Source: an uncultured Clostridia bacterium
Lineage (GTDB): Bacteria; Bacillota; Clostridia; Christensenellales; Pumilibacteraceae
Assembly (NCBI GenBank): GCA_947089425.1
Contig: CAMUKG010000004.1
Coordinates: 62,001-126,000, forward strand
Reading direction: 5' to 3'
DNA: 64,000 nucleotides
The notes below the pieces were generated by a model. That model saw only the letters and a list, made by a program, of their open reading frames with translations. It was not told where the DNA came from and ran no database searches. Within the stretch, counting starts at the first letter, position 1. Each line of letters starts with the position of its first letter. This document shows positions 1 through 64,000 of this stretch, one piece after another. The position numbers and the translations under genes were made by a program.

Positions 1-1
1 A

Positions 2-1030
2 GTGGGCGACGACGATATTCTCGTTAAAGTTGAGGGGTGCGGCATTTGCGGCACCGACGCTCACGAATACCGCAAAGACCCGTTCGGGCTCATTCCCGTA
101 GCGCTCGGGCACGAAGGCACGGGCGAAATCGTGAAAATGGGCAAAAACGTTAAGCAGGACAGCGCGGGCAAACCGCTCAAACTCGGCGACAAAGTAGTTA
201 CCTGCATGATTTTTAAAGACAATCCCGCGATTACCATGTTCGACCTGAATAAGCAGAACGTGGGCGGCGCCGACGTGTACGGATTGTTGCCCGACGACGA
301 CGTTCACCTTAACGGTTGGTTCAGCGACTACATACTCGTTCGCGGCGGTTCAACGGTGTTTAACGTTTCCGACCTCGACCTTTATTCGCGCGTGCTAATA
401 GAGCCTTGCGCTGTGCTCGTGCACGCTGTGGAGCGTGCCAAAACTACGGGCATTCTGCGCTTCAATTCGCGCGTAGTAGTTCAAGGTTGCGGACCGATAG
501 GGCTTATTTGCATAGCGGTGCTTCGCACTATGGGAATAGAAAACATAGTTGCGGTAGACGGCGAAGAAAAACGTCTTGCGTTTGCCAAAGAAATGGGCGC
601 GGGCAAAACGGTGAACTTTAAAGAGCACAAGGGCATAGAGGCTCTTGCCGGAGCTGTGAAAAACGCTTTCGGCGGCTACGAAGCTGACTTTGCGTTCCAA
701 TGCACGGGTAGTCCTGCGGCGCATTCCAACATATATAAGTTTATTCGCAACGGCGGCGGACTTTGCGAGCTCGGCTTCTTTATAAACGGCGGCGACGCCA
801 CCATAAACCCGCACTTCGACCTTTGCGCGAAAGAAATTACGCTCGTCGGCTCGTGGGTGTACACGCTCAGAGATTACGCAACGACGTTTGACTTTATAAA
901 GCGCGCGAAAGCCATTGGGTTGCCGCTCAATAAGCTTGTGACTCACGCTTTCCCGCTCGAAGAGATAGACGAGGCGTTTAAAACCAACATTCGCATGGAA
1001 GGGCTTAAAATAGCCGTAATCAACAAGTAA
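2..1030 (+). CDS. Zn-dependent alcohol dehydrogenase (MDR family), 5' end cut by window
   Basis: Medium-chain dehydrogenase/reductase that should oxidise or reduce an alcohol/aldehyde with NAD(H) and a catalytic zinc. The visible 342 residues begin just before the GroES-like domain motif GCGICGTD, which supplies the first zinc Cys, followed by GHEGTG (His-Glu). A Rossmann fold follows with GCGPIG near residue 162 and an acidic residue (AVDGEE) at the end of the second strand, favouring NAD over NADP. The four-Cys structural zinc lobe of classical alcohol dehydrogenases is absent. The reading frame is open at base 1 and the family normally has about 20 more N-terminal residues, so the true start lies outside the window. 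It sits 10 bp before a shell gene, so it probably works in the microcompartment, recycling NADH by reducing the aldehyde intermediate. The substrate cannot be read from sequence. Confidence 0.85.
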   Translation: MGDDDILVKVEGCGICGTDAHEYRKDPFGLIPVALGHEGTGEIVKMGKNVKQDSAGKPLKLGDKVVTCMIFKDNPAITMFDLNKQNVGGADVYGLLPDDDVHLNGWFSDYILVRGGSTVFNVSDLDLYSRVLIEPCAVLVHAVERAKTTGILRFNSRVVVQGCGPIGLICIAVLRTMGIENIVAVDGEEKRLAFAKEMGAGKTVNFKEHKGIEALAGAVKNAFGGYEADFAFQCTGSPAAHSNIYKFIRNGGGLCELGFFINGGDATINPHFDLCAKEITLVGSWVYTLRDYATTFDFIKRAKAIGLPLNKLVTHAFPLEEIDEAFKTNIRMEGLKIAVINK

Positions 1031-1040
1031 GGTAAAGAAA

Positions 1041-1355
1041 ATGGGCGAAGCATTAGGATTACTCGAAGTATACGGACTTGTGGCGGCGTTCGCGGCGGGC
1101 GACGCGGGAGCGAAAGCGGCAAACGTGACGCTTGAACCATTCGACCGCAATAAGCCTGCCAACGCGGATAAGTTGCCCGTTCCGCTTCTTATAACGGTGA
1201 AATATCGCGGAAGCGTAGCCGACGTGAAAGCGGCGGTTGCGGCGGGCGAAGAGGCGGCGAACCGCGTGTCGGGAGTCGTAACAAAGCACATTATAGCAAG
1301 ACCCGAAGACGACACCGAAAAAATGTGCAAACTTTGCGCGTTCGATAAAAATTGA
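1041..1355 (+). CDS. BMC-H shell protein with loop insertion and C-terminal CxxC
   Basis: Single BMC-domain protein of 104 residues that should form hexameric tiles of the compartment shell. The BMC fold is recognisable from LLEVYGLVAAFAAGDAGAKA at the start to VVTKHIIARP near the end. Two things are unusual: a proline/asparagine-containing insertion (DRNKPANADKLP) after the second strand, and a C-terminal tail containing MCKLC, a CxxC pair. Neither is found in the canonical tiles encoded downstream. It is preceded by an AGGT-type ribosome site and follows the dehydrogenase by 10 bp, so the two are co-transcribed. The CxxC could bind metal or make a disulphide; that is inference. Confidence 0.85.
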   Translation: MGEALGLLEVYGLVAAFAAGDAGAKAANVTLEPFDRNKPANADKLPVPLLITVKYRGSVADVKAAVAAGEEAANRVSGVVTKHIIARPEDDTEKMCKLCAFDKN

Positions 1356-1366
1356 GAATGCGCCTA

Positions 1367-1634
1367 ACCCCAAGCGTTTCGCTCTAAACGGACTGTTTGG
1401 GACGCCGACTGTGCTAACACACGTATAATAGAATAGTTACGCGTCGGTAAAAAACGAAACCCCAAGCAATTTACTCGAAAAGGTTGTTTGGAATGCCGAA
1501 CTGCGTTAAAGGACTTATGAGAATTACGCGTCGGTAAAAAACGAAACCCCAAGCAACTTACTCGAAAAGGTTGTTTGGAATGCCGAACTGCGTTAAAGGA
1601 CTTATGAGAATTACGCGTCGGTAAAAAACGAAAA
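1367..1634 (+). repeat. 87-bp tandem direct repeat in the gap between two shell genes
   Basis: Two consecutive 87-bp units at 1437-1523 and 1524-1610 differ at a single base (T versus C in AAGCAA[T/C]TTACTC). A third unit starts at 1611 but breaks off after about 24 bp, just before the ribosome site of the next gene. A degenerate, clearly related copy lies upstream at about 1367-1436 (shared CCCCAAGC, GTTTGG and GCCGA blocks). The near identity of units 1 and 2 indicates recent duplication. The region makes the spacing between the first and second shell genes 300 bp, unusually long inside an operon. Confidence 0.85.
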
Positions 1635-1655
1635 TCCAACGGAGGTATATAAAAT

Positions 1656-1937
1656 ATGGCTAATTTGGCACTCGGAATGGTGGAAACCAGAGGGCTCACG
1701 GCGGCGATAGAGGCTGCCGACGCAATGACCAAAGCGGCGGAGGTTACGCTTATCGGCACCGAAAAAATCGGTAGCGGGCTCGTGACCGTTATGGTGCGCG
1801 GCGACGTGGGAGCCGTTAAGGCTGCCGTAGACGTGGGCTCGGCTTCGGCGAGCAGACTCGGCGAACTCGTTTCGGCGCATGTTATTCCCTCGCCTCATTC
1901 CGACGTAGAGCTAATCTTGCCTAAATTCGGCAACTGA
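1656..1937 (+). CDS. Canonical BMC-H shell protein (PduA/PduJ-like)
   Basis: A 93-residue single BMC-domain protein with no extensions, expected to form the flat hexamers that make up most of the compartment facets. The sequence is typical of the PduA/J/CcmK group: [20 protein letters not shown], the pore-loop motif KIGSG, and the C-terminal [10 protein letters not shown]. The start is fixed by a GGAGGT ribosome site at 1641-1646. It is a close paralogue of the shell protein at 2491-2769, differing mainly in scattered conservative positions, so the two are probably interchangeable tiles or a recent duplicate pair. It follows the 87-bp tandem repeats directly. Confidence 0.93.
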
Positions 1938-1965
1938 GCAAACATTGAACAAAAAGGAAAGACAA

Positions 1966-2331
1966 ATGTATAACGCTTTGGGATTTATCGAAATATCCGG
2001 CACTACGGCGGCGATTACCGCGCTCGACGTTATGTGCAAAACCGCAGGAGTGGAACTCGTTACTTGGGAGCGCAAACTCGGCGGAAGACTCGTGACGCTC
2101 GTTATAACGGGCGAAGTGTCGGCGGTTACCGATTCGGTTGAAGCGGCGAAGAAAAACGGACTTTTGCCTCCCGTGGCAACGCTCGTTTTGCCAAACCCGC
2201 ACCCCGAAACGGTGAAAATGGTAGAACTCAGCGCGGCACGGCTCAAACGGAAAAACGCGCCCGACGACACCGCTAAAATGGCGCCTGACATGCGCCCGAG
2301 CGAGCCTATCGAGAACGGTAAAAAGAAGTAA
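1966..2331 (+). CDS. BMC-H shell protein with basic C-terminal extension
   Basis: A 121-residue protein: a BMC domain (YNALGFIEISGTTAAITALD to LVLPNPHPETV) followed by about 35 extra residues rich in Lys, Arg, Pro and Asp. The pore-loop motif is KLGGR, so the pore is lined differently from the two canonical tiles. A TTG start at 1945 is possible, but the AAGGA at 1952-1956 is correctly spaced only for the ATG at 1966, which also matches the conserved N-terminus. Extended BMC-H proteins such as PduK and EutK use their tails for nucleic acid or cargo contacts; here the tail is short, without cysteines, and its role is unknown. Confidence 0.87.
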   Translation: MYNALGFIEISGTTAAITALDVMCKTAGVELVTWERKLGGRLVTLVITGEVSAVTDSVEAAKKNGLLPPVATLVLPNPHPETVKMVELSAARLKRKNAPDDTAKMAPDMRPSEPIENGKKK

Positions 2332-2490
2332 CAAAAACGCCGTTAACCTATCGGATAATGAAAGAGCGGTTACGGCAATGAAAAGAGAACGCTTATGCGG
2401 CTCAAACAAAAACGTGTAAATTCGACGGAATAAACGTCGGTTACAGCAATAAAAAACAAAAAAGAAATATTTTTCGGAGGTAAAGTAAAA

Positions 2491-2769
2491 ATGGCACAGG
2501 AAGCACTCGGAATGGTGGAAACCAGAGGTTTGGTGGCGGCAATCGAGGCTGCCGATTCGATGCTCAAAGCGGCGAACGTTGTACTCGTGGGTACCGAGAA
2601 AATCGGTAGCGGACTTGTGAGCGTTATGGTTCGCGGCGACGTCGGAGCGGTTAAAGCAGCCGTTGAAGCGGGCGCTAACAATGCGAGCAGTCTCGGCGAA
2701 CTCGTTGCAACCCATGTAATTCCTCGTCCTCATAACGACGTCGAAAAAATCTTGCCCAGCCTTAAATAA
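2491..2769 (+). CDS. Canonical BMC-H shell protein (PduA/PduJ-like), second copy
   Basis: A 92-residue single BMC-domain protein nearly identical in length and motifs to the one at 1656-1937 ([20 protein letters not shown], pore motif [15 protein letters not shown]). It should form a major facet hexamer. A GGAGGT ribosome site lies about 9 bp before the ATG. The 159-bp gap before it has two related stretches (CGGTTACGGCAATGAAAA and CGGTTACAGCAATAAAAA), suggesting sequence duplication here too. It is followed by a strong GC hairpin and then a separate promoter for pduL. Confidence 0.93.
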
Positions 2770-2792
2770 TAGAATTCGGGCAATTACGGCTA

Positions 2793-2820
2793 CGGCGGCG
2801 CCGAAAACGCGACGCCGCCG
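2793..2820 (+). other. GC-rich hairpin after the fourth shell gene
   Basis: Perfect 8-bp stem CGGCGGCG/CGCCGCCG (2793-2800 with 2813-2820) around a 12-nt loop. No T-run follows (the next bases are AAAATAG), so it is unlikely to be a simple intrinsic terminator. A 3' stability or processing structure that raises shell mRNA relative to downstream enzyme mRNA is plausible. Confidence 0.6.
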
Positions 2821-2908
2821 AAAATAGCTGTAACAAAACTTTTCAATTCACAGTAAATTAAAAATAGCTAAAATATTGAGTTGCATAAATCAAATAAGTA
2901 GCTTAGTT

Positions 2909-2936
2909 TTGTGTTACGCGGTTCGCTTCGTATAAT
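2909..2936 (+). promoter_or_regulatory. Probable promoter before pduL
   Basis: TATAAT at 2931-2936 is a perfect -10; the best -35 is TTGTGT at 2909-2914 with a 16-bp spacer, which is weak. It lies in the 210-bp gap between the last BMC-H gene and pduL and would allow separate expression of the second half of the locus. Confidence 0.4.
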
Positions 2937-2979
2937 GATACTTTCGAATTCGTAACAGAGCGTAATAAGGAATAGTGTA

Positions 2980-3633
2980 ATGGAGCAGTCGAACGTAGAG
3001 CTTATTACAAAGCTCGTTATTGAAGCGCTTGAAAAAAAGACGGTTAAAGGGTATTCGGTTCCTATCGGCGTGAGTGCGCGTCATGTGCATTTAACGCAAG
3101 CGGACGTTGAAACTCTTTTCGGTAAAGGCTACGAGCTCACAAAGAAAAAAGAGCTTATGGGCGGTCAGTTTGCCGCAAACGAAACCGTTACGATAGTGGG
3201 GCTCAAACTGCGCGCAATAGAGAACGTGCGCGTTTTGGGACCGGTGCGCAAAGCGAGCCAAGTTGAAGTTTCGGCAACCGACGCCGTTAAGCTCGGCATT
3301 AAGGCACCTATCCGCGAATCTGGCAACCTTAAAGGAAGCTCTCCGATTGCGGTGGTGGGGCCCAAAGGCGTGGTGTATTTAAACGAGGGTTGCATTATAG
3401 CAAAACGTCATATACACATGTCGCCCGCCGACGCTCAGGCTGCGGGAGTAAAAGACGGCGATATTGTTTCGGTGAGCGTTGACAACGAGCGCGGCACAAT
3501 ATTCAATAACGTGCAAATTCGCGTTGACGACAGCTTCACGCTTGAAATGCACATCGACACCGACGAAGCGAACGCCGCTAAAATAGGGTGCGGCGCGCTT
3601 GCGGTAATCATAAACGACAGAGGTGCGGTATGA
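2980..3633 (+). CDS. pduL: Phosphotransacylase PduL of the microcompartment
   Basis: PduL-type phosphate acyltransferase, 217 residues, converting an acyl-CoA (propionyl- or acetyl-CoA) and phosphate to the acyl phosphate and CoA, which regenerates CoA inside the compartment. Two zinc-binding His motifs are visible, ARHVHL near residue 33 and KRHIHM near residue 142, one in each of the two beta-barrel halves. The first 20 residues (VELITKLVIEALEK) form an amphipathic helix typical of encapsulation peptides that direct cargo to the shell lumen. The stop overlaps the start of the vertex gene (TATGA), indicating translational coupling. Confidence 0.93.
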   Translation: MEQSNVELITKLVIEALEKKTVKGYSVPIGVSARHVHLTQADVETLFGKGYELTKKKELMGGQFAANETVTIVGLKLRAIENVRVLGPVRKASQVEVSATDAVKLGIKAPIRESGNLKGSSPIAVVGPKGVVYLNEGCIIAKRHIHMSPADAQAAGVKDGDIVSVSVDNERGTIFNNVQIRVDDSFTLEMHIDTDEANAAKIGCGALAVIINDRGAV

Positions 3634-3887
3634 TTATAGGAAAAGTTGTGGGTAGCGTGGTTTCCACTCGCAAGTGTGAAACTCTCACCGGTAGCAAATT
3701 TATGATAGTGGAGCCCATTCCGAGCTTAAAGGTGGATAGCCGGCTTGTGGCAGTTGACCGCGTGGGCGCGGGCATAGGCGAATATGTGCTTGTAGCCACA
3801 GGTAGCGCGGCGAGGGTAGACGTTCCCAACGTGCCTGTAGACGCCGCGATTGTGGGGATAATTGACGACGGCAGCAACTTAGAATAG
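3630..3887 (+). CDS. BMC-P vertex protein (EutN/CcmL family)
   Basis: An 85-residue EutN/CcmL-type protein, which forms the pentamers that close the twelve vertices of a compartment. It starts MIIGKVVGSVVSTRK and contains FMIVEPIP and DRVGAGIGEYVLVATGSAAR, all family hallmarks, ending VDAAIVGIIDDG. The start ATG overlaps the pduL stop by two bases; longer upstream starts in the same frame run inside pduL and lack homology. With four BMC-H and one BMC-T gene it completes a full shell set. Confidence 0.94.
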   Translation: MIIGKVVGSVVSTRKCETLTGSKFMIVEPIPSLKVDSRLVAVDRVGAGIGEYVLVATGSAARVDVPNVPVDAAIVGIIDDGSNLE

Positions 3888-4210
3888 CTGTCGCCCAAGC
3901 GCAAGTCGGCGCTACGCTGCGAGCAAAACTCTTGCTTGCTTAACCCGACTTGGGCGAACTTAATAGGGAGTCCTTTCGCGGTACACGCCCGCGAAAGTCT
4001 GATTTGTTTTCTGTGGGATAGTCGCTATCTTATGTAATGCAAATTACGCACCCTCATAGGCGAGTCGACTGTTGCGAAAATCCGCAACCCTTCTTCGCCG
4101 CCTAACGGCATATACGTCAATGCGAGCAAAGCGCGGCAGTCCCAAGCATGGAACGAGTAACGCTTCTCATATCCTTAACGCAAAGCAAACTTTTACATAG
4201 TATAAACATT
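3888..4210. repeat. 323-bp intergenic region packed with palindromes
   Basis: Several imperfect inverted repeats follow one another: TCGCCCAAG at 3891-3899 with CTTGGGCGA at 3949-3957 (with a nested GTCGG/CCGAC); a perfect 9-bp stem CTTTCGCGG/CCGCGAAAG at 3973-3981 and 3989-3997; and GTTGCG/CGCAAC at 4071-4076 and 4083-4088. The stretch at about 4116-4140 (CGTCAATGCGAGCAAAGCG) resembles the CGTCATTGCGAGC palindromic repeats dispersed in many bacterial genomes. No T-run follows any stem, and no convincing open frame is present. It may be a cluster of decayed repeat elements or a structured leader of the next gene. Confidence 0.6.
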
Positions 4211-5527
4211 ATGACATTAGAAGAAATCAAAACAAAGCTCCGAGAGAGCGGAATAGTGGGCGCGGGCGGCGCGGGATTTCCGTCTTACGCAAAATTGAGC
4301 GAGGGTGCCGACACCCTTATTCTAAATTGCGCGGAGTGCGAGCCGCTACTCACGCTTCACCGTAGGCTTCTTGCCGAAAAAGGCGTTGAAATCCTCACCG
4401 CTTTTTCGGAAATAGGCAAAATTCTCGGCGTGAAAAGGTGCGTGATAGGCATTAAAAGAGCGTATAAAAGCACGCTCGAAGCCATAACGCCGCTTGTGAA
4501 CCGGTTTGACAACGTGGAAATAAAAACGTTGCGCGAAGTTTATCCCGCAGGCGACGAAATTGTTTTGATTTATCAAGTTACGGGCAGAGTGGTTGCGCCC
4601 GGAGCTCTTCCCATATCGGTGGGAACGATAGTTTATAACGTCGAAACGATATATAACGCATATCGCGCGCTTCACGAGAACGCGCCCGTAACCGATAAAC
4701 TCGTTACGGTGACGTGCGAAGTCGCTTCTCCGCAAACCGTTCGGGTGCCGCTCGGCACAACTGTTGGCGAAGTAGTGAATTATTGCGGCGGAGCCAAGAT
4801 TGCGAACCCCGTGTTCGTGTCGGGCGGCGCAATGATGGGAAAAATCGTTTCCGCGCAAGACGTTATAACCAAAACCACAAACGCTATTCTCGTTTTGCCC
4901 GAAGAACACCCCGTTGTGCAGTCTAAACGGCGCAAACCCGTTATAGACGCGCACCGCGCCGCGAGCGCGTGCTGTCAGTGCCGCATGTGCACCGACTTGT
5001 GCCCGCGTCATTTGCTCGGGCATCCCATAGACCCCGCGCGTTTCATGCGGGCGGTGTCTAACCGCAACATGACCGACACCGAAGCCTACTTGAACGCAAT
5101 GTATTGCTCGGGGTGCGGCGTTTGCGAGGCGTATTCGTGTATGCAAGGGCTTAGCCCTCGCGTGTTGCTCGCCGTAGCGAAACAAGAACTTCGCAAAGGC
5201 GGAATAAAGCCCGAAAAATGCGAGCCCGCGCCTGTTGCGCCATATCGCGACTTGCGCCGCGTTCCCGTAGAGCGGCTTGCCGCTCGTCTTGGGCTTGAAA
5301 AATATAACGTTTCGACGCCAATAGGCGGATTCGTTTCGGCGCGTAAAGTTAGAGTGCCGCTTTCAATGCACATAGGCGCTCCGAGCGTTTCGGCGGTGAA
5401 AGCGGGCGAAAGCGTTGTTAAAGGTCAAAAAATTGCGGAAGCGGGCAACGGTTTGAGCGTTGCGCTTCACGCTCCCATAAGCGGCGTAGTGAAGTTAGTG
5501 GGCAGTGAAATTATTATAGAAAACTAA
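4211..5527 (+). CDS. PduS-like flavo-iron-sulphur protein (RnfC family)
   Basis: Protein of 438 residues related to RnfC, NuoF and PduS, which in compartments passes electrons (cobalamin reduction in Pdu, or redox balance across the shell). Order of elements: FMN/NADH-binding motif GAGGAGFPSYAKL near residue 17, an SLBB region in the middle, a first 4Fe-4S set CCQCRMCTDLCP near residue 255, a second Cys group CSGCGVCEAYSC near residue 297, and a C-terminal RnfC-like barrel-sandwich segment. The second cluster has fewer correctly spaced cysteines, so two clusters are likely but not certain. An in-frame ATG 63 bp upstream is possible, but homology begins at MTLEEIKTKL. No clear ribosome site precedes it. 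It follows the palindromic region and precedes the BMC-T gene. Confidence 0.85.
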   Translation: MTLEEIKTKLRESGIVGAGGAGFPSYAKLSEGADTLILNCAECEPLLTLHRRLLAEKGVEILTAFSEIGKILGVKRCVIGIKRAYKSTLEAITPLVNRFDNVEIKTLREVYPAGDEIVLIYQVTGRVVAPGALPISVGTIVYNVETIYNAYRALHENAPVTDKLVTVTCEVASPQTVRVPLGTTVGEVVNYCGGAKIANPVFVSGGAMMGKIVSAQDVITKTTNAILVLPEEHPVVQSKRRKPVIDAHRAASACCQCRMCTDLCPRHLLGHPIDPARFMRAVSNRNMTDTEAYLNAMYCSGCGVCEAYSCMQGLSPRVLLAVAKQELRKGGIKPEKCEPAPVAPYRDLRRVPVERLAARLGLEKYNVSTPIGGFVSARKVRVPLSMHIGAPSVSAVKAGESVVKGQKIAEAGNGLSVALHAPISGVVKLVGSEIIIEN

Positions 5528-5530
5528 TAT

Positions 5531-5656
5531 TTGAAAGCACGCTCATCGCGCCCTAGGGGCTACGCTTGCCGAGCCTGCTCGGTCGAGTAAGTAGAGGTAC
5601 ACTCCCGTCGCCGACTCGACAACTGTTGCCCGTATGGCGCGCGATTGTGTTTTCAA
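5531..5656. repeat. Palindromic interspersed repeat, long copy (126 bp)
   Basis: Bounded by imperfect terminal inverted repeats, TTGAAAGCACGCTCATCGCG at the left and CGCGCGATTGTGTTTTCAA at the right. The right half shares GCCGACTCGACAACTGTTGC with the shorter element at 38442-38523. Both copies lie just after a stop codon and just before the ribosome site of the next gene, and neither contains a gene. Confidence 0.7.
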
Positions 5657-5687
5657 AAACTTTGTGACAGGAGGTCACAGTCATACA

Positions 5688-6236
5688 ATGGCAAAAGCAA
5701 TCGCGGTAGCGGAATATAAAACGGTGTCGGCGGGCGTTACGGCGGCGGACGCAATGCTTAAAGCGGCGGACGTCGACGTGGTGGAAGCGGCTACGGTTTG
5801 TCCCGGCAAATACATAATTATTATAACGGGTCAGCTAAGCGCAGTGCGCGCCGCAGTTGATGCGGCTAAAAACGGTTTTCCCGAACAACATATAGGGAGT
5901 TTTGTGCTCGGCAATCCGCACGAGGGACTTTTTGCCGCAATATACGGCACCGCCGAAGTTAAAAATTTGCGCGCTCTCGGAATACTCGAAACGTTCGACG
6001 TGGCAAGTATGCTCGTTGCCGCCGATAACGCCGCAAAAACCGCCGAAGTGGAGCTAATCGAAATGCGTTTGGCGCGCGGAATGTGCGGTAAAAGCTATCT
6101 TATGCTCACGGGCGAAGTTGCAGCCGTTCAAGCGGCAATCGACAGAGCAAAACAAACGGCGGCGAACGAGGGCATGTATCTTGACAGTAGCGTGATTGCG
6201 CGCCCCGACAGCAAGCTTATACGCTCTATCATATAA
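5688..6236 (+). CDS. BMC-T tandem-domain shell protein (PduT-like)
   Basis: Two fused BMC domains, 182 residues, giving trimers that look like pseudo-hexamers. Domain 1 runs from AIAVAEYKTVSAG to SFVLGNPHE, domain 2 from ALGILETFDVASM to SVIARP. The sequence is closest to PduT (shared ICPGK-like VCPGKYIIII, and GKSYLMLTGEV). In PduT a Cys after the ETW motif of domain 2 (Cys108 in Salmonella) carries the central 4Fe-4S cluster; the aligned residue here is Met (ETFDVASM), so the cluster is probably missing. The start is fixed by an AGGAGGT site at 5669-5675; the frame is open further upstream into the repeat element, but without homology. It closes the shell operon. Confidence 0.9.
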   Translation: MAKAIAVAEYKTVSAGVTAADAMLKAADVDVVEAATVCPGKYIIIITGQLSAVRAAVDAAKNGFPEQHIGSFVLGNPHEGLFAAIYGTAEVKNLRALGILETFDVASMLVAADNAAKTAEVELIEMRLARGMCGKSYLMLTGEVAAVQAAIDRAKQTAANEGMYLDSSVIARPDSKLIRSII

Positions 6237-6289
6237 TTCCGCTTTAAACATGCGGACGCTTAGAAAACGTTAAAAACGGGAGAAAATAA

Positions 6290-7063
6290 ATGCTTGCCAT
6301 AGAGCGAAGAAACTTAATACTCGAACAGTTGCAAAGAGAAAAGCGCGTTGTGGTGAGCGAGCTCAGCGCGTATTTTTCGGTGAGCGAAGAAACAATCCGC
6401 CGCGACCTCGAAAAGTTAAGCGAAGACGGGTTTGTGGTGAAAACTTACGGCGGCGCGGTTTTGAACGAAGACAACGTTGTGGATATGCCGTTCGTAATAA
6501 GAAAAAATACAAACGTTGCCGAAAAGCAGATTATAGGCAAGCTTGTTGCCGCAATGACGCAAGACGGTGAGCATTTAATGCTCGATTCGAGTTCTACGGC
6601 GGCGAGCGCGGCACGCTATTTGAAAGCGAAAAACAACCTCACGATTATAACCAACTCGGTTGAAACGCTGATAGAGCTCAGCGAAGTTTCGGGCTTTAAC
6701 GTGATTTCCACAGGCGGCGTGCTTAGAGAGGGCACTCTGTCGCTCACGGGCGCGCAAGTAGACCGCAGTTTCGCATCGTATAACGTAGATACGGCGGTAT
6801 TTTCATGCAAAGGCATAGATAAAGAAGCGGGCGTAACCGACTCCAACGAAACCAACGCTTACATTAAACAAACTCTTTTGTCGTCGGCAAAGCGCAAAGT
6901 GCTTGCAATCGACCACACAAAATTCGATAAGTCGGCGCTCGTGAGAATATGCAAGCTCGGCGAGCTTACGCACGTCGTAACCGACGTGAAACCGTCGGAA
7001 GAATGGCTAAACTATTTTGCCGATAATAATATTGCTTGCATTTATCCGAAAAACGGAGTATAA
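6290..7063 (+). CDS. DeoR-family transcriptional regulator of the BMC locus
   Basis: A 257-residue regulator with an N-terminal winged helix (RRNLILEQLQREKRVVVSEL, then VSEETIRRDLEKLSEDG) and a C-terminal sugar-phosphate sensor domain of the DeoR type (LDSSSTAASAARYL, ITNSVETLIELSE, STGGVLREGTLSLTG). DeoR proteins normally repress catabolic operons and release DNA when a phosphorylated sugar binds. Position directly after the shell operon, in the same direction, suggests it controls that operon. It agrees with a compartment that handles a sugar-phosphate-derived aldehyde, since DeoR regulators accompany fucose/rhamnose loci; a MerR- or AraC-type regulator would be expected for Pdu or Eut loci. 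Confidence 0.9.
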   Translation: MLAIERRNLILEQLQREKRVVVSELSAYFSVSEETIRRDLEKLSEDGFVVKTYGGAVLNEDNVVDMPFVIRKNTNVAEKQIIGKLVAAMTQDGEHLMLDSSSTAASAARYLKAKNNLTIITNSVETLIELSEVSGFNVISTGGVLREGTLSLTGAQVDRSFASYNVDTAVFSCKGIDKEAGVTDSNETNAYIKQTLLSSAKRKVLAIDHTKFDKSALVRICKLGELTHVVTDVKPSEEWLNYFADNNIACIYPKNGV

Positions 7064-7064
7064 T
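7036..7064 (+). promoter_or_regulatory. Promoter of the parA-like gene
   Basis: TTGCAT at 7036-7041, 17-bp spacer, TATAAT at 7059-7064. The -10 overlaps the stop codon of the DeoR gene, so the ATPase gene has its own start of transcription about 50 bp upstream of its ATG. Confidence 0.6.
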
Positions 7065-7120
7065 TAAATTATGCGGGGCGGAAGAGTATGGCTTCGCATT
7101 AAAAAAAGCGGTGAATACGT

Positions 7121-7912
7121 ATGAAAACTACAATTATTGCGTTTGCGAATAACAAAGGCGGTAGCGGAAAGAGTACGGGTTGCTCGTGCGTCGCGGCGGC
7201 GCTCTCGAAACTGAATAAGAGAGTGCTTTGCATCGACGGCGATATGCAATTAAACCTTACTCTTTCTTTTTTTAACGAAGAGCAAGCGTTCGAGTTCGCA
7301 AAAAGCGAATTTAACACTTATACTCTTTTAACGAAAGACGCCGACGCGGAAAAATGCGTGCGAAAGACAGAATACGAAAATATAGAACTTATTCCGTCGT
7401 CCACACTCATGTCGGGAGTGGAATACGAGTTGTTCGCAAAATGGCAACGCGAAACAATTTTAAAGCGTGCGCTCGCGAAAATCAAAGAGAGCGGCAAATA
7501 CGATTACATACTTTTGGACGCGCCGCCCACGCTCGGCTGTTTGGTTATGAACATGCTTGTTGGCGCCGACCGCCTTATAATACCGTTAGAGGCGAGCCCG
7601 TGGGGGCTTTTCGGGCTTGCCAATATGTTTGACTTTGTGGGGAGCGTAAAAGGGATAAACCCCGAACTCGAAGTTCTCGGCGTGCTCGTAACGAAAGTCG
7701 ATACGCGCAAAAATTACTTTAAGCAGACCCTCGAACAGCTTAACGAGCTCGGGAACGTGCACGTTTTCAAAGAGGTTATAAGGCAAGACAGCGCAATCGA
7801 GTGGGCGCAAGACAATTCGAAACCCGTAGTGTTCTATAAGCCGTCGTCGCGTTCGAGCAAAGAATTCGAAGCGGTAGCGCAAGAAATAGTGAGTTTATGC
7901 GAAAATTCTTAA
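7121..7912 (+). CDS. ParA/MinD-type ATPase next to the BMC locus
   Basis: ParA-family ATPase of 263 residues. The deviant Walker A motif KGGSGKST at residues 12-19 includes the signature lysine K12; Walker A' is VLCIDGDMQLN, where the usual DxDPQ has Met in place of Pro; Walker B is YILLDAPP. The C-terminal part (RQDSAIEWAQ, KPVVFYKPSSRSSKE) matches Soj-type proteins. Such ATPases bind the nucleoid when ATP-bound and position plasmids, chromosomes or, as McdA, carboxysomes. No parB with an HTH domain and no parS follow; instead a 69-residue basic protein does. Proximity to a microcompartment operon makes compartment positioning the best guess, but a general orphan Soj/MinD role is not excluded. 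Confidence 0.88.
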   Translation: MKTTIIAFANNKGGSGKSTGCSCVAAALSKLNKRVLCIDGDMQLNLTLSFFNEEQAFEFAKSEFNTYTLLTKDADAEKCVRKTEYENIELIPSSTLMSGVEYELFAKWQRETILKRALAKIKESGKYDYILLDAPPTLGCLVMNMLVGADRLIIPLEASPWGLFGLANMFDFVGSVKGINPELEVLGVLVTKVDTRKNYFKQTLEQLNELGNVHVFKEVIRQDSAIEWAQDNSKPVVFYKPSSRSSKEFEAVAQEIVSLCENS

Positions 7913-7928
7913 AGAAATATTGCCTTAT

Positions 7929-7981
7929 ATGCGCATACGTTTATTGTAACGCGCATATATATCGCGCATGAAAATATGCGC
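7929..7981. promoter_or_regulatory. Cluster of GCGCAT/ATGCGC boxes between parA and its small neighbour
   Basis: GCGCAT occurs at 7931-7936 (inside palindrome ATGCGCAT, 7929-7936), 7951-7956 and 7964-7969, and in reverse as ATGCGC at 7976-7981. Four boxes in 53 bp of otherwise AT-rich DNA look like an operator or centromere-like array rather than chance. Confidence 0.4.
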
Positions 7982-8049
7982 ACTCAATCATTTTTAATGT
8001 CGTTTTAGCGGCAACACATAAAAAGCAAAAAGTATAGGAGAAAAATAAA

Positions 8050-8259
8050 ATGGCAATAGGAAAGCAGAGTTTGGGAAGAGTTGCGAAATCGGGAGCTTCG
8101 GCATCCGAAACTGTTGCGACAAGCGTAGCCGAGCCCGTAAAAGCGGAGCCGTCGCCCGCAAAAAAGGCGATTGTACAAAAACCGAGCGTAAAAGTGGTTA
8201 AGCGCCCGAGCAACACGGTTTATGCGGTTGGCGACAAATTGCCCGAATATTTGCTCTGA
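8050..8259 (+). CDS. Small basic disordered protein, candidate ParA partner (McdB-like)
   Basis: A 69-residue protein with no recognisable fold. The N-terminus is basic (MAIGKQSLGRVAKSG), the middle is Ala/Pro/Lys/Val-rich low complexity, and the end is a compact hydrophobic tail (VGDKLPEYLL). A good AGGAG ribosome site at 8036-8040 supports translation. Short basic N-terminal peptides are what ParB, SpoJ and McdB use to stimulate ParA-type ATPases, and small disordered partners encoded next to a ParA are the pattern of McdAB systems. No similarity to a named family is recognised, so the partner role is inferred from context and composition. Confidence 0.7.
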   Translation: MAIGKQSLGRVAKSGASASETVATSVAEPVKAEPSPAKKAIVQKPSVKVVKRPSNTVYAVGDKLPEYLL

Positions 8260-8317
8260 GCGTAAGCGAGAGCTGTAATTTTCGCCTGGCGGCGTGAATT
8301 TTGGGAGAATGATTAAA

Positions 8318-9778
8318 ATGAAAAATTGCGGCGTTTTGTTGCATATTGCTTCGTTGCCGTCGCCTTACGGAATAGGCGATTTGGGCAACGAGGCTTATGA
8401 ATTTGCCGATTTTTTACATAGAGCGGGTCAAACGTATTGGCAAGTGTTGCCAACCGTGCCCACGTCATACGGCGATTCGCCGTATCAGTCGCCGTCGTCG
8501 TTTGCCGGCAATCCGTATTTCGTGGATTTGCGCACGCTTTGCCGCGAAGGGCTTATTTCCGAAGACGAATTGAAGAGCGAGCAAATGCCGCTCGGCAAAA
8601 TAGATTACGGAAAGCTTTTCGAAACGCGAACCGCCGTTTTGGAAAAGGCTTTTTCCCGATTCGAGGAAACGGAAGAATTTTTAAGGTTTTGCGAGCATAA
8701 CGCCTATTGGCTTAATTCTTACGCGCTGTTTTCGGAGCTCAAAAAACACTTTTCGCTTCGCCCTCATTGGGAATGGGAAAAGGGATATTCGCTCGACTCC
8801 GCAAAAACGCGAGAATTCGCAAAAGAGCACGAGCGGGGAATAAAATTCGTCAAGTTTGTGCAATTCGAGTTTGAAAAGCAATGGCGTGCGTTAAAAAATT
8901 ATGTAAATTCGCTCGGCATAAAAATAATTGGCGACGCGCCCATATATGCGGCTTATGACAGCGCCGATTTTTGGGAAATGCCCGAACGCTTCGCCGTTGA
9001 CGAGAGCGGTAAAGTTACCGAAGTGGCGGGAGTGCCTCCCGATTATTTTTCGGAAGACGGGCAACTTTGGGGCAATCCGCTATATAATTGGAACGAACTT
9101 GCTCGGTGCGGCTACGAATATTGGCAAAACAGAGTTCGCCGCTCGTTCGAGCTTTACGATGTTTTAAGAATAGACCACTTTCGCGGTTTTTGCGCATATT
9201 ACGCAATTCCCGCAGACAGTACAACCGCGCGCAAAGGAGTGTGGCGGCCGGGCCCGGGCAAAGCGCTTTTCGACGCGCTCGAAAATTCGCTCGGCAAGCA
9301 AAATATTCTCGCCGAAGATTTGGGCGTCGATTCGCCCGAGCTTCGCGAACTACTGCACGATTGCGGCTATCCCGGCATGAAAGTTGTGCAGTTCGGTTTC
9401 GGTGGAAGCGCCAAACAAAATGCGCACGCCGTGAGTAACTACGGCGAAAACTATTTCGGATACACGGGCACTCACGACAACGACACTTCGCTCGGTTGGT
9501 ATTCTTCTTTGAGCGGCGCGGAGCGCAAGAAAGTGCGAGCGCGACTTCCCAAAAATTGCGAAAGCGTGCCCCAAGCTATGATTTGCGCGCTTTTCGGCTC
9601 TAAGGTGAAAACAGCTATTGTTCCTATGCAAGATTGGCTCAATGAGGGAAGCGAGTCGCGAATGAATATTCCCGGCACAAAAGAGGGGAATTGGCAATAT
9701 AGGCTCAAAAATATGCCGAGCGCAAGCTTGGGCGCCCAAATGCTTAAAACCGCGAAAAAATACAACCGATATTATTAA
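8318..9778 (+). CDS. malQ: 4-alpha-glucanotransferase (amylomaltase, GH77)
   Basis: Cytosolic enzyme of 486 residues that transfers alpha-1,4-glucan segments between maltooligosaccharides or to glucose in glycogen/maltodextrin use. Family motifs are present: HIASLPSPYGIGDLG and WQVLP at the start, RIDHFRG near residue 290 with the nucleophile Asp, ILAEDLG with the acid/base Glu near residue 335, and GTHDNDT near residue 387. Length is normal for bacterial MalQ. GTG at 8294 and ATG at 8309 are alternative starts, but the GGGAG at 8303-8307 fits only the ATG at 8318. It is followed by an intrinsic terminator. No other glycogen genes are near. Confidence 0.95.
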   Translation: MKNCGVLLHIASLPSPYGIGDLGNEAYEFADFLHRAGQTYWQVLPTVPTSYGDSPYQSPSSFAGNPYFVDLRTLCREGLISEDELKSEQMPLGKIDYGKLFETRTAVLEKAFSRFEETEEFLRFCEHNAYWLNSYALFSELKKHFSLRPHWEWEKGYSLDSAKTREFAKEHERGIKFVKFVQFEFEKQWRALKNYVNSLGIKIIGDAPIYAAYDSADFWEMPERFAVDESGKVTEVAGVPPDYFSEDGQLWGNPLYNWNELARCGYEYWQNRVRRSFELYDVLRIDHFRGFCAYYAIPADSTTARKGVWRPGPGKALFDALENSLGKQNILAEDLGVDSPELRELLHDCGYPGMKVVQFGFGGSAKQNAHAVSNYGENYFGYTGTHDNDTSLGWYSSLSGAERKKVRARLPKNCESVPQAMICALFGSKVKTAIVPMQDWLNEGSESRMNIPGTKEGNWQYRLKNMPSASLGAQMLKTAKKYNRYY

Positions 9779-9814
9779 AAACATTATTTTGGCGGAGCGA
9801 TTTATATTCAAAGT

Positions 9815-9836
9815 ATAAGCGCTTCGCTTATTTTTT
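9815..9836 (+). terminator. Intrinsic terminator of malQ
   Basis: Stem ATAAGCG/CGCTTAT (9815-9821, 9825-9831) with a 3-nt loop, followed by a run of T. Confidence 0.75.
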
Positions 9837-9840
9837 GCGC

Positions 9841-9870
9841 TTGACAGTATAATCGGAATTATTATATAAT
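9841..9870 (+). promoter_or_regulatory. Consensus promoter directly abutting a start codon
   Basis: TTGACA at 9841-9846, 18-bp spacer, TATAAT at 9865-9870, both perfect. Transcription should start around 9876-9878, that is at the ATG (9878) of the next gene. Confidence 0.75.
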
Positions 9871-9877
9871 TTTTAAT

Positions 9878-10357
9878 ATGAAAATACGATTAGCGGACGA
9901 AAAAGACTTAGTAAAAATTTCGGAAATTTATGACATTGCAAGGGATTTTATGCAAAAGAGCGGCAATCCCTCTCAATGGGTTAACGGCTATCCGTCAAAG
10001 GGAGTAGTTTTAAACGATATAAGCAACAAAAATTTATATGTCATGGAAGAAGACGTCATTGTAGGCGTGTTCGCTTTTATTATAGGCAAAGACAAAACAT
10101 ACGACGTGATAGAGCAAGGCGAATGGTTCTCCGACGAACCGTACGGAACTATTCACAGAATTGCGAGCAACGGAAAGAGGAAAGGAATTTTTTCCGCAAT
10201 AGTGTCGTTTTGTGAAAAAAGGATGTGGCATTTAAGAATCGACACGCATCGAGACAATAAAATTATGCAACATTTGATTGACAAACACGGATTTCGAAAA
10301 TGCGGAATAATTTATACCGCCACAAATTCGCCGAGAATTGCGTTTGAAAAAATATAG
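9878..10357 (+). CDS. GNAT-family N-acetyltransferase, possibly leaderless
   Basis: A 159-residue GNAT-fold protein. It starts IRLADEKDLVKISEIYDIA, typical for the family, has the central strand-loop (YVMEEDVIVGVFAF) and the acetyl-CoA-binding region around HRIASNGKRKGIFSAI, where the usual R/QxxGxG/A is relaxed, and ends with MQHLIDKHGFRKCGIIY, a standard GNAT C-terminus. The substrate is unknown. No Shine-Dalgarno sequence precedes the ATG, and the promoter's -10 box ends 7 bp before it, so the mRNA may have no leader. The gene stands alone between malQ and the tRNA on the other strand. Confidence 0.85.
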   Translation: MKIRLADEKDLVKISEIYDIARDFMQKSGNPSQWVNGYPSKGVVLNDISNKNLYVMEEDVIVGVFAFIIGKDKTYDVIEQGEWFSDEPYGTIHRIASNGKRKGIFSAIVSFCEKRMWHLRIDTHRDNKIMQHLIDKHGFRKCGIIYTATNSPRIAFEKI

Positions 10358-10380
10358 CGCCGTAGCGTTATCGAACAACG

Positions 10381-10410
10381 AAAAAACGAACGGCATATTT
10401 TACCGTTCGT
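10381..10410 (-). terminator. Intrinsic terminator of the tRNA-Arg gene
   Basis: Perfect 8-bp stem ACGAACGG/CCGTTCGT (10386-10393 with 10403-10410). Read on the minus strand it is followed by six T. It also lies at the end of the GNAT gene on the other strand. Confidence 0.8.
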
Positions 10411-10411
10411 T

Positions 10412-10488
<77 letters not shown>

Positions 10489-10528
10489 AAACTCGGTTGC
10501 GGCAACGCTATTTGCCGACAACCATTAT

Positions 10529-10557
10529 ATTATAAAACATACGCAGAAAAATGTCAA
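10529..10557 (-). promoter_or_regulatory. Promoter of tRNA-Arg
   Basis: On the minus strand TTGACA (10552-10557), 17-bp spacer, TATAAT (10529-10534); both perfect consensus, about 40 bp before the tRNA 5' end. Confidence 0.8.
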
Positions 10558-10590
10558 ACGCTTTGCGTCAAATTTTGTTTATTTTTAAAG

Positions 10591-11559
10591 CTAATCGGCG
10601 TCTAAGAGTTCGCGGAGGAATTGAACGTAGTCGGTGCGGTTTTCTTTAATGAACTGTATTGCCGCTTTGGGATGAGTGTTATAAAGTCCCGTGAGAAGAT
10701 AGGGGGTGTCGTAGCCCCACACGGCGTTCTTTTTTACGTCGGGCATATATTCGCGAATAAATTCGAGCATTGGCTCCAACTTGTATTTCGGATTTTTAAG
10801 AAAACCGAGCAAAGCTTCCATGTAGCAGTTGCCCGCGCCGCGTCCCATGCCGCACACGGTTGCGTCGAGATAATCTATCCCTTTGGCGCAAGCCTCGATT
10901 GTGTTGGCAAAAGCGAGCTGTTGATTGTTGTGCGCGTGCATTCCGAGCTGCTTGTTGTATTTTTCGCCAACTTCGAGGTAAATGTCGCATACTCGACGAA
11001 TTTCTTCGGGGTAAATCGCGCCGAAGCTGTCCACAATATAAATTACGTCTACGGGCGACTTTCCGAGTTCTTCGAGCGCGTGTTTTAAGTCGGATTCTTG
11101 ATTGCGCGAAATAGCCATAATATTGCAACAGGTGCGATAGCCCATTTTATGGCAATGTTCCGCCATTTCTACGGCGGCGGGAATTTGATTGACATAGGCG
11201 GCAATGCGGTACATATCGATAACCGATTCTTTTTTGGGAATGACTTCCGAAGCCAAATCGACTCTTCCAACGTCCGACATTACGCAAATGCGCAAATCCG
11301 TTTTGTTTTCGCCCACAATCGAGCGAATATCTTCCTCGCGGCAAAATTTCCACTTTCCGAATTTGCTTTTGTCGAACATTTTTTCCGACACCTTATAGCC
11401 GAATTCCATGTAATCCACGCCCGAAGCTATGTTCGCCCGATACAATGCTTTAACGAACGTATCCGAAAATTCGAACGCGTTCACAAGTCCGCCGTCGCGG
11501 AGAGTTGCGTCTATAACTTTTATGCTTTTGCGCACAGATTGCAAGTTGCCCGTGTCCAT
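10591..11559 (-). CDS. HMGL-like aldolase (4-hydroxy-2-oxovalerate aldolase-type DRE-TIM protein)
   Basis: A 322-residue TIM-barrel metallolyase of the HMGL-like family. The N-terminal signature DATLRDGGLVN carries the catalytic Arg and metal-binding Asp, and HAHNNQQLAFANT gives the two metal-binding His residues. Aldolases of this type cleave or form 4-hydroxy-2-oxoacids; related stand-alone proteins in Firmicutes are found in sugar or surface-polysaccharide contexts. The partner acylating aldehyde dehydrogenase of the aromatic meta-cleavage pathway is absent, so that pathway is not implied. The start is supported by GGGAGG 6 bp upstream. The substrate is not predictable. Confidence 0.8.
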   Translation of the reverse strand: MDTGNLQSVRKSIKVIDATLRDGGLVNAFEFSDTFVKALYRANIASGVDYMEFGYKVSEKMFDKSKFGKWKFCREEDIRSIVGENKTDLRICVMSDVGRVDLASEVIPKKESVIDMYRIAAYVNQIPAAVEMAEHCHKMGYRTCCNIMAISRNQESDLKHALEELGKSPVDVIYIVDSFGAIYPEEIRRVCDIYLEVGEKYNKQLGMHAHNNQQLAFANTIEACAKGIDYLDATVCGMGRGAGNCYMEALLGFLKNPKYKLEPMLEFIREYMPDVKKNAVWGYDTPYLLTGLYNTHPKAAIQFIKENRTDYVQFLRELLDAD

Positions 11560-11598
11560 GTTGCCTCCCGAAAAGTGGGTTAAAGAGTTATAAACACT

Positions 11599-11627
11599 AT
11601 TATATCACTTTTTGCTGTTTCTGTCTT
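11599..11627 (-). promoter_or_regulatory. Promoter of the HMGL-like aldolase
   Basis: Minus strand: AAGACA (11622-11627), 17-bp spacer, TATAAT (11599-11604) preceded by TGA, an extended -10. Confidence 0.6.
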
Positions 11628-11721
11628 GCGAAATGAGCGCAAAACAGAAAATATTTTTAAATAAGACAGAATGTATCAAATGCCGATGCCGAGCAAAACA
11701 TCTAACTTGCAATTTAGACAG

Positions 11722-11853
11722 TTACAATTTGTAAAACCAACGACGGATTGCTGCTTTATCACAATTTAAAGCGTTGGATAATTTGCCCACAGTGATTTTG
11801 TTGTCTTCCATTAATTCCGTTAGAGTTTCTACAAAAATATCATTACTTTTCAT
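11722..11853 (-). CDS. 43-residue HTH micro-protein
   Basis: A short open frame whose product begins MKSNDIFVETLTELMEDNK and continues with ITVGKLSNALNCDKAAIRRW, the layout of a single Cro/C1-type helix-turn-helix. It ends at residue 43, shorter than any normal XRE regulator, so it is either a true mini DNA-binding protein or the remaining N-terminus of a repressor. An AGAGGT ribosome site lies 7 bp before the ATG. It lies in DNA far richer in AT than the surroundings, which points to foreign origin, perhaps a lost mobile element. Confidence 0.5.
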   Translation of the reverse strand: MKSNDIFVETLTELMEDNKITVGKLSNALNCDKAAIRRWFYKL

Positions 11854-12264
11854 GAACAATACCTCTATTATGAGTATGAATAACTTAATAATAGAAATTG
11901 ATTAAATGACGACAGGAAACTATTTTATTTGCAAGTAGTTTAACAAATTCATACACAAAACGACATAAACTGACAGTAAAATTACTTCAAATGACGAAAA
12001 GAAGATATATACTGTATTTATGACGAAAACGAGAATAGGAGACTTGTTATGAAACTGTCTATATGTAAGAAGAAAAAGCAATTATGTTTTAGCGAATGAC
12101 GATATACATAGTAAAGAATTCAAATTTGCATTATACTTATACTTTTAGGAATGTATGGCGATGATAATAAAAAACTTTTTGAAAAAAAATTAGAAGCTTG
12201 GCAGTCACAAAATTGTAAATAGTAATTTTATTTGTGTATAAACTATTTATAGCAGTAAATACGC
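11854..12264. other. AT-rich stretch with no intact gene, likely scar of a lost element
   Basis: About 400 bp of low-GC DNA between the HTH micro-gene and the trpB2 promoter. It holds no frame longer than about 25 codons apart from the debris listed separately. Composition changes sharply back to normal at 12.26 kb. No terminal repeats or target-site duplications are obvious. Confidence 0.5.
12049..12222 (+). pseudogene. Gene debris: short frames that read as one broken gene
   Basis: An AGGAG site at about 12037 precedes ATG 12049, encoding MKLSICKKKKQLCFSE before a stop. A second frame overlaps (ANDDIHSKEFKFALYLYF) and a third runs from 12151 (MYGDDNKKLFEKKLEAWQSQ, stop at 12222). Read in sequence with two frameshifts they make a plausible basic/acidic protein of about 55 residues. 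Family not recognised. Confidence 0.3.
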
Positions 12265-12293
12265 TTGACAAATGCGGCGGGGTGTAGTAGAAT
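12265..12293 (+). promoter_or_regulatory. Promoter of trpB2
   Basis: TTGACA (12265-12270), 17-bp spacer, TAGAAT (12288-12293). It shows that a start codon at 12265 cannot be used and fixes the GTG at 12322 as the start. Confidence 0.8.
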
Positions 12294-12321
12294 AGGCAAA
12301 ATTTTAAACGGAGGTAAAAAG

Positions 12322-13713
12322 GTGTCCGACAATAAAATTCCCTACAAGATGTATTTGACCGAAAAGGAGCTGCCCAAGTTTTGGTATAACGTTAAGGCGC
12401 ACATGAAAGGCGGACACGCTCCGTTTATAAATCCCGCCACGCAAAAACCGTGCACGAAAGAAGATTTGCAAAGAGTGTTTTGCGACGAGTGCGTGGAGCA
12501 AGAGCTTAACGATACCGACGAGCTCATAGAAATTCCCGAAGGCATACTCGAATTTTATAAAATGTTTCGCCCGTCGCCGTTGGTGCGCGCGTACTTTTTG
12601 GAGAAGCTTTTGGATACTTCTGCCGAAATTTATTATAAGTTCGAGGGCAATAACACTTCGGGCTCGCACAAGCTCAATTCGGCGGCGGCGCAAGCGTACT
12701 ACGCAAAAAAGCAGGGCTTGAAAGAACTCACAACCGAGACGGGCGCGGGGCAATGGGGCACCGCTTTGAGCATGGCGGCGGCGTTCTACGGGCTCGACCT
12801 CACGGTTTATATGGTGAAGGTGTCGGCGGAGCAAAAACCGCACCGCCGAGAGGTAATCAGAACTTACGGCGCGAGCGTAATTCCCTCGCCGTCCGACACA
12901 ACGGAAGCGGGAAGAAAAATTCTTGCCGAGTTTCCGGGCACGGGCGGAAGTTTGGGTTGCGCCATTGCGGAAGCGGTGGAAAAAGCCGTTAAAACCTCTA
13001 ATTGCAGATACGTGCTCGGCTCCGTGCTCGACCACGTGCTTTTGCACCAATCGATAATAGGGCAAGAGTGCAAAATCGCGCTCGACAAATACGGAATAAC
13101 GCCCGACGTTATTATAGGGTGTTGCGGAGGCGGCTCCAACTTCGGCGGACTGATTGCGCCTTATATGGGCGACAAGCTTCAAGGGAAAAACAATATCGAA
13201 TTTATAGGGGTGGAGCCCGCCAGTTGCCCGTCGCTCACGCGTGGAAAATTTGCCTACGATTTTTGCGATTCCGCCAAAATAACCCCTATGGCTAAAATGT
13301 ATACTCTCGGTTGCGGCTTTATGCCGTCGCCTAACCATGCGGGAGGCTTGCGCTATCACGGAATGAGCCCCGTTGTGTCGCAACTATGTCATGACGGACA
13401 CATTCGCGCCGTAGCGGTTGAGCAAAGCGCCGTGTTCGACGCCGCCGTAAAGTTTTCTAAGTGCGAGGGAATTTTGCCCGCGCCCGAAAGCAGTCACGCA
13501 ATTAAAGCGGCAATCGACGAAGCGCTCGAATGCAAGCGCACGGGCGAGAAAAAGCGTATTCTTTTCGGTCTCACGGGAACTGGCTACTTCGACCTTGCCG
13601 CCTATAAGCAATATAACGACGGCACAATGACAGATTATATTCCCACCGAAGAGGACTTAAAACGCGGTTTCGATTCTATACCGAAATGCAAAGTAAACGA
13701 GAATTTAGCGTAA
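12322..13713 (+). CDS. trpB2: TrpB-like PLP enzyme (tryptophan synthase beta chain type 2)
   Basis: PLP-dependent beta-replacement enzyme of 463 residues that makes tryptophan from indole and serine. The PLP lysine is in GSHKLNSA near residue 115, ETGAGQWG follows, and the phosphate-binding loop is CGGGSNFGG near residue 275. Length and the long N-terminal region identify the TrpB2 class, which differs from TrpB1 by working without or with a non-standard TrpA. No trpA or other trp gene is adjacent, so it probably salvages indole or serves as a stand-alone synthase. The GTG start has a GGAGGT site 5 bp upstream (12311-12316). Confidence 0.93.
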   Translation: MSDNKIPYKMYLTEKELPKFWYNVKAHMKGGHAPFINPATQKPCTKEDLQRVFCDECVEQELNDTDELIEIPEGILEFYKMFRPSPLVRAYFLEKLLDTSAEIYYKFEGNNTSGSHKLNSAAAQAYYAKKQGLKELTTETGAGQWGTALSMAAAFYGLDLTVYMVKVSAEQKPHRREVIRTYGASVIPSPSDTTEAGRKILAEFPGTGGSLGCAIAEAVEKAVKTSNCRYVLGSVLDHVLLHQSIIGQECKIALDKYGITPDVIIGCCGGGSNFGGLIAPYMGDKLQGKNNIEFIGVEPASCPSLTRGKFAYDFCDSAKITPMAKMYTLGCGFMPSPNHAGGLRYHGMSPVVSQLCHDGHIRAVAVEQSAVFDAAVKFSKCEGILPAPESSHAIKAAIDEALECKRTGEKKRILFGLTGTGYFDLAAYKQYNDGTMTDYIPTEEDLKRGFDSIPKCKVNENLA

Positions 13714-13749
13714 GTTTTTGATCGCGCCGTGTTATGTTTGGGCGATATT

Positions 13750-14256
13750 TTATATAAACTTCGCCACCGCACAGCCCACAATACAGCCTACAAGGGTGGA
13801 AAAGAGCGCTACGGGAATTGCGTAGCCGAGTTTTTTGACGCTCGATTGCGAGAAATAAATGGTTGAAATATAGAAAACAGTTTCGCTCGAACCGTAAATT
13901 ACCGACGCGCATTTTCCGACGTAAGAATCGGCGCCGTAGGTCGTGAATATGTTTTCCAAAACACCTATTGCGCCCGCGCCCGACAACGGACGTATGAGCA
14001 TTAGCTCTGTGAGCTCGTGCGGTATGCCTATAAGGTTCATAACGGGTGACGCGGCTTTCGATAGGTAGTAGCTCACTCCGCTCTGCTTGAACACTTCGAC
14101 AGCCATCATTATGGTGAGTAAGTACGGAAACACGTTCGCCATTAGGCTTAGCGCGCTTCGCGAACCTTCGGTGAAAGCGGAATAAGAGTCTTTTTTCTTG
14201 ATTGCCGCCAAAACGAGCACAGTTAAAAATATTAGGGGTATTATGTATTCCGTCAT
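13750..14256 (-). CDS. spmB: Spore maturation protein B
   Basis: A 168-residue nucleoside-recognition (Gate) domain membrane protein. In Bacillus SpmA and SpmB are needed for spore core dehydration and heat resistance and accompany dacB. Hydrophobic segments include IIPLIFLTVLVLAAI, ALSLMANVFPYLLTIMMAVEV and IPVALFSTLVGCIVGC; the family motif RPLSGAGAIGV is at about residue 88, and YGSSETVFYISTIYF is typical. Its start overlaps the spmA stop by 4 bp. Confidence 0.93.
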   Translation of the reverse strand: MTEYIIPLIFLTVLVLAAIKKKDSYSAFTEGSRSALSLMANVFPYLLTIMMAVEVFKQSGVSYYLSKAASPVMNLIGIPHELTELMLIRPLSGAGAIGVLENIFTTYGADSYVGKCASVIYGSSETVFYISTIYFSQSSVKKLGYAIPVALFSTLVGCIVGCAVAKFI

Positions 14257-14876
14257 AAAGATTTAGCCGAAAGAGGAAGGGGTGCGCCCGCCTTTTTCTT
14301 TTCCTTTTTGCTCTTGCGTTTTTTGAGCATTAGCCCTATAAGTTTAACGAGCGTTATGCCGAGTATTGTGCTCACAATCGTTGCGACTGTTGCGGGAATG
14401 AGAAAATCGGCGGGGTTCACCGAGCCGTGGGTCGCGCGCAACCCTATAACCGTTGTGGGCAAAAGTTGCAAACTCGTAGACGAAAGCACCGTTAGCATAA
14501 TCATATTTTGCGACACTTTGCCGCTTCCGTCGTCCATTTCTTTTATCGCTTTAATCGCCATAGGGGTCGACGCGTTTCCCAAGCCGAGAAGATTTGCCGC
14601 CATATTCATGGTAACGTACTTTTCGCCTTTTTTACTAAGGCCCGGAAACAAAAAGTTCACAACGGGGTGCAATAGTCGTCCGAGTTTGTCGGCGAGCCCT
14701 ATTTTTTCGATAATGCCGAAAAATCCCAACCAAAAGCCATAGAGTGCGGCAAGCTCTATTGCGAGCTTGACCGACGCATGGCTTCCCGCTATCATGGCGG
14801 TTACCGCTTTGCCCGGATTTGTGAACAAAAGCGCCGCCACCGAGCTCAAAAGCATAATGTACCAAACTTTACTCAT
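14253..14876 (-). CDS. spmA: Spore maturation protein A
   Basis: A 207-residue nucleoside-recognition domain membrane protein, partner of SpmB. It shows the family pattern NMAANLLGLGNASTPMAIKA around residue 92 and several membrane helices, ending in a basic tail (KKRKSKKEKKKAG). Translationally coupled to spmB. The dacB gene, often third in this operon, is not present here. Together with spoIIQ and bofA it indicates an endospore-forming ancestry. Confidence 0.93.
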   Translation of the reverse strand: MSKVWYIMLLSSVAALLFTNPGKAVTAMIAGSHASVKLAIELAALYGFWLGFFGIIEKIGLADKLGRLLHPVVNFLFPGLSKKGEKYVTMNMAANLLGLGNASTPMAIKAIKEMDDGSGKVSQNMIMLTVLSSTSLQLLPTTVIGLRATHGSVNPADFLIPATVATIVSTILGITLVKLIGLMLKKRKSKKEKKKAGAPLPLSAKSL

Positions 14877-14958
14877 ACGCTAAGTATATTTCGAGTTTGG
14901 ACAAAACATGACATATTTCGTTTGTTGTTGGCAAAATACACCGCTACCCGTCACATGC

Positions 14959-14987
14959 TTGACACGAAAGGCGGTTGCGTATATAAT
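14959..14987 (+). promoter_or_regulatory. Promoter of the charged-helix membrane protein gene
   Basis: TTGACA (14959-14964), 17-bp spacer, TATAAT (14982-14987), both perfect consensus, 33 bp before the GTG start. Confidence 0.8.
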
Positions 14988-15020
14988 AACTATGTAATAG
15001 TATAAAGGAGCGGAATAGCT

Positions 15021-16460
15021 GTGTTTAGAGAGGAAGCGGAAGAGCTACTGCAAGATTTAACGCTGTTTTACGCGCCTGTTGCGGAAGTAAAAGAGCGGCG
15101 AAAGGTGGCGGGTAATCCGTTCGCGTGGTTGAAAACGGATTTCGCGAATAAGACGCATTATAATTTCGACGCGCCCAAAAGCCTTATGAACGAACTTTCG
15201 GTAAACAAGGAGCAACAACCCAAGTTACACGCTTTCGGCGAGCTTAAAAAGGCGGCTCGTTCGGAGTTTTCGGCTACGTTGCAAGAACAAAAGTTTGCGC
15301 GCTCGCTCGCGCTTTCGCGACGCGAGTCGGTTGAAAAGCAAGAGCTCGACTTTTCGTATTTTTCGGATGAGAATTTCTTTTCGGATATGGCTTCGATTTT
15401 CGACGGCAAAAACGTGTCGGGCAAAGCTTTAAAAGCAATAAACGAGCGTTTGGAATCGCTAATCACTCGCGAGGAGTTCGAACGGCGAGAGCGCGAAGAA
15501 CGCCTGAAAAGAGAACGCGAAGAGGAAGAAGAGCGGCTTAGAATAGAGCGCGAAGAGGAAGCCGAACGCCGCCGTAAAGAACGAGAGGAGAGGGAACGGC
15601 GCAAACGAGAACGTGAAGGCGATGTAAACTTTACGTTAGCGGGTGCAAGTTCAAAATCCCGAAATAGTAATTCTTTGGTGCCGCCGGCAAACGCGGCGAA
15701 GAGCGCTTCGGCAGATAGCTCCGTGCCCGCGCAAACTTCCGCCGCAATACATTATTCGAGCACTGCGGCAAGAGTTGTTGCAATCATAGGCTTTATTTTA
15801 AACAATTTGTTGATGATTGCAATGGTGCTTGTTTACAGTCCCGTTGGATTGTTTCATAAGTTTACTTCCTATGATTTTCTTTTATATATAGAGCTAATGG
15901 TGCAATTTCAAATAAAATCATGGCGTACGGTATTTTACCCGATTATTTTATCGGTTATGGCGTTAATCGATAAGTTTATGGTGAGCAAAAACTTGCGCAC
16001 AAAATCGGGCTATAAAGTATTCTCGCTTATATTTATGGCGGCTTTAATGGCGTTGAATATTTGGGGCTATATTAAAATGGGTTTACGCCATGCTATCGGC
16101 GGGAGAAATATGCTTACCGCTATTGTAATAACGTTTGCTTTTTTATTCGTTTTTTTGCCTCGTTGCAAAAGAATGAGTTTTATTCCCATTTTATCCGTTG
16201 CAACTTTAACCGTATTTTTATCTTACATTATTGTGCTATGTGTTGCTGTGCCGCAAATGGTAGGCATAGACGCTTCTTTTAGAAAAGAAATTATCAAGGA
16301 ATTAGTTAGTTTGATTGTAACGGTTTTACCCACTATGCTGTTCCTTATATTATTTAACGCTATTCGCAAAAAAGACAGTAAATACACGGGCAAAGCGGCT
16401 CGCGCTGTTTTGTCGGTCGTGCTGTGCGTGGCACATCCTTTTGTGTGCTTTATGCTCTAA
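15021..16460 (+). CDS. Membrane protein with a long charged single helix, function unknown
   Basis: A 479-residue protein in two parts. Residues 1-150 are soluble and polar; about 150-200 are almost only Glu and Arg (EEFERREREERLKREREEEE), with the alternating charge pattern of a stable single alpha helix; 200-245 is a Ser/Asn/Ala linker. From about residue 250 to the end there are six or seven membrane segments (for example VVAIIGFILNNLLMIAMVLV and LVSLIVTVLPTMLFLILF). The membrane half is clearly more AT-rich than the first half. GTG start with AAGGAG upstream. No family recognised; the layout suggests a membrane anchor carrying a rigid cytoplasmic arm. Confidence 0.75.
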   Translation: MFREEAEELLQDLTLFYAPVAEVKERRKVAGNPFAWLKTDFANKTHYNFDAPKSLMNELSVNKEQQPKLHAFGELKKAARSEFSATLQEQKFARSLALSRRESVEKQELDFSYFSDENFFSDMASIFDGKNVSGKALKAINERLESLITREEFERREREERLKREREEEEERLRIEREEEAERRRKEREERERRKREREGDVNFTLAGASSKSRNSNSLVPPANAAKSASADSSVPAQTSAAIHYSSTAARVVAIIGFILNNLLMIAMVLVYSPVGLFHKFTSYDFLLYIELMVQFQIKSWRTVFYPIILSVMALIDKFMVSKNLRTKSGYKVFSLIFMAALMALNIWGYIKMGLRHAIGGRNMLTAIVITFAFLFVFLPRCKRMSFIPILSVATLTVFLSYIIVLCVAVPQMVGIDASFRKEIIKELVSLIVTVLPTMLFLILFNAIRKKDSKYTGKAARAVLSVVLCVAHPFVCFML

Positions 16461-16516
16461 AAGATTATAGCGTTTACGCTAAGCTTGATACACAATATAA
16501 AGTATGCCGCAAACGG

Positions 16517-16545
16517 TTGCTTTCGTTGCGATAATGCGGTATAAT
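16517..16545 (+). promoter_or_regulatory. Probable metG promoter
   Basis: TTGCTT (16517-16522), 17-bp spacer, TATAAT (16540-16545); a second overlapping TATAAT lies at 16547-16552. A terminator-like hairpin follows almost at once. Confidence 0.6.
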
Positions 16546-16555
16546 ATATAATACT

Positions 16556-16580
16556 CTCTTTGCTTTTGCAAAGAGTTTTT
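16556..16580 (+). terminator. Intrinsic terminator just downstream of the metG promoter
   Basis: Perfect stem CTCTTTGC/GCAAAGAG (16556-16563, 16568-16575), TTTT loop, followed by five T. It could end the upstream membrane-protein mRNA or attenuate metG from its own promoter. Confidence 0.75.
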
Positions 16581-16640
16581 CAACGATTTAACCGCAGCGG
16601 GAAAAGTCGCGAAATTTATTGAACGGGAAACGGACGCATT

Positions 16641-18605
16641 ATGACGAACAGCAAAAAGAAAACGGAAAAAGAAAAGTTTTACCTCACAACTCCCATTTAC
16701 TATCCGAGCGGAAAGTGGCATTTGGGGCATTGCTACACTACGGTGTACGGCGACGCAATCGCGCGCTTTAAGCGCATGGAAGGCTACGACGTTTTTTATC
16801 TTACGGGGACCGACGAACACGGTCAAAAAATAGAGAAGAGAGCCGAGAGCGCGGGAGTGTCGCCCAAAGAATTCGTCGACGGGCTCGTGGGTGAGATTAA
16901 AGAACTTTGGAGCGCCCTCAACGTTTCGTATACAAAATTTATCCGCACAACCGACGATTACCATGTTAAAGCAGTGCAGAAAATTTTCAAAAAGCTTTAC
17001 GACAAAGGCGACGTTTATAAATCCAAATACAAGGGTAAGTATTGCACCCCTTGCGAGTCGTTTTGGACGGAGAGCCAACTCGTTGACGGCAAGTGCCCCG
17101 ACTGCGGAAGAGAAGTGCAGGAAACGGAAGAAGAGAGTTACTTTTTCAAATTGAGCAAATACGCTCCGCAAGTGCGCAAACTTTTGACGGAGACCGACTT
17201 TTTGCAGCCGGAGAGCCGAGTAAACGAAATGGTGAACAACTTTATCGACGCCGGACTCGAAGACGTTGCCGTATCGCGCACGAGCTTTAAATGGGGTGTT
17301 CCCGTAGAGTTCGATAAAGGGCACATTGTGTATGTGTGGGTAGACGCGCTTAGCAACTATATAACCGCGCTCGGCTATAACGGCGAAAAAGAGTCCGCCG
17401 ACATGAAAAGATTTTGGCCCGCAGATTTGCACCTTATGGCAAAAGAAATCGTGCGGTTTCATTCCATTATTTGGCCCGCCATGCTTATGGCGCTCGATTT
17501 GCCGCTTCCCAAAAAAGTGGTGGGGCACGGGTGGCTTTTGTTCGGCGGCGACAAGATGAGCAAGAGCAAAGGCAACGTGGTTGACCCGTTCATTCTAAAA
17601 GAGCGCTACGGCGCCGACGCGTTGCGCTATTATTTGCTTAGAGCTATGCCGTTCGGCGCCGACGGCGCTTATACGAGCGAAGCTTTGCTCACGAGAATAA
17701 ATTCGGAGCTTTGCAACGACTTGGGCAATCTCGTGCGCCGCACTATGAAGATGAACGAACAATATTTTGCGGGCAAACTGCATAAGGGCAAAGAGAGCGA
17801 GGAAGACGCCGCCATAATTGCGAAAACGAACGCGCTTTACGGAGCCGTAAAGCAAGATATGGACGCGTACAGACCTCAGCAGGCGCTTGAAAAGATTTTC
17901 GATTTGGTGGGCACGGCTAATAAATATATCGACCTCACAAAGCCTTGGGTGCTCGTAAAAGAGAACAAAACGGCGAGGCTCGAACAGGTGCTCTACGTTC
18001 TCACCGAAGCAATTCGCGTAATAGGCGTTTTGTTGTTGCCGTTCGTGCCCGAAACGGGCGAGAAAATTCTTGCGTCGCTCAAACTTGCGCCGCCCGAAAC
18101 CAACGACGGACTTATCTACGGCAATGTGAAATCTTACGAAACCGTTGCGCTCGACGCGCTTTTTCCCCGTTTGAACGTGGAGAAAGAACTCGAAGAGCTC
18201 GAAAAGCTTGCGAGCGGCTCGAAAGCGGAAAATGAGGAAGTAAAAACGGAGGAGAAAAAACAAGTGAACGAGCAAGAGAACGAATATATTACAATCGACG
18301 ACTTTTTCCGTACCAAGCTCAAAGTTGCGGAAGTAGTGGCTTGCGAAAAGGTGGAGAAAGCGGACAAACTCTTAAAACTTACGCTTAAAGTGGGTGAAGA
18401 GACGCGCACCGTAGTGTCGGGAATAGCGAAGCATTACACCCCCGAAGAAATGGTGGGCAAGCGCGTGGTGCTCGTGTGCAACTTAAAACCTCGCAACATG
18501 CGCGGAATAACGAGCGAAGGCATGATTTTGTGCGCGTCGGAAGGCGATAAGCTCGTTCTCGTTTCTCCGGAAACGGCAATAGGGAGCGGCGCCGAAGTAT
18601 GCTGA
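16641..18605 (+). CDS. metG: Methionyl-tRNA synthetase
   Basis: Class I synthetase of 654 residues charging tRNA-Met. The HIGH motif is seen as WHLGH near residue 25, the zinc knuckle as CTPCESFW and CPDCG around 130-150, and the KMSKS loop as DKMSKSKGN near residue 303. After an acidic/lysine-rich linker (about 525-550) comes a C-terminal Trbp111/EMAP-like tRNA-binding OB fold (IDDFFRTKLKVAEVVACEKV), which dimerises the enzyme. The end overlaps the tatD start, so metG, tatD and the radical SAM gene form one operon. Confidence 0.97.
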   Translation: MTNSKKKTEKEKFYLTTPIYYPSGKWHLGHCYTTVYGDAIARFKRMEGYDVFYLTGTDEHGQKIEKRAESAGVSPKEFVDGLVGEIKELWSALNVSYTKFIRTTDDYHVKAVQKIFKKLYDKGDVYKSKYKGKYCTPCESFWTESQLVDGKCPDCGREVQETEEESYFFKLSKYAPQVRKLLTETDFLQPESRVNEMVNNFIDAGLEDVAVSRTSFKWGVPVEFDKGHIVYVWVDALSNYITALGYNGEKESADMKRFWPADLHLMAKEIVRFHSIIWPAMLMALDLPLPKKVVGHGWLLFGGDKMSKSKGNVVDPFILKERYGADALRYYLLRAMPFGADGAYTSEALLTRINSELCNDLGNLVRRTMKMNEQYFAGKLHKGKESEEDAAIIAKTNALYGAVKQDMDAYRPQQALEKIFDLVGTANKYIDLTKPWVLVKENKTARLEQVLYVLTEAIRVIGVLLLPFVPETGEKILASLKLAPPETNDGLIYGNVKSYETVALDALFPRLNVEKELEELEKLASGSKAENEEVKTEEKKQVNEQENEYITIDDFFRTKLKVAEVVACEKVEKADKLLKLTLKVGEETRTVVSGIAKHYTPEEMVGKRVVLVCNLKPRNMRGITSEGMILCASEGDKLVLVSPETAIGSGAEVC

Positions 18606-19366
18606 TTGACACGCATGCGCACCTAACCGACCCGCGTTTCGAGGGCTCGGCAAATATAATAGCCGAGATGGAAACGGACGGACTCGAACGAATAATATCG
18701 GTGGGCTTTAACGAGTTTACGAGCGCGTATTCGGTGCAAATCGCCGAAGCGAATGAAAAAATATATGCGGCTGTCGGAGTTCACCCGTCGGACGCGAACG
18801 AAGCGGGGTACGGCTATATAGGCACTCTCAAAGACCTTGCCGCAAGCGAAAAGTGCGTCGCAATAGGCGAAATAGGGCTCGACTATCACTACGAAGACAC
18901 CGACAAAGCGGCTCAGCACAGAGTGCTTATCGAACAACTCGAACTTGTGCGCGAAGTGAATTTGCCCGCCGCGTTTCATGTGCGCGACGCATACGGCGAC
19001 TTTTTCGAAGTAATCAAGAATTATCGCGATAGGCTAACTGCGGGAGCGATTATGCACTGTTTTTCGGGAAGCAAGGAAACCGCGCTCGCCTACGCCGAAA
19101 TGGGGTTTTATATTTCCTTTTCGGGAAGCATAACTTTTAAAAATTCGAAAGCGGGCGAAATCATATCCGCGCTTCCGCTTTCGCAAATTTTAATAGAAAC
19201 CGATTGTCCGTATTTGGCGCCCACTCCGCACAGGGGAGAACTCAACTACCCCAAATACGTAAGATTTCAGGCTGAAAAAATCGCCGAAGTGCGCGGCATG
19301 AAAGTGTGCGACGTTATAGACGCGACAACCGAAAACGCCTATCGGGCGTTCCCCAAATTAAAGTAA
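18599..19366 (+). CDS. tatD: TatD-family metal-dependent deoxyribonuclease
   Basis: A 255-residue TIM-barrel metal hydrolase with 3'-5' exonuclease activity on DNA in homologues. The metal ligands are in MLIDTHAHL at the N-terminus, GEIGLDYH near residue 99, HVRDA, MHCFSG near 150, and TDCPYLAP near 202. Its ATG lies inside the end of metG (7-bp overlap). The metG-tatD order is common in Firmicutes. Confidence 0.96.
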   Translation: MLIDTHAHLTDPRFEGSANIIAEMETDGLERIISVGFNEFTSAYSVQIAEANEKIYAAVGVHPSDANEAGYGYIGTLKDLAASEKCVAIGEIGLDYHYEDTDKAAQHRVLIEQLELVREVNLPAAFHVRDAYGDFFEVIKNYRDRLTAGAIMHCFSGSKETALAYAEMGFYISFSGSITFKNSKAGEIISALPLSQILIETDCPYLAPTPHRGELNYPKYVRFQAEKIAEVRGMKVCDVIDATTENAYRAFPKLK

Positions 19367-19386
19367 AAGCGGGTTAAGGAAAGCGA

Positions 19387-19998
19387 ATGGACACATACTT
19401 ATACGAGCTGAAAGGCAAAGTTTATCTTAACATAACCAACCGTTGCAGTAATCGGTGCGAATTTTGCATTCGCTCGAATTCGGATTCTCTTGTGGGCTAC
19501 AATATGAAGCTCGAAAAAGAACCGACGTTCGAGGATATGAAAAAGGCGATTGCCGCATACGCTTCGCCGTTTTCGGAAGCGGTGTTTTGCGGTTACGGCG
19601 AACCCACTTACGCTATGGAAACGCTCACTAAAACGGGCGCGTATTTGAAATCGCTCGGCAAGCGCGTGCGGCTTAACACCAACGGGCAAGGGCGGCTAAT
19701 CAACGAGCGCGACATTGTGCCCGAACTCAAAGATTGCGTAGACGAAGTTTCGGTTTCGCTCAACGAATCGGAACGGGGCGCGTATCAAAATTTGTGCCAC
19801 CCCAAATTCGGAATGTTTGCCCATGACGAAATTCTCGACTTTGCGAAAGGTTGCAAAGAGGCGGGAATCTCCGTGCGCTTCACGGTGGTTGACACCGTGC
19901 CGAACGAGAGTATTCGCCGTTGCAGAAAAATCGCGGCGGGGCTCGGTGTGCCGCTCATAGTTCGCAGTTATATTGCCGATAACGAAAGCTATACGTAA
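19387..19998 (+). CDS. TatD-associated radical SAM protein
   Basis: A 203-residue short radical SAM protein. The 4Fe-4S/SAM motif is CSNRCEFC near residue 18, and GYGEPT near residue 62 is the usual SAM-contacting glycine motif. It matches a family always encoded beside tatD (TatD-linked radical SAM), whose reaction is unknown. It is only two thirds of a standard radical SAM barrel and has no auxiliary cluster motif. It starts 20 bp after tatD with a weak AAGGAAAG site. Confidence 0.9.
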   Translation: MDTYLYELKGKVYLNITNRCSNRCEFCIRSNSDSLVGYNMKLEKEPTFEDMKKAIAAYASPFSEAVFCGYGEPTYAMETLTKTGAYLKSLGKRVRLNTNGQGRLINERDIVPELKDCVDEVSVSLNESERGAYQNLCHPKFGMFAHDEILDFAKGCKEAGISVRFTVVDTVPNESIRRCRKIAAGLGVPLIVRSYIADNESYT

Positions 19999-20023
19999 AA
20001 TCGCATAATTTGCGCGTGCACGT

Positions 20024-20078
20024 ATGCGCATGAATATAAAAAAATGTTTAAAAATATTATTTTTGCGCACATGCGCAT
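20024..20078. repeat. Two ATGCGCAT palindromes
   Basis: ATGCGCAT occurs at 20024-20031 and 20071-20078, each flanked by TGCGC and AT-rich DNA, and the two flanks form a loose inverted repeat. The same octamer occurs between the parA-like gene and its neighbour at 7929. Confidence 0.4.
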
Positions 20079-20080
20079 AT

Positions 20081-20116
20081 AAAAAAGCGGCTCGAATTCA
20101 ATCGAACCGTTTTTTA
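20081..20116 (-). terminator. Terminator of the DUF3737 gene (possibly bidirectional)
   Basis: Stem CGG(C)TCGA/TCGA(A)CCG with one mismatch, A-tract on the left and T-tract on the right, so it can serve both the minus-strand gene and the radical SAM gene on the plus strand. Confidence 0.65.
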
Positions 20117-20124
20117 AATTGTTA

Positions 20125-20982
20125 TTAGTTGCCGGCGTTTTTACGAGTTTCGATAATTGCGGAACAATTCACGGCGGCGTTTTGCAATATTATTTCGCCT
20201 ATGCTGTCGGCAACTATTTTGCCAGAATGCGGGTTTTCCACCGAATCGATATGACCTATAACGTCGGCGTCAACGTCAGAATATTCGAACGCGCGGTCGC
20301 ACTCTCGCATGGTGCAGTTAACGAGTTTTAAATTTTTGCAGTAGCATAGCGGTTGCGTACCTATAATTTCGCAATTTATAAGGGTGAGTCCGTCGGAATA
20401 CCACGCAAGGTATTCGCCTTTAACTACCGAGTTTTTTACGGTGACGTTTTTGCAATGCCAAAACGCGTCTTTCGTGTTCAAATAGCAACTGTTAAGTTCC
20501 GCGTTTTCAACGTATTGAAACGAATATTTTCCCGACATTCTCAGGCGCTCCGCCCTAAGATTTTTGCATTCGAACAGAAAATATTGCGAATCGATTGCGC
20601 TGTTGAGAATGTTTACGCCGTTACACCGCCAACCGAATTCGGGAGAGCGAACCGAACAGTTTTCAATCGTTATGCCGCCGCACTCGCGTAGCGTTTTAAC
20701 TCCGTCTATCGTGCAACCCGTTATTTTTCCGTTCGAGCAATACCACAGGGGCGCTCGGCACTTTTCGTCGAGCACGCTGTTTTCGAGCGAGAAGTTTTCG
20801 GCGTGCCACAGAGGGTATCTTAACGAAAACGAGCAATCTTGCACTTTTATGCCGTTACATTCTTTGAGCGACGACTCGCCGTCGGCAGGGCCCTCGAATA
20901 TGCAACCTCGCACGTCAGCGTCTATAAGGTGATAGAGGGCGCGCTCGCAGTCGTATGTATTGTTTTCGAATGTTTTTCTCAT
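20125..20982 (-). CDS. DUF3737 right-handed beta-helix protein
   Basis: A 285-residue protein made of short repeats with a Cys/Asn pattern (CNGIKVQDCSFS, CGGITIENCSVR, CKNVTVKNSVVK, CKNLKLVNCTMR), one rung of a parallel beta helix each. It matches the DUF3737 family, widespread in gut Firmicutes and Bacteroidetes, whose function is unknown; there is no signal peptide, so it is cytoplasmic. Its own terminator lies downstream. It is not linked to neighbouring functions. Confidence 0.87.
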   Translation of the reverse strand: MRKTFENNTYDCERALYHLIDADVRGCIFEGPADGESSLKECNGIKVQDCSFSLRYPLWHAENFSLENSVLDEKCRAPLWYCSNGKITGCTIDGVKTLRECGGITIENCSVRSPEFGWRCNGVNILNSAIDSQYFLFECKNLRAERLRMSGKYSFQYVENAELNSCYLNTKDAFWHCKNVTVKNSVVKGEYLAWYSDGLTLINCEIIGTQPLCYCKNLKLVNCTMRECDRAFEYSDVDADVIGHIDSVENPHSGKIVADSIGEIILQNAAVNCSAIIETRKNAGN

Positions 20983-21080
20983 GTTTTCTCCGTAGTAATG
21001 TTTTGAATATTATATAACGGCGAGCACGATTTGTCAAATAGTTAAGATTTATAGTAAACAATGCGCATCAGTTATGATTA

Positions 21081-21112
21081 AAGCGGCAAGACTGTTTGTC
21101 TCGCCGCTTTTG
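21081..21112 (-). terminator. Probable terminator of the PFOR gene
   Basis: Stem AAGCGGC-AGAC/GTCT-GCCGCTT (21081-21092, 21098-21109, one mismatch) just after the gene on the minus strand, followed by only a short T-rich tract. Confidence 0.55.
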
Positions 21113-21133
21113 AGTGTTTGCATTTAAATTATA

Positions 21134-24700
<3,567 letters not shown>

Positions 24701-24712
24701 TCAAACACCGAT

Positions 24713-24741
24713 ATTATACCATTTAATTGCAACAAAAGCAA
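24713..24741 (-). promoter_or_regulatory. Promoter of the PFOR gene
   Basis: Minus strand TTGCTT (24736-24741), 17-bp spacer, TATAAT (24713-24718). Confidence 0.65.
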
Positions 24742-24875
24742 GCTTTAACGGCTTTGCCGCAATTTTTCGGCGTTCTTATGTATTATAAAACTTGTGTAAA
24801 AAATAGTCAAGTAAAGCGACGGAGTTATTTGATTTACGACGCGCTACAACGAATTTGATATAGAACGCGTTAAGT

Positions 24876-24915
24876 AAAAAAGCGGCTTTGAACTTTTCAT
24901 CCAAGCCGCTTTTTT
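24876..24915 (-). terminator. Terminator of gdhA
   Basis: Perfect 13-bp stem AAAAAAGCGGCTT/AAGCCGCTTTTTT with a 14-nt loop, 20 bp after the gdhA stop; the T-run is built into the stem. Confidence 0.85.
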
Positions 24916-24934
24916 AATTTGAATGTCGATATGT

Positions 24935-26341
<1,407 letters not shown>

Positions 26342-26343
26342 CT

Positions 26344-26373
26344 AATATATCACAAGTATTTTATGTTTGTCAA
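26344..26373 (-). promoter_or_regulatory. Promoter of gdhA
   Basis: Minus strand TTGACA (26368-26373), 18-bp spacer, TATATT (26344-26349). Confidence 0.7.
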
Positions 26374-26414
26374 GCGTATAAAGGCACGCTTTCGCCAATT
26401 TTTTTATATGAGAT

Positions 26415-27197
26415 TTATTGCAATAGTTTGTCTATCGCTCTGTCGGTTCGGCTTTTTGACTGCTCGCTTTCTTCTCCGTTTTCGCTTCCGTCGGTTTTCT
26501 CTCCGTTGTCGGAATTATGCGAGTCGTTGCCGTTCGAATTGTTGCCGCCGAAGTCGCTTTCGCCGCTTGCCTCGTGTTCGAACGGGTCGGCGCTAATCAC
26601 CGTAGTGTCGGGTTCGGCTTCGGGCAATAAGCTTTGGTAAAATTCGGCTTGCGCCGTTTGCATATACGGCTGTATCCAAAAAGTGAGAATGCCGAATGTG
26701 AGACCGCAAAGAAGAATCCAACCTATATAGCTGAAATGCAAGCAGAACAGACGCCATTTGTTGCCTTTCATCATTTCAATCGAGCGCAAACGCGCTTCGT
26801 TGGCGGTAAGTTCGGGATTGTCGAGCAAAATATAATAGCTCATGGAATAAGAATAGGTTTTAATTATTCCCGGAATTATGAAAAGCAACGACCATAAGAA
26901 CGTGAAAATTCCGTTCAAAATATACAACAAAAACGCTTTTCCGAAAATTTTGAATCCGTCGAACAGCATTTCGATTTTAACGTTGCTTGCTCGCACTATG
27001 TGCAACGTTAAAATGCACATGCCCGCAGTTAAAGGACCCGTTATGATTAGGGTTACAATGCCGCCTATAAAAATAAACGCGAGAGCTGCGCCCGTGCCCG
27101 TTATGAGCGACATAATAAGAGTGGCGAGAGCCATAGTGCCCCATTTGCCGCTAAGGTTGTTCCAAGCCCTTTGCCTGAAATCTTTTGCTACCAACAT
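26415..27197 (-). CDS. DUF975 integral membrane protein
   Basis: A 260-residue DUF975 protein. Hydrophobic segments occur at roughly residues 20-60 (ALATLIMSLITGTGAALAFI), 60-75, 95-120 (FTFLWSLLFIIPGIIKTYSY) and 155-180 (IGWILLCGLTFGILTF). The family motif around MSYYILLDNPELTANEA is intact. After the membrane part there is an acidic, Ser/Asn/Asp-rich tail of about 70 residues that looks disordered. The start at 27197 is preceded by GGGAGGA; an upstream in-frame ATG would place translation across the promoter. Its promoter contains a nine-G/C tract. Function unknown. Confidence 0.85.
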   Translation of the reverse strand: MLVAKDFRQRAWNNLSGKWGTMALATLIMSLITGTGAALAFIFIGGIVTLIITGPLTAGMCILTLHIVRASNVKIEMLFDGFKIFGKAFLLYILNGIFTFLWSLLFIIPGIIKTYSYSMSYYILLDNPELTANEARLRSIEMMKGNKWRLFCLHFSYIGWILLCGLTFGILTFWIQPYMQTAQAEFYQSLLPEAEPDTTVISADPFEHEASGESDFGGNNSNGNDSHNSDNGEKTDGSENGEESEQSKSRTDRAIDKLLQ

Positions 27198-27240
27198 GTT
27201 ATGTTTTTTCCTCCCATAGGTTTGATTTATCTGTAACACA

Positions 27241-27269
27241 AGTTTATCACGCGGGGGGGGGTATGTCAA
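27241..27269 (-). promoter_or_regulatory. Promoter with a 9-bp homopolymer in the spacer
   Basis: Minus strand TTGACA (27264-27269), 17-bp spacer, TAAACT (27241-27246) preceded by TGA (extended -10). The spacer contains nine C on the minus strand (nine G at 27253-27261 on the plus strand). Slippage of this tract would change the spacer from the optimal 17 bp. Confidence 0.65.
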
Positions 27270-27425
27270 GCGTTTTTATTATTTTTATTATATGCTTTAT
27301 TATGTGCGATTATTAAAAAATTTGCGTGCGACAGAGCGCGAAGAGTTCGGCGAAAACGTTGATATATATTCGATTTTGCGGCACAATTATAGGGCTGAAC
27401 AAAAAATATAAAAACGGAGAGAATT

Positions 27426-28364
27426 ATGAAATATACTCAATGGCTGAACGAATGGCTCGAATTATATGTGAAACCTCTTGAAAAAAATCGCACATACGAA
27501 AAGTATAAGGCGCAAATAAGACTGCACATTAAGCCCGAACTCGGCGAATACGAACTCGATTCGCTGTCGGCGCAGGTTCTGCAAAAGTTTACCGCAAAAC
27601 TCGGCGAGCGATATTCCCAGAGTACGGTTTGCGGCATACTGTCGGTGGTGAGAGCGTCGCTCAAAAGAGCGATTAAATCCGAACTTGCCGAAAAGGAATA
27701 CACCGATTGCGTCGTACGCCCGAAAATGCGTGAAAAGAAAATAGACTGTTTCACTTTAACGGAACAGCGAAAAATAGAAAACTACATACAGAAAAGCAAA
27801 GACAAAAAAATGTTCGGCATACTGTTTTGCCTATACACGGGCTTGAGAATAGGGGAATTGCTCTCGCTTAAATGGGAAGATTTCGACTTGAAAAGGGGTA
27901 CTTTTACAGTATCTAAAACTTGCGCCGACAGTTGGAAAAACGGTAGCTACGTTAAAATTCTCGAAATTCCCAAAACCGAAAGCTCTAACAGAATTATTCC
28001 CATTCCGAATAGGTTGTTGCCTAAAATAAGAGAATTGAAAAAGTCGTGCGCAAGAGAATATTTCGTTTACGGAAAGAGCGAATACGGTTCGCAAGTGCGC
28101 TCGTATCAAAAGACTTTCGAGCGGTTGCTCGCAAAATTAAAAATACCGCACAAGGGTTTTCACTCTTTGCGGCACACTTTTGCCACCCGCGCGCTCGAAT
28201 GCGGCATGGACGTTAAAACCTGTTCCGAAATTTTAGGACACAAAAATCCCGCAGTTACGCTTTCGCGTTACGCTCATTCTCTTGCCGAACATAAGCGAAA
28301 CATGATGAACAAACTTGGAAAAATGCTTTCGAAAAAAACACATAGAATAACATATTCTGTGTAA
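27426..28364 (+). CDS. Tyrosine recombinase (integrase family), likely DNA invertase
   Basis: A 312-residue phage-type tyrosine recombinase. Residues 1-95 are the SAM-like core-binding domain; the catalytic domain shows R141 (TGLRIGE), probable K164, H246 and R249 (HSLRHTFATR), H272 (GHKNPAV) and the nucleophile Y282 (LSRYAH). All catalytic residues are present. It has no excisionase, relaxase or cargo nearby, so it is not the integrase of an intact element. Its last codons form part of a 19-bp sequence that recurs inverted 119 bp downstream, so it most likely inverts that segment. GGAGAG ribosome site before the ATG. Confidence 0.92.
   Translation: MKYTQWLNEWLELYVKPLEKNRTYEKYKAQIRLHIKPELGEYELDSLSAQVLQKFTAKLGERYSQSTVCGILSVVRASLKRAIKSELAEKEYTDCVVRPKMREKKIDCFTLTEQRKIENYIQKSKDKKMFGILFCLYTGLRIGELLSLKWEDFDLKRGTFTVSKTCADSWKNGSYVKILEIPKTESSNRIIPIPNRLLPKIRELKKSCAREYFVYGKSEYGSQVRSYQKTFERLLAKLKIPHKGFHSLRHTFATRALECGMDVKTCSEILGHKNPAVTLSRYAHSLAEHKRNMMNKLGKMLSKKTHRITYSV
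28327..28362 (+). repeat. Left inverted repeat (recombination site) of the invertible segment
   Basis: Core AGAATAACATATTCTGTGT at 28344-28362, with a matching outer block TTTCGAAAAA at 28327-28336. Its inner part AGAATA-ACA-TATTCT is itself a palindrome, the usual form of a tyrosine recombinase core site. It encodes the recombinase C-terminus up to the T of the TAA stop. Confidence 0.85.
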
Positions 28365-28481
28365 CTAAAAAACTTTCAAAGTGTTCGCAAAATGTTATAT
28401 ATGTGTAAATTATTATTTGCGAGCCGTCGTTTTGCTTGCGTTTTAGGTTAAAATCGTATATAATAATAGTTGTGAAAAAGC
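28363..28481. other. 119-bp candidate invertible promoter segment
   Basis: AT-rich segment lying exactly between the two 19-bp inverted repeats. It contains the promoter at 28436-28464 facing the lipoprotein gene. Read on the minus strand it has no stop codon in the frame that would follow the recombinase gene after inversion. Confidence 0.75.
28436..28464 (+). promoter_or_regulatory. Promoter inside the invertible segment, facing the lipoprotein gene
   Basis: TTGCGT (28436-28441), 17-bp spacer, TATAAT (28459-28464). In the orientation seen here it would drive the LRR lipoprotein (ON state). Confidence 0.65.
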
Positions 28482-28516
28482 ACACAGAATATGTTATTCT
28501 GCGTACTTTTTCGAAA
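28482..28516 (-). repeat. Right inverted repeat (recombination site) of the invertible segment
   Basis: ACACAGAATATGTTATTCT at 28482-28500 is the exact reverse complement of the left core (19 of 19). The outer block TTTTTCGAAA at 28507-28516 is the reverse complement of the left outer block, offset by 1 bp. Confidence 0.85.
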
Positions 28517-28542
28517 TGAAAAAAATTGTTTCGGAGGAGAAC

Positions 28543-29535
28543 ATGAAAAAGAAATTTTCGATTATTGTTTGCACGATTTTGTGCGCGGTTTTCTCGGCGC
28601 TTTGCCTATCGGGTTGCGGTTTTTTCGACGACGGCAAAACGGATTTGGGAACTACTTCAGAGGGGTATAAATACACGTACATTAACGGCGGAATCGGCGT
28701 AGACGAGGGGGGAATCGGCTATATGTTGGTGGAAGACGGAGGCAAAAAAGAGTTTAAAATTGCTTATCCGACTTTCCATGACACAACTTTGCCTCTTAAA
28801 CATATTCTTACCGAAATAGACGGGCTACCCGTAACTTGCGTCGAGTCGCTTGGCGGAATGCACTATGTAAAGGAAATAGTAATTCCCGAAGGAATAACGA
28901 AAATAAACGGCGGGGCTTTTATGTATAACGAAGCGCTTGAAAGTATTTCTTTGCCTGATAGCCTTATCACGCTCGGTAGCGCATTCCCTTATTGTAAATC
29001 TCTCAAAAGCCTAACTATTCCGAAAAACGTGACGTGGCTCGGCAACTCAATTTGTAACGGATTGAAAGCTCTGCAAAGCGTGTCATTTCCGGGCGGCATA
29101 AAAAAAGTTCCGCAACAGTCGTGCCAAGATTGCGTTTCGCTTACGAGCGTCACGCTCGGCGAGGGCATAGAAACAATAGGCGAAAGGGCGTTTTGTTTTT
29201 GCACCCATCTTGAAAGCATAACTTTGCCCGACAGTCTTAACGTGATAGAAAAAGAAGCTTTCAAATATTGTTTTAAACTGAAATCGATTACGTTCCCCGA
29301 AAAGGTGCAAGAAGTGGGCGAGTTGGCATTCCATGATTGCGGGGCTCTCGAAAGTATAACGATAAATAACAAGACTATGAAAATGGGCAAAAACGTTTTT
29401 CTCGAATGTCCGAACATAAAGATTATAACTTTTAACGGCACGCAGGCGGAGTGGCAAGCTTTCGAAGAAGCGAACAGCGGCACCACGCGTAGCGTAACAA
29501 TTCGTTGCACCGACGGCGACATAGTTAAAAAGTAA
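28543..29535 (+). CDS. BspA-like leucine-rich-repeat lipoprotein
   Basis: A 330-residue surface lipoprotein. The signal peptide MKKKFSIIVCTILCAVFSAL is followed by the lipobox LSGC. From about residue 90 there are at least eight LRR_5 (BspA/Treponema-type) repeats of about 23 residues (CTHLESITLPDSLNVIEKEA, CFKLKSITFPEKVQEVGELA, and so on). BspA-like proteins often bind host proteins or other bacteria. The GGAGGAG at 28533-28539 fits the ATG at 28543; an upstream in-frame ATG at 28516 has no ribosome site. Its promoter lies in the invertible segment, so it is probably phase variable. A bidirectional terminator follows. Confidence 0.92.
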   Translation: MKKKFSIIVCTILCAVFSALCLSGCGFFDDGKTDLGTTSEGYKYTYINGGIGVDEGGIGYMLVEDGGKKEFKIAYPTFHDTTLPLKHILTEIDGLPVTCVESLGGMHYVKEIVIPEGITKINGGAFMYNEALESISLPDSLITLGSAFPYCKSLKSLTIPKNVTWLGNSICNGLKALQSVSFPGGIKKVPQQSCQDCVSLTSVTLGEGIETIGERAFCFCTHLESITLPDSLNVIEKEAFKYCFKLKSITFPEKVQEVGELAFHDCGALESITINNKTMKMGKNVFLECPNIKIITFNGTQAEWQAFEEANSGTTRSVTIRCTDGDIVKK

Positions 29536-29554
29536 GCGCCTAAAATTGCAATAA

Positions 29555-29590
29555 AAAAGAGTTCGCATACAAACTGTGCGAACTCTTTTT
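29555..29590. terminator. Bidirectional terminator between the lipoprotein gene and dnaI
   Basis: Thirteen-bp stem AAAAGAGTTCGCA/TGCGAACTCTTTT (29555-29567, 29577-29589) with A-tract on one side and T-tract on the other. Confidence 0.85.
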
Positions 29591-29594
29591 GCGT

Positions 29595-30485
29595 TTAAAA
29601 AGCTTTTCTTATGTCATTTGCTTTTAGGTATGTGGCGAACGAAAGCGACTTGTCGAACAGACGGCTGTATATTCGCTCACCGTAGCGCGACAGCAATCTT
29701 TCGGGCGTAAGGTTGGTGGTTATGAGAGTGAGTTTGCCCGAAGTGTTTCGCTCGTTGATTACTTGATAAAGATATTCCAAAGTTACGTTTTTCAGTATGC
29801 TTTCGGTGCCCAAGTCGTCTATTATAAGGGCGGAGCAGTGTAACAAAGGTTCGAGAGCTTCCGCTTTGCCGCCGTCGAAACAGGTGTGATATTTCAGGAA
29901 CCTATCGTTCGCCGCAAACGCCGTAAGCGCCATAACGCTAAGCCCACGTTCGAGCAGTCTTTTTGCCGCGCAACCCGCAAGATAAGTTTTGCCGTTGCCC
30001 GTGCCGCCGCCGAGAACAAGGCAACGCTTTTTGTTATTAGGATACGTAGAGCAAATGGTTTCCACTTGCGAAAACAACTTGCGGTAATTTTCTTTTTCGT
30101 CGCCGTAAACCGAAAAATCGACTTCTTCGAACGAATGAAGCGGTATGCCGAGTTCACCGCTATTCGAGCGCACGGCGAGAGCTACGGCGCAATCGCAAAA
30201 TTTTCCGTTCGTTCGCCCCGTGTCGCCGCATATAGGGCAACGGGGCTCGGGGGGAATAAGTCCGAGTTTTTTTCGAATAGCCTCGTTTTTTTCGAGCGTC
30301 TTTTTCAGCTTTTCACCGTTTGTTTTTTCGCCTTTCGCTTCCGAGAGCAAAAGCGCACGCTTTTCGCGTTCGCTCTCCGCAAATTCGGCGTTCGACGCGA
30401 GTAGGTCGAGTTCGGCTTGCTCGTATTCGCGCTTGCGTCTTATATAGTTTGCCGCTATTGCTCGCACGGCTTCGGAATAATTCAT
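29595..30485 (-). CDS. dnaI: Helicase loader ATPase (DnaC/DnaI type)
   Basis: A 296-residue AAA+ helicase loader that places the DnaB ring on DNA at the origin. The N-terminal 75 residues form a charged helical region; a zinc-binding set CPICGDTG and FCDC lies at about 83-98, as in DnaI. Walker A is GGGTGNGKTY near residue 160 and Walker B is LIIDDLGTE near 218; an arginine-rich C-terminal part (RYGERIYSRL) follows. It is downstream of and co-directional with the DnaD-domain gene. Both are needed for primosome assembly, and dnaB is encoded at 43.4 kb. Confidence 0.93.
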   Translation of the reverse strand: MNYSEAVRAIAANYIRRKREYEQAELDLLASNAEFAESEREKRALLLSEAKGEKTNGEKLKKTLEKNEAIRKKLGLIPPEPRCPICGDTGRTNGKFCDCAVALAVRSNSGELGIPLHSFEEVDFSVYGDEKENYRKLFSQVETICSTYPNNKKRCLVLGGGTGNGKTYLAGCAAKRLLERGLSVMALTAFAANDRFLKYHTCFDGGKAEALEPLLHCSALIIDDLGTESILKNVTLEYLYQVINERNTSGKLTLITTNLTPERLLSRYGERIYSRLFDKSLSFATYLKANDIRKAF

Positions 30486-30548
30486 TTTTTACAGTCGTCT
30501 CCCGTTTTTTTTGTGTTATATAAATGCGGTTAGAAATATGCTTTCGGG

Positions 30549-31967
30549 TTACAATTCCTCGTTCAGTTTATCGAATGCCGCGTTTAATTCGTCGGCGGAG
30601 AAGTCGGCAACTACGCGATGTTCGCTCGTTTTTTGCGCGGGCGTTGCCGTTCCCGCTTTTATTGCTTCGTCTTTGGAAGTTATACCTTTGTCGTGCCATG
30701 CGGCAAGCACCGAATTTAAGTAAGATAGAGGATTGTCCGCTTTTTTGGCTATCGTGGCGCCGTACAGTATTACGTCTTTGGGCATTTTCCAACTGAATGT
30801 CCAGGTGCGGTAATAGTCGCGGTCGCGGGTGGATATTTGGCGCGCAACTCCCGCCGCTTCGAATATTTCTTTTATTTCGTCGTCGCTCTTTGCCGCTTCC
30901 GACACAAAGCCCGCAATGCTTTCCGCCGTGACGCAACCTATTTTATAGAATTTTTTTAGCGTGTCGTTCATTGCGTCGAGTGTGCGCAATCCGTGCTTAA
31001 AACAATACTCGGCTACTTTTTCCAAAGTGGTCGCGTCGAACCCCATGTTTAGCCAACTTAAAGTATACGTTTCTATGATATAGTCGAGCTGTTCGTAGTA
31101 AACGCCTATTATACGGTTGACGTTTTTGGCGAGCGAATACAGTTCTTCGCGTCTCTTTTCGTAGTTGTTTATTTCAACGAGCGTGCTGAGGTGCAACTCG
31201 TAGTATTTGGTGAGCTTTGCGTCGAGCATCGCCATGCCGCCTTTTTTAACCGATTTCGCAACGTTTATGACTGTGCCCGAATCAAAACCGAAATTTTTTG
31301 TCCACTTGCTGTAAAGTCTGCGGTCGTCGTGCTCAACGATTCGTTTTCCGAGCGCTTTGGCAACCGCTCTGAGTTCGTCGCCGTACAGTTCGAGCTCGCT
31401 TATTTTTTCACTCACTTTATCGAACGTTATGTAACCTTCGGCGGCAAAATTGCGCGCCACCGTAACTATATAAGGGTAGGTGACGTCGTCCCCTTTGAAC
31501 CGTTTGCAATACCCTATTACGGTGAGCATAGCTTCGATTTCTATGTTGTACGTTTCCATAACGTTGTAATATTCGTTATATTCGCCCGGCAATATATTGC
31601 GGTTTGGAAAAAGCGCGTGAAGTTGCTCGTTGAACGTGCGGTATTTTTCTTTGCTGAATTTGCGTATTTGGCGGTTTCTCGGCACAATGCGAAGATATTC
31701 AATCGAATGAGTTTCGGAGTTTACGTGCACGAGCCCTTGCTCTTGCCAATACAAAAACGCTTCCGATACCGTTTTCGTGTCGGTGAAAAGCCTTGCGGCA
31801 ATGGTCTCTTCGTTGTTTTCGGGGTCGGTTAGCGCAAGATACATTCCCATAAGATAAATTTTAAGGTAATTATCGGGCGCCGACGGCATATATTCCGACA
31901 CGAAAGTGCCGTCGATTGTAAGTTTTTGTCTGCTCGCGAAATCGTCGCTCAGTTTTACCGTTCCCAT
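30549..31967 (-). CDS. DnaD-domain primosome protein
   Basis: A 472-residue protein of the DnaB/DnaD (Firmicute primosome) family. The N-terminal 150 residues form a winged-helix region (LTDPENNEETIAARL, FLYWQEQGLVHV), followed by two DnaD-like helical domains containing YxxxIxxxYxxWxxxG-type elements (YIETYTLSWLNMGFD-like and YYRTWTFSWKM). These proteins remodel origin DNA and recruit the helicase loader. An in-frame start 84 bp upstream is possible, but MGTVKLSDDF with a GGAG site is preferred. In B. subtilis the dnaB-dnaI order is the same as here. Confidence 0.85.
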   Translation of the reverse strand: MGTVKLSDDFASRQKLTIDGTFVSEYMPSAPDNYLKIYLMGMYLALTDPENNEETIAARLFTDTKTVSEAFLYWQEQGLVHVNSETHSIEYLRIVPRNRQIRKFSKEKYRTFNEQLHALFPNRNILPGEYNEYYNVMETYNIEIEAMLTVIGYCKRFKGDDVTYPYIVTVARNFAAEGYITFDKVSEKISELELYGDELRAVAKALGKRIVEHDDRRLYSKWTKNFGFDSGTVINVAKSVKKGGMAMLDAKLTKYYELHLSTLVEINNYEKRREELYSLAKNVNRIIGVYYEQLDYIIETYTLSWLNMGFDATTLEKVAEYCFKHGLRTLDAMNDTLKKFYKIGCVTAESIAGFVSEAAKSDDEIKEIFEAAGVARQISTRDRDYYRTWTFSWKMPKDVILYGATIAKKADNPLSYLNSVLAAWHDKGITSKDEAIKAGTATPAQKTSEHRVVADFSADELNAAFDKLNEEL

Positions 31968-32074
31968 AAGTGCTCCGTGAAATGTCGTTAAAAAAATTTT
32001 GCAATTACTTCCTTGCGGCAAAAATCGTTTTTCGCCCGCAAAAACTTGCAAAGTCTCGCCGTTTTGATATATAA

Positions 32075-32103
32075 TTGAAAAGCGGAGACGTATATACTAT
32101 AAT
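32075..32103 (+). promoter_or_regulatory. Promoter of sbcDC
   Basis: TTGAAA (32075-32080), 17-bp spacer, TATAAT (32098-32103). Confidence 0.65.
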
Positions 32104-32150
32104 ACCACTACGCGAGAAAAAATTCAAGCGTTTTAAGGAAGGGAACGGCG

Positions 32151-33284
32151 TTGAAAATAATTCATACTTCCGACTGGCATCTCGGAAAAAGACTTGAAGG
32201 AAAGAGCAGACTCCCCGAACAGGAGCAAATGCTCGGCGAGCTCGAAAAAGTTGCGCGCAACGCGGGCGTCGACGCTATAATTGTTGCGGGCGACGTTTTC
32301 GACACCGTAAATCCTCCCGCCGAAGCGGAATCGCTCTTTTATTCCGCTTGCCTTTCGTTAAGCCGAATTTGTCCCGTTATAGCTATTGCGGGAAACCACG
32401 ACAATCCCGAGCGGCTTTCGGCGCCGTGCGGCATTGCGAGCGAGTGCGGCATATTGCTCGGCGGTTCGCTAAACTATAAAAACGTTAAAGAGCCGTTTTG
32501 CGGCGGAGAGGGATTTGTGTCGCTCAAAAAAGGGGGCGAGCGGGTGAATATGGCGCTTTTGCCGTATCCGTCGCTTGCGAGAATGTCGCAACTCGGATAT
32601 TTGCCACAGCCTGAAAAGAGCTATTCGGAAAACGTGCGCGATTGGCTTTCGTTGTGTTCGTGCGGCTTTACGGCGAGCGACTGCAATATTACCGTAAGTC
32701 ATATTTTCATGTCGGGGAGCGAGAGAGCGAACGACGAAGCCGAACTCGGAACGGCGGCGCTTTTGCCGCTCGACGTGTTGCCGAACGCCCACTATTCGGC
32801 GCTCGGGCATGTGCACAAGCCGCAATGCGTCAGTAAGTCGCGCGCGTGTTATTACAGCGGGAGTCCGCTTGCGTATTCGTTCGACGACGGCGGCGGAAAA
32901 TTTTTCAATCTTTTAAATACTTCGCCCGCGTCGGTGAGAGTGGAGAAAATTCCGATTGGGTCGGGGCGGCGGCTCGTTACCGTAACCGCCAAAAGCTTCG
33001 ACGAGTGCATGGAAAAGCTCAAAGAGAACGTGGGCGCGCTCGTTCGCGTTCTTTACGACAGCCCCGTTCCGCTGAGCTCCGGCAAATACGCCGAAATGCG
33101 CGGCTGTGAAAACTTCGTTACGCTCAAAAATATTTATCTTGTGCCCAAGCGAGTTGCCGCCGAAAAAAAGACGCGCACCGACGCCGAACTTTTCGCCGAG
33201 TTTTACGAAGCGCAATTTTCTGAAAAGCCGTCGTCGAGCATGATTGCGTTATTTAATAAAGCCATGAACGGAGAAAAAATTTGA
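32151..33284 (+). CDS. sbcD: Exonuclease SbcD (Mre11 family)
   Basis: Metallophosphoesterase subunit, 377 residues, of the SbcCD nuclease that cuts hairpins and processes double-strand breaks. Metal-binding motifs: HTSDWHLGK at the N-terminus, AGDVFDT near 48, AGNHDNPERL near 83, and HIFMSG and LGHVHKPQ near 186 and 222. The start is TTG with a GGAAGGGAA ribosome site 8 bp before. The stop overlaps a small inverted repeat that separates it from sbcC. Confidence 0.96.
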   Translation: MKIIHTSDWHLGKRLEGKSRLPEQEQMLGELEKVARNAGVDAIIVAGDVFDTVNPPAEAESLFYSACLSLSRICPVIAIAGNHDNPERLSAPCGIASECGILLGGSLNYKNVKEPFCGGEGFVSLKKGGERVNMALLPYPSLARMSQLGYLPQPEKSYSENVRDWLSLCSCGFTASDCNITVSHIFMSGSERANDEAELGTAALLPLDVLPNAHYSALGHVHKPQCVSKSRACYYSGSPLAYSFDDGGGKFFNLLNTSPASVRVEKIPIGSGRRLVTVTAKSFDECMEKLKENVGALVRVLYDSPVPLSSGKYAEMRGCENFVTLKNIYLVPKRVAAEKKTRTDAELFAEFYEAQFSEKPSSSMIALFNKAMNGEKI

Positions 33285-33304
33285 AAGCGCGATTGCTCTT
33301 TCAA
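33281..33304. repeat. Short palindrome related to the interspersed repeats
   Basis: TTGAAAGCGCGATTGCTCTTTCAA; ends TTGAAAG/CTTTCAA pair. The left end is the same as in the elements at 5531 and 38442 (TTGAAAGCGCG), so this may be a minimal, internally deleted copy. It contains the sbcD stop. Confidence 0.5.
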
Positions 33305-33339
33305 AAATATCAAATTTTAAGGAGGTCACGGTAGCAAAA

Positions 33340-36000
33340 ATGAAACCGTTAAAACTTACCGTAGAGGGAATAAACAGTTTTGTAGCCGAGCGGACGGTGG
33401 ATTTCGAACAGCTTTCGCAAAACGGCATTTTTTGCATTTGCGGACCTACGGGGAGCGGCAAAACCACCGTTCTCGATTGCGTTATTTTGGCGCTTTACGC
33501 ACCGTCTAATCATAATCGCGGCACGCTTAAAGACTACATAAACACCAAGTGCGAAAAGGGAAAAATAACTCTCGACTTCGTGTCGGACGGCGTGCGCTAC
33601 AGCGTTTATCGCGAGCTTCGTCGCAATTCGTCGAGCGCGGCGCGTCTCACTAACCTCGACACGGGCGAGGTTCTTGCCGACAAAGCGGACAGCGTGACCG
33701 AGCGTATAAAGGGCATGTTAAAGCTTGACAAAGACGACTTCACCAAAGTTGTGGTATTAGAGCAGGGCAAATTCGCCGAGTTCATGCAAATGAAAAAGTC
33801 GGAGAGAGTGCGAACGGTTGCAAAGCTTTTCAGCCTCGAAAGATTCGAAAAACTCAAAAAGACGGTTGCAGACGCGTGTAATAACTGCGACAAAGAACTA
33901 AGCGCCGTGAGCTTGGCGCTTATGCAATACGACGGCGTCACCGAAGCCGCTTTTTCGGAAGCTAAAAAGGAGAAGAACGAAACCGAAAAACTGTGCGCCG
34001 AAAAGCAGGCGGAAGCGGACAAATTAGACGCCGATATAAAACAAAAAGAAAAGCTGTGCGAAGCCGCCGAAAGGAGAGCGAATTCCGAAAAGAATTTAAC
34101 GGACGCTCTCGCTCGGCTCAAAGAAGAAGCGGCGGAGAAAGAGCTTGCCGCGACCGCGCGCGAAAAGTGCGAAAAGGAAAAAGATTCTCTTGCCGAGTTG
34201 AAGAAAAAGAGCGACGCCGCGCACGTCGCGCTTTCGCAAATAAAAGAATGCGAGCGCGACGGAAAAGAAGCGGAAGAGCTCGAAAGCAAGCGGGGCAATC
34301 TTTTGGAGCGGCACAAACAGGCTACGGAGAAAATAAAAAACTACGGTGCGCGGCTGAAAGAAATTGCGGCGGCGCAAGCCGAGAGAGAAAAGAAAATTGC
34401 CGAGCTTGCGGCTAAAATAGAAACAGAATATTCGCTCGAAAGCAAAACTGAAGCGGGTTTTGCCGCCGTGAAAATCAAAGCGCAAACCGACTCCGAGAAA
34501 CTCAAAGAGACTTCGGCGAAAAAGAGCGAAGCCGAAAAAAAGGTTAAAGCGGAAATGTCGCTCGCCGAAACTCTGTTTAAAGAGCAAAACAGGTTGGAGA
34601 GCGAAGCCGATAGGGTAAAAAACGAGCTTGCGGAAGTCAAGAAGCAATACGAGACGGCGAGAGTTTTAAATGCCGCCGCCGCCGTTCGCGGCGCGCTTAA
34701 CAGCGGCGAGCGTTGCCCCGTGTGCGGCGGGGAATATCACGGCGACGTTGCGCCTCAATGCGAGCGCGCGGGCGAGCTTGCCAAGTTGCAAAAAGGATGC
34801 GACGGTTTGGAACTGAAAGCAAAAGAAATTGCGCAAAAACTCAACGTAAACGGAGCGGAGTACGCTCGCCGCACCGAAGCGCTTTCGGCGGCAAAACGAA
34901 GTTTGGCGGAGTGCGAGCAAACCCTTTCTTTGTTCGGCGGAAATCCGAGCGAAGTTGCGGAGCTGGCGAAACTCGGCGAGGCGCAAGCAAAAGATTTTGC
35001 CGAATCGGAAAAAGAGCGCGCCGAGCTTTCGGCAAAGCTCGCTTTCGCCGAAACCGAACTCGAATCGATTACCGAAGAGGGCACAAAAATACGCGACGAC
35101 ATAAACAAACTCAAAGCTAAAATAGCCGAACGGTTGGGCGAAAAGACTCTCGAAGCCGCGCAAAAAGAAGCGGAGTTCGCCATCGAAGAATACGAACGGG
35201 CGAATAAAGCGCACGCGGAAAAAGACGAGGCTTTGCGCAAAAAAGAATCCGAACTCGCGGCGATTGAAGCAAGTTTGCGAGCAAAAGCGGAAGCGGAACG
35301 TAAACTCCTTTCCTCTTTGCCCGCCGAGCCGTTTAACCGCAACGAGTTTTTAGCCGCAAAGTCCGCTCTCGAAAAAATAAAAGAAGTACTTTCCGCGCTC
35401 AAAGAAAAGAGCGGGCGGCTTCAAAACGAAATGGAAAGGTTGCGCGAAAGTTTGCAAAAGAAAAAAGAACTCGCGCAAACCAAAAAGGAATTTGCGGCGA
35501 AGCAAGAGGAACTTATAAAACTCAATAAATGCGTGGCGGGAGAAAACAAGCTGTTTTCTTTCGTCGCCGAAGAATATGTGCAATCGTTCACTTATGCGGC
35601 GAGCGAAACGCTGTCGTCGCTGTCGGGCGGCAAATACACCCTCGTTTACGACGACGGCGACTTTTGGGTGGAAGACTTTTTTGCCGATAACGCGCGCCGC
35701 AAGGTTAAAACGTTGTCGGGCGGCGAGACGTTTTTGGCGAGCCTAAGCATAGCTATGGCAATATCGGGGGCGATAGCTTCGCAAAATTACGAGTTTTTCT
35801 TTATAGACGAAGGGTTCGGCACTTTGCACGAGCGCGCAATGGAGACAGTAACCGAAGCGCTTATAAAATTGTCGCGCGATACAACGGTGGGCATAGTTAC
35901 GCACCGTTCCGAGCTTGCCGACAGAATTCCGGCACGTCTTACCGTAATTCCCGCAACGGAAGACGAGGGAAGCGACTTAATATACAGCGCGGGCATATAA
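33340..36000 (+). CDS. sbcC: Exonuclease SbcC (Rad50/SMC-like ATPase)
   Basis: An 886-residue ABC-type ATPase that pairs with SbcD. Walker A GPTGSGKTT near residue 35; long coiled coils of about 170-420 and 530-745 on either side of the zinc hook CPVCGGEYH near residue 462; ABC signature LSGGETFLASLS near 796; Walker B FFFIDEGFGT near 825. The whole protein is present, although slightly shorter in the coils than in E. coli. The GGAGGT site lies 13 bp before the ATG, slightly far. It directly follows sbcD. Confidence 0.96.
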   Translation: MKPLKLTVEGINSFVAERTVDFEQLSQNGIFCICGPTGSGKTTVLDCVILALYAPSNHNRGTLKDYINTKCEKGKITLDFVSDGVRYSVYRELRRNSSSAARLTNLDTGEVLADKADSVTERIKGMLKLDKDDFTKVVVLEQGKFAEFMQMKKSERVRTVAKLFSLERFEKLKKTVADACNNCDKELSAVSLALMQYDGVTEAAFSEAKKEKNETEKLCAEKQAEADKLDADIKQKEKLCEAAERRANSEKNLTDALARLKEEAAEKELAATAREKCEKEKDSLAELKKKSDAAHVALSQIKECERDGKEAEELESKRGNLLERHKQATEKIKNYGARLKEIAAAQAEREKKIAELAAKIETEYSLESKTEAGFAAVKIKAQTDSEKLKETSAKKSEAEKKVKAEMSLAETLFKEQNRLESEADRVKNELAEVKKQYETARVLNAAAAVRGALNSGERCPVCGGEYHGDVAPQCERAGELAKLQKGCDGLELKAKEIAQKLNVNGAEYARRTEALSAAKRSLAECEQTLSLFGGNPSEVAELAKLGEAQAKDFAESEKERAELSAKLAFAETELESITEEGTKIRDDINKLKAKIAERLGEKTLEAAQKEAEFAIEEYERANKAHAEKDEALRKKESELAAIEASLRAKAEAERKLLSSLPAEPFNRNEFLAAKSALEKIKEVLSALKEKSGRLQNEMERLRESLQKKKELAQTKKEFAAKQEELIKLNKCVAGENKLFSFVAEEYVQSFTYAASETLSSLSGGKYTLVYDDGDFWVEDFFADNARRKVKTLSGGETFLASLSIAMAISGAIASQNYEFFFIDEGFGTLHERAMETVTEALIKLSRDTTVGIVTHRSELADRIPARLTVIPATEDEGSDLIYSAGI

Positions 36001-36085
36001 ACATAGCAGTTCGTGTTCGAACCCGTATTTGGATATAAAATGCTCTGCTTGATACGTAAAAAAAATTGCTGTTCGTTTGTTTTAC

Positions 36086-36115
36086 TTTACATTGCGCGGG
36101 GAATTATGCTATACT
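36086..36115 (+). promoter_or_regulatory. Promoter of the 36.2-38.4 kb operon
   Basis: TTTACA (36086-36091), 18-bp spacer, TATACT (36110-36115). Confidence 0.6.
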
Positions 36116-36166
36116 AATCAAGTATATTGCGCTCGCACCGGGTGTGGGCAAAAACACGGAGCATAT

Positions 36167-36802
36167 ATGACAGACGTATTCGGCAAAGAAGAAAAGGCGG
36201 CGGCTCGGCGCGAAAAGAAGTTCTTATTTTGGACTTGGTTTGCCGTGCTGATTGCGGTTGCCGCAATCGTGGCAACGCTCATAACCGTTAGCGTTTATAT
36301 GGTGGAAGTGCAAAGAAACAGAGGGTTCACCTTTTTGTTCGGCGCGATTTCGGCAATAGTCGCGATTGCTTTTTCGTGTTACAGTCTGTTTTTCTTTTCT
36401 ATAAAATATAGACTCACTCGCAAATACGTGGCTATGCTCAAAGATATGGAGCGCGGCTTAAAAGACACTTTCGAAGGCAAATTTTTGGGATACGACGACA
36501 GCATAGGAATGAAAGACGGCGTGTATTTTTATTCTATGCTATTAAAAACCCGTCCTTTGCGGCGCGGCGACATCGACGAAAGAAAACTGCTAATCGAATA
36601 CACCGTGCCCAAAATAGAGCTTGCGGAGGGTACGAAATTAAAACTTGTGAGCCATGCGAATATTTTAATGGCTTATGAAATTCTTTCCGTTCCCGAAACG
36701 GACGCAAGCGTGTCGGTGAAGAGGGAGAAAGGCGAAGAAAACTCGGTTGCCGAAAATGAAATGCAAGAACAAGAAATAATGATAGAGGACAAAAAAGAAT
36801 GA
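36167..36802 (+). CDS. Two-span membrane protein, function unknown
   Basis: A 211-residue protein with two membrane segments near the N-terminus (FWTWFAVLIAVAAIVATLIT and FLFGAISAIVAIAFSCYSLF), followed by a cytoplasmic or external domain of about 110 residues (GKFLGYDDSIGMKDGVYFYS, TKLKLVSHANILMAYEI) and a Glu-rich tail. GGAG site 5 bp before the ATG; earlier in-frame starts lie inside the promoter. The stop overlaps the ACT-gene start (ATGA), so the three genes to 38.4 kb are one operon. No family recognised. Confidence 0.75.
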   Translation: MTDVFGKEEKAAARREKKFLFWTWFAVLIAVAAIVATLITVSVYMVEVQRNRGFTFLFGAISAIVAIAFSCYSLFFFSIKYRLTRKYVAMLKDMERGLKDTFEGKFLGYDDSIGMKDGVYFYSMLLKTRPLRRGDIDERKLLIEYTVPKIELAEGTKLKLVSHANILMAYEILSVPETDASVSVKREKGEENSVAENEMQEQEIMIEDKKE

Positions 36803-37062
36803 AAGCGGTCGTTACCGTAGTGGGCAAAGACAAATCGGGCATAATAGCGCGAGTAACCGAATATTTGGCTAAAAAGGGCGCGAACGTGGAAGACATAAGT
36901 CAAACGGTGCTTCAAAATTATTTCGCCATGATAATGCTTGTGGAAACGGGCTCTATGCAAATAGGCGAACTGCGTAAGGGTGCCGAAGAGCTTGGAAAGT
37001 CTATCGGAGTGGACATATCCATTCAGCATGAAGACGTGTTTTCGGCAATGCACAGGATTTAA
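36799..37062 (+). CDS. ACT domain protein (UPF0237)
   Basis: An 87-residue single ACT domain ([32 protein letters not shown]), the regulatory fold that binds amino acids. Proteins of this family are nearly always encoded before a UPF0210 gene, as here (15 bp). A ligand is not known. Translationally coupled to the membrane protein before it. Confidence 0.92.
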
Positions 37063-37076
37063 GCTTAGAGGCGCGC

Positions 37077-38438
37077 ATGATAAATTTCAACAAAAACGAA
37101 ATACTCGAAACCGTTCGTATGCTCGACAACGAAAACCTCGACGTTCGCACCGTGACTATGGCGCTGTCGCTTTTCGATTGCGTGGGGCGCACTGCCGACG
37201 AGACAGCCGAACTCGCATATAACAAAATTCGCTCGCGAGCGGGAAAACTCGTGGCGGTGGGCGAGGAAATCGCCGAGCAGTACGGCGTGCCAATCGTAAA
37301 CAAAAGGGTGTCGGTTACTCCCGTAAGTTTGCTCGGCGCAAAAACGGGCGGTTACGTTAAAATAGCCGAAGCGCTCGATAAAGCGGCGAACGAAATAGGA
37401 ATCGATTTTATAGGCGGCTATACCGCGCTCGTTCACAAAGGCATGTCGCCGTTCGAGCTCGAATTTATAAACAGCATACCCGAAGCGATTGCAAAAACCC
37501 AAAAAGTTTGCTCGTCGGTTAACGTGGGAAGCACGCGCAGCGGCATAAATATGGACGCCGTTCGCCTCATGGGCGAGAAAATAAAAGAGCTTAGCGCTCT
37601 CACTGCAAGCGCGGACGGTCTCGGATGCGCGAAGTTCGTTGTGTTTTGCAACGCCGTTGAAGACAACCCGTTTATGGCGGGCGCGTTCACGGGGGTTGGC
37701 GAAGGCGACGCTATTATAAACGTGGGCGTGTCGGGACCGGGCGCAGTGAGTTGCGCGCTTAAAAAACTCGGCAAGGGCGCCGACCTTCTCGCGGTTGCCG
37801 AAGAAATCAAACGCACCGCGTTCAAAATTACGAGAGTGGGGCAACTCGTTGCGGCGGAAGCGGCAAAACGGCTCGGCGCGACTTTCGGAATAGTCGATTT
37901 GAGCTTGGCTCCCACTCCCAAAGTAGGCGACAGCGTGGCGCAAATTCTCGAAGAAATGGGGCTCGAAAGCGTGGGCGCTCCCGGCACGACGGCGTGCCTT
38001 GCAATTCTTAACGACGCCGTTAAAAAGGGCGGCGTTATGGCGTCGAGCAGCGTTGGCGGACTTTCGGGCGCGTTCATTCCCGTGTCGGAAGACGAAGGCA
38101 TGATAAGAGCTGTGAGAAAGGGCGCGCTCACTATTGAAAAGCTCGAAGCTATGACTTGCGTGTGCAGCGTGGGGCTCGATATGCTTGCCGTGCCCGGCGA
38201 CACGAGCGCCGAAACGATTAGCGCTATTATAGCCGACGAATGCGCAATCGGCATGATAAACAACAAGACCACAGCGGTGCGAATAATTCCCGCGCCCGGC
38301 AAAAAAGTGGGCGACGAAGTGGAATTCGGCGGCTTGCTCGGCACCGCGCCGGTTATGCCTGTGAATTCTTTCTCGGCAAACGAATTCATAAGGCGCGGCG
38401 GAAGGGTGCCCGCGCCCATACATTCATTAAAAAATTAA
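37077..38438 (+). CDS. UPF0210 (DUF711, PFL-like) family protein
   Basis: A 453-residue cytoplasmic protein of the UPF0210/DUF711 family, with glycine-rich conserved stretches ([59 protein letters not shown]). Structures of homologues resemble glycyl-radical enzymes (PFL), but neither the glycyl-radical site nor a catalytic Cys pair is evident here. With UPF0237 it forms a conserved two-gene unit of unknown role. A palindromic repeat follows. Confidence 0.92.
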
Positions 38439-38441
38439 AAC

Positions 38442-38523
38442 TTGAAAGCGCGCTCATCGTGTGATACGGGCTACTCGCCGACTTGACAACTGTTGCCCGC
38501 CTGACGCGCGACTGCGTTTTCAA
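38442..38523. repeat. Palindromic interspersed repeat, short copy (82 bp)
   Basis: Ends TTGAAAGCGCGCTCATCG and CGCGACTGCGTTTTCAA are imperfect inverted repeats. The core GCCGACTTGACAACTGTTGC matches the 126-bp element at 5531-5656, which has about 44 bp more in its left half. It sits between a stop codon and the GGAGG of the next gene. Confidence 0.7.
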
Positions 38524-38537
38524 CGGAGGATATTTCA

Positions 38538-40313
38538 ATGAAAAGAAGCGAAGTGAACGAAAGAGATATTTGGCGAATAGAGGACATATTCCAAAACGTA
38601 GCCGAATGGGAAAAAGAATTTTCGGAAGTGAACAAAGCGTTGCCGTCGATACTTTCGTATAAAGGAAAGCTCGGCGACAAATACGAGTTTTTGGCTTGCA
38701 TGGAGTGCAACAGCGCCATTTGCCGGCGCCTTGAAAGGCTTTGTTGCTACGCTCAATTAAAGCACGACGAAAACAGCGCCGACGAATGCGGACTGTCGCT
38801 ATACAGCCGCTCGGAAGACATATATATGCACTATGCCACATATTCGTCGTTCATTACGCCCGAACTCGGTTCGCTCGACGAGGTGACGCTTTCGGCATAT
38901 ATGAACGACCCCGAACTTGCGGTATATAAATATATGCTAAGCGAAGTGCGGCGTAGCAAACGGCACATTCTTTCTACGCAAGAGGAGAGATTGCTCGCGC
39001 TCGGGCAAACTACCTATTCGGGATACGGTAACGTTTTCGGCATGATAAACAACGTTGATATGCCATTTCCCAAAATAGATATGGGCGGCAAAAAGGTGCG
39101 CCTTACTCACGGGCTTTACAGCGAGTGTCTGTCGTCGCTCGACCCCGTGCTCAGAAAAAAGGCGTTCGAGGGAATGTATAAGGCTGTCGGGAGTTTAATA
39201 AATACCATAGGCGCGAACTATGCGGCATCGGTTGCCAAGGATAATTATCTCGCAACTGCTCGCGGCTACGGTAGCGCTGTTGAAAAGTCCACCGATTCCG
39301 ACAACGTGCCCGGCGAAGTTTATACAAAGCTCGTTAAAACGGTGGGCGACAATTTGGAACCCGTGCACAGATACGTGGCGCTTAGAAAAAAAGCGCTCGG
39401 CGTTGAAAAACTCCACATGTACGATTTGTATGTGTCGCTCGTTAAAGAAGCCGACCTCAAATTAAAGTTCGACGACGCGTTCGAACTTGTGCTGAAAGGG
39501 CTAGCGCCGCTCGGAGAGGAATATATCGACCTGTTGCGCACCGCGCGTCGTTCGCGTTGGCTCGACGTATACGAGACCGAAAACAAACGTAGCGGAGCTT
39601 ACAGCATGGGCGTTACGGGAGTGCACCCGTTTGTGCTCCTCAATTACAGCGCTACCGCTCACGACGTGTTCACCATAGCGCACGAGCTCGGGCATTCGCT
39701 CCATTCGTATTATTCGAGCAAAGAGCAAGATTATATTAACGCCGACTACTCCATTTTCGTAGCCGAAGTGGCGAGCACCGTAAACGAAGTTTTGTTGCTT
39801 AAATATATGCTCAAAACCGAAACCGAGCCCGCAATGCGTAAGTTCTTGCTCGCTTACTACCTTGATATGTTCCGCACCACGCTGTTCCGTCAAACCATGT
39901 TTGCCGAGTTCGAACTTAGCAGTCATTCTATGGCGCAGGCGGGCAAGCCGCTCACCGTAGAGTCTCTTTCGCGCGAATATATGAAACTCAACAAAAAGTA
40001 TTACGGTCCTCACGTTGTGCACGACCGTCAAATAAGGCTCGAATGGGCGCGTATTCCGCATTTTTATCACGCTTTTTACGTATATAAATACGCTACGGGA
40101 ATTACGAGCGCGGTAAATATAGCGCACGCTATTTTGGAAGAGGGCGAGAGCGCCGTAGTTCGCTATAAAGAAAAATTCCTGTCGGCGGGCGGCAGTAAAT
40201 CGCCTTACGACATTTTGTGCGACGTGGGCGTGGATTTGAAGAGCGACGAGCCGTATAAGGTTGCAATGAAAGAATTCGGCGAAACGCTCGCGCTGTTAGA
40301 GGAGCTTGTGTAA
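38538..40313 (+). CDS. pepF: Oligoendopeptidase F (M3B metallopeptidase)
   Basis: A 591-residue cytoplasmic zinc peptidase cutting short peptides. The catalytic helix is FTIAHELGHSLHSYY (HExxH) near residue 378, with the third ligand Glu in the downstream FVAEVASTVNE. Family signatures GVTGVHPFVLLNY and RQTMFAEFE are present and the length is standard. GGAGG 9 bp before the ATG, directly after the palindromic repeat. It is probably in one operon with the lipoprotein gene 5 bp downstream. Confidence 0.96.
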   Translation: MKRSEVNERDIWRIEDIFQNVAEWEKEFSEVNKALPSILSYKGKLGDKYEFLACMECNSAICRRLERLCCYAQLKHDENSADECGLSLYSRSEDIYMHYATYSSFITPELGSLDEVTLSAYMNDPELAVYKYMLSEVRRSKRHILSTQEERLLALGQTTYSGYGNVFGMINNVDMPFPKIDMGGKKVRLTHGLYSECLSSLDPVLRKKAFEGMYKAVGSLINTIGANYAASVAKDNYLATARGYGSAVEKSTDSDNVPGEVYTKLVKTVGDNLEPVHRYVALRKKALGVEKLHMYDLYVSLVKEADLKLKFDDAFELVLKGLAPLGEEYIDLLRTARRSRWLDVYETENKRSGAYSMGVTGVHPFVLLNYSATAHDVFTIAHELGHSLHSYYSSKEQDYINADYSIFVAEVASTVNEVLLLKYMLKTETEPAMRKFLLAYYLDMFRTTLFRQTMFAEFELSSHSMAQAGKPLTVESLSREYMKLNKKYYGPHVVHDRQIRLEWARIPHFYHAFYVYKYATGITSAVNIAHAILEEGESAVVRYKEKFLSAGGSKSPYDILCDVGVDLKSDEPYKVAMKEFGETLALLEELV

Positions 40314-40318
40314 TAGGT

Positions 40319-41383
40319 TTGAAAACGCGTAAAACAATTAAATCTTTGGTGTGCGTTATGTTTTCCGTTATAATTATGACTTTCGCAGGTTGCGACGCGA
40401 GAATAGACGTATACGAATCTTCAGACGACGATTTTTGGTATTTTCGCATAGACATAGGCATACCGCAAGCCGTTGATTCGCTTTTGAACGCGAACGCCGC
40501 GACGTCTAAACGCCATAACGGAAATAAGTGGACTTTACAAACGTGGCTTGGCGATTACTTTTTGGATTTGAGCGAGCTGTACGGCTTTACTTACAACTTC
40601 GACGGCGTTTACAACGACGAGGCGACTAAGCAAAAAGTTTACCGTTTTAACAACGTGCAAATTCCAAAAAAGCGCGGAAACGAATATCTTGCGAACGGGT
40701 TGACGCTTTCGGGAGAGTACGACGTGAAAACGAATCTGTTTTTTCGCACAATAAACATGGTGCGCGCCGACAGATTCAATTTTTGGCAAAAAGAACTTGA
40801 AGAGGCGAAAGCTCGGTTCGACGAGGGAGAGCAACTTCTCAAAGACAACAACACCGCAATGGGCATATTGATTTTCGGGTTGATAGAAATATTCCCTCAA
40901 TATCAATACAAGCCAAATCATCCCGATATTATCGACGACCCCGACTTTATATACGACTCCGAGTCGGGAATGGTTTATCGCGAAGTGTTGCCCGGTTTTA
41001 CCGAAGCTTTTCCGTCGGCACAGCTCGGCGAATACACCGAAGTTATGTTGCGTAACTTTTGGTATGCTTCTCAAAAGATGAAAGTTGAATGCGACGACAG
41101 ACTTTATGTGGAAGACGCCGACGGTACCCCCGACAAAAAGGGTGTGTATTACGTGTTTCAAAAGAACGTGGGCGACGGCGAAACGCTCGTGACGTATCAA
41201 TACCGAAGAGCCGACCCCACAGGGTGGTATATCGTGGCAATCGCGGCGGGCGGCATAACGGTGGGGCTGTCTATCTTGGCGGCTCGCGTTATAAAGAAGA
41301 AAAAGGAAAAACTTCCTCCGCCGAAGCCGCAAGATTCTTTCCCTTACGACCCCTTTAACGGCGACATAGACCCTTTTGCGTAG
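40319..41383 (+). CDS. Lipoprotein with a C-terminal membrane span, function unknown
   Basis: A 354-residue exported protein. Signal peptide [10 protein letters not shown] with lipobox FAGC at about residue 21-24 of the TTG-start form. The mature part is about 290 residues without recognised domain, rich in aromatic residues ([29 protein letters not shown]). Close to the end there is a membrane helix ([20 protein letters not shown]) followed by a basic and then Pro/Asp-rich tail ([13 protein letters not shown]). Being lipidated at one end and membrane-spanning at the other is unusual. TTG at 40319 is the likely start; ATG 40358 would give a very short signal peptide. Confidence 0.75.
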
Positions 41384-41513
41384 AAGCGCCGGCCTTTTTA
41401 AGGCGCCCAAAAGATTTCGGGCGAAAAAGCGTGCGGGGGTATTTTCGATTGTGTTCCCAATTCCTAACCTATAAAAAGCCGTAAAATATATATAGAAAAA
41501 AGAGTGAAACCAA

Positions 41514-43340
41514 ATGACAAATGAACAAATAAGAAACGTAGCGATTATCGCGCACGTAGACCACGGCAAAACAACGCTTGTAGACCAAATGTTAAAGCAG
41601 GGAGGGGCGTTTCGAAGTAACCAAGTGGTTGCCGAGCGCGTTATGGACTCCAACGCATTGGAGCGCGAGCGAGGCATAACCATTCTTGCAAAAAATACGT
41701 CGGTTAAATACGGCAACTACAAAATAAACGTTGTGGACACGCCCGGTCACGCCGATTTCGGCGGAGAGGTTGAACGTATCCTCAAAATGGTGAACGGAGT
41801 CGTGTTGCTTGTCGACGCCTACGAGGGCACTATGCCGCAAACCCGTTTTGTGCTTAGCAAAGCGCTTGAACTCGGGCACCGCGTGGTGATTGTGGTAAAT
41901 AAAGTCGACCGACCCGACAGGCGCATAAAAGAGGTTTGCGACGAGGTTATAGAACTTTTAATGGAGCTCAACGCAACCGACGAACAGCTTGACAGCCCTA
42001 TAATTTATTGTTCGGGAAGGAACGGCACGGCGAGCACAAACCCCGACGAGCAAGGAAGCGACCTTATTCCGCTTTTCGAAACTATCGTGCGCCACATTCC
42101 CGCGCCTACGGGCGACCCCGACGCTCCCGTTCAAATGCTCGTTTCGGCGCTTGATTACAGCGAATACGTGGGCGCAATAGGAATAGGCAGAATAGAGCGC
42201 GGCACCCTTAGAACGGGTCAAAGCGTGCTACTCAGCAATTTTCATGCCGAACGCCAACCCGTGCGCGCAAAAGTTACGAACATATATCAGTTCGAGGGAC
42301 TCAATCGCGTAACCGCCGACACTGCTACGGTAGGCGACATAGTTTGCGTGTCGGGCGTGGAGGGGGTGTCTATCGGCGACACTTTGTGCGACCCCGAAGA
42401 CCCCACGCCGCTCGAATTTCCCAAAATAAGCGAGCCGAGCGTAGAGATGACTTTTTCTGTGAACGACAGTCCGTTCGCGGGCAAAGAGGGCAAATTCGTA
42501 ACGAGCAGACATTTGCGCGCGCGGCTCTATAAAGAAGCGGTGCGCGACGTGAGCATAAGAGTGTCCGACACCGACACGAGCGAAGCTTTCAAAGTGTGCG
42601 GCAGAGGAGAAATGCACCTCTCCATTCTTATAGAGAACATGCGTCGAGAGGGTTACGAATTTCAAGTTTCGATGCCTCGCGTGCTTTTTAAAGAAGAAAA
42701 CGGCGTAGTTACCGAGCCTATTGATTTGCTAATTGCCGATGTTCCGAGCGGCGCGGTGGGCGTGGTTATGGAAAAAATGGGAGTACGCAAAGGCGAACTC
42801 AAATCGATGAACGCGTTCGGCGAGCGCATGCGTCTCGAATTTTCGGTGCCGAGCAGAGGGCTTTTCGGCTATAAGTCCGAATTTTTGACCGACACCAAAG
42901 GTGAGGGCATACTAACGTCTGTTTTCGAGAAATACGACGTTTATCGCGGCGAAATAGAACGCCGACCTTGCGGAAGCCTAATCGCTTTCGAAACGGGCGA
43001 AGCGGTGCCTTACGGGCTTTTTAACGCGCAAGAACGCGGGATGCTGTTTATAGGCGCGGGCACGAAAGTGTACGAGGGCATGGTTGTGGGCGAAAATCCT
43101 CGCGGCGACGATATTGCGGTTAACGTTTGCAAAAGAAAGCAAATGACCAACATGCGCGCGGCGGGAAGCGACGAGGCGCTTAGACTTACTCCGCACAAGG
43201 TTATGAGCATGGAACAAGCGCTCGACTTTATTGCCGACGACGAACTTTTGGAAGTTACGCCGGCAAACTTGCGCATTCGCAAAAAAATTCTCAACGCCGA
43301 ACTTAGGGCGAAAGCTCGCGCACACGCCAAAAAGCAATAA
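41514..43340 (+). CDS. typA: Ribosome-associated GTPase TypA/BipA
   Basis: A 608-residue translational GTPase that helps 50S assembly and stress adaptation. G1 is [10 protein letters not shown] near residue 15, G2 ERERGITI, G3 [12 protein letters not shown]4 NKVDRP near 127; domain II and the EF-G-like domains III/V follow, and the BipA-specific C-terminal domain ends [10 protein letters not shown]. The 130-bp leader has two overlapping hairpins (GCGCC/GGCGC and CGCCC/GGGCG) that cannot form together. Only a weak ribosome site is seen. Confidence 0.97.
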
Positions 43341-43420
43341 ATTTTTATATGGCGCCGAACTTGCGATTTGTTTAGTTCGCTCGAATTGCGCCCGTAAAAT
43401 CAAGAACGGAGGAAATGCAA

Positions 43421-44977
43421 GTGCCCGCAAAAAATTCTCGCGCAAGCGGAATAAATCCCGAACATCCCAATCTTAAAGCGCGCGTGCTTCCGCACAACAA
43501 CGAGGCGGAGCAAGCGGTGCTCGGTTGCGCTCTGCTTGATGCCGACGCGCCCATACATATACTGTCGGAGCTTACCGAAGCCGATTTTTACAGCAAGTCG
43601 CACGCCAATATTTTCAGGGCTATGACAGAGCTTTCGCGCAGAGACGAGCCTATCGACGTGGTGACGCTTGCCCAACAGCTCGACACTATGGGACTTCTCG
43701 ACGACGTGGGCGGGCTAACATATTTAACCGATTTGAGCAACTGCGTGCCGGGCGCGGCAAACTATAAGCACTATGTGGGGCTTGTGAAAAAGCTTTCGGG
43801 CTTGCGCAAGCTCATAGGCGCGGCGCAAAAAATTACCGACGTGGCGTTTGTGGGCGACCCCGAAAACGACGCGCTCGCTTTTGCCGAACGCGAAATATAC
43901 GCGCTAAGCGAAGAAAACGACAGAAGCGCGCTCAGAGAAATTCAGCCGAGCATAGTCGAGGCGATTTCACGCATGGAACTGATGTATCGCGACCCTACGG
44001 CGGGCAAGGGTATTCCCACCGGCTTTAAGGGGCTCGACAATATTTTAAACGGATTTCAACCGTCCGACCTTATTTTGATTGCGGCGCGTCCCGGTCAGGG
44101 AAAAACGAGCATAGGCATGAACTTTATATCGCACGCTGCAATGCACGCTTCGCGAAAGACGGCGGCCGGCAAAGACGCCCCGTATAAATGCGCGGTTTTC
44201 AACCTCGAAATGCCCGCGATTCAGCTCGCCAAGCGCATGATTTGCAGCGAAGCGCGAGTGGATATGAGCAAAGCAAATTCCGGACGGCTCAGCCCCGAAG
44301 ACTGGAAAGCGATTATCGCGGCAAAATCGAGACTCGACAAAGCGCATATTTATATAGACGATTCTTCGCTTACCACGCCTGTGGAAATTCTGTCGAAGTG
44401 CCGTAGGTTAAAGCGTGAAAAAGGGCTTGACCTCGTTATGATAGACTATTTGCAACTAATGACGAGCGGCGACAGGGTGGAGAGCAGACAGCAAGAAGTG
44501 AGCACGATTACCCGTATGATGAAAATCGCGGCGAAAGAGCTCAACGTGCCCATTTTGCTGTTGAGCCAAATGTCGCGCGATATAGAAAAGAGAACAAGCA
44601 AAAAGCCGCAAATGTCCGACTTGCGCGAATCGGGCGCAATAGAGCAAGACGCCGACATAATAATGTTCATTTACCGCGAATACGACAAAGACGATACCGC
44701 AATCGACGAAGAAAAGCGCAACAAAGTGGAGCTTATTATTGCCAAGCACCGCAACGGCGAAACGGGTAGCGTCGAACTGAAATGGGACGGACCTTCCGTT
44801 CGCTTCCTCGACGTGGACAAATCGCGCGCGGCAATGGCTCGCGAACAAGATATTCCGCCGGAGCGCGGCGGGGGATTTTCGGGTTTCGACGGTTCCGAAC
44901 CGTTTTCGCTTAGCGATAAAACCGCCGAAGAAATTTTGTCCGCTCCCGACGACGGCGACATAAACGATATTTTTTAA
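43421..44977 (+). CDS. dnaB: Replicative DNA helicase DnaB
   Basis: A 518-residue hexameric replicative helicase. N-terminal domain LPHNNEAEQAVLGCALLDAD; RecA-like C-terminal domain with Walker A AARPGQGKTS near residue 223, Walker B LVMIDYLQLM near 340, and the arginine finger region in KRNKVELIIAKHRNGETGSV. No intein. The ATG at 43415 is only 2 bp from GGAGG (43408-43412), so the GTG at 43421 is the likely start. It works with the DnaD/DnaI proteins encoded at 29.6-32 kb. Confidence 0.97.
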   Translation: MPAKNSRASGINPEHPNLKARVLPHNNEAEQAVLGCALLDADAPIHILSELTEADFYSKSHANIFRAMTELSRRDEPIDVVTLAQQLDTMGLLDDVGGLTYLTDLSNCVPGAANYKHYVGLVKKLSGLRKLIGAAQKITDVAFVGDPENDALAFAEREIYALSEENDRSALREIQPSIVEAISRMELMYRDPTAGKGIPTGFKGLDNILNGFQPSDLILIAARPGQGKTSIGMNFISHAAMHASRKTAAGKDAPYKCAVFNLEMPAIQLAKRMICSEARVDMSKANSGRLSPEDWKAIIAAKSRLDKAHIYIDDSSLTTPVEILSKCRRLKREKGLDLVMIDYLQLMTSGDRVESRQQEVSTITRMMKIAAKELNVPILLLSQMSRDIEKRTSKKPQMSDLRESGAIEQDADIIMFIYREYDKDDTAIDEEKRNKVELIIAKHRNGETGSVELKWDGPSVRFLDVDKSRAAMAREQDIPPERGGGFSGFDGSEPFSLSDKTAEEILSAPDDGDINDIF

Positions 44978-45051
44978 CCGTTTAAAAGTTTAACGTTTTG
45001 TCTATAATCTTCGAAGCGTCCGCTTAATTGCGGTGCATCGGAGATTTTTTT

Positions 45052-45399
45052 ATGCGTAGAATAGTTGCCGTGCTCGGAGTGCTAGTGCTACTTTTGGGCG
45101 TTAAATTATACGAAATCGAACCCGCCGATTGCGGATATGCGGGGGAGAAAACGGCTTACGAGGATTCTTTGCGATACGATTTTTGCGGCGATTACGAATG
45201 CGCCATAGAAGCAATAGAAAAACTCGGCGGGAAAATCTTATGGAGCGAAGAACTCGATTGCGGCGTTACGGTGCTTTACGCATACAGTCCGCGAATTTAT
45301 AAGAGCGTTAAGCTTTCGGGCGATAGGATAAATATTATGACGGCAATAAACGGCGAACGGGTGAGCATAGGAAGCCCCATGCTCGAAGGAAGTTATTGA
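45052..45399 (+). CDS. Small exported protein upstream of spoIIQ, function unknown
   Basis: A 115-residue protein with an N-terminal hydrophobic segment (RRIVAVLGVLVLLLGVKLYE) and a soluble domain with paired cysteines (DFCGDYEC). The C-terminal half (GVTVLYAYSPRIYKSV, GERVSIGSPMLEGSY) has a pattern reminiscent of the YwmB family of sporulation-associated proteins, but this is not certain. GGAG 8 bp before the ATG fixes the start. It precedes the spoIIQ-like gene and may belong to the same forespore programme. Confidence 0.65.
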   Translation: MRRIVAVLGVLVLLLGVKLYEIEPADCGYAGEKTAYEDSLRYDFCGDYECAIEAIEKLGGKILWSEELDCGVTVLYAYSPRIYKSVKLSGDRINIMTAINGERVSIGSPMLEGSY

Positions 45400-45435
45400 A
45401 TTTTTCGCAAAAAATAAAAAAATTTGAATTTGCAT

Positions 45436-45464
45436 GTATAGCGCCTTGTAAGGCGGTCAATAAT
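45436..45464 (+). promoter_or_regulatory. Sigma-F/G-like promoter of spoIIQ
   Basis: GTATA at 45436-45440, 15-bp spacer, GTCAATAAT at 45456-45464, close to the forespore consensus (GYWTA, N15, GGnnAnAnT). The spacer contains a 14-bp palindrome CGCCTTGTAAGGCG (45442-45455). Confidence 0.5.
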
Positions 45465-45508
45465 CAAAGCACAATAACAAAACAAACTTTTTCGGAGGTA
45501 ATGTAAAA

Positions 45509-46126
45509 ATGAAAACGTATAAGACCAACAGAGCGTCGGAAAAGCCCAAAAAGCTCGGCAAAAAGGGCGTTCACGCAATCGCGATTAGCGCGTCGGTAGT
45601 GCTTGTGGCAGTGGCTCTCACGCTGTCGCTCACATTCGGATTGAGAAAAACGGATACGCCTGTAAACGACGGAATTCACACCGATGTTCCGCCCGTAACC
45701 ACTCCGCCGCTCACTTTCAGCGCACCGCTCGGCGAATGCACCGTAACTCACGCTGCGGCGCTCGATAAGCTTGTGTATAACGACACGTTAAAGCAGTGGC
45801 GCGCCCACAAAGGAGTGGACTTCGAAGCCGTTGCGGGAAGCGAAGTGCTTGCGATTGCTCCCGGCACCGTAACCGAAGTGGAAAACACCATTTTGGAAGG
45901 AGTGGTGGTAACCGTTACTCACGCCGAAGGTTATGTGTCGGTTTATAAAGGACTCGACGCGGCTAAGGTAGCGAAAGGCGACGAAATAGAGGCGGGCAAA
46001 GTGCTCGGCACAATAGGCACAATGATGTGCGAACAAAATCAAGGTGCGCATTTGCATCTTGAAATGAAGAAAGACGGCAAATACGTTTCCGCCACAGATT
46101 ATATCGACGTTGAAATAGACAAATAA
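45509..46126 (+). CDS. spoIIQ: SpoIIQ-like M23 peptidase-domain protein
   Basis: A 205-residue membrane-anchored LytM/M23 protein. One N-terminal membrane span (IAISASVVLVAVALTLSLTF), a Thr/Pro linker, then the M23 domain starting FSAPLGECTVTH. The segment YNDTLKQWRAHKGVDF is characteristic of SpoIIQ, which bridges to SpoIIIAH across the engulfing membranes. The zinc ligands are intact: H-K-G-V-D (HxxxD) and HLHLE (HxH). Clostridial SpoIIQ keeps these and can be active, whereas B. subtilis SpoIIQ has lost them. GGAGGT 9 bp before the ATG, and a sigma-F-like promoter upstream. Confidence 0.9.
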   Translation: MKTYKTNRASEKPKKLGKKGVHAIAISASVVLVAVALTLSLTFGLRKTDTPVNDGIHTDVPPVTTPPLTFSAPLGECTVTHAAALDKLVYNDTLKQWRAHKGVDFEAVAGSEVLAIAPGTVTEVENTILEGVVVTVTHAEGYVSVYKGLDAAKVAKGDEIEAGKVLGTIGTMMCEQNQGAHLHLEMKKDGKYVSATDYIDVEIDK

Positions 46127-46140
46127 AAATAAGTATAAAA

Positions 46141-46172
46141 ATGCGTAACCTTTATACGGTTACGCATTTTTA
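46141..46172. terminator. Bidirectional terminator between spoIIQ and proS
   Basis: Perfect 10-bp stem ATGCGTAACC/GGTTACGCAT (46141-46150, 46158-46167) with A-tract before and T-tract after. Confidence 0.88.
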
Positions 46173-46199
46173 TATTTAATCGTTGGCTATCAATAAATT

Positions 46200-47639
46200 T
46201 TAATAAGCCTTGCCCCAATATATTTTGTGCTTTGCTTTTTTGCCGCAACACACGCATTTGTCGCCAACGGGCGTTTGGTCGAACGGCATGTTTCGGCTCG
46301 ACGCTTGGAACTGCTCTTTTATTTTATCTTCGCATTCGCGGTCGCCGCACCACATTGAAAGAGCGAAGTTGCCCGAGTTTACCGCGTCGCCGAGTTCTTG
46401 CATGGATTGCACCGTTTTAACGTGGGTATTGCGGAACGCAAGCGCGGTTTGATACATATTCTCGTGGATTTCTTTTAGCAGAAGATTTACCGAATCGGCA
46501 ATGTTATAGAGCGGAACGGTGAATTTTTCGCCCGCTTTATCACGGCGCGAGGCGGTTGCCACTCCGCTCTCTATGTCGCGCGGTCCTATTTCCAAACGAA
46601 GGGGTACGCCTTTCATTTCGTATTCGTTGAATTTCCAACCCGGACTGTTGTCGGACGCGTCAACTTTTACGCGAATGCCCGCGCGTTCGAGGTTGGTTTT
46701 TATTTCGTTCACCTTTTCGAGCACGCCCGCTTTGTGCGCCGCTATGGGAATGAGAACCGTTTGAATAGGTGCGGCGTAGGGCGGGAGTTTTAAACCGCGT
46801 TCGTCGCCGTGCGCCATAATAACCGCGCCGATGAGTCGGGTGGAAACGCCCCAACTCGATTGATACGGATATTTATGCGTTCCGTCTTTGTCGAGGAAGC
46901 GAATATCGAATGCTTTCGCAAAGTTTTGCCCCAAATAGTGAGAAGTTCCCGATTGCAAGCTTTTGCCGTCGAGCATCATTGCTTCTATGGAATAGGTGGC
47001 GTCGGCGCCCGCGAATTTTTCTTTTTCGCTTTTTTTGCCCGTGAACATCGGAATTGCGAGCACGTTGCGCGAAAATTCTTCGTACACTCCGAGCATTTTA
47101 AGCGTTTCGTCTTCCGCTTCTTCGCGCGTGGCATGAACGGTGTGCCCCTCTTGCCACAAAAATTCGCTTGTACGCAAGAAAGGACGGGTGGTTTTTTCCC
47201 ACCTGACAACATTTGCCCACTGATTGACGAGCACAGGCAAATCGCGATACGACTGCACCCATTTTGAATACATGTGCCCTATAATAGTTTCGCTTGTGGG
47301 GCGCACAACGAGCTTTTCGGGAAGTTCTGTGTCGCCCACGTGAGTTACGAGAGCCACTTCGGGAGCAAAACCCTCCACGTGCTCCGCTTCTTTCGTTAAA
47401 AAGCTGTACGGAATAAGCATGGGGAAATAGGCGTTTTCGTGCCCCGTAGCTTTAAAGCGCATATCGAGCTCGCGCTGAATGTTTTCCCACAGAGCGTAGC
47501 CATACGGCTTAATCACCATAGTGCCTTTCACCGGTCCGTAGTCAACAAGTCCGGTCTTTAAAACAACGTCGGTATACCATTGAGGAAAATCGGCGTTTAT
47601 ATCGGCTATGTCTTTCACAAATTCGTTTGCCTTTGCCAT
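46200..47639 (-). CDS. proS: Prolyl-tRNA synthetase, archaeal/eukaryotic type
   Basis: Class II synthetase of 479 residues. It lacks the editing insertion of the bacterial-type enzyme and ends in a cysteine-containing C-terminal domain (CVCCGKKAKHKIYWGKAY), with the final Tyr typical of this type. Class II motifs: motif 2 LRTSEFLWQEGHT, motif 3 near AHGDERGLKLPP; TSETIIGHMYSKWVQSYRDL is present. Common in Clostridia. AAGGAG site 7 bp upstream and a consensus promoter; no T-box leader is seen. Confidence 0.97.
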   Translation of the reverse strand: MAKANEFVKDIADINADFPQWYTDVVLKTGLVDYGPVKGTMVIKPYGYALWENIQRELDMRFKATGHENAYFPMLIPYSFLTKEAEHVEGFAPEVALVTHVGDTELPEKLVVRPTSETIIGHMYSKWVQSYRDLPVLVNQWANVVRWEKTTRPFLRTSEFLWQEGHTVHATREEAEDETLKMLGVYEEFSRNVLAIPMFTGKKSEKEKFAGADATYSIEAMMLDGKSLQSGTSHYLGQNFAKAFDIRFLDKDGTHKYPYQSSWGVSTRLIGAVIMAHGDERGLKLPPYAAPIQTVLIPIAAHKAGVLEKVNEIKTNLERAGIRVKVDASDNSPGWKFNEYEMKGVPLRLEIGPRDIESGVATASRRDKAGEKFTVPLYNIADSVNLLLKEIHENMYQTALAFRNTHVKTVQSMQELGDAVNSGNFALSMWCGDRECEDKIKEQFQASSRNMPFDQTPVGDKCVCCGKKAKHKIYWGKAY

Positions 47640-47678
47640 GCGCTTGCTCCTTTTGCTTACAAAAATCTTTCACTCTCA

Positions 47679-47708
47679 ATTATACCCAAAAATCCGCTCG
47701 GTTGTCAA
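47679..47708 (-). promoter_or_regulatory. Promoter of proS
   Basis: Minus strand TTGACA (47703-47708), 18-bp spacer, TATAAT (47679-47684); both perfect. Confidence 0.8.
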
Positions 47709-47766
47709 GCGGCTTGAAAACGAATGCGAATAATAATGGGAGAGAAATAATAGCGAAAACGCTTCT

Positions 47767-48018
47767 TTATAAGAAAAGAGTAATCACTATGATAAGCGCG
47801 GCGCCGGGTAGCCCGAGTATGCCCGTTATTAGCGCGCTTAGCGGGTTGAGCGGCAGATTGAGGGGAGTTAACGCCGACAGCGCCACAAGCAAAAAAGCGC
47901 CCGCAACGGTATTGAACAACAGCCGCAAAATGCCTTTCGTTTTGAGAGAAAACAGCCAGCCGCAAAACACCACGATAAGCGCGCCTATAAAATACGACAA
48001 TAAAGTTTCGTACCACAT
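47767..48018 (-). CDS. bofA: BofA-family protein (pro-sigma-K processing regulator)
   Basis: An 83-residue, almost wholly hydrophobic protein. The family pattern is clear: LLFNTVAGAFLLVALSAL, then LNPLSALITGILGLPGAALI. In Bacillus BofA holds the SpoIVFB protease inactive in the forespore outer membrane. The length matches BofA (about 87). An upstream in-frame start exists, but the extra 34 residues are unlike the family. No clear ribosome site. Its gene is divergent from metK. Confidence 0.85.
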   Translation of the reverse strand: MWYETLLSYFIGALIVVFCGWLFSLKTKGILRLLFNTVAGAFLLVALSALTPLNLPLNPLSALITGILGLPGAALIIVITLFL

Positions 48019-48145
48019 GTTGTATGTGTATGCCGCGCCTTGCGTATATATTCGGGCATGTCCCGTTTTTCGCAATTCGCGGGGCGCGAGAAAAAAAGCG
48101 AATTTTGCGCGGAGAAACAATTCCCGACGAAAGCCTTTGCGCCGC

Positions 48146-48175
48146 TTGACGGCGGACGCAAAAAAGTGGTATTAT
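48146..48175 (+). promoter_or_regulatory. Promoter of metK
   Basis: TTGACG (48146-48151), 18-bp spacer, TATTAT (48170-48175). The leader begins with a small hairpin (AGCG-GGGC/GCCC-GCT type). No SAM riboswitch is recognisable in the 50-nt leader. Confidence 0.55.
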
Positions 48176-48232
48176 ATATTGAGCGCGGGCTTAAACGCCC
48201 GCTGAAAAAAATTGCCGTAGGAGATTTTTGCT

Positions 48233-49426
48233 ATGGAAACCAAACTCAGGCTTTTTTCGTCTGAAAGCGTAACCGAAGGTCACCCCGACAAGGTGTGCGA
48301 CCTAATTGCCGACACCATTTTGGACAAGGCTCTCGAACAAGACCCTTTCAGCCGCATTGCGTGCGAAGTGTGTTGCACTACGGGGCTTGTCATGGTGCTC
48401 GGAGAGTTCACCACCGACGGCTACATAGATATTCCCGCAGTGGTGCGCCAAACCGTTTCGGATATAGGTTACACCAACGCCGAATTCGGTTTCGACAGCA
48501 AGACTTGCGCGGTAGTCACGAGCATTAACGAGCAGAGCGCCGACATATCGGCGGGAGTGAGCGAAGCGCTCGAAAAACGCCGCGCGTCAAACGACCCCGC
48601 CGACGCGGTGGGAGCGGGCGACCAAGGCATGATGTTCGGCTACGCCACCAACGAGACCGAAGAGTTTATGCCGCTACCCATAACGCTTGCGCATAAGCTC
48701 ACCAAAGCGCTTAGCGAGGCGCGTAAGAGCGGACTTTTGCCGTATCTTCGCCCCGACGGAAAGGCGCAAGTTACGGTGGCTTACGACGGCAACAAGCCGC
48801 TTTATGTAGACACGGTTGTTTTAAGCACACAGCATTCGCCGAACGTTGAACACGACGTTTTGGAAGACGACGTAATCGAAAAGATTATAAAGCCCACGCT
48901 CGGCGGCAAATACGTTAACGAAAAAACAAAATACTACATTAACCCTACCGGCAGATTCGTTATAGGCGGACCTGCGGGTGACAGCGGCGTAACGGGCAGA
49001 AAAATAATCGTTGATACCTACGGCGGAATGTGCCCTCACGGCGGCGGCGCTTTTTCGGGCAAAGACCCCACGAAAGTGGACCGTAGCGCGTGCTATTACG
49101 CTCGCTATGTGTGCAAAAACATGGTTGCGGCGGGAGCCGCCGAGCGCATGGAACTTCAAGTGGCTTACGCAATCGGCAAAGCTCGCCCCGTAAGTCTCAA
49201 TATTAACACGTTCGGCACGTCGCCGTATTCCGACGCCGAGCTTTTGGAAATTATAGACGATACGTTCGATTTCCGTCCGCTCAGCATAATAGAAAACCTC
49301 GATTTGCGCAAGCCTATTTACCGCTTTACCACAATAGGCGGACATTTCGGAAAGCAAGACATGACGTGGGAAAAAACGGATAAGGCGGATAAAATCCGCG
49401 CCCGCTTGAAAGAACTTTCGAAATGA
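48233..49426 (+). CDS. metK: S-adenosylmethionine synthetase
   Basis: A 397-residue enzyme making SAM from methionine and ATP. Signatures: [20 protein letters not shown] near the N-terminus, [12 protein letters not shown] near residue 126, and [16 protein letters not shown] near 270. Full length. The stop overlaps the recD2 start (ATGA), so the two are translationally coupled. AGGAG about 9 bp upstream of the ATG. Confidence 0.98.
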
Positions 49427-51660
49427 CGGTAAGCGGCGGAATAGACGAAATAAGATTCCGCAACGAGGAAAACGGCTACACGATTTTGGTGCTCGACTGC
49501 GAGGGCGAACCTCTTGTGTGCGTCGGAACTTTTCCTCCCGTGTCCGAAGGCGAATACGTTGCGCTCGAGGGCGATTTTATCGTACACCCCAAATTCGGGA
49601 AACAGTTTAAAGCGAGTTCGGTGCATTCTTCCGAGCCCGACACTCTCGACGGAATCGTGCGCTATTTGGGAAGCGGATTGATTCGCGGCATAGGTCCCAA
49701 AACCGCTCTCGCCATAGTGGAAAGGTTCGGCGCGAACACGTTTAACGTTATAACGAAAAATCCGTCGCTTCTTGCGAGAGTTAAAGGAATAAGCAAAGCG
49801 AAAGCTTCCGAAATTGCCGCCGAGTATTCAAAAATAGAAAACATGCGTAGCGTAATGGTTTTTTTGCAGGGACACGGTATTCCGCTCGGCACGTCTCTCA
49901 AAATATTCAAACGTTACGGAAACGACACCGTTAAAACGCTTTCGAACAATCCGTATTGCCTTGTGGAAGACGTTGACGGCATAGGGTTTATAACGGCGGA
50001 TAAAATCGCAGCAAAACTCGGGGTGTTGCCAAACAGCGAATACCGTTTGCGCGCGGGAATTCTTTACACATTGAAAGAGGCTGCGGAAAAATCGGGCAAC
50101 ACTTATTTGCCGCAAGAAGAACTGTGCGAGGCTGCGGCGAAGCTACTCGGCGCCGACCTCGACATTGTGGAAAACGTGCTCGAAAGTTTAATAATATCGA
50201 GAGCGGTGAAAACGGTGGAAACCGAAGAGCGCGGCAAGGGAGTTATGCTGTTTCAGGTGTATCGCGCCGAGCACGGGGCGGCATATAAATTTGTGGAGCT
50301 CTTTAATTCCGCCGACATGACGGAGCGCGATTGTTCGGAAGATATAGCCGAGTTCGAGCGAAGCGAAAGCATAACGCTTCATCCCGTTCAGCGTAAAGCC
50401 GTCGAACTTGCTACGGGCGGAAGCGTGACGGTAATTACGGGCGGACCTGGCACCGGAAAAACCACGATAGTAAAATGTATTTTGTCGGTGCTCGACAAGC
50501 GCGGAATAAAAACCGCTTTAATGGCGCCTACGGGACGCGCGGCTAAACGCATGAGCGAAAGTTGCGAGCGAGAGGCAAGCACCATTCACCGCGCTTTAAT
50601 GCTCGGGCGCGACGGCGAGGGCGCGGAAGAACCGCTCGCGGCGGGCGCGGTAATCGTCGACGAGTTTTCTATGGTGGACGTGTACTTATTTCACACGCTT
50701 TTAAAAAGGTTGCCGAGCGGCGTTAAGCTCATTTTGGTTGGCGATTCCGACCAACTTCCGAGCGTGGGTGCGGGAAACGTTTTAAAAGATATCATCGCGT
50801 CGAAAGTTGTGCCCGTAGTGAGATTGGAGCGTATTTACCGACAAAGCGGCGAAAGCTTGATTGTGGAAAACGCGCACAGGGTGAACGGCGGGGAAATGCC
50901 TTTGCTCGACGTGCGCGACGGAGACTTTTTCTTTTGCGCGGCAAAGTCCGCCGAAGAAATCGCCGAAGTAACGGTGGGGCTTGCCGCCGAGAGAATCCCC
51001 AAGTTTTTGGGAGTGGAGCCTTACAAAGTGCAAGTGCTGTGTCCTCTCAAAAGCGGCGCGGCGGGTTCGGTGAACTTAAACAAAAAGTTGCAGGAAAAGC
51101 TTAGGAAAGAGGGCGGCAAATTTATAGACTCCGAAGAATATCGCTATATAGAGGGCGACAAGGTTATGCACATAGCCAACAACTATAACCTCGAATGGCG
51201 CAAACTTACAGGCGGCATAGCGGAGAGCGGCGAGGGCGTTTTTAACGGCGATTTGGGCGTTATAACCGAAATAAGAACGGGAAGCGGCGAGATAGACGTG
51301 CGCTTCGAAGACGGACGGCTCGCCACCTACACGCCCGAAGTGCGAAGTCAGCTTGTGCCCGCCTATGCGATTACTGTGCACAAGAGTCAGGGGAGCGAAT
51401 TCGACGCCGCAATTATTCCCGTGTACGGCGGCAATCCGATGATTATGACGCGCAATCTTTTATACACCGCCATTACGCGGGCAAAGCGAGCGGCTGTGCT
51501 CGTGGGCGATAAATACACTGTAAAGCGCATGGTTGAAAACGATTACATCGCTTTGCGTTACAGTATGCTCGAACGCTTTTTGGCGGAGGCGGACGCGAGC
51601 GAAACTTTGCTGTTCGGAAAGCTTAATGCAAAGGAGAGGAACGGTGCGAAAATACAATAA
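49423..51660 (+). CDS. recD2: SF1B helicase RecD2
   Basis: A 745-residue 5'-3' DNA helicase of the RecD2 class. N-terminal OB-like region ([20 protein letters not shown]), helix-hairpin-helix segments ([26 protein letters not shown]), then the motor with Walker [10 protein letters not shown] near residue 343, motif [12 protein letters not shown] near 411, and the C-terminal motifs [12 protein letters not shown] and [11 protein letters not shown]. It acts without RecBC, in repair or R-loop control. Overlaps metK by 4 bp and the next gene by 17 bp. Confidence 0.96.
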
Positions 51661-52555
51661 AAACGTTTTGACGGTTTTGCGCGTGGTTCTGTTTTTGGCG
51701 GGAGCGGCGCTCGGATTTTTCGCAATGCGGCAAATAGGGCTTGCGTATCCCGATTCGGCGCTCGAAAAATACATATATGTTTATTGCGCGGCAACGGGCG
51801 TTGTACTCGGGTTGGTGCTCATGTTTTCGGCTGGCTCGGTTTTGTGGCTCGGAGCCTCGCTTATCGACGGAATTAAAAGTTTGTTGCGCGGAGCTAAACC
51901 GAGCAATATCGTTTGCGTGCTCGTGTGCATTACGCTCGGCGTTGTGCTCACGTGGCTTTTCGATTTTTTGGTGTCGTTAGTCTTGGAGCTCATAGAATTG
52001 CGCATAATACTCGACGTGGTGTTCGCGTTCGTTTCGATAAGTTTGCTGTCGGTAGGTGCGTTTAAAATAATTCCCGCGCAAAAGGTAAACGAGAGGCACG
52101 CAAAAAATGCGCTCGACGATTTTAAAAGCGGTTACGTTTTAACGGCGTCGGCGCTGTGTTGCGACGGCATAGACATGTTTTGCGGCGAATGGCTTATTAT
52201 GCCGCTCACGGTGCTCGATTGCACAGTCGGCGAGCTTATAGGACGAGGTGTGGCGGGCGAAAAAGCGCTTGCGGCTTACCGCAGACTTTTGGATAAAGGT
52301 CGGGTTGTTACCGTTTCGGCGTCAAACAAAACGTCGGAGCGAGAAGCGATTTTCGCATACGCCCGCGAACACCGTTGTCGCGTTATTGCGGCAACAGCGT
52401 GCGAGTTCGGCGACGCGGAAGGAGTTCCCGTACTCGGTTTTACAACGCTCTGCGACATCGAAGATTTTTCGAACGCGCGCGTGTTTACAGAAAAAGAATG
52501 CGCGGCATCCGAAACCGAAACGAGTTCCTATGCCCAAGCGATTGACGAAACGTGA
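51644..52555 (+). CDS. YacL-like membrane protein with degenerate PIN domain
   Basis: A 303-residue protein: about four membrane helices in the first 150 residues (VLRVVLFLAGAALGFFAMRQ, VYCAATGVVLGLVLMFSA, VCVLVCITLGVVLTWLFDFL, IILDVVFAFVSISLL), then a cytoplasmic domain of the PIN type (YVLTASALCCDGIDMFC, LIMPLTVLDCTVGELI, RVIAATACEFGDAEGVPVLG). In YacL/PIN nucleases the first strand reads LDTSxLIDG; here it is LTASALCCDG, so the first catalytic Asp is missing. The start is GTG with AAGGAG 8 bp before, inside the end of recD2. Nuclease activity is doubtful. Confidence 0.65.
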   Translation: MRKYNKNVLTVLRVVLFLAGAALGFFAMRQIGLAYPDSALEKYIYVYCAATGVVLGLVLMFSAGSVLWLGASLIDGIKSLLRGAKPSNIVCVLVCITLGVVLTWLFDFLVSLVLELIELRIILDVVFAFVSISLLSVGAFKIIPAQKVNERHAKNALDDFKSGYVLTASALCCDGIDMFCGEWLIMPLTVLDCTVGELIGRGVAGEKALAAYRRLLDKGRVVTVSASNKTSEREAIFAYAREHRCRVIAATACEFGDAEGVPVLGFTTLCDIEDFSNARVFTEKECAASETETSSYAQAIDET

Positions 52556-52621
52556 AAAAGGGTATAAAATATATAAGCGTGTAGGTGTGCGCTATAATGC
52601 GCGGCACGATAAAAGGGCGGT

Positions 52622-54067
52622 ATGAGCATACAGAAAAAAGCGTCGCCTTCGGCGAACAGAATTTTATACGGAACGGGCGGACTTGCCGCAGTGACGGAAG
52701 TCGTTTTTCTGTTGCTCTTTTTAACGTGGTTTTCGCATGTTCACAACGTGGCTTTGCTTGTCGCGGCGGCGTCGGGCGTGGCTCTTCCCGTTTTGCTTAT
52801 GCCTCTCGTTTATGCGTTGGTGAACGGTAACACTTCGATTGCTACCGGTCGCTATCATATTCCGTTCGTTGTGTCGGGGCTCGGTTCGGGGCTCACGTTC
52901 GTTCTTATGCTTGTGCCGGGTAAAATTCATCCCGTTGCGCAAGGCTTCGCTCTTTTCGGATTGTTGTTTGCTCACTCGCTTTGTATGCAAACGTTTTTGT
53001 ATACCTATGCTTCCATAGGAAAGCGGTTCGACCCGAGCGGCGAAGCGGGCAACTTGCGCGGCGTTTTCGCAATGCTGTCGCTCGCCATTGCGGCTCTTGC
53101 TATTGTTTTTTTGTTCGACGCGTCGCGCGATTCGGTGCGCGCTGTTGCGGCGGTTGCGGCAATAGTTGCGGTTGTTACGGTTGCTACCGTGTATTTCACT
53201 ACGGTAAGCGCTATGCCCGCCTACGTGAGGTTGGAACCTCGCCATAAACGAAGCGTGAAAGAGACGTATTCGCGTTTTTGCGCGCCGCTCAAAAACAGTT
53301 CGGCGAGAATACTCGTGTCTTCCGCTTTCATGCTGTGCACGGGCGCGGCTTTTGCCGCCGTCGCTCTTCCCGAGTTCGTTTTTTCGTATATGTTCAAAAT
53401 AAACGGCGGTTTTAAGCCCGCAGTGCTTATTGCGGCGGTTCTCGTTCCGCCGGTAGGAATGTTTGTGTATCGATATTTGAAGCGTAGCGGAAATAAAGCC
53501 GCAGTTACGGCGGCTGTTGCCGTAGCGTCCGTTCAGCTCGTTTTAACGGCGGTTGTCGCGGTTTCTGTCTTTGTGTCTTTTCCGCTTGCGGTCGAAGCGT
53601 CGGTTTTGTTTTCGTTTGCCGCTGTTGTGGGAATAACTTTGGCTACGGTGCTCGTGTGCGACGGCGGGAATAACGAACGCGCCGAGTCGCTCACAAATTC
53701 CACTTTCGGTAGATATTACTGTTTTCGCAACTGCGTTTCGGCAATAGGAATTGCAGCCGGGCTCGCACTCGCTTGCGTAGTTCGCATAATAGAGGGCAAT
53801 GCGGGCGGCGTCGCGGCGGCGGTTGCGTCGTGCGCGATTTATGCTTGCATAATTCTTGCGGGCACGCTTTTGGGAAGGTTCGGCTATTTGGGCAAAACGG
53901 AGAAAGAAAAGCGAAAGAGAAAGCGTTCCGATAGCGAAGAACGGCAAGTCGAAAGCGAAGAGCCGCAACTCGAAAAAGAAAAATTCGAACGGGCTGCGCA
54001 AGATTTAGAAGAAAAAGCGAACAATGAGCCGCTTTCGTTAAATTCCGATTTTAAGGAGGTCGAATAA
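52622..54067 (+). CDS. MFS/GPH-like multi-span membrane protein
   Basis: A 481-residue protein with about eleven to twelve membrane segments (AAVTEVVFLLLFLTWFSHVH, IPFVVSGLGSGLTFVLML, VALLVAAASGVALPVLLMPL, and others) and a charged, Glu-rich cytoplasmic tail of about 55 residues (KRKRKRSDSEERQVESEEPQ). The topology fits the major facilitator superfamily, but the usual loop motifs are not clear, so the substrate is unknown. The gene is followed directly (2 bp) by the small gene at 54070. Confidence 0.7.
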   Translation: MSIQKKASPSANRILYGTGGLAAVTEVVFLLLFLTWFSHVHNVALLVAAASGVALPVLLMPLVYALVNGNTSIATGRYHIPFVVSGLGSGLTFVLMLVPGKIHPVAQGFALFGLLFAHSLCMQTFLYTYASIGKRFDPSGEAGNLRGVFAMLSLAIAALAIVFLFDASRDSVRAVAAVAAIVAVVTVATVYFTTVSAMPAYVRLEPRHKRSVKETYSRFCAPLKNSSARILVSSAFMLCTGAAFAAVALPEFVFSYMFKINGGFKPAVLIAAVLVPPVGMFVYRYLKRSGNKAAVTAAVAVASVQLVLTAVVAVSVFVSFPLAVEASVLFSFAAVVGITLATVLVCDGGNNERAESLTNSTFGRYYCFRNCVSAIGIAAGLALACVVRIIEGNAGGVAAAVASCAIYACIILAGTLLGRFGYLGKTEKEKRKRKRSDSEERQVESEEPQLEKEKFERAAQDLEEKANNEPLSLNSDFKEVE

Positions 54068-54069
54068 AT

Positions 54070-54441
54070 TTGTTTACTATTCGCGAATGCATGAAAGGCG
54101 CTCCCGCATGCGATGAAAATTGTCGCGAACACGCTTGCGCTCTTTGCGAGCGTCTTAACGCGGATTTTAGCGAAGGAGACAGAATTTTCGTTCTCGACGA
54201 CGACGGCGCGAAAGCTGCGGGCGTGCTCGGGCTCAAAGGCGGCAAAGTGCTCGTTAAAGGCGTGTTCGGAGAGGCGGACGCCGCATATAAAGAGCTCGTT
54301 TTGCGCGCAATGCTCAACGTGTGCCGCAATATGAACCCCATAACGGTGAGAGCGGAAAACTCCGATTTTAATTATTCCGTTTTCGGTTTTGCACCGAAAG
54401 ACGGCGGTATGGAAGTTCACAACAAAAGCATAACTTTTTAA
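54070..54441 (+). CDS. Small GNAT-like protein lacking the acetyl-CoA motif
   Basis: A 123-residue protein starting at TTG, with GGAGGT at 54055-54060. The first 30 residues hold four cysteines (CMKGAPACDENCREHAC). The rest follows the secondary-structure pattern of a reduced GNAT fold (DRIFVLDDDGAKAAGVLGL, LVLRAMLNVCRNM, FNYSVFGF), but the R/QxxGxG/A loop that binds acetyl-CoA is absent. Co-transcribed with the membrane protein before it. Function unknown. Confidence 0.6.
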   Translation: MFTIRECMKGAPACDENCREHACALCERLNADFSEGDRIFVLDDDGAKAAGVLGLKGGKVLVKGVFGEADAAYKELVLRAMLNVCRNMNPITVRAENSDFNYSVFGFAPKDGGMEVHNKSITF

Positions 54442-54499
54442 TATTTTATCGTAGCTCTTTGAGGCTATGCGAAAAAAGAAACAACAAGGAGAAAAGCGT

Positions 54500-56131
54500 A
54501 TGAAGACCGACATTGAAATTGCTACCGAAGCAAAACTGTTGCCAATCGAAAAGGTGGCGAAGAAGTTAGGCATACAAAAGAACGACTTAAAACCTTACGG
54601 CAACTATATGGCAAAGGTTAAGCCGCAAACGGGGAACGGCAAAGTTATTCTCGTTACGGCGATAAATCCCACCGCCGCAGGCGAGGGAAAAACCACAGTG
54701 AGCATAGGGCTTGCCGACGCCATGAACAGGCTGGGGCTCAAAGTTTGTTTGGCTTTGCGCGAGCCGTCGCTCGGTCCTGTGTTCGGAATAAAAGGGGGTG
54801 CGGCGGGAGGCGGTTACGCTCAAATCGCGCCTATGGACGACATAAATCTTCATTTCACAGGCGACCTTCACGCTATCACTTCGGCAAATAATTTGCTCGC
54901 GGCTATGCTTGATAATCACGTCTATTTCGGCAACGAACTCGGAATAGAAAAGGTTACGTTTCACCGTTGCCTCGATATGAACGACCGCGCGCTTCGATTT
55001 ATTCGTTGCGGTTTGAAATATAACGAGCGCGACGATTCGTTCGATATTACCGCCGCAAGCGAAGTTATGGCGGCGCTGTGCCTCAGCCGCGACCAAGCGG
55101 ACCTTAAAAGGCGTTTGGGAAATATAATAGTGGGATATAAAAAAGACGGAACGCCTGTGCGTTGCCGCGAGCTCAAAGCTGACGAGGCAATGACGATATT
55201 ACTAAAAGACGCTATTTCGCCCAATCTCGTGCAAACGCTCGAAGGAGTTCCCGCATTTGTGCACGGCGGACCGTTTGCCAACATTGCTCACGGATGCAAC
55301 AGCATAACCGCTACTCGCACAGCTATGCACTATGCCGATTACGTTGTTACCGAAGCGGGGTTCGGAGCCGATTTGGGCGCCGAAAAATTCCTCGACATAA
55401 AGTGCAGAGCGGCGGGCATAAAACCCGAAGCGGTGGTTGTGGTGGCAACGGTGCGCGCACTCAAATGCGGCGGCGGAAAGAGCAAAGAAACTCTTTCGGA
55501 GCGCGACGACGAGGCGCTTAAAGCGGGACTCGGCAATCTTATGAAACACGTCGAAAATATCGTAAAAGTGTATTCGCGCAAATGCGTGGTGGCAATCAAC
55601 CGCTTCGCGTCCGACGAAGACGGCGAAATCGAGCTCGTTGAAAAGGCTTGCAGCGAGCAAGGCGTTAGCGCAGTGTGCGTAAACGTGTGGGGAGAGGGCG
55701 GCAAAGGCGGCGTAGCTCTTGCCGAAAAGGTTAAAGAGCTTTGCCTGCAACCCGATAAGCCGTTTACCTATTGCTACGAGCTTAACGAAAGCGTGGAAGA
55801 GAAAATAAGCGCTGTGGCGACTAAAATATACGGGGCGGACGGAGTGGAATACGAGCCCGCCGCACGCGAAATGCTTGAAAAAATAAAGGGAACCGAGTGG
55901 GAAAAATATCCCGTTTGCATAGCCAAAACGCAATATTCGCTGAGCGACAACCCCGAACTTTTGGGGCGACCGAGCGGGTTTAAAATTCGCATACGCGATT
56001 TGACGGTGAGAGCGGGAGCCGAATTTATTGTGGCGCTTGCGGGGAATATCTTGCTTATGCCCGGTCTTAGCAAATTTCCCAACGCCGAAAAGATGAAAAT
56101 AGACGGCGATAAAATTGAAGGACTTTTTTAA
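54500..56131 (+). CDS. fhs: Formate-tetrahydrofolate ligase
   Basis: A 543-residue ATP-dependent enzyme making 10-formyl-THF from formate, for purine synthesis or the methyl branch of acetogenesis. ATP-binding loop AGEGKTTVSIGLADA near residue 65; LREPSLGPVFGIKGGAAGGG and GGPFANIAHGCNS are family signatures. AAGGAG 9 bp before ATG 54500 sets the start. No other Wood-Ljungdahl genes are in the window, so a purine/serine role is as likely as acetogenesis. Confidence 0.97.
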   Translation: MKTDIEIATEAKLLPIEKVAKKLGIQKNDLKPYGNYMAKVKPQTGNGKVILVTAINPTAAGEGKTTVSIGLADAMNRLGLKVCLALREPSLGPVFGIKGGAAGGGYAQIAPMDDINLHFTGDLHAITSANNLLAAMLDNHVYFGNELGIEKVTFHRCLDMNDRALRFIRCGLKYNERDDSFDITAASEVMAALCLSRDQADLKRRLGNIIVGYKKDGTPVRCRELKADEAMTILLKDAISPNLVQTLEGVPAFVHGGPFANIAHGCNSITATRTAMHYADYVVTEAGFGADLGAEKFLDIKCRAAGIKPEAVVVVATVRALKCGGGKSKETLSERDDEALKAGLGNLMKHVENIVKVYSRKCVVAINRFASDEDGEIELVEKACSEQGVSAVCVNVWGEGGKGGVALAEKVKELCLQPDKPFTYCYELNESVEEKISAVATKIYGADGVEYEPAAREMLEKIKGTEWEKYPVCIAKTQYSLSDNPELLGRPSGFKIRIRDLTVRAGAEFIVALAGNILLMPGLSKFPNAEKMKIDGDKIEGLF

Positions 56132-56159
56132 AAATCGAATTTAAAGACGGAATAAAATT

Positions 56160-57788
56160 ATGGGAAACTTTATTGAAGAAATTATAGACGCCGACCTTGC
56201 GGCGGGACGCGAAACGGAAATCGTTACAAGATTTCCGCCCGAACCGAACGGCTATTTGCACATAGGGCACGCGAAAGCGATATGCCTAAACGTGGCTATG
56301 GCTAAAAAATACGGCGGCAAATGCAACTTGCGTTTCGACGACACAAACCCCGTTAAAGAGGAAGACGAATACGTTCAATCGATTATTGAAGACGCGCGTT
56401 GGCTCGGGTGGAACGGCGACATATATTTCGCGTCAGACTACTTCGAAATAATGTATGACGCGGCTGTTCGGCTCATTAAAAAGGGCAAAGCATATATCGA
56501 CGACGTGACTCCCGAAGAAATGAAGAAAATGCGCGGCACGCTGACCGAACCCGGCATAGAGAGCAAATACCGCAACCGTCCCGCGAGCGAGAGCCTCGAA
56601 CTTTTTGCTCAAATGCGCGACGGAAAAATTGCGGACGGCGCTCTCGTTCTTCGCGCCAAAATCGATATGGCGAGCCCCAACATAAATATGCGCGACCCCA
56701 TTATATACAGGGTTTTACGCGCGCACCATCACCGTCAGGGCGACCGTTGGTGCGTTTATCCCATGTACGATTTCGCACACCCAATAGAGGACGCGGTGGA
56801 GGGAATAAGTCACAGCATTTGCACGCTCGAATTCGAAGACCACCGCCCGCTTTATGACTGGGTGCTGAAAGAGGCTGAATTTCCGCATCCGCCGCATCAA
56901 TACGAATTTGCGCGCCTTAATCTTGAACGCACAATTATGAGCAAACGGTACCTTAAAAAGCTTGTCGATGAAAAATTTGTTTCGGGTTGGGACGACCCGC
57001 GCATGCCGACTATCGCGGGGCTACGTCGCAGAGGTTACACGCCGTCGTCTGTTCGAGAGTTTTGCGAGAGAATAGGCGTTGCGAAAGCGAACAGCGAGGT
57101 GGAAGCGGGGCAGTTGGAGAGTTGCATACGCGAAGAACTGAACGCGAACGCACCGCGCGCTATGGCGGTGCTCGAACCGCTCGAACTCGTGCTCGAAAAC
57201 GTTCCAGACGATTTTTGCGAGGAAATGGAATTCGAAGTAAATCCGTTCGCGCCCGAGAGCGGCACTCGCAAGATATACCTAACCAAAAAGATTTATATAG
57301 AAAAAAGCGATTTTGCGGTAGTGCCTCCGCCAAAATATAAACGCCTTACGCTTAACGGAACAGTCAGGCTCAAAAGCGGATATATTATAAAGTGCACGGG
57401 TTACGACGGAACGCCCGAAAACGTGACGAGAGTGCGCGCCGAAATAATTGAGGGCACGAAGAGCGGGCACGACAACAGCGGCATAAAAGTTAAGGGAGTT
57501 ATTCACTGGGTTAATTCCAAAGCGAAAAAAGCTAACGTGCGATTATACGACTATCTTTTGATTGCCGACGATTCGTTGCCCGATTTCAACGACAGATTAA
57601 ACCGCGAATCGTTAATCGAAAAAGACGCGCTTGTGGAAGAGCGGGTGGCGAACGCCGAAAAAGGCGAGTCGTTTCAATTCTTGCGTCAGGGATATTTTTG
57701 CCGCGACATTAAAGAGAGCGGGCTTGTGTTTAACCGCATAGTGGGATTAAAAGACGCCTACAATAAGCCGAACGCGGCGGCGAAATAG
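56160..57788 (+). CDS. glnS: Glutaminyl-tRNA synthetase
   Basis: Class I synthetase of 542 residues. HIGH motif in PNGYLHIGHAKAICLN near residue 31, LRFDDTNPVKEEDEYV, and the KMSKS-like loop IMSKR near residue 259; a C-terminal two-barrel anticodon-binding domain follows. Most Firmicutes instead make Gln-tRNA by GatCAB; GlnS in Clostridia is a later acquisition. It starts 28 bp after fhs. Confidence 0.97.
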   Translation: MGNFIEEIIDADLAAGRETEIVTRFPPEPNGYLHIGHAKAICLNVAMAKKYGGKCNLRFDDTNPVKEEDEYVQSIIEDARWLGWNGDIYFASDYFEIMYDAAVRLIKKGKAYIDDVTPEEMKKMRGTLTEPGIESKYRNRPASESLELFAQMRDGKIADGALVLRAKIDMASPNINMRDPIIYRVLRAHHHRQGDRWCVYPMYDFAHPIEDAVEGISHSICTLEFEDHRPLYDWVLKEAEFPHPPHQYEFARLNLERTIMSKRYLKKLVDEKFVSGWDDPRMPTIAGLRRRGYTPSSVREFCERIGVAKANSEVEAGQLESCIREELNANAPRAMAVLEPLELVLENVPDDFCEEMEFEVNPFAPESGTRKIYLTKKIYIEKSDFAVVPPPKYKRLTLNGTVRLKSGYIIKCTGYDGTPENVTRVRAEIIEGTKSGHDNSGIKVKGVIHWVNSKAKKANVRLYDYLLIADDSLPDFNDRLNRESLIEKDALVEERVANAEKGESFQFLRQGYFCRDIKESGLVFNRIVGLKDAYNKPNAAAK

Positions 57789-57812
57789 AAATTAAAAAAG
57801 CGGAGGAGCGCT

Positions 57813-58676
57813 ATGAAAAAAATTCTCGTTACAGGCGGAAGCGGATTTATAGGTCTTAATTTTATAGGCGCGTACAAGAAAAAGTACGATATTGTTTCTC
57901 CCGCTTCGGAAGAGACCGACCTTACGCGTTATGACGATGTGAAAAAGCTTTTCGAAGCGAATAAGTTTGACGCCGTGCTTCACATTGCGGGTATGCGCGA
58001 TATTATGAGCGACGCGCCTATGTGTGCCGACGACCTCTTGACTTTTAAAAACGTTCAGTATGCCGCCGTTTTGAGCGGCGTAAAAAAACTGCTCGTGGTA
58101 GGCGACGCGTCCGACCTCGACACAAGCCGTTCGCTTGAAAACGCTACGGAAGACGCTTTCGGGGAATCGGTGCCTTTAGCGGGTTACGGGCTTGGAAGAT
58201 ACCTTATTCATAAGCTTGCGAGCAAAGACAAAATCAGCACCGTGCTCAGATTTTTCGACGTGTACGGCGCGGGAGCGTCGGTTGAAGAGGGGCGACCTCT
58301 CGAAATACTGTCTCACGCCGTAATCGGTAAAAAGCAAATCGAAGTTCCCGTAAACAAAGAGTTTTCAACTATTTACGTTGAGGACGCTTGCAAAATTATT
58401 TCCATGTTTATAGACAACGACTACGAAAAAGGAATTTATAACGTGGCGTCGCCCGTTTCCATAAAACTCGGCGACTTTGCGAGAAAAGCAAAATCTTACG
58501 CCAAAAAGGACGGGAGAGAGATTGCGGTTTCGGTGGGAGAAGAAAACGGAATTTTCACCGCCGACATATCGAAACTTCTCGCGGCGCTCGGTTCGTTTAA
58601 GTTCACAGCTCATTCAACCGGCATAACCAAAACGCTAGACTACTGCAAAAGCCATAAATCGCTTTTGAGAGGCTAA
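57813..58676 (+). CDS. NAD-dependent epimerase/dehydratase (extended SDR)
   Basis: A 287-residue extended short-chain dehydrogenase. The Rossmann motif is VTGGSGFIG at residues 6-14; the strand motif VLHIAG is present. At the catalytic YxxxK position there is YGLGR, with Arg instead of Lys, so activity may be altered or absent. The C-terminal part (STIYVEDACKIISMFI, GIYNVASPVSIKLGDFA) is typical of sugar nucleotide epimerases. GGAGG 8 bp before the ATG; co-directional with glnS and the HAD gene. Confidence 0.85.
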   Translation: MKKILVTGGSGFIGLNFIGAYKKKYDIVSPASEETDLTRYDDVKKLFEANKFDAVLHIAGMRDIMSDAPMCADDLLTFKNVQYAAVLSGVKKLLVVGDASDLDTSRSLENATEDAFGESVPLAGYGLGRYLIHKLASKDKISTVLRFFDVYGAGASVEEGRPLEILSHAVIGKKQIEVPVNKEFSTIYVEDACKIISMFIDNDYEKGIYNVASPVSIKLGDFARKAKSYAKKDGREIAVSVGEENGIFTADISKLLAALGSFKFTAHSTGITKTLDYCKSHKSLLRG

Positions 58677-58685
58677 GGAAGTAAA

Positions 58686-59327
58686 ATGAATTACGGCGTT
58701 ATATTCGACGTGGACGGCACATTGTTCGATACGGGAAGCGGCATAAAATCTTGCGTGCGCGAAGTTGTGCAAGACTTGGGAATGCCTCCCATAGACGAAG
58801 CGAAACTCGATTTGTTCATAGGTCCGTCGCTCTTTCACAGTTTTACCGTGACGGCGGGATTCGACGAAAAAACCGCCGAAAAAGCAATCGAGGCATACCG
58901 CAAAATTTACGCCGAAAAAGGACTTTTCGATTCGCACCCTTACAGCGGAGTGCCCGAAATGCTCGCTCTTCTCGCGGAAGATAATTACGCGCTGTCGGTA
59001 GCGTCGAGCAAACCGCTCGTTATGGTTGAAAAGCTTTTGGAGCACAACGGGCTGAGAAAATATTTTGCAAAAGTTTGCGCGCCCGACTATGCTCGCAAAG
59101 GAAGCGACAAATCCGAACTCGTGAGAGCCGCATGCGTCGCCGAAAAAAGCGTTATGGTGGGAGACACTCATTTCGATATAGACGGAGCGCACGGCGCGGG
59201 TATAAAGGCTGCGGGCGTTACATACGGCTACGGAAAAGAAGAGAGCCTCGCGGGCGCCGACGGCTTGGCTCGCTCGGCGAGCGAGGTGCCGCCTCTCGTC
59301 AAAAAATTATTGAAGCGTCAGTATTGA
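58686..59327 (+). CDS. HAD-family hydrolase (phosphoglycolate-phosphatase-like)
   Basis: A 213-residue HAD phosphatase: nucleophile motif FDVDGTLFDTG at residues 7-17, cap domain about 18-90, motif II SVASSKP near 101, conserved Lys in RKGSDKSELV, and motif IV MVGDTHFDIDGA near 157. It closely resembles Gph/PpaX-type enzymes that remove phosphate from small metabolites. It starts 9 bp after the epimerase gene. Confidence 0.92.
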   Translation: MNYGVIFDVDGTLFDTGSGIKSCVREVVQDLGMPPIDEAKLDLFIGPSLFHSFTVTAGFDEKTAEKAIEAYRKIYAEKGLFDSHPYSGVPEMLALLAEDNYALSVASSKPLVMVEKLLEHNGLRKYFAKVCAPDYARKGSDKSELVRAACVAEKSVMVGDTHFDIDGAHGAGIKAAGVTYGYGKEESLAGADGLARSASEVPPLVKKLLKRQY

Positions 59328-59368
59328 AAAAACAATTAAATCAAAACACTGAAAAGAGGAATTACAAA

Positions 59369-61165
59369 GTGAAAACCGAAAAACAAATTACGTCCGATAG
59401 CTTGCGCAAAATGTGGCTTGAATTTTATAAGGAAAAAGGACATGCCGTCATTCCGTCGGCGTCGCTCATTCCCGAAAACGACCCCACAGTGTTGTTTACC
59501 ACTGCGGGAATGCACCCGCTTGTGCCGTATCTTTTGGGAGAGCCGCACCCTGCTGGCACTCGCCTTGCCGACGTTCAAAAATGCGTGCGCACGGGCGATA
59601 TAGACGAAGTGGGCGACAACAGCCATTGCACATTTTTCGAAATGCTCGGCAATTGGAGCTTGGGCGATTACTTTAAGCAAGACATGATAAAGTGGAGCTA
59701 CGAGTTTCTCACGTCCGACAAATATTTGGGGCTGTCGCCAGATAATCTTGCGGTGTCGGTGTTCGCGGGCGACGCCGACTGCCCGCGCGACGAGGAGAGC
59801 GCACAGCTTTGGCACGACTGCGGTATAAAGAAAGAGCACATTTTCTATTTGCCCAAAGAGAACAACTGGTGGGGACCTGCGGGCAAAACCGGACCTTGCG
59901 GACCGGACACCGAAATGTTTATATTGCGCGGCGAGCCTTGTTCGCCCGATTGCAATCCCGCGTGCGATTGCGGACATTATCTTGAAATTTGGAACGACGT
60001 GTTCATGCAATACAACAAAACCGCCGACGGAAAATTCGAGCCGCTATCTCGCCGAAACGTTGACACGGGCATGGGATTAGAGCGCACTCTCTGCATTTTG
60101 CAAAAGAAAGAAAGCGTGTACGAAACGGATTTGTTCGTGCCCATAATCGCGGCAATAGAATCGCTTTGCGGCAAAAAATACGGCGCGAATAAAGAAGACA
60201 CCCGCGCCATGCGCATTATCGCCGACCACGTTCGCACGTCGGTGTTTATGCTCGGCGACGAAAAAGGCGTTGTGCCGTCGAACGTTGACCAAGGATATAT
60301 TTTGCGCAGACTTTTGCGCCGAGCCATTCGCTATATAAAACAGCTCGGAATGGAAAAGGGCGACATAGTGAAAGTTGCGGAAGCGGTTATAGAAAGATAT
60401 AAAGACGCGTATCCCGAACTCGTTGCGGGTAGCGAAAAAATACGCGACGAAATCGCGCGCGAAGAGGAGCGGTTCGAAAAGACGCTCGCGTCGGGTATGC
60501 GTGAGTTCGAAAAGCTTTGCGGCTATCTTGTGGGCGACACCGTTTCGGGCAAGGCGTGCTTTAAACTGTACGACACCTACGGTTTTCCCATCGAAATGAC
60601 AGAAGAACTTGCCGCCGAGCGCGGGCTTAAAATAAATCGCGCCGACTTTGAAAAGCTTTTCGAAGAGCACCGCCAAAAGAGTCATGCGGGCGCCGAGCAA
60701 CGTTTTAAGGGCGGGCTTGCCGACAACACCGAAGCTACGGCACGGCTTCACACGGCGACGCACCTAATGCACCGCGCGCTTAAAACCGTTTTGCACGACG
60801 AGAACGTGAACCAAAAGGGAAGCAATATCACGGCGGAGCGCTTGCGTTTCGACTTTACTTTCGGGCGCGCTCTCACGCCCGAAGAAGTCGCCGAAGTGGA
60901 AAAGCTCGTTAACGAAGCTATCGCTGCCGACGTTCCCGTCGTGTGCGAGGAAATGACTGTGGAAGAAGCCAAAAAAGCGGGCGCCGTAGGATTGTTCGCG
61001 TCTAAATACGGCGAAAAAGTGAAAGTATATACTATGGGCAAATTCAGCAAAGAAATTTGCGGAGGTCCTCATGCCGCTCGCACGGGAGAGCTCGGGCACT
61101 TTAAAATAGTTAAAGAGCAATCTTCGTCGGCGGGCGTCAGAAGAATAAAGGCAGTGCTCGATTGA
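59369..61165 (+). CDS. alaS: Alanyl-tRNA synthetase without the C-terminal C-Ala domain
   Basis: Class II synthetase of 598 residues; usual bacterial AlaS is about 875. Catalytic core FTTAGMHPLVPYLLGEPHPAG and GDNSHCTFFEMLGNWSLGDYF; editing domain with the zinc ligands HTATHLMH and CGGPHA. The protein stops right after the SAD part of the editing domain, so the DHHA1/C-Ala oligomerisation domain is missing; the stop is clean and overlaps the next gene, so this is not a frameshift visible here. GTG start with AGAGGA 8 bp before; longer upstream frames run through the HAD gene. Confidence 0.93.
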   Translation: MKTEKQITSDSLRKMWLEFYKEKGHAVIPSASLIPENDPTVLFTTAGMHPLVPYLLGEPHPAGTRLADVQKCVRTGDIDEVGDNSHCTFFEMLGNWSLGDYFKQDMIKWSYEFLTSDKYLGLSPDNLAVSVFAGDADCPRDEESAQLWHDCGIKKEHIFYLPKENNWWGPAGKTGPCGPDTEMFILRGEPCSPDCNPACDCGHYLEIWNDVFMQYNKTADGKFEPLSRRNVDTGMGLERTLCILQKKESVYETDLFVPIIAAIESLCGKKYGANKEDTRAMRIIADHVRTSVFMLGDEKGVVPSNVDQGYILRRLLRRAIRYIKQLGMEKGDIVKVAEAVIERYKDAYPELVAGSEKIRDEIAREEERFEKTLASGMREFEKLCGYLVGDTVSGKACFKLYDTYGFPIEMTEELAAERGLKINRADFEKLFEEHRQKSHAGAEQRFKGGLADNTEATARLHTATHLMHRALKTVLHDENVNQKGSNITAERLRFDFTFGRALTPEEVAEVEKLVNEAIAADVPVVCEEMTVEEAKKAGAVGLFASKYGEKVKVYTMGKFSKEICGGPHAARTGELGHFKIVKEQSSSAGVRRIKAVLD

Positions 61166-61896
61166 TAAGACTTATATATTCGTATGTTAAAAGCGCGGTA
61201 GTGTTTTCGGTTATGCTCGCCGTAATTGCGGCGGGTGCGGTAGGCGTATGCGTTTTTACCGAAAGCAAAGCCGACCTTGCCATTCGCCTTACGGGGCTCG
61301 CTCTGTTCGCCGTAGCGGTATACGTTGTTTCGTGCGTTCAGGCGCTCAAATCGATTTCGGACGAAATACGCCTCGCTAACGACGATTGCAACGTGGAAAA
61401 ACTTAACGCGCGTTTGAAAAAGCTAATTAGGCGCGCGGCTTTCGGAAAGGTGAAAGCGAGCATATTGCTCGAATACGCCGACACGCTTATATATTTGGGC
61501 AAAGCGAAAGAAGCGGAAGCGGCGGTGTCGGACGCAATAATAGCGGGCAAAGACAGCGCTAAGGGCGATGCGGCGGTTTGCTTTTGCAAGATTTTTTTTC
61601 TTGCGAACGACCGCGAATATTTTGAAAAATATTACGATAAAGCGATTGAAAAATTGAACGGTCGAATAAACGCGAAAAGCAAAAATCGCGAGGCTTCGGA
61701 TTGCGCCGCAGTGCTCGCGGCTGCTCTGCAAGCTATGAATTTAAGTTTTAACGGCAACGTCGATTCGGCTGTGAAAAAACTCGACTGCATTTCGACGCTC
61801 GCAACGAATTTGCAAAAGAAAAATACAGAGGCTCTCAAAAATTATATTTTGAACGTGCGTGACGAAATAAAACGGGTGAACGAGACGAACGAATAA
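61162..61896 (+). CDS. Membrane protein with TPR-like helical domain
   Basis: A 244-residue protein. Two membrane spans at the N-terminus (VVFSVMLAVIAAGAVGVCVF and LTGLALFAVAVYVVSCV), then a soluble helical part with repeats in the style of TPRs (ILLEYADTLIYLGKAKEAEA, ASDCAAVLAAALQAMNLSFN). The TTG start overlaps the alaS stop (TTGA). No function can be given. Confidence 0.7.
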   Translation: MIRLIYSYVKSAVVFSVMLAVIAAGAVGVCVFTESKADLAIRLTGLALFAVAVYVVSCVQALKSISDEIRLANDDCNVEKLNARLKKLIRRAAFGKVKASILLEYADTLIYLGKAKEAEAAVSDAIIAGKDSAKGDAAVCFCKIFFLANDREYFEKYYDKAIEKLNGRINAKSKNREASDCAAVLAAALQAMNLSFNGNVDSAVKKLDCISTLATNLQKKNTEALKNYILNVRDEIKRVNETNE

Positions 61897-62068
61897 TTTT
61901 TCAAGAAACGTTTTGCGGTGGAGCGATTGTGTCAAAATGTGTGAGAAGTGACAACAAAACACACGGTAATGTCACCACAAGCGCAGTCGCGGGGTCTATA
62001 TAAAGCGAAATGACAAGTAGTGAGCGGGTTTTCGACATAACCCTATAAAAAAAGTAACAAAACAAAAA

Positions 62069-62100
62069 AGTTTCCGAAAATCCATTTCGGAAACTTTTTT
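62069..62100. terminator. Bidirectional terminator between the alaS operon and leuS
   Basis: Perfect 11-bp stem AGTTTCCGAAA/TTTCGGAAACT (62069-62079, 62085-62095) with A-tract before and T-tract after. Confidence 0.88.
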
Positions 62101-62121
62101 TGTTGTTGCGCTTGTTTTAAT

Positions 62122-63999
62122 TTAAACTATTAAATTGAGGAGTCTGCCACGAATATAAATGGCTTTTTTTACCGTCTTGCCGTCGAGCGCCGCAATCACG
62201 TTTTCGTCGTCGAGCGCCGCGTTTTTAGCCGTCGTTTCGTCGGCTTCGCTCGGCACTCTTATGCGAGCTTTGAGTTTGCTGTTTATTTGAACGGCTATTT
62301 CGAGCTCGTCTTTAATGAGCGCTTTCTCGTCGCACACGGGGTATCGCTTATTAAACACGCTTCCTTTGCCGCCCGTGAGTTCGTGAAGCTCTTCGCACAC
62401 GTGAGGGCAAAAAGGCGCAAGCAACTTAATGAGTTCGGTTGAGACGTAACGCAAATACGCATAGTTGCTATTGCTTGCCGCTTCGTATTTATACATTGCG
62501 TTCACAAGCTCCATGAGCCGCGCGATAGCCGTGTTAAACGAGAATGTTTCGAAGTCGGCGCTAACCGCTTTAATGCAGTAGTTGAGAGCGTAGGCAAGCT
62601 CTTTGTCGGCGCCGCTTTGTGCGGCGGAGGTTGCTTTTTTCGCTTCCGAATGAGATTTTAGCACTATGCGTTCCACTCGGTCGAGGAATTTTGCAATCGA
62701 CTTTATTCCGTCGTCGCTCCATGCGCCGCCTTCGGTGAAAGCGAACCTAAACATCAAATACATGCGGAAAACGTCGGAACCGTATTCGTCGACATAGGTG
62801 TCGGGATTTATAACGTTGCCGCGATTTTTGCTCATTTTAAAGCCGTCGGGTCCGAGTATCAAACCTTGATGCACGAGCGACGTGAACGGCTCGTCGAATT
62901 TGACGTAGCCCATATCGCGCAACGCTTTCGCGATAAACCGAGCGTATAGCAGGTGCATGCAGGCATGTTCGGCGCCGCCAACGTATTTATCGACGGGAAG
63001 CATTTTGTTTATCAGAGCGGGGTTAAAAGCCGCTTTTTCGTTTTTGTTGTCGGGATACCTCAAATAATACCAACTCGAACATACAAATGTGTCGAGAGTG
63101 TCGGGGTCACGCTTCGCGGGTTTGCCGCACACGGGGCAAACCGTGTTCATAAATTCGTCGCTTTTGCGTAGGGGCGACGCACCGTCGGGAGTGAAGTTTA
63201 CGTTATAGGGGAGAGTTACGGGCAAATCTTTTTCGGGCACGGGCACGGCTCCGTGTTCGGGGCAGTGGATAATGGGAATGGGAGTTCCCCAATAGCGCTG
63301 GCGCGACACCGACCAATCGCGCAAACGGTAATTCACTTTTTTGCCGCCTTTGCCGATTTTGCTCAAATGCTCTTGAATTTTAGCCGTCGCATCTTTCGTT
63401 TTTAGTCCGTCGAATATGTCGCTGTTTTCGGTTACGCCGTGTTCGCAATACGGAAGCTCGCTTTGTTCGCCGCTTTCCGCTTTTATTACGCGTTTTACGG
63501 GAAGTCCGTATTTTTTCGCAAACGCGAAGTCGCGCTCGTCGTGCGCGGGCACGCCCATAACCGCGCCCGTGCCGTAAGTTCCCAAGCAGTAGTCCGCTAT
63601 CCAAACGGGAATTTTTTCGCCGCTTATAGGGTGAATGCAATACGCTCCCGTGAATACTCCCGTCTTTTCGCGCGCCGACGAAAGCCTATCTATGTCGCTC
63701 GCCTTAGCGGTTTCCGCTCTGTACGCATCCACAGCCGCTTTTTGCTCGGGCGTTGTAATTTCGGCAACGAGCGCTTTTTCGGGCGCGAGCACAACATACG
63801 ATACGCCCATAAGCGTGTCGGCGCGAGTGGTGAAAACCGTTATGCCGTCTTTTCTTCCGGGAAGGTCGAACGTGATTTCGCTTCCTTCGCTTCGACCTAT
63901 CCAGTTTCTTTGCATCGTTTTGGTCTTTTCGGGCCAGTCGAGCGAATCGAGTTTTTCGAGCAGTTCGTCGGCATATTCGGTGATTTTGAAAAACCACTG
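62122..63999 (-). CDS. leuS: Leucyl-tRNA synthetase, 3' part (runs off the window)
   Basis: The C-terminal 625 residues of LeuS on the minus strand; the reading frame is open to the window edge ([20 protein letters not shown] before [12 protein letters not shown]). Present are the editing domain ([35 protein letters not shown]), the zinc or zinc-like CPVCGKP, the KMSKS loop FKMSKNRGN (with Asn as the last residue, common in LeuS) and the anticodon-binding domain. The HIGH motif lies outside. No Lon or other insertion seen. Confidence 0.96.
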
Positions 64000-64000
64000 A

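Follow-up and report, generated by a model that had tools for sequence, protein, structure and literature searches.

In Escherichia coli, the fim switch (FimB/FimE) has a tyrosine recombinase gene beside an invertible promoter, which in the OFF orientation faces the neighbouring recombinase gene; fimS is about 314 bp long and requires accessory proteins. Other invertons are known to switch surface and DNA-modification traits. The RecV switches of Clostridioides difficile (cwpV, flg, cmr and others) have invertible elements of 154-230 bp (PMC5903667, PMC9286219). In Bacteroides fragilis, Mpi, as cited in PMC5903667, is a serine recombinase acting on many promoter switches with one shared site sequence. 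For inverton group 139 and invertase group 35 of the hCom2 defined gut community, the main text of PMC11892184, a study with 1837 invertons, reports observed flipping and an occurrence mostly in Clostridia. No description of invertons or phase variation in Pumilibacteraceae and related families was found in the open-access literature.

We analysed a 64-kb stretch of DNA (hereafter the window) from the 1.94-Mb genome of a gut bacterium of the genus Pumilibacter. By every testable feature of its sequence, a locus in this window is a tyrosine-recombinase promoter inverton, a known kind of element. We read it, with a probability of about 0.9, as a self-contained ON/OFF phase-variation module in which the recombinase would flip the promoter segment of an LRR lipoprotein gene. 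Across the order, about 80 non-redundant cassettes share this design. Beyond the known kind, the analysis adds this order-wide family, a natural ON/OFF pair formed with a named species, and a helical quantisation of cassette length.

With fim, the locus shares a recombinase-adjacent invertible promoter that would point at the recombinase gene when OFF, but the present family apparently relies on a single enzyme and on short near-palindromic sites. Group 139 with invertase group 35 appears to be the closest published set, compared here by design description only. In the main text of PMC11892184, its invertons are also short and nearly always lie beside a tyrosine-type recombinase, which is generally not driven by the inverton promoter; however, the inner gaps of the two printed examples, about 205-228 bp, exceed those of most Pumilibacter-type cassettes, and that main text gives no helical rule. 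The RecV elements of C. difficile can be regarded as analogous, with a tyrosine recombinase, ON/OFF control of surface genes and regulators, and several sites per enzyme (PMC5903667, PMC9286219). Their inverted repeats are mostly unrelated to one another (PMC5903667), whereas the present family combines near-constant arms with variable spacers. The Mpi system resembles one relative (genome G084) that carries 36 matches to one site, but Mpi is a serine recombinase and the present enzyme is of the tyrosine type.

The preliminary description of this DNA had claimed a complete tyrosine recombinase gene ending in the left of two perfect 19-bp inverted repeats with 119 bp between them, a TTGCGT-N17-TATAAT promoter within this segment directed at a BspA-like LRR lipoprotein gene, and an ON orientation. 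These claims are borne out by the following features, the promoter with the caveat given on its line and the ON orientation as the presumed one:

27426-28364, + strand: tyrosine recombinase gene, 312 aa, presumed invertase; its final codons lie within the left site.
28327-28336, + strand: outer left decamer TTTCGAAAAA; its register is off by 1 nt and it is not conserved in the wider family.
28338-28364, + strand: left recombination site, ACACATAGAA-TAACATA-TTCTGTGTAA (arm-spacer-arm).
28363-28481, + strand: invertible segment, 119 bp, presumed to be in the ON orientation in the window.
28436-28464, + strand: promoter-like TTGCGT-N17-TATAAT facing the lipoprotein gene; perfect -10, weak -35 (3/6).
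28471-28545, + strand: predicted leader of the ON transcript; site hairpin and a 14-bp stem over the ribosome-binding site, fold z = -4.6.
28480-28506, - strand: right recombination site, inverted, GTACGCAGAA-TAACATA-TTCTGTGTGC on the - strand.
28507-28516, + strand: outer right decamer TTTTTCGAAA; it doubles as the 5' half of the predicted leader hairpin.
28543-29535, + strand: LRR_5 (BspA-type) lipoprotein gene, 330 aa from the likely start; Pfam PF13306 LRR_5, 2.2e-44; lipobox LSGC.

The recombinase open reading frame is intact and carries the Pfam domains Phage_integrase (1.2e-25) and Phage_int_SAM_3 (2.2e-11). The catalytic set R141, K183, H246, R249, H272 and Y282 is complete and is conserved in 102-103 of 103 relatives. 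A serine invertase of the Mpi type was ruled out, the enzyme being of the Phage_integrase/tyrosine type. Other recombinases of the same genome share at most about 33% identity with it. Its stop codon TAA begins at the final base of the left 19-bp core. In the window this stop straddles the edge of the site, and inversion of the segment would open the frame to 414 codons; this extension is probably incidental, because the stop of the Pumilibacter muris recombinase lies inside the site.

The 19-bp cores at 28344-28362 and 28482-28500 form a perfect inverted repeat and belong to 30-nt inverted arms (28333-28362 and 28482-28511) with an 87% match. Each repeat is a near-palindromic 27-bp site with two 10-bp arms around a 7-bp spacer, a layout which, judged from the letters, is that of a tyrosine-recombinase core site. 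A degenerate form of this site matched twice in the window and never in 100 shuffles, so the repeats are not a product of chance. The segment end AACTAAAAA adjoins the recombinase flank in the ON orientation and would adjoin the lipoprotein flank in the OFF orientation. The outer 10-bp arms, also held to match in the preliminary description, are indeed exact reverse complements (TTTCGAAAAA and TTTTTCGAAA) but are shifted by one base relative to the core; the outer repeat of P. muris has one A more and is in register.

Within the segment, TTGCGT (28436-28441) and TATAAT (28459-28464) are separated by a 17-nt spacer. A generic promoter scan of the window placed this pair below threshold and did not include it among its calls, since the -35 matches just three of six bases. 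The element is therefore best termed promoter-like, on the basis of its perfect -10, its conservation and its fixed position. Across the family, the best promoter match lies almost always at one end of the cassette, and the distance from the start of the -10 to the centre of the exit site has a median of 32 bp (interquartile range 31-33 bp, about 80 cassettes). In the window, the -10 lies toward the lipoprotein gene and starts 34 bp from the middle of the right (exit) site, so that ON is a sound reading of the orientation, with expression of the lipoprotein gene predicted. The recombinase and lipoprotein genes run in the same direction. No convincing terminator was detected within the window segment and no clear one between the two genes, and read-through could thus leave some expression in the OFF state. 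In a relative (genome G034; loci L044, L046 and L047), segments carry a strong bidirectional T-run hairpin upstream of the promoter, which is likely an insulator against read-through.

The LRR open reading frame spans 28516-29535, and the start at 28543 is likelier than the opening at 28516 because its ATG is immediately preceded by GGAGGAG. The product has LRR_5 repeats and a lipoprotein signal. The 14-bp stem of the leader buries the GGAGGAG motif, and the same stem is present in P. muris and in a paralogue on contig C10 of the same genome. Sequestration of the Shine-Dalgarno sequence as a family-wide trait was rejected, as at least four of its five bases were paired in just 16 of 62 leaders.

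From this arrangement a mechanism can be proposed. The recombinase would bind the arms of the two inverted 27-bp sites, which would synapse across a short DNA loop, and strand exchange within the identical 7-bp spacers would flip the 119-bp segment. In the ON orientation, as in the window, the segment promoter would read rightward into the LRR lipoprotein gene. In the OFF orientation it would read leftward into the recombinase gene from its 3' end; the lipoprotein gene would then lack this promoter, and an RNA antisense to the recombinase might be produced. This antisense could be the main point of the system, as a feedback on the recombinase that stabilises the OFF state, with the lipoprotein secondary: the 3' end of the recombinase gene abuts a site in cassettes located in cis, and the promoter is directed toward the recombinase in 30 of 43 clear cases. 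We consider this unlikely, as numerous cassettes have no recombinase anywhere near, and their promoter still points toward a surface gene when ON.

Lipoprotein control by promoter inversion, the reading we favour, may extend to a second locus. A search of the whole genome with the 19-mer, allowing up to three mismatches, returned four matches, which form two inverted pairs: that of the window and one on contig C10. The C10 sites have the same 7-bp spacer, and between them lies a homologous segment whose TTGCGT-N17-TATAAT is also identical and is aimed at a paralogous lipoprotein gene whose signal sequence is near-identical to that of the window lipoprotein, and the two segments have the same orientation relative to their lipoprotein genes. 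No recombinase gene was found beside the C10 cassette, which makes it plausible that one recombinase serves two switches; the window enzyme probably also flips the C10 cassette in trans.

The preliminary description had proposed a comparison of orientation in related genomes. In P. muris CLA-AA-M08 (NZ_CALPCN010000005.1; relative G002), the syntenic locus has the same flanks and the segment lies in the opposite orientation. The two segments are identical at 116 of 116 bases, the sole difference being three extra nucleotides in the window beside the -10; the recombinase genes are identical at 910 of 910 nt and the lipoprotein genes at 1018 of 1020 nt. An all-against-all comparison of cassettes and their flanks, between genomes or between copies, revealed both orientations in at least seven homologous locus groups. 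These are the window and P. muris, three G034 copies, G034 and G083, two G084 families, L165 and L207, and L184, L226 and L241; some consist of near-identical copies within one genome. Inversion of the segment is thus directly supported by sequence comparison. As the modules are nearly identical, the flip that separates the window from P. muris would be no older than a handful of point changes. The two species share the module as a whole (window 27301-29600) at about 100% identity and the genes on either side at 78-95%, which indicates that it was recently exchanged or homogenised at the same locus.

The distances between site centres are strongly periodic. They cluster near 127, 138, 149, 159, 170, 181, 191, 201 and 211 bp, and the best period in the range of 6-20 bp is 10.5 bp (R = 0.779, Rayleigh p about 8e-22). 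Of 80 cassettes, 75 deviate from the shared phase by no more than 2.6 bp, and jittering the distances 20000 times never gave an equally periodic set. The cassettes are partly related by descent; the 32 distinct lengths alone give a p of about 3e-6, and one cassette per distinct spacer in the recombinase-linked set gives a p of about 1e-9. Since, by DNA mechanics, synapsis across a small loop requires the two sites to face the same side of the helix, we infer from the periodicity a selection for helical phasing, with sites synapsing across a loop of less than about 200 bp. It is probable that invertons of this recombinase subfamily follow a site distance of about 127.5 + n x 10.5 bp (n = 0 to about 8), that out-of-phase copies are slowed or locked, and that length is a selected determinant of rate. 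No description of helical phasing of inverton length was found in the open-access literature, and the rule may be new. It amounts to a biophysical prediction, in which a change of a few bases in length should alter the switching rate. The distance of 142 bp in the window is one of the five exceptions, 3.8 bp beyond the phase; P. muris (139) and the C10 copy (138) conform to it. This offset suggests that the window cassette may invert less often than the phased copies.

A stronger version would hold that inversion belongs to the past, that the switch is now effectively static in the window strain and that the difference from P. muris came with the exchanged module. The recent exchange is in keeping with this, as are the 3 bp by which the window cassette is longer and out of helical phase. 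However, the recombinase and sites are intact, and both orientations occur in independent homologous groups, some of them within one genome, so we give a static switch a slightly lower chance still than the feedback role.

Of the 396 genomes in the order, 89 carry the recombinase subfamily (E <= 1e-60), which is linked to site pairs of this kind. Among 105 recombinases, counted as distinct copies with downstream sequence, a strict site pair was found at the 3' end in 52 and not in the other 53, and control stretches inside the gene gave 0/105. A search for GTACATAGAA-N7-TTCTATGTAC with 3 mismatches returned matches in 12 of 74 genomes of the family and the reversed control pattern in one; G084 has 36 matches and G034 has 14. 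The two sites of a pair have the same spacer in inverted sense, while cassettes of a single genome often have different spacers. Such arm-spacer sites form a natural set with distinct spacers, ready for specificity tests. Another 53 recombinases, more remotely related and for the most part not from the order, yielded a single site pair, which came from a member of the order. Recombinases from the class and phylum share at most 44% identity outside the order, with no linked site pairs among those tested.

Two further explanations are very improbable. The recombinase could belong to a mobile element as its integrase, with the repeats as attachment sites, given its Phage_integrase fold and the recent exchange of the module between species; but the two sites of a pair lie in inverted orientation at a distance of 124-243 bp, an arrangement that implies inversion and not excision, the module occupies the same locus in both species, the segments carry a promoter and no cargo genes, and searches of phage and plasmid collections returned only homologues below 60% identity, hence no sign of a mobile carrier. 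Two exact 18-mer matches in viral contigs were taken as chance; the one examined lies in a region of phage structural genes with no recombinase or cassette. That the repeats are mere regulatory or terminator hairpins, and the orientation difference an assembly artefact, is equally hard to credit: the repeats do fold as RNA hairpins and many contigs in relatives end at such sites, but plain hairpins would not account for arms that are fixed, spacers that match within a pair and are specific to a cassette, the link with one recombinase subfamily or the phasing of distances along the helix, and mixed orientations would themselves cause contig breaks at the sites.

Across the family of promoter switches, about 20 cassettes are ON and 53 OFF by automatic target call after removal of six duplicates; single calls, for example L098, L111, L144, L161 and L224, are unreliable and were not used individually. 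The driven genes include those for lipoproteins with LRR and Listeria-Bacteroides repeats, pilin-like proteins with an N-methylation motif, a NusG-like antiterminator, a LytTR response regulator, DNA methyltransferases and a ResIII helicase. This set of predicted targets fits the surface and DNA-modification switching of other invertons. As one recombinase subfamily appears to switch lipoproteins, pilin-like proteins, antiterminators, regulators and methyltransferases, bistability may be common among the traits of these gut commensals. Genome comparison here documents putative phase variation in Pumilibacteraceae and related families, and a named strain of P. muris is available for testing.

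At L226, L184, L241, L233 and L242, promoter switches of the family lie upstream of DNA methyltransferase-like genes, and phase-variable modification or defence is predicted for them. Contig ends are frequent at recombination sites (e.g., G084:C1:16, G034:C27:20, G034:C51:54 and G083:C44:41), as would happen where an assembly encountered both orientations or repeated sites. In G084 (L095-L107, L116 and L144-L148), nearly all of the 36 matches have one spacer, TAAGTTA/TAACTTA, which is a palindrome except for one base; these cassettes could recombine with one another besides flipping.
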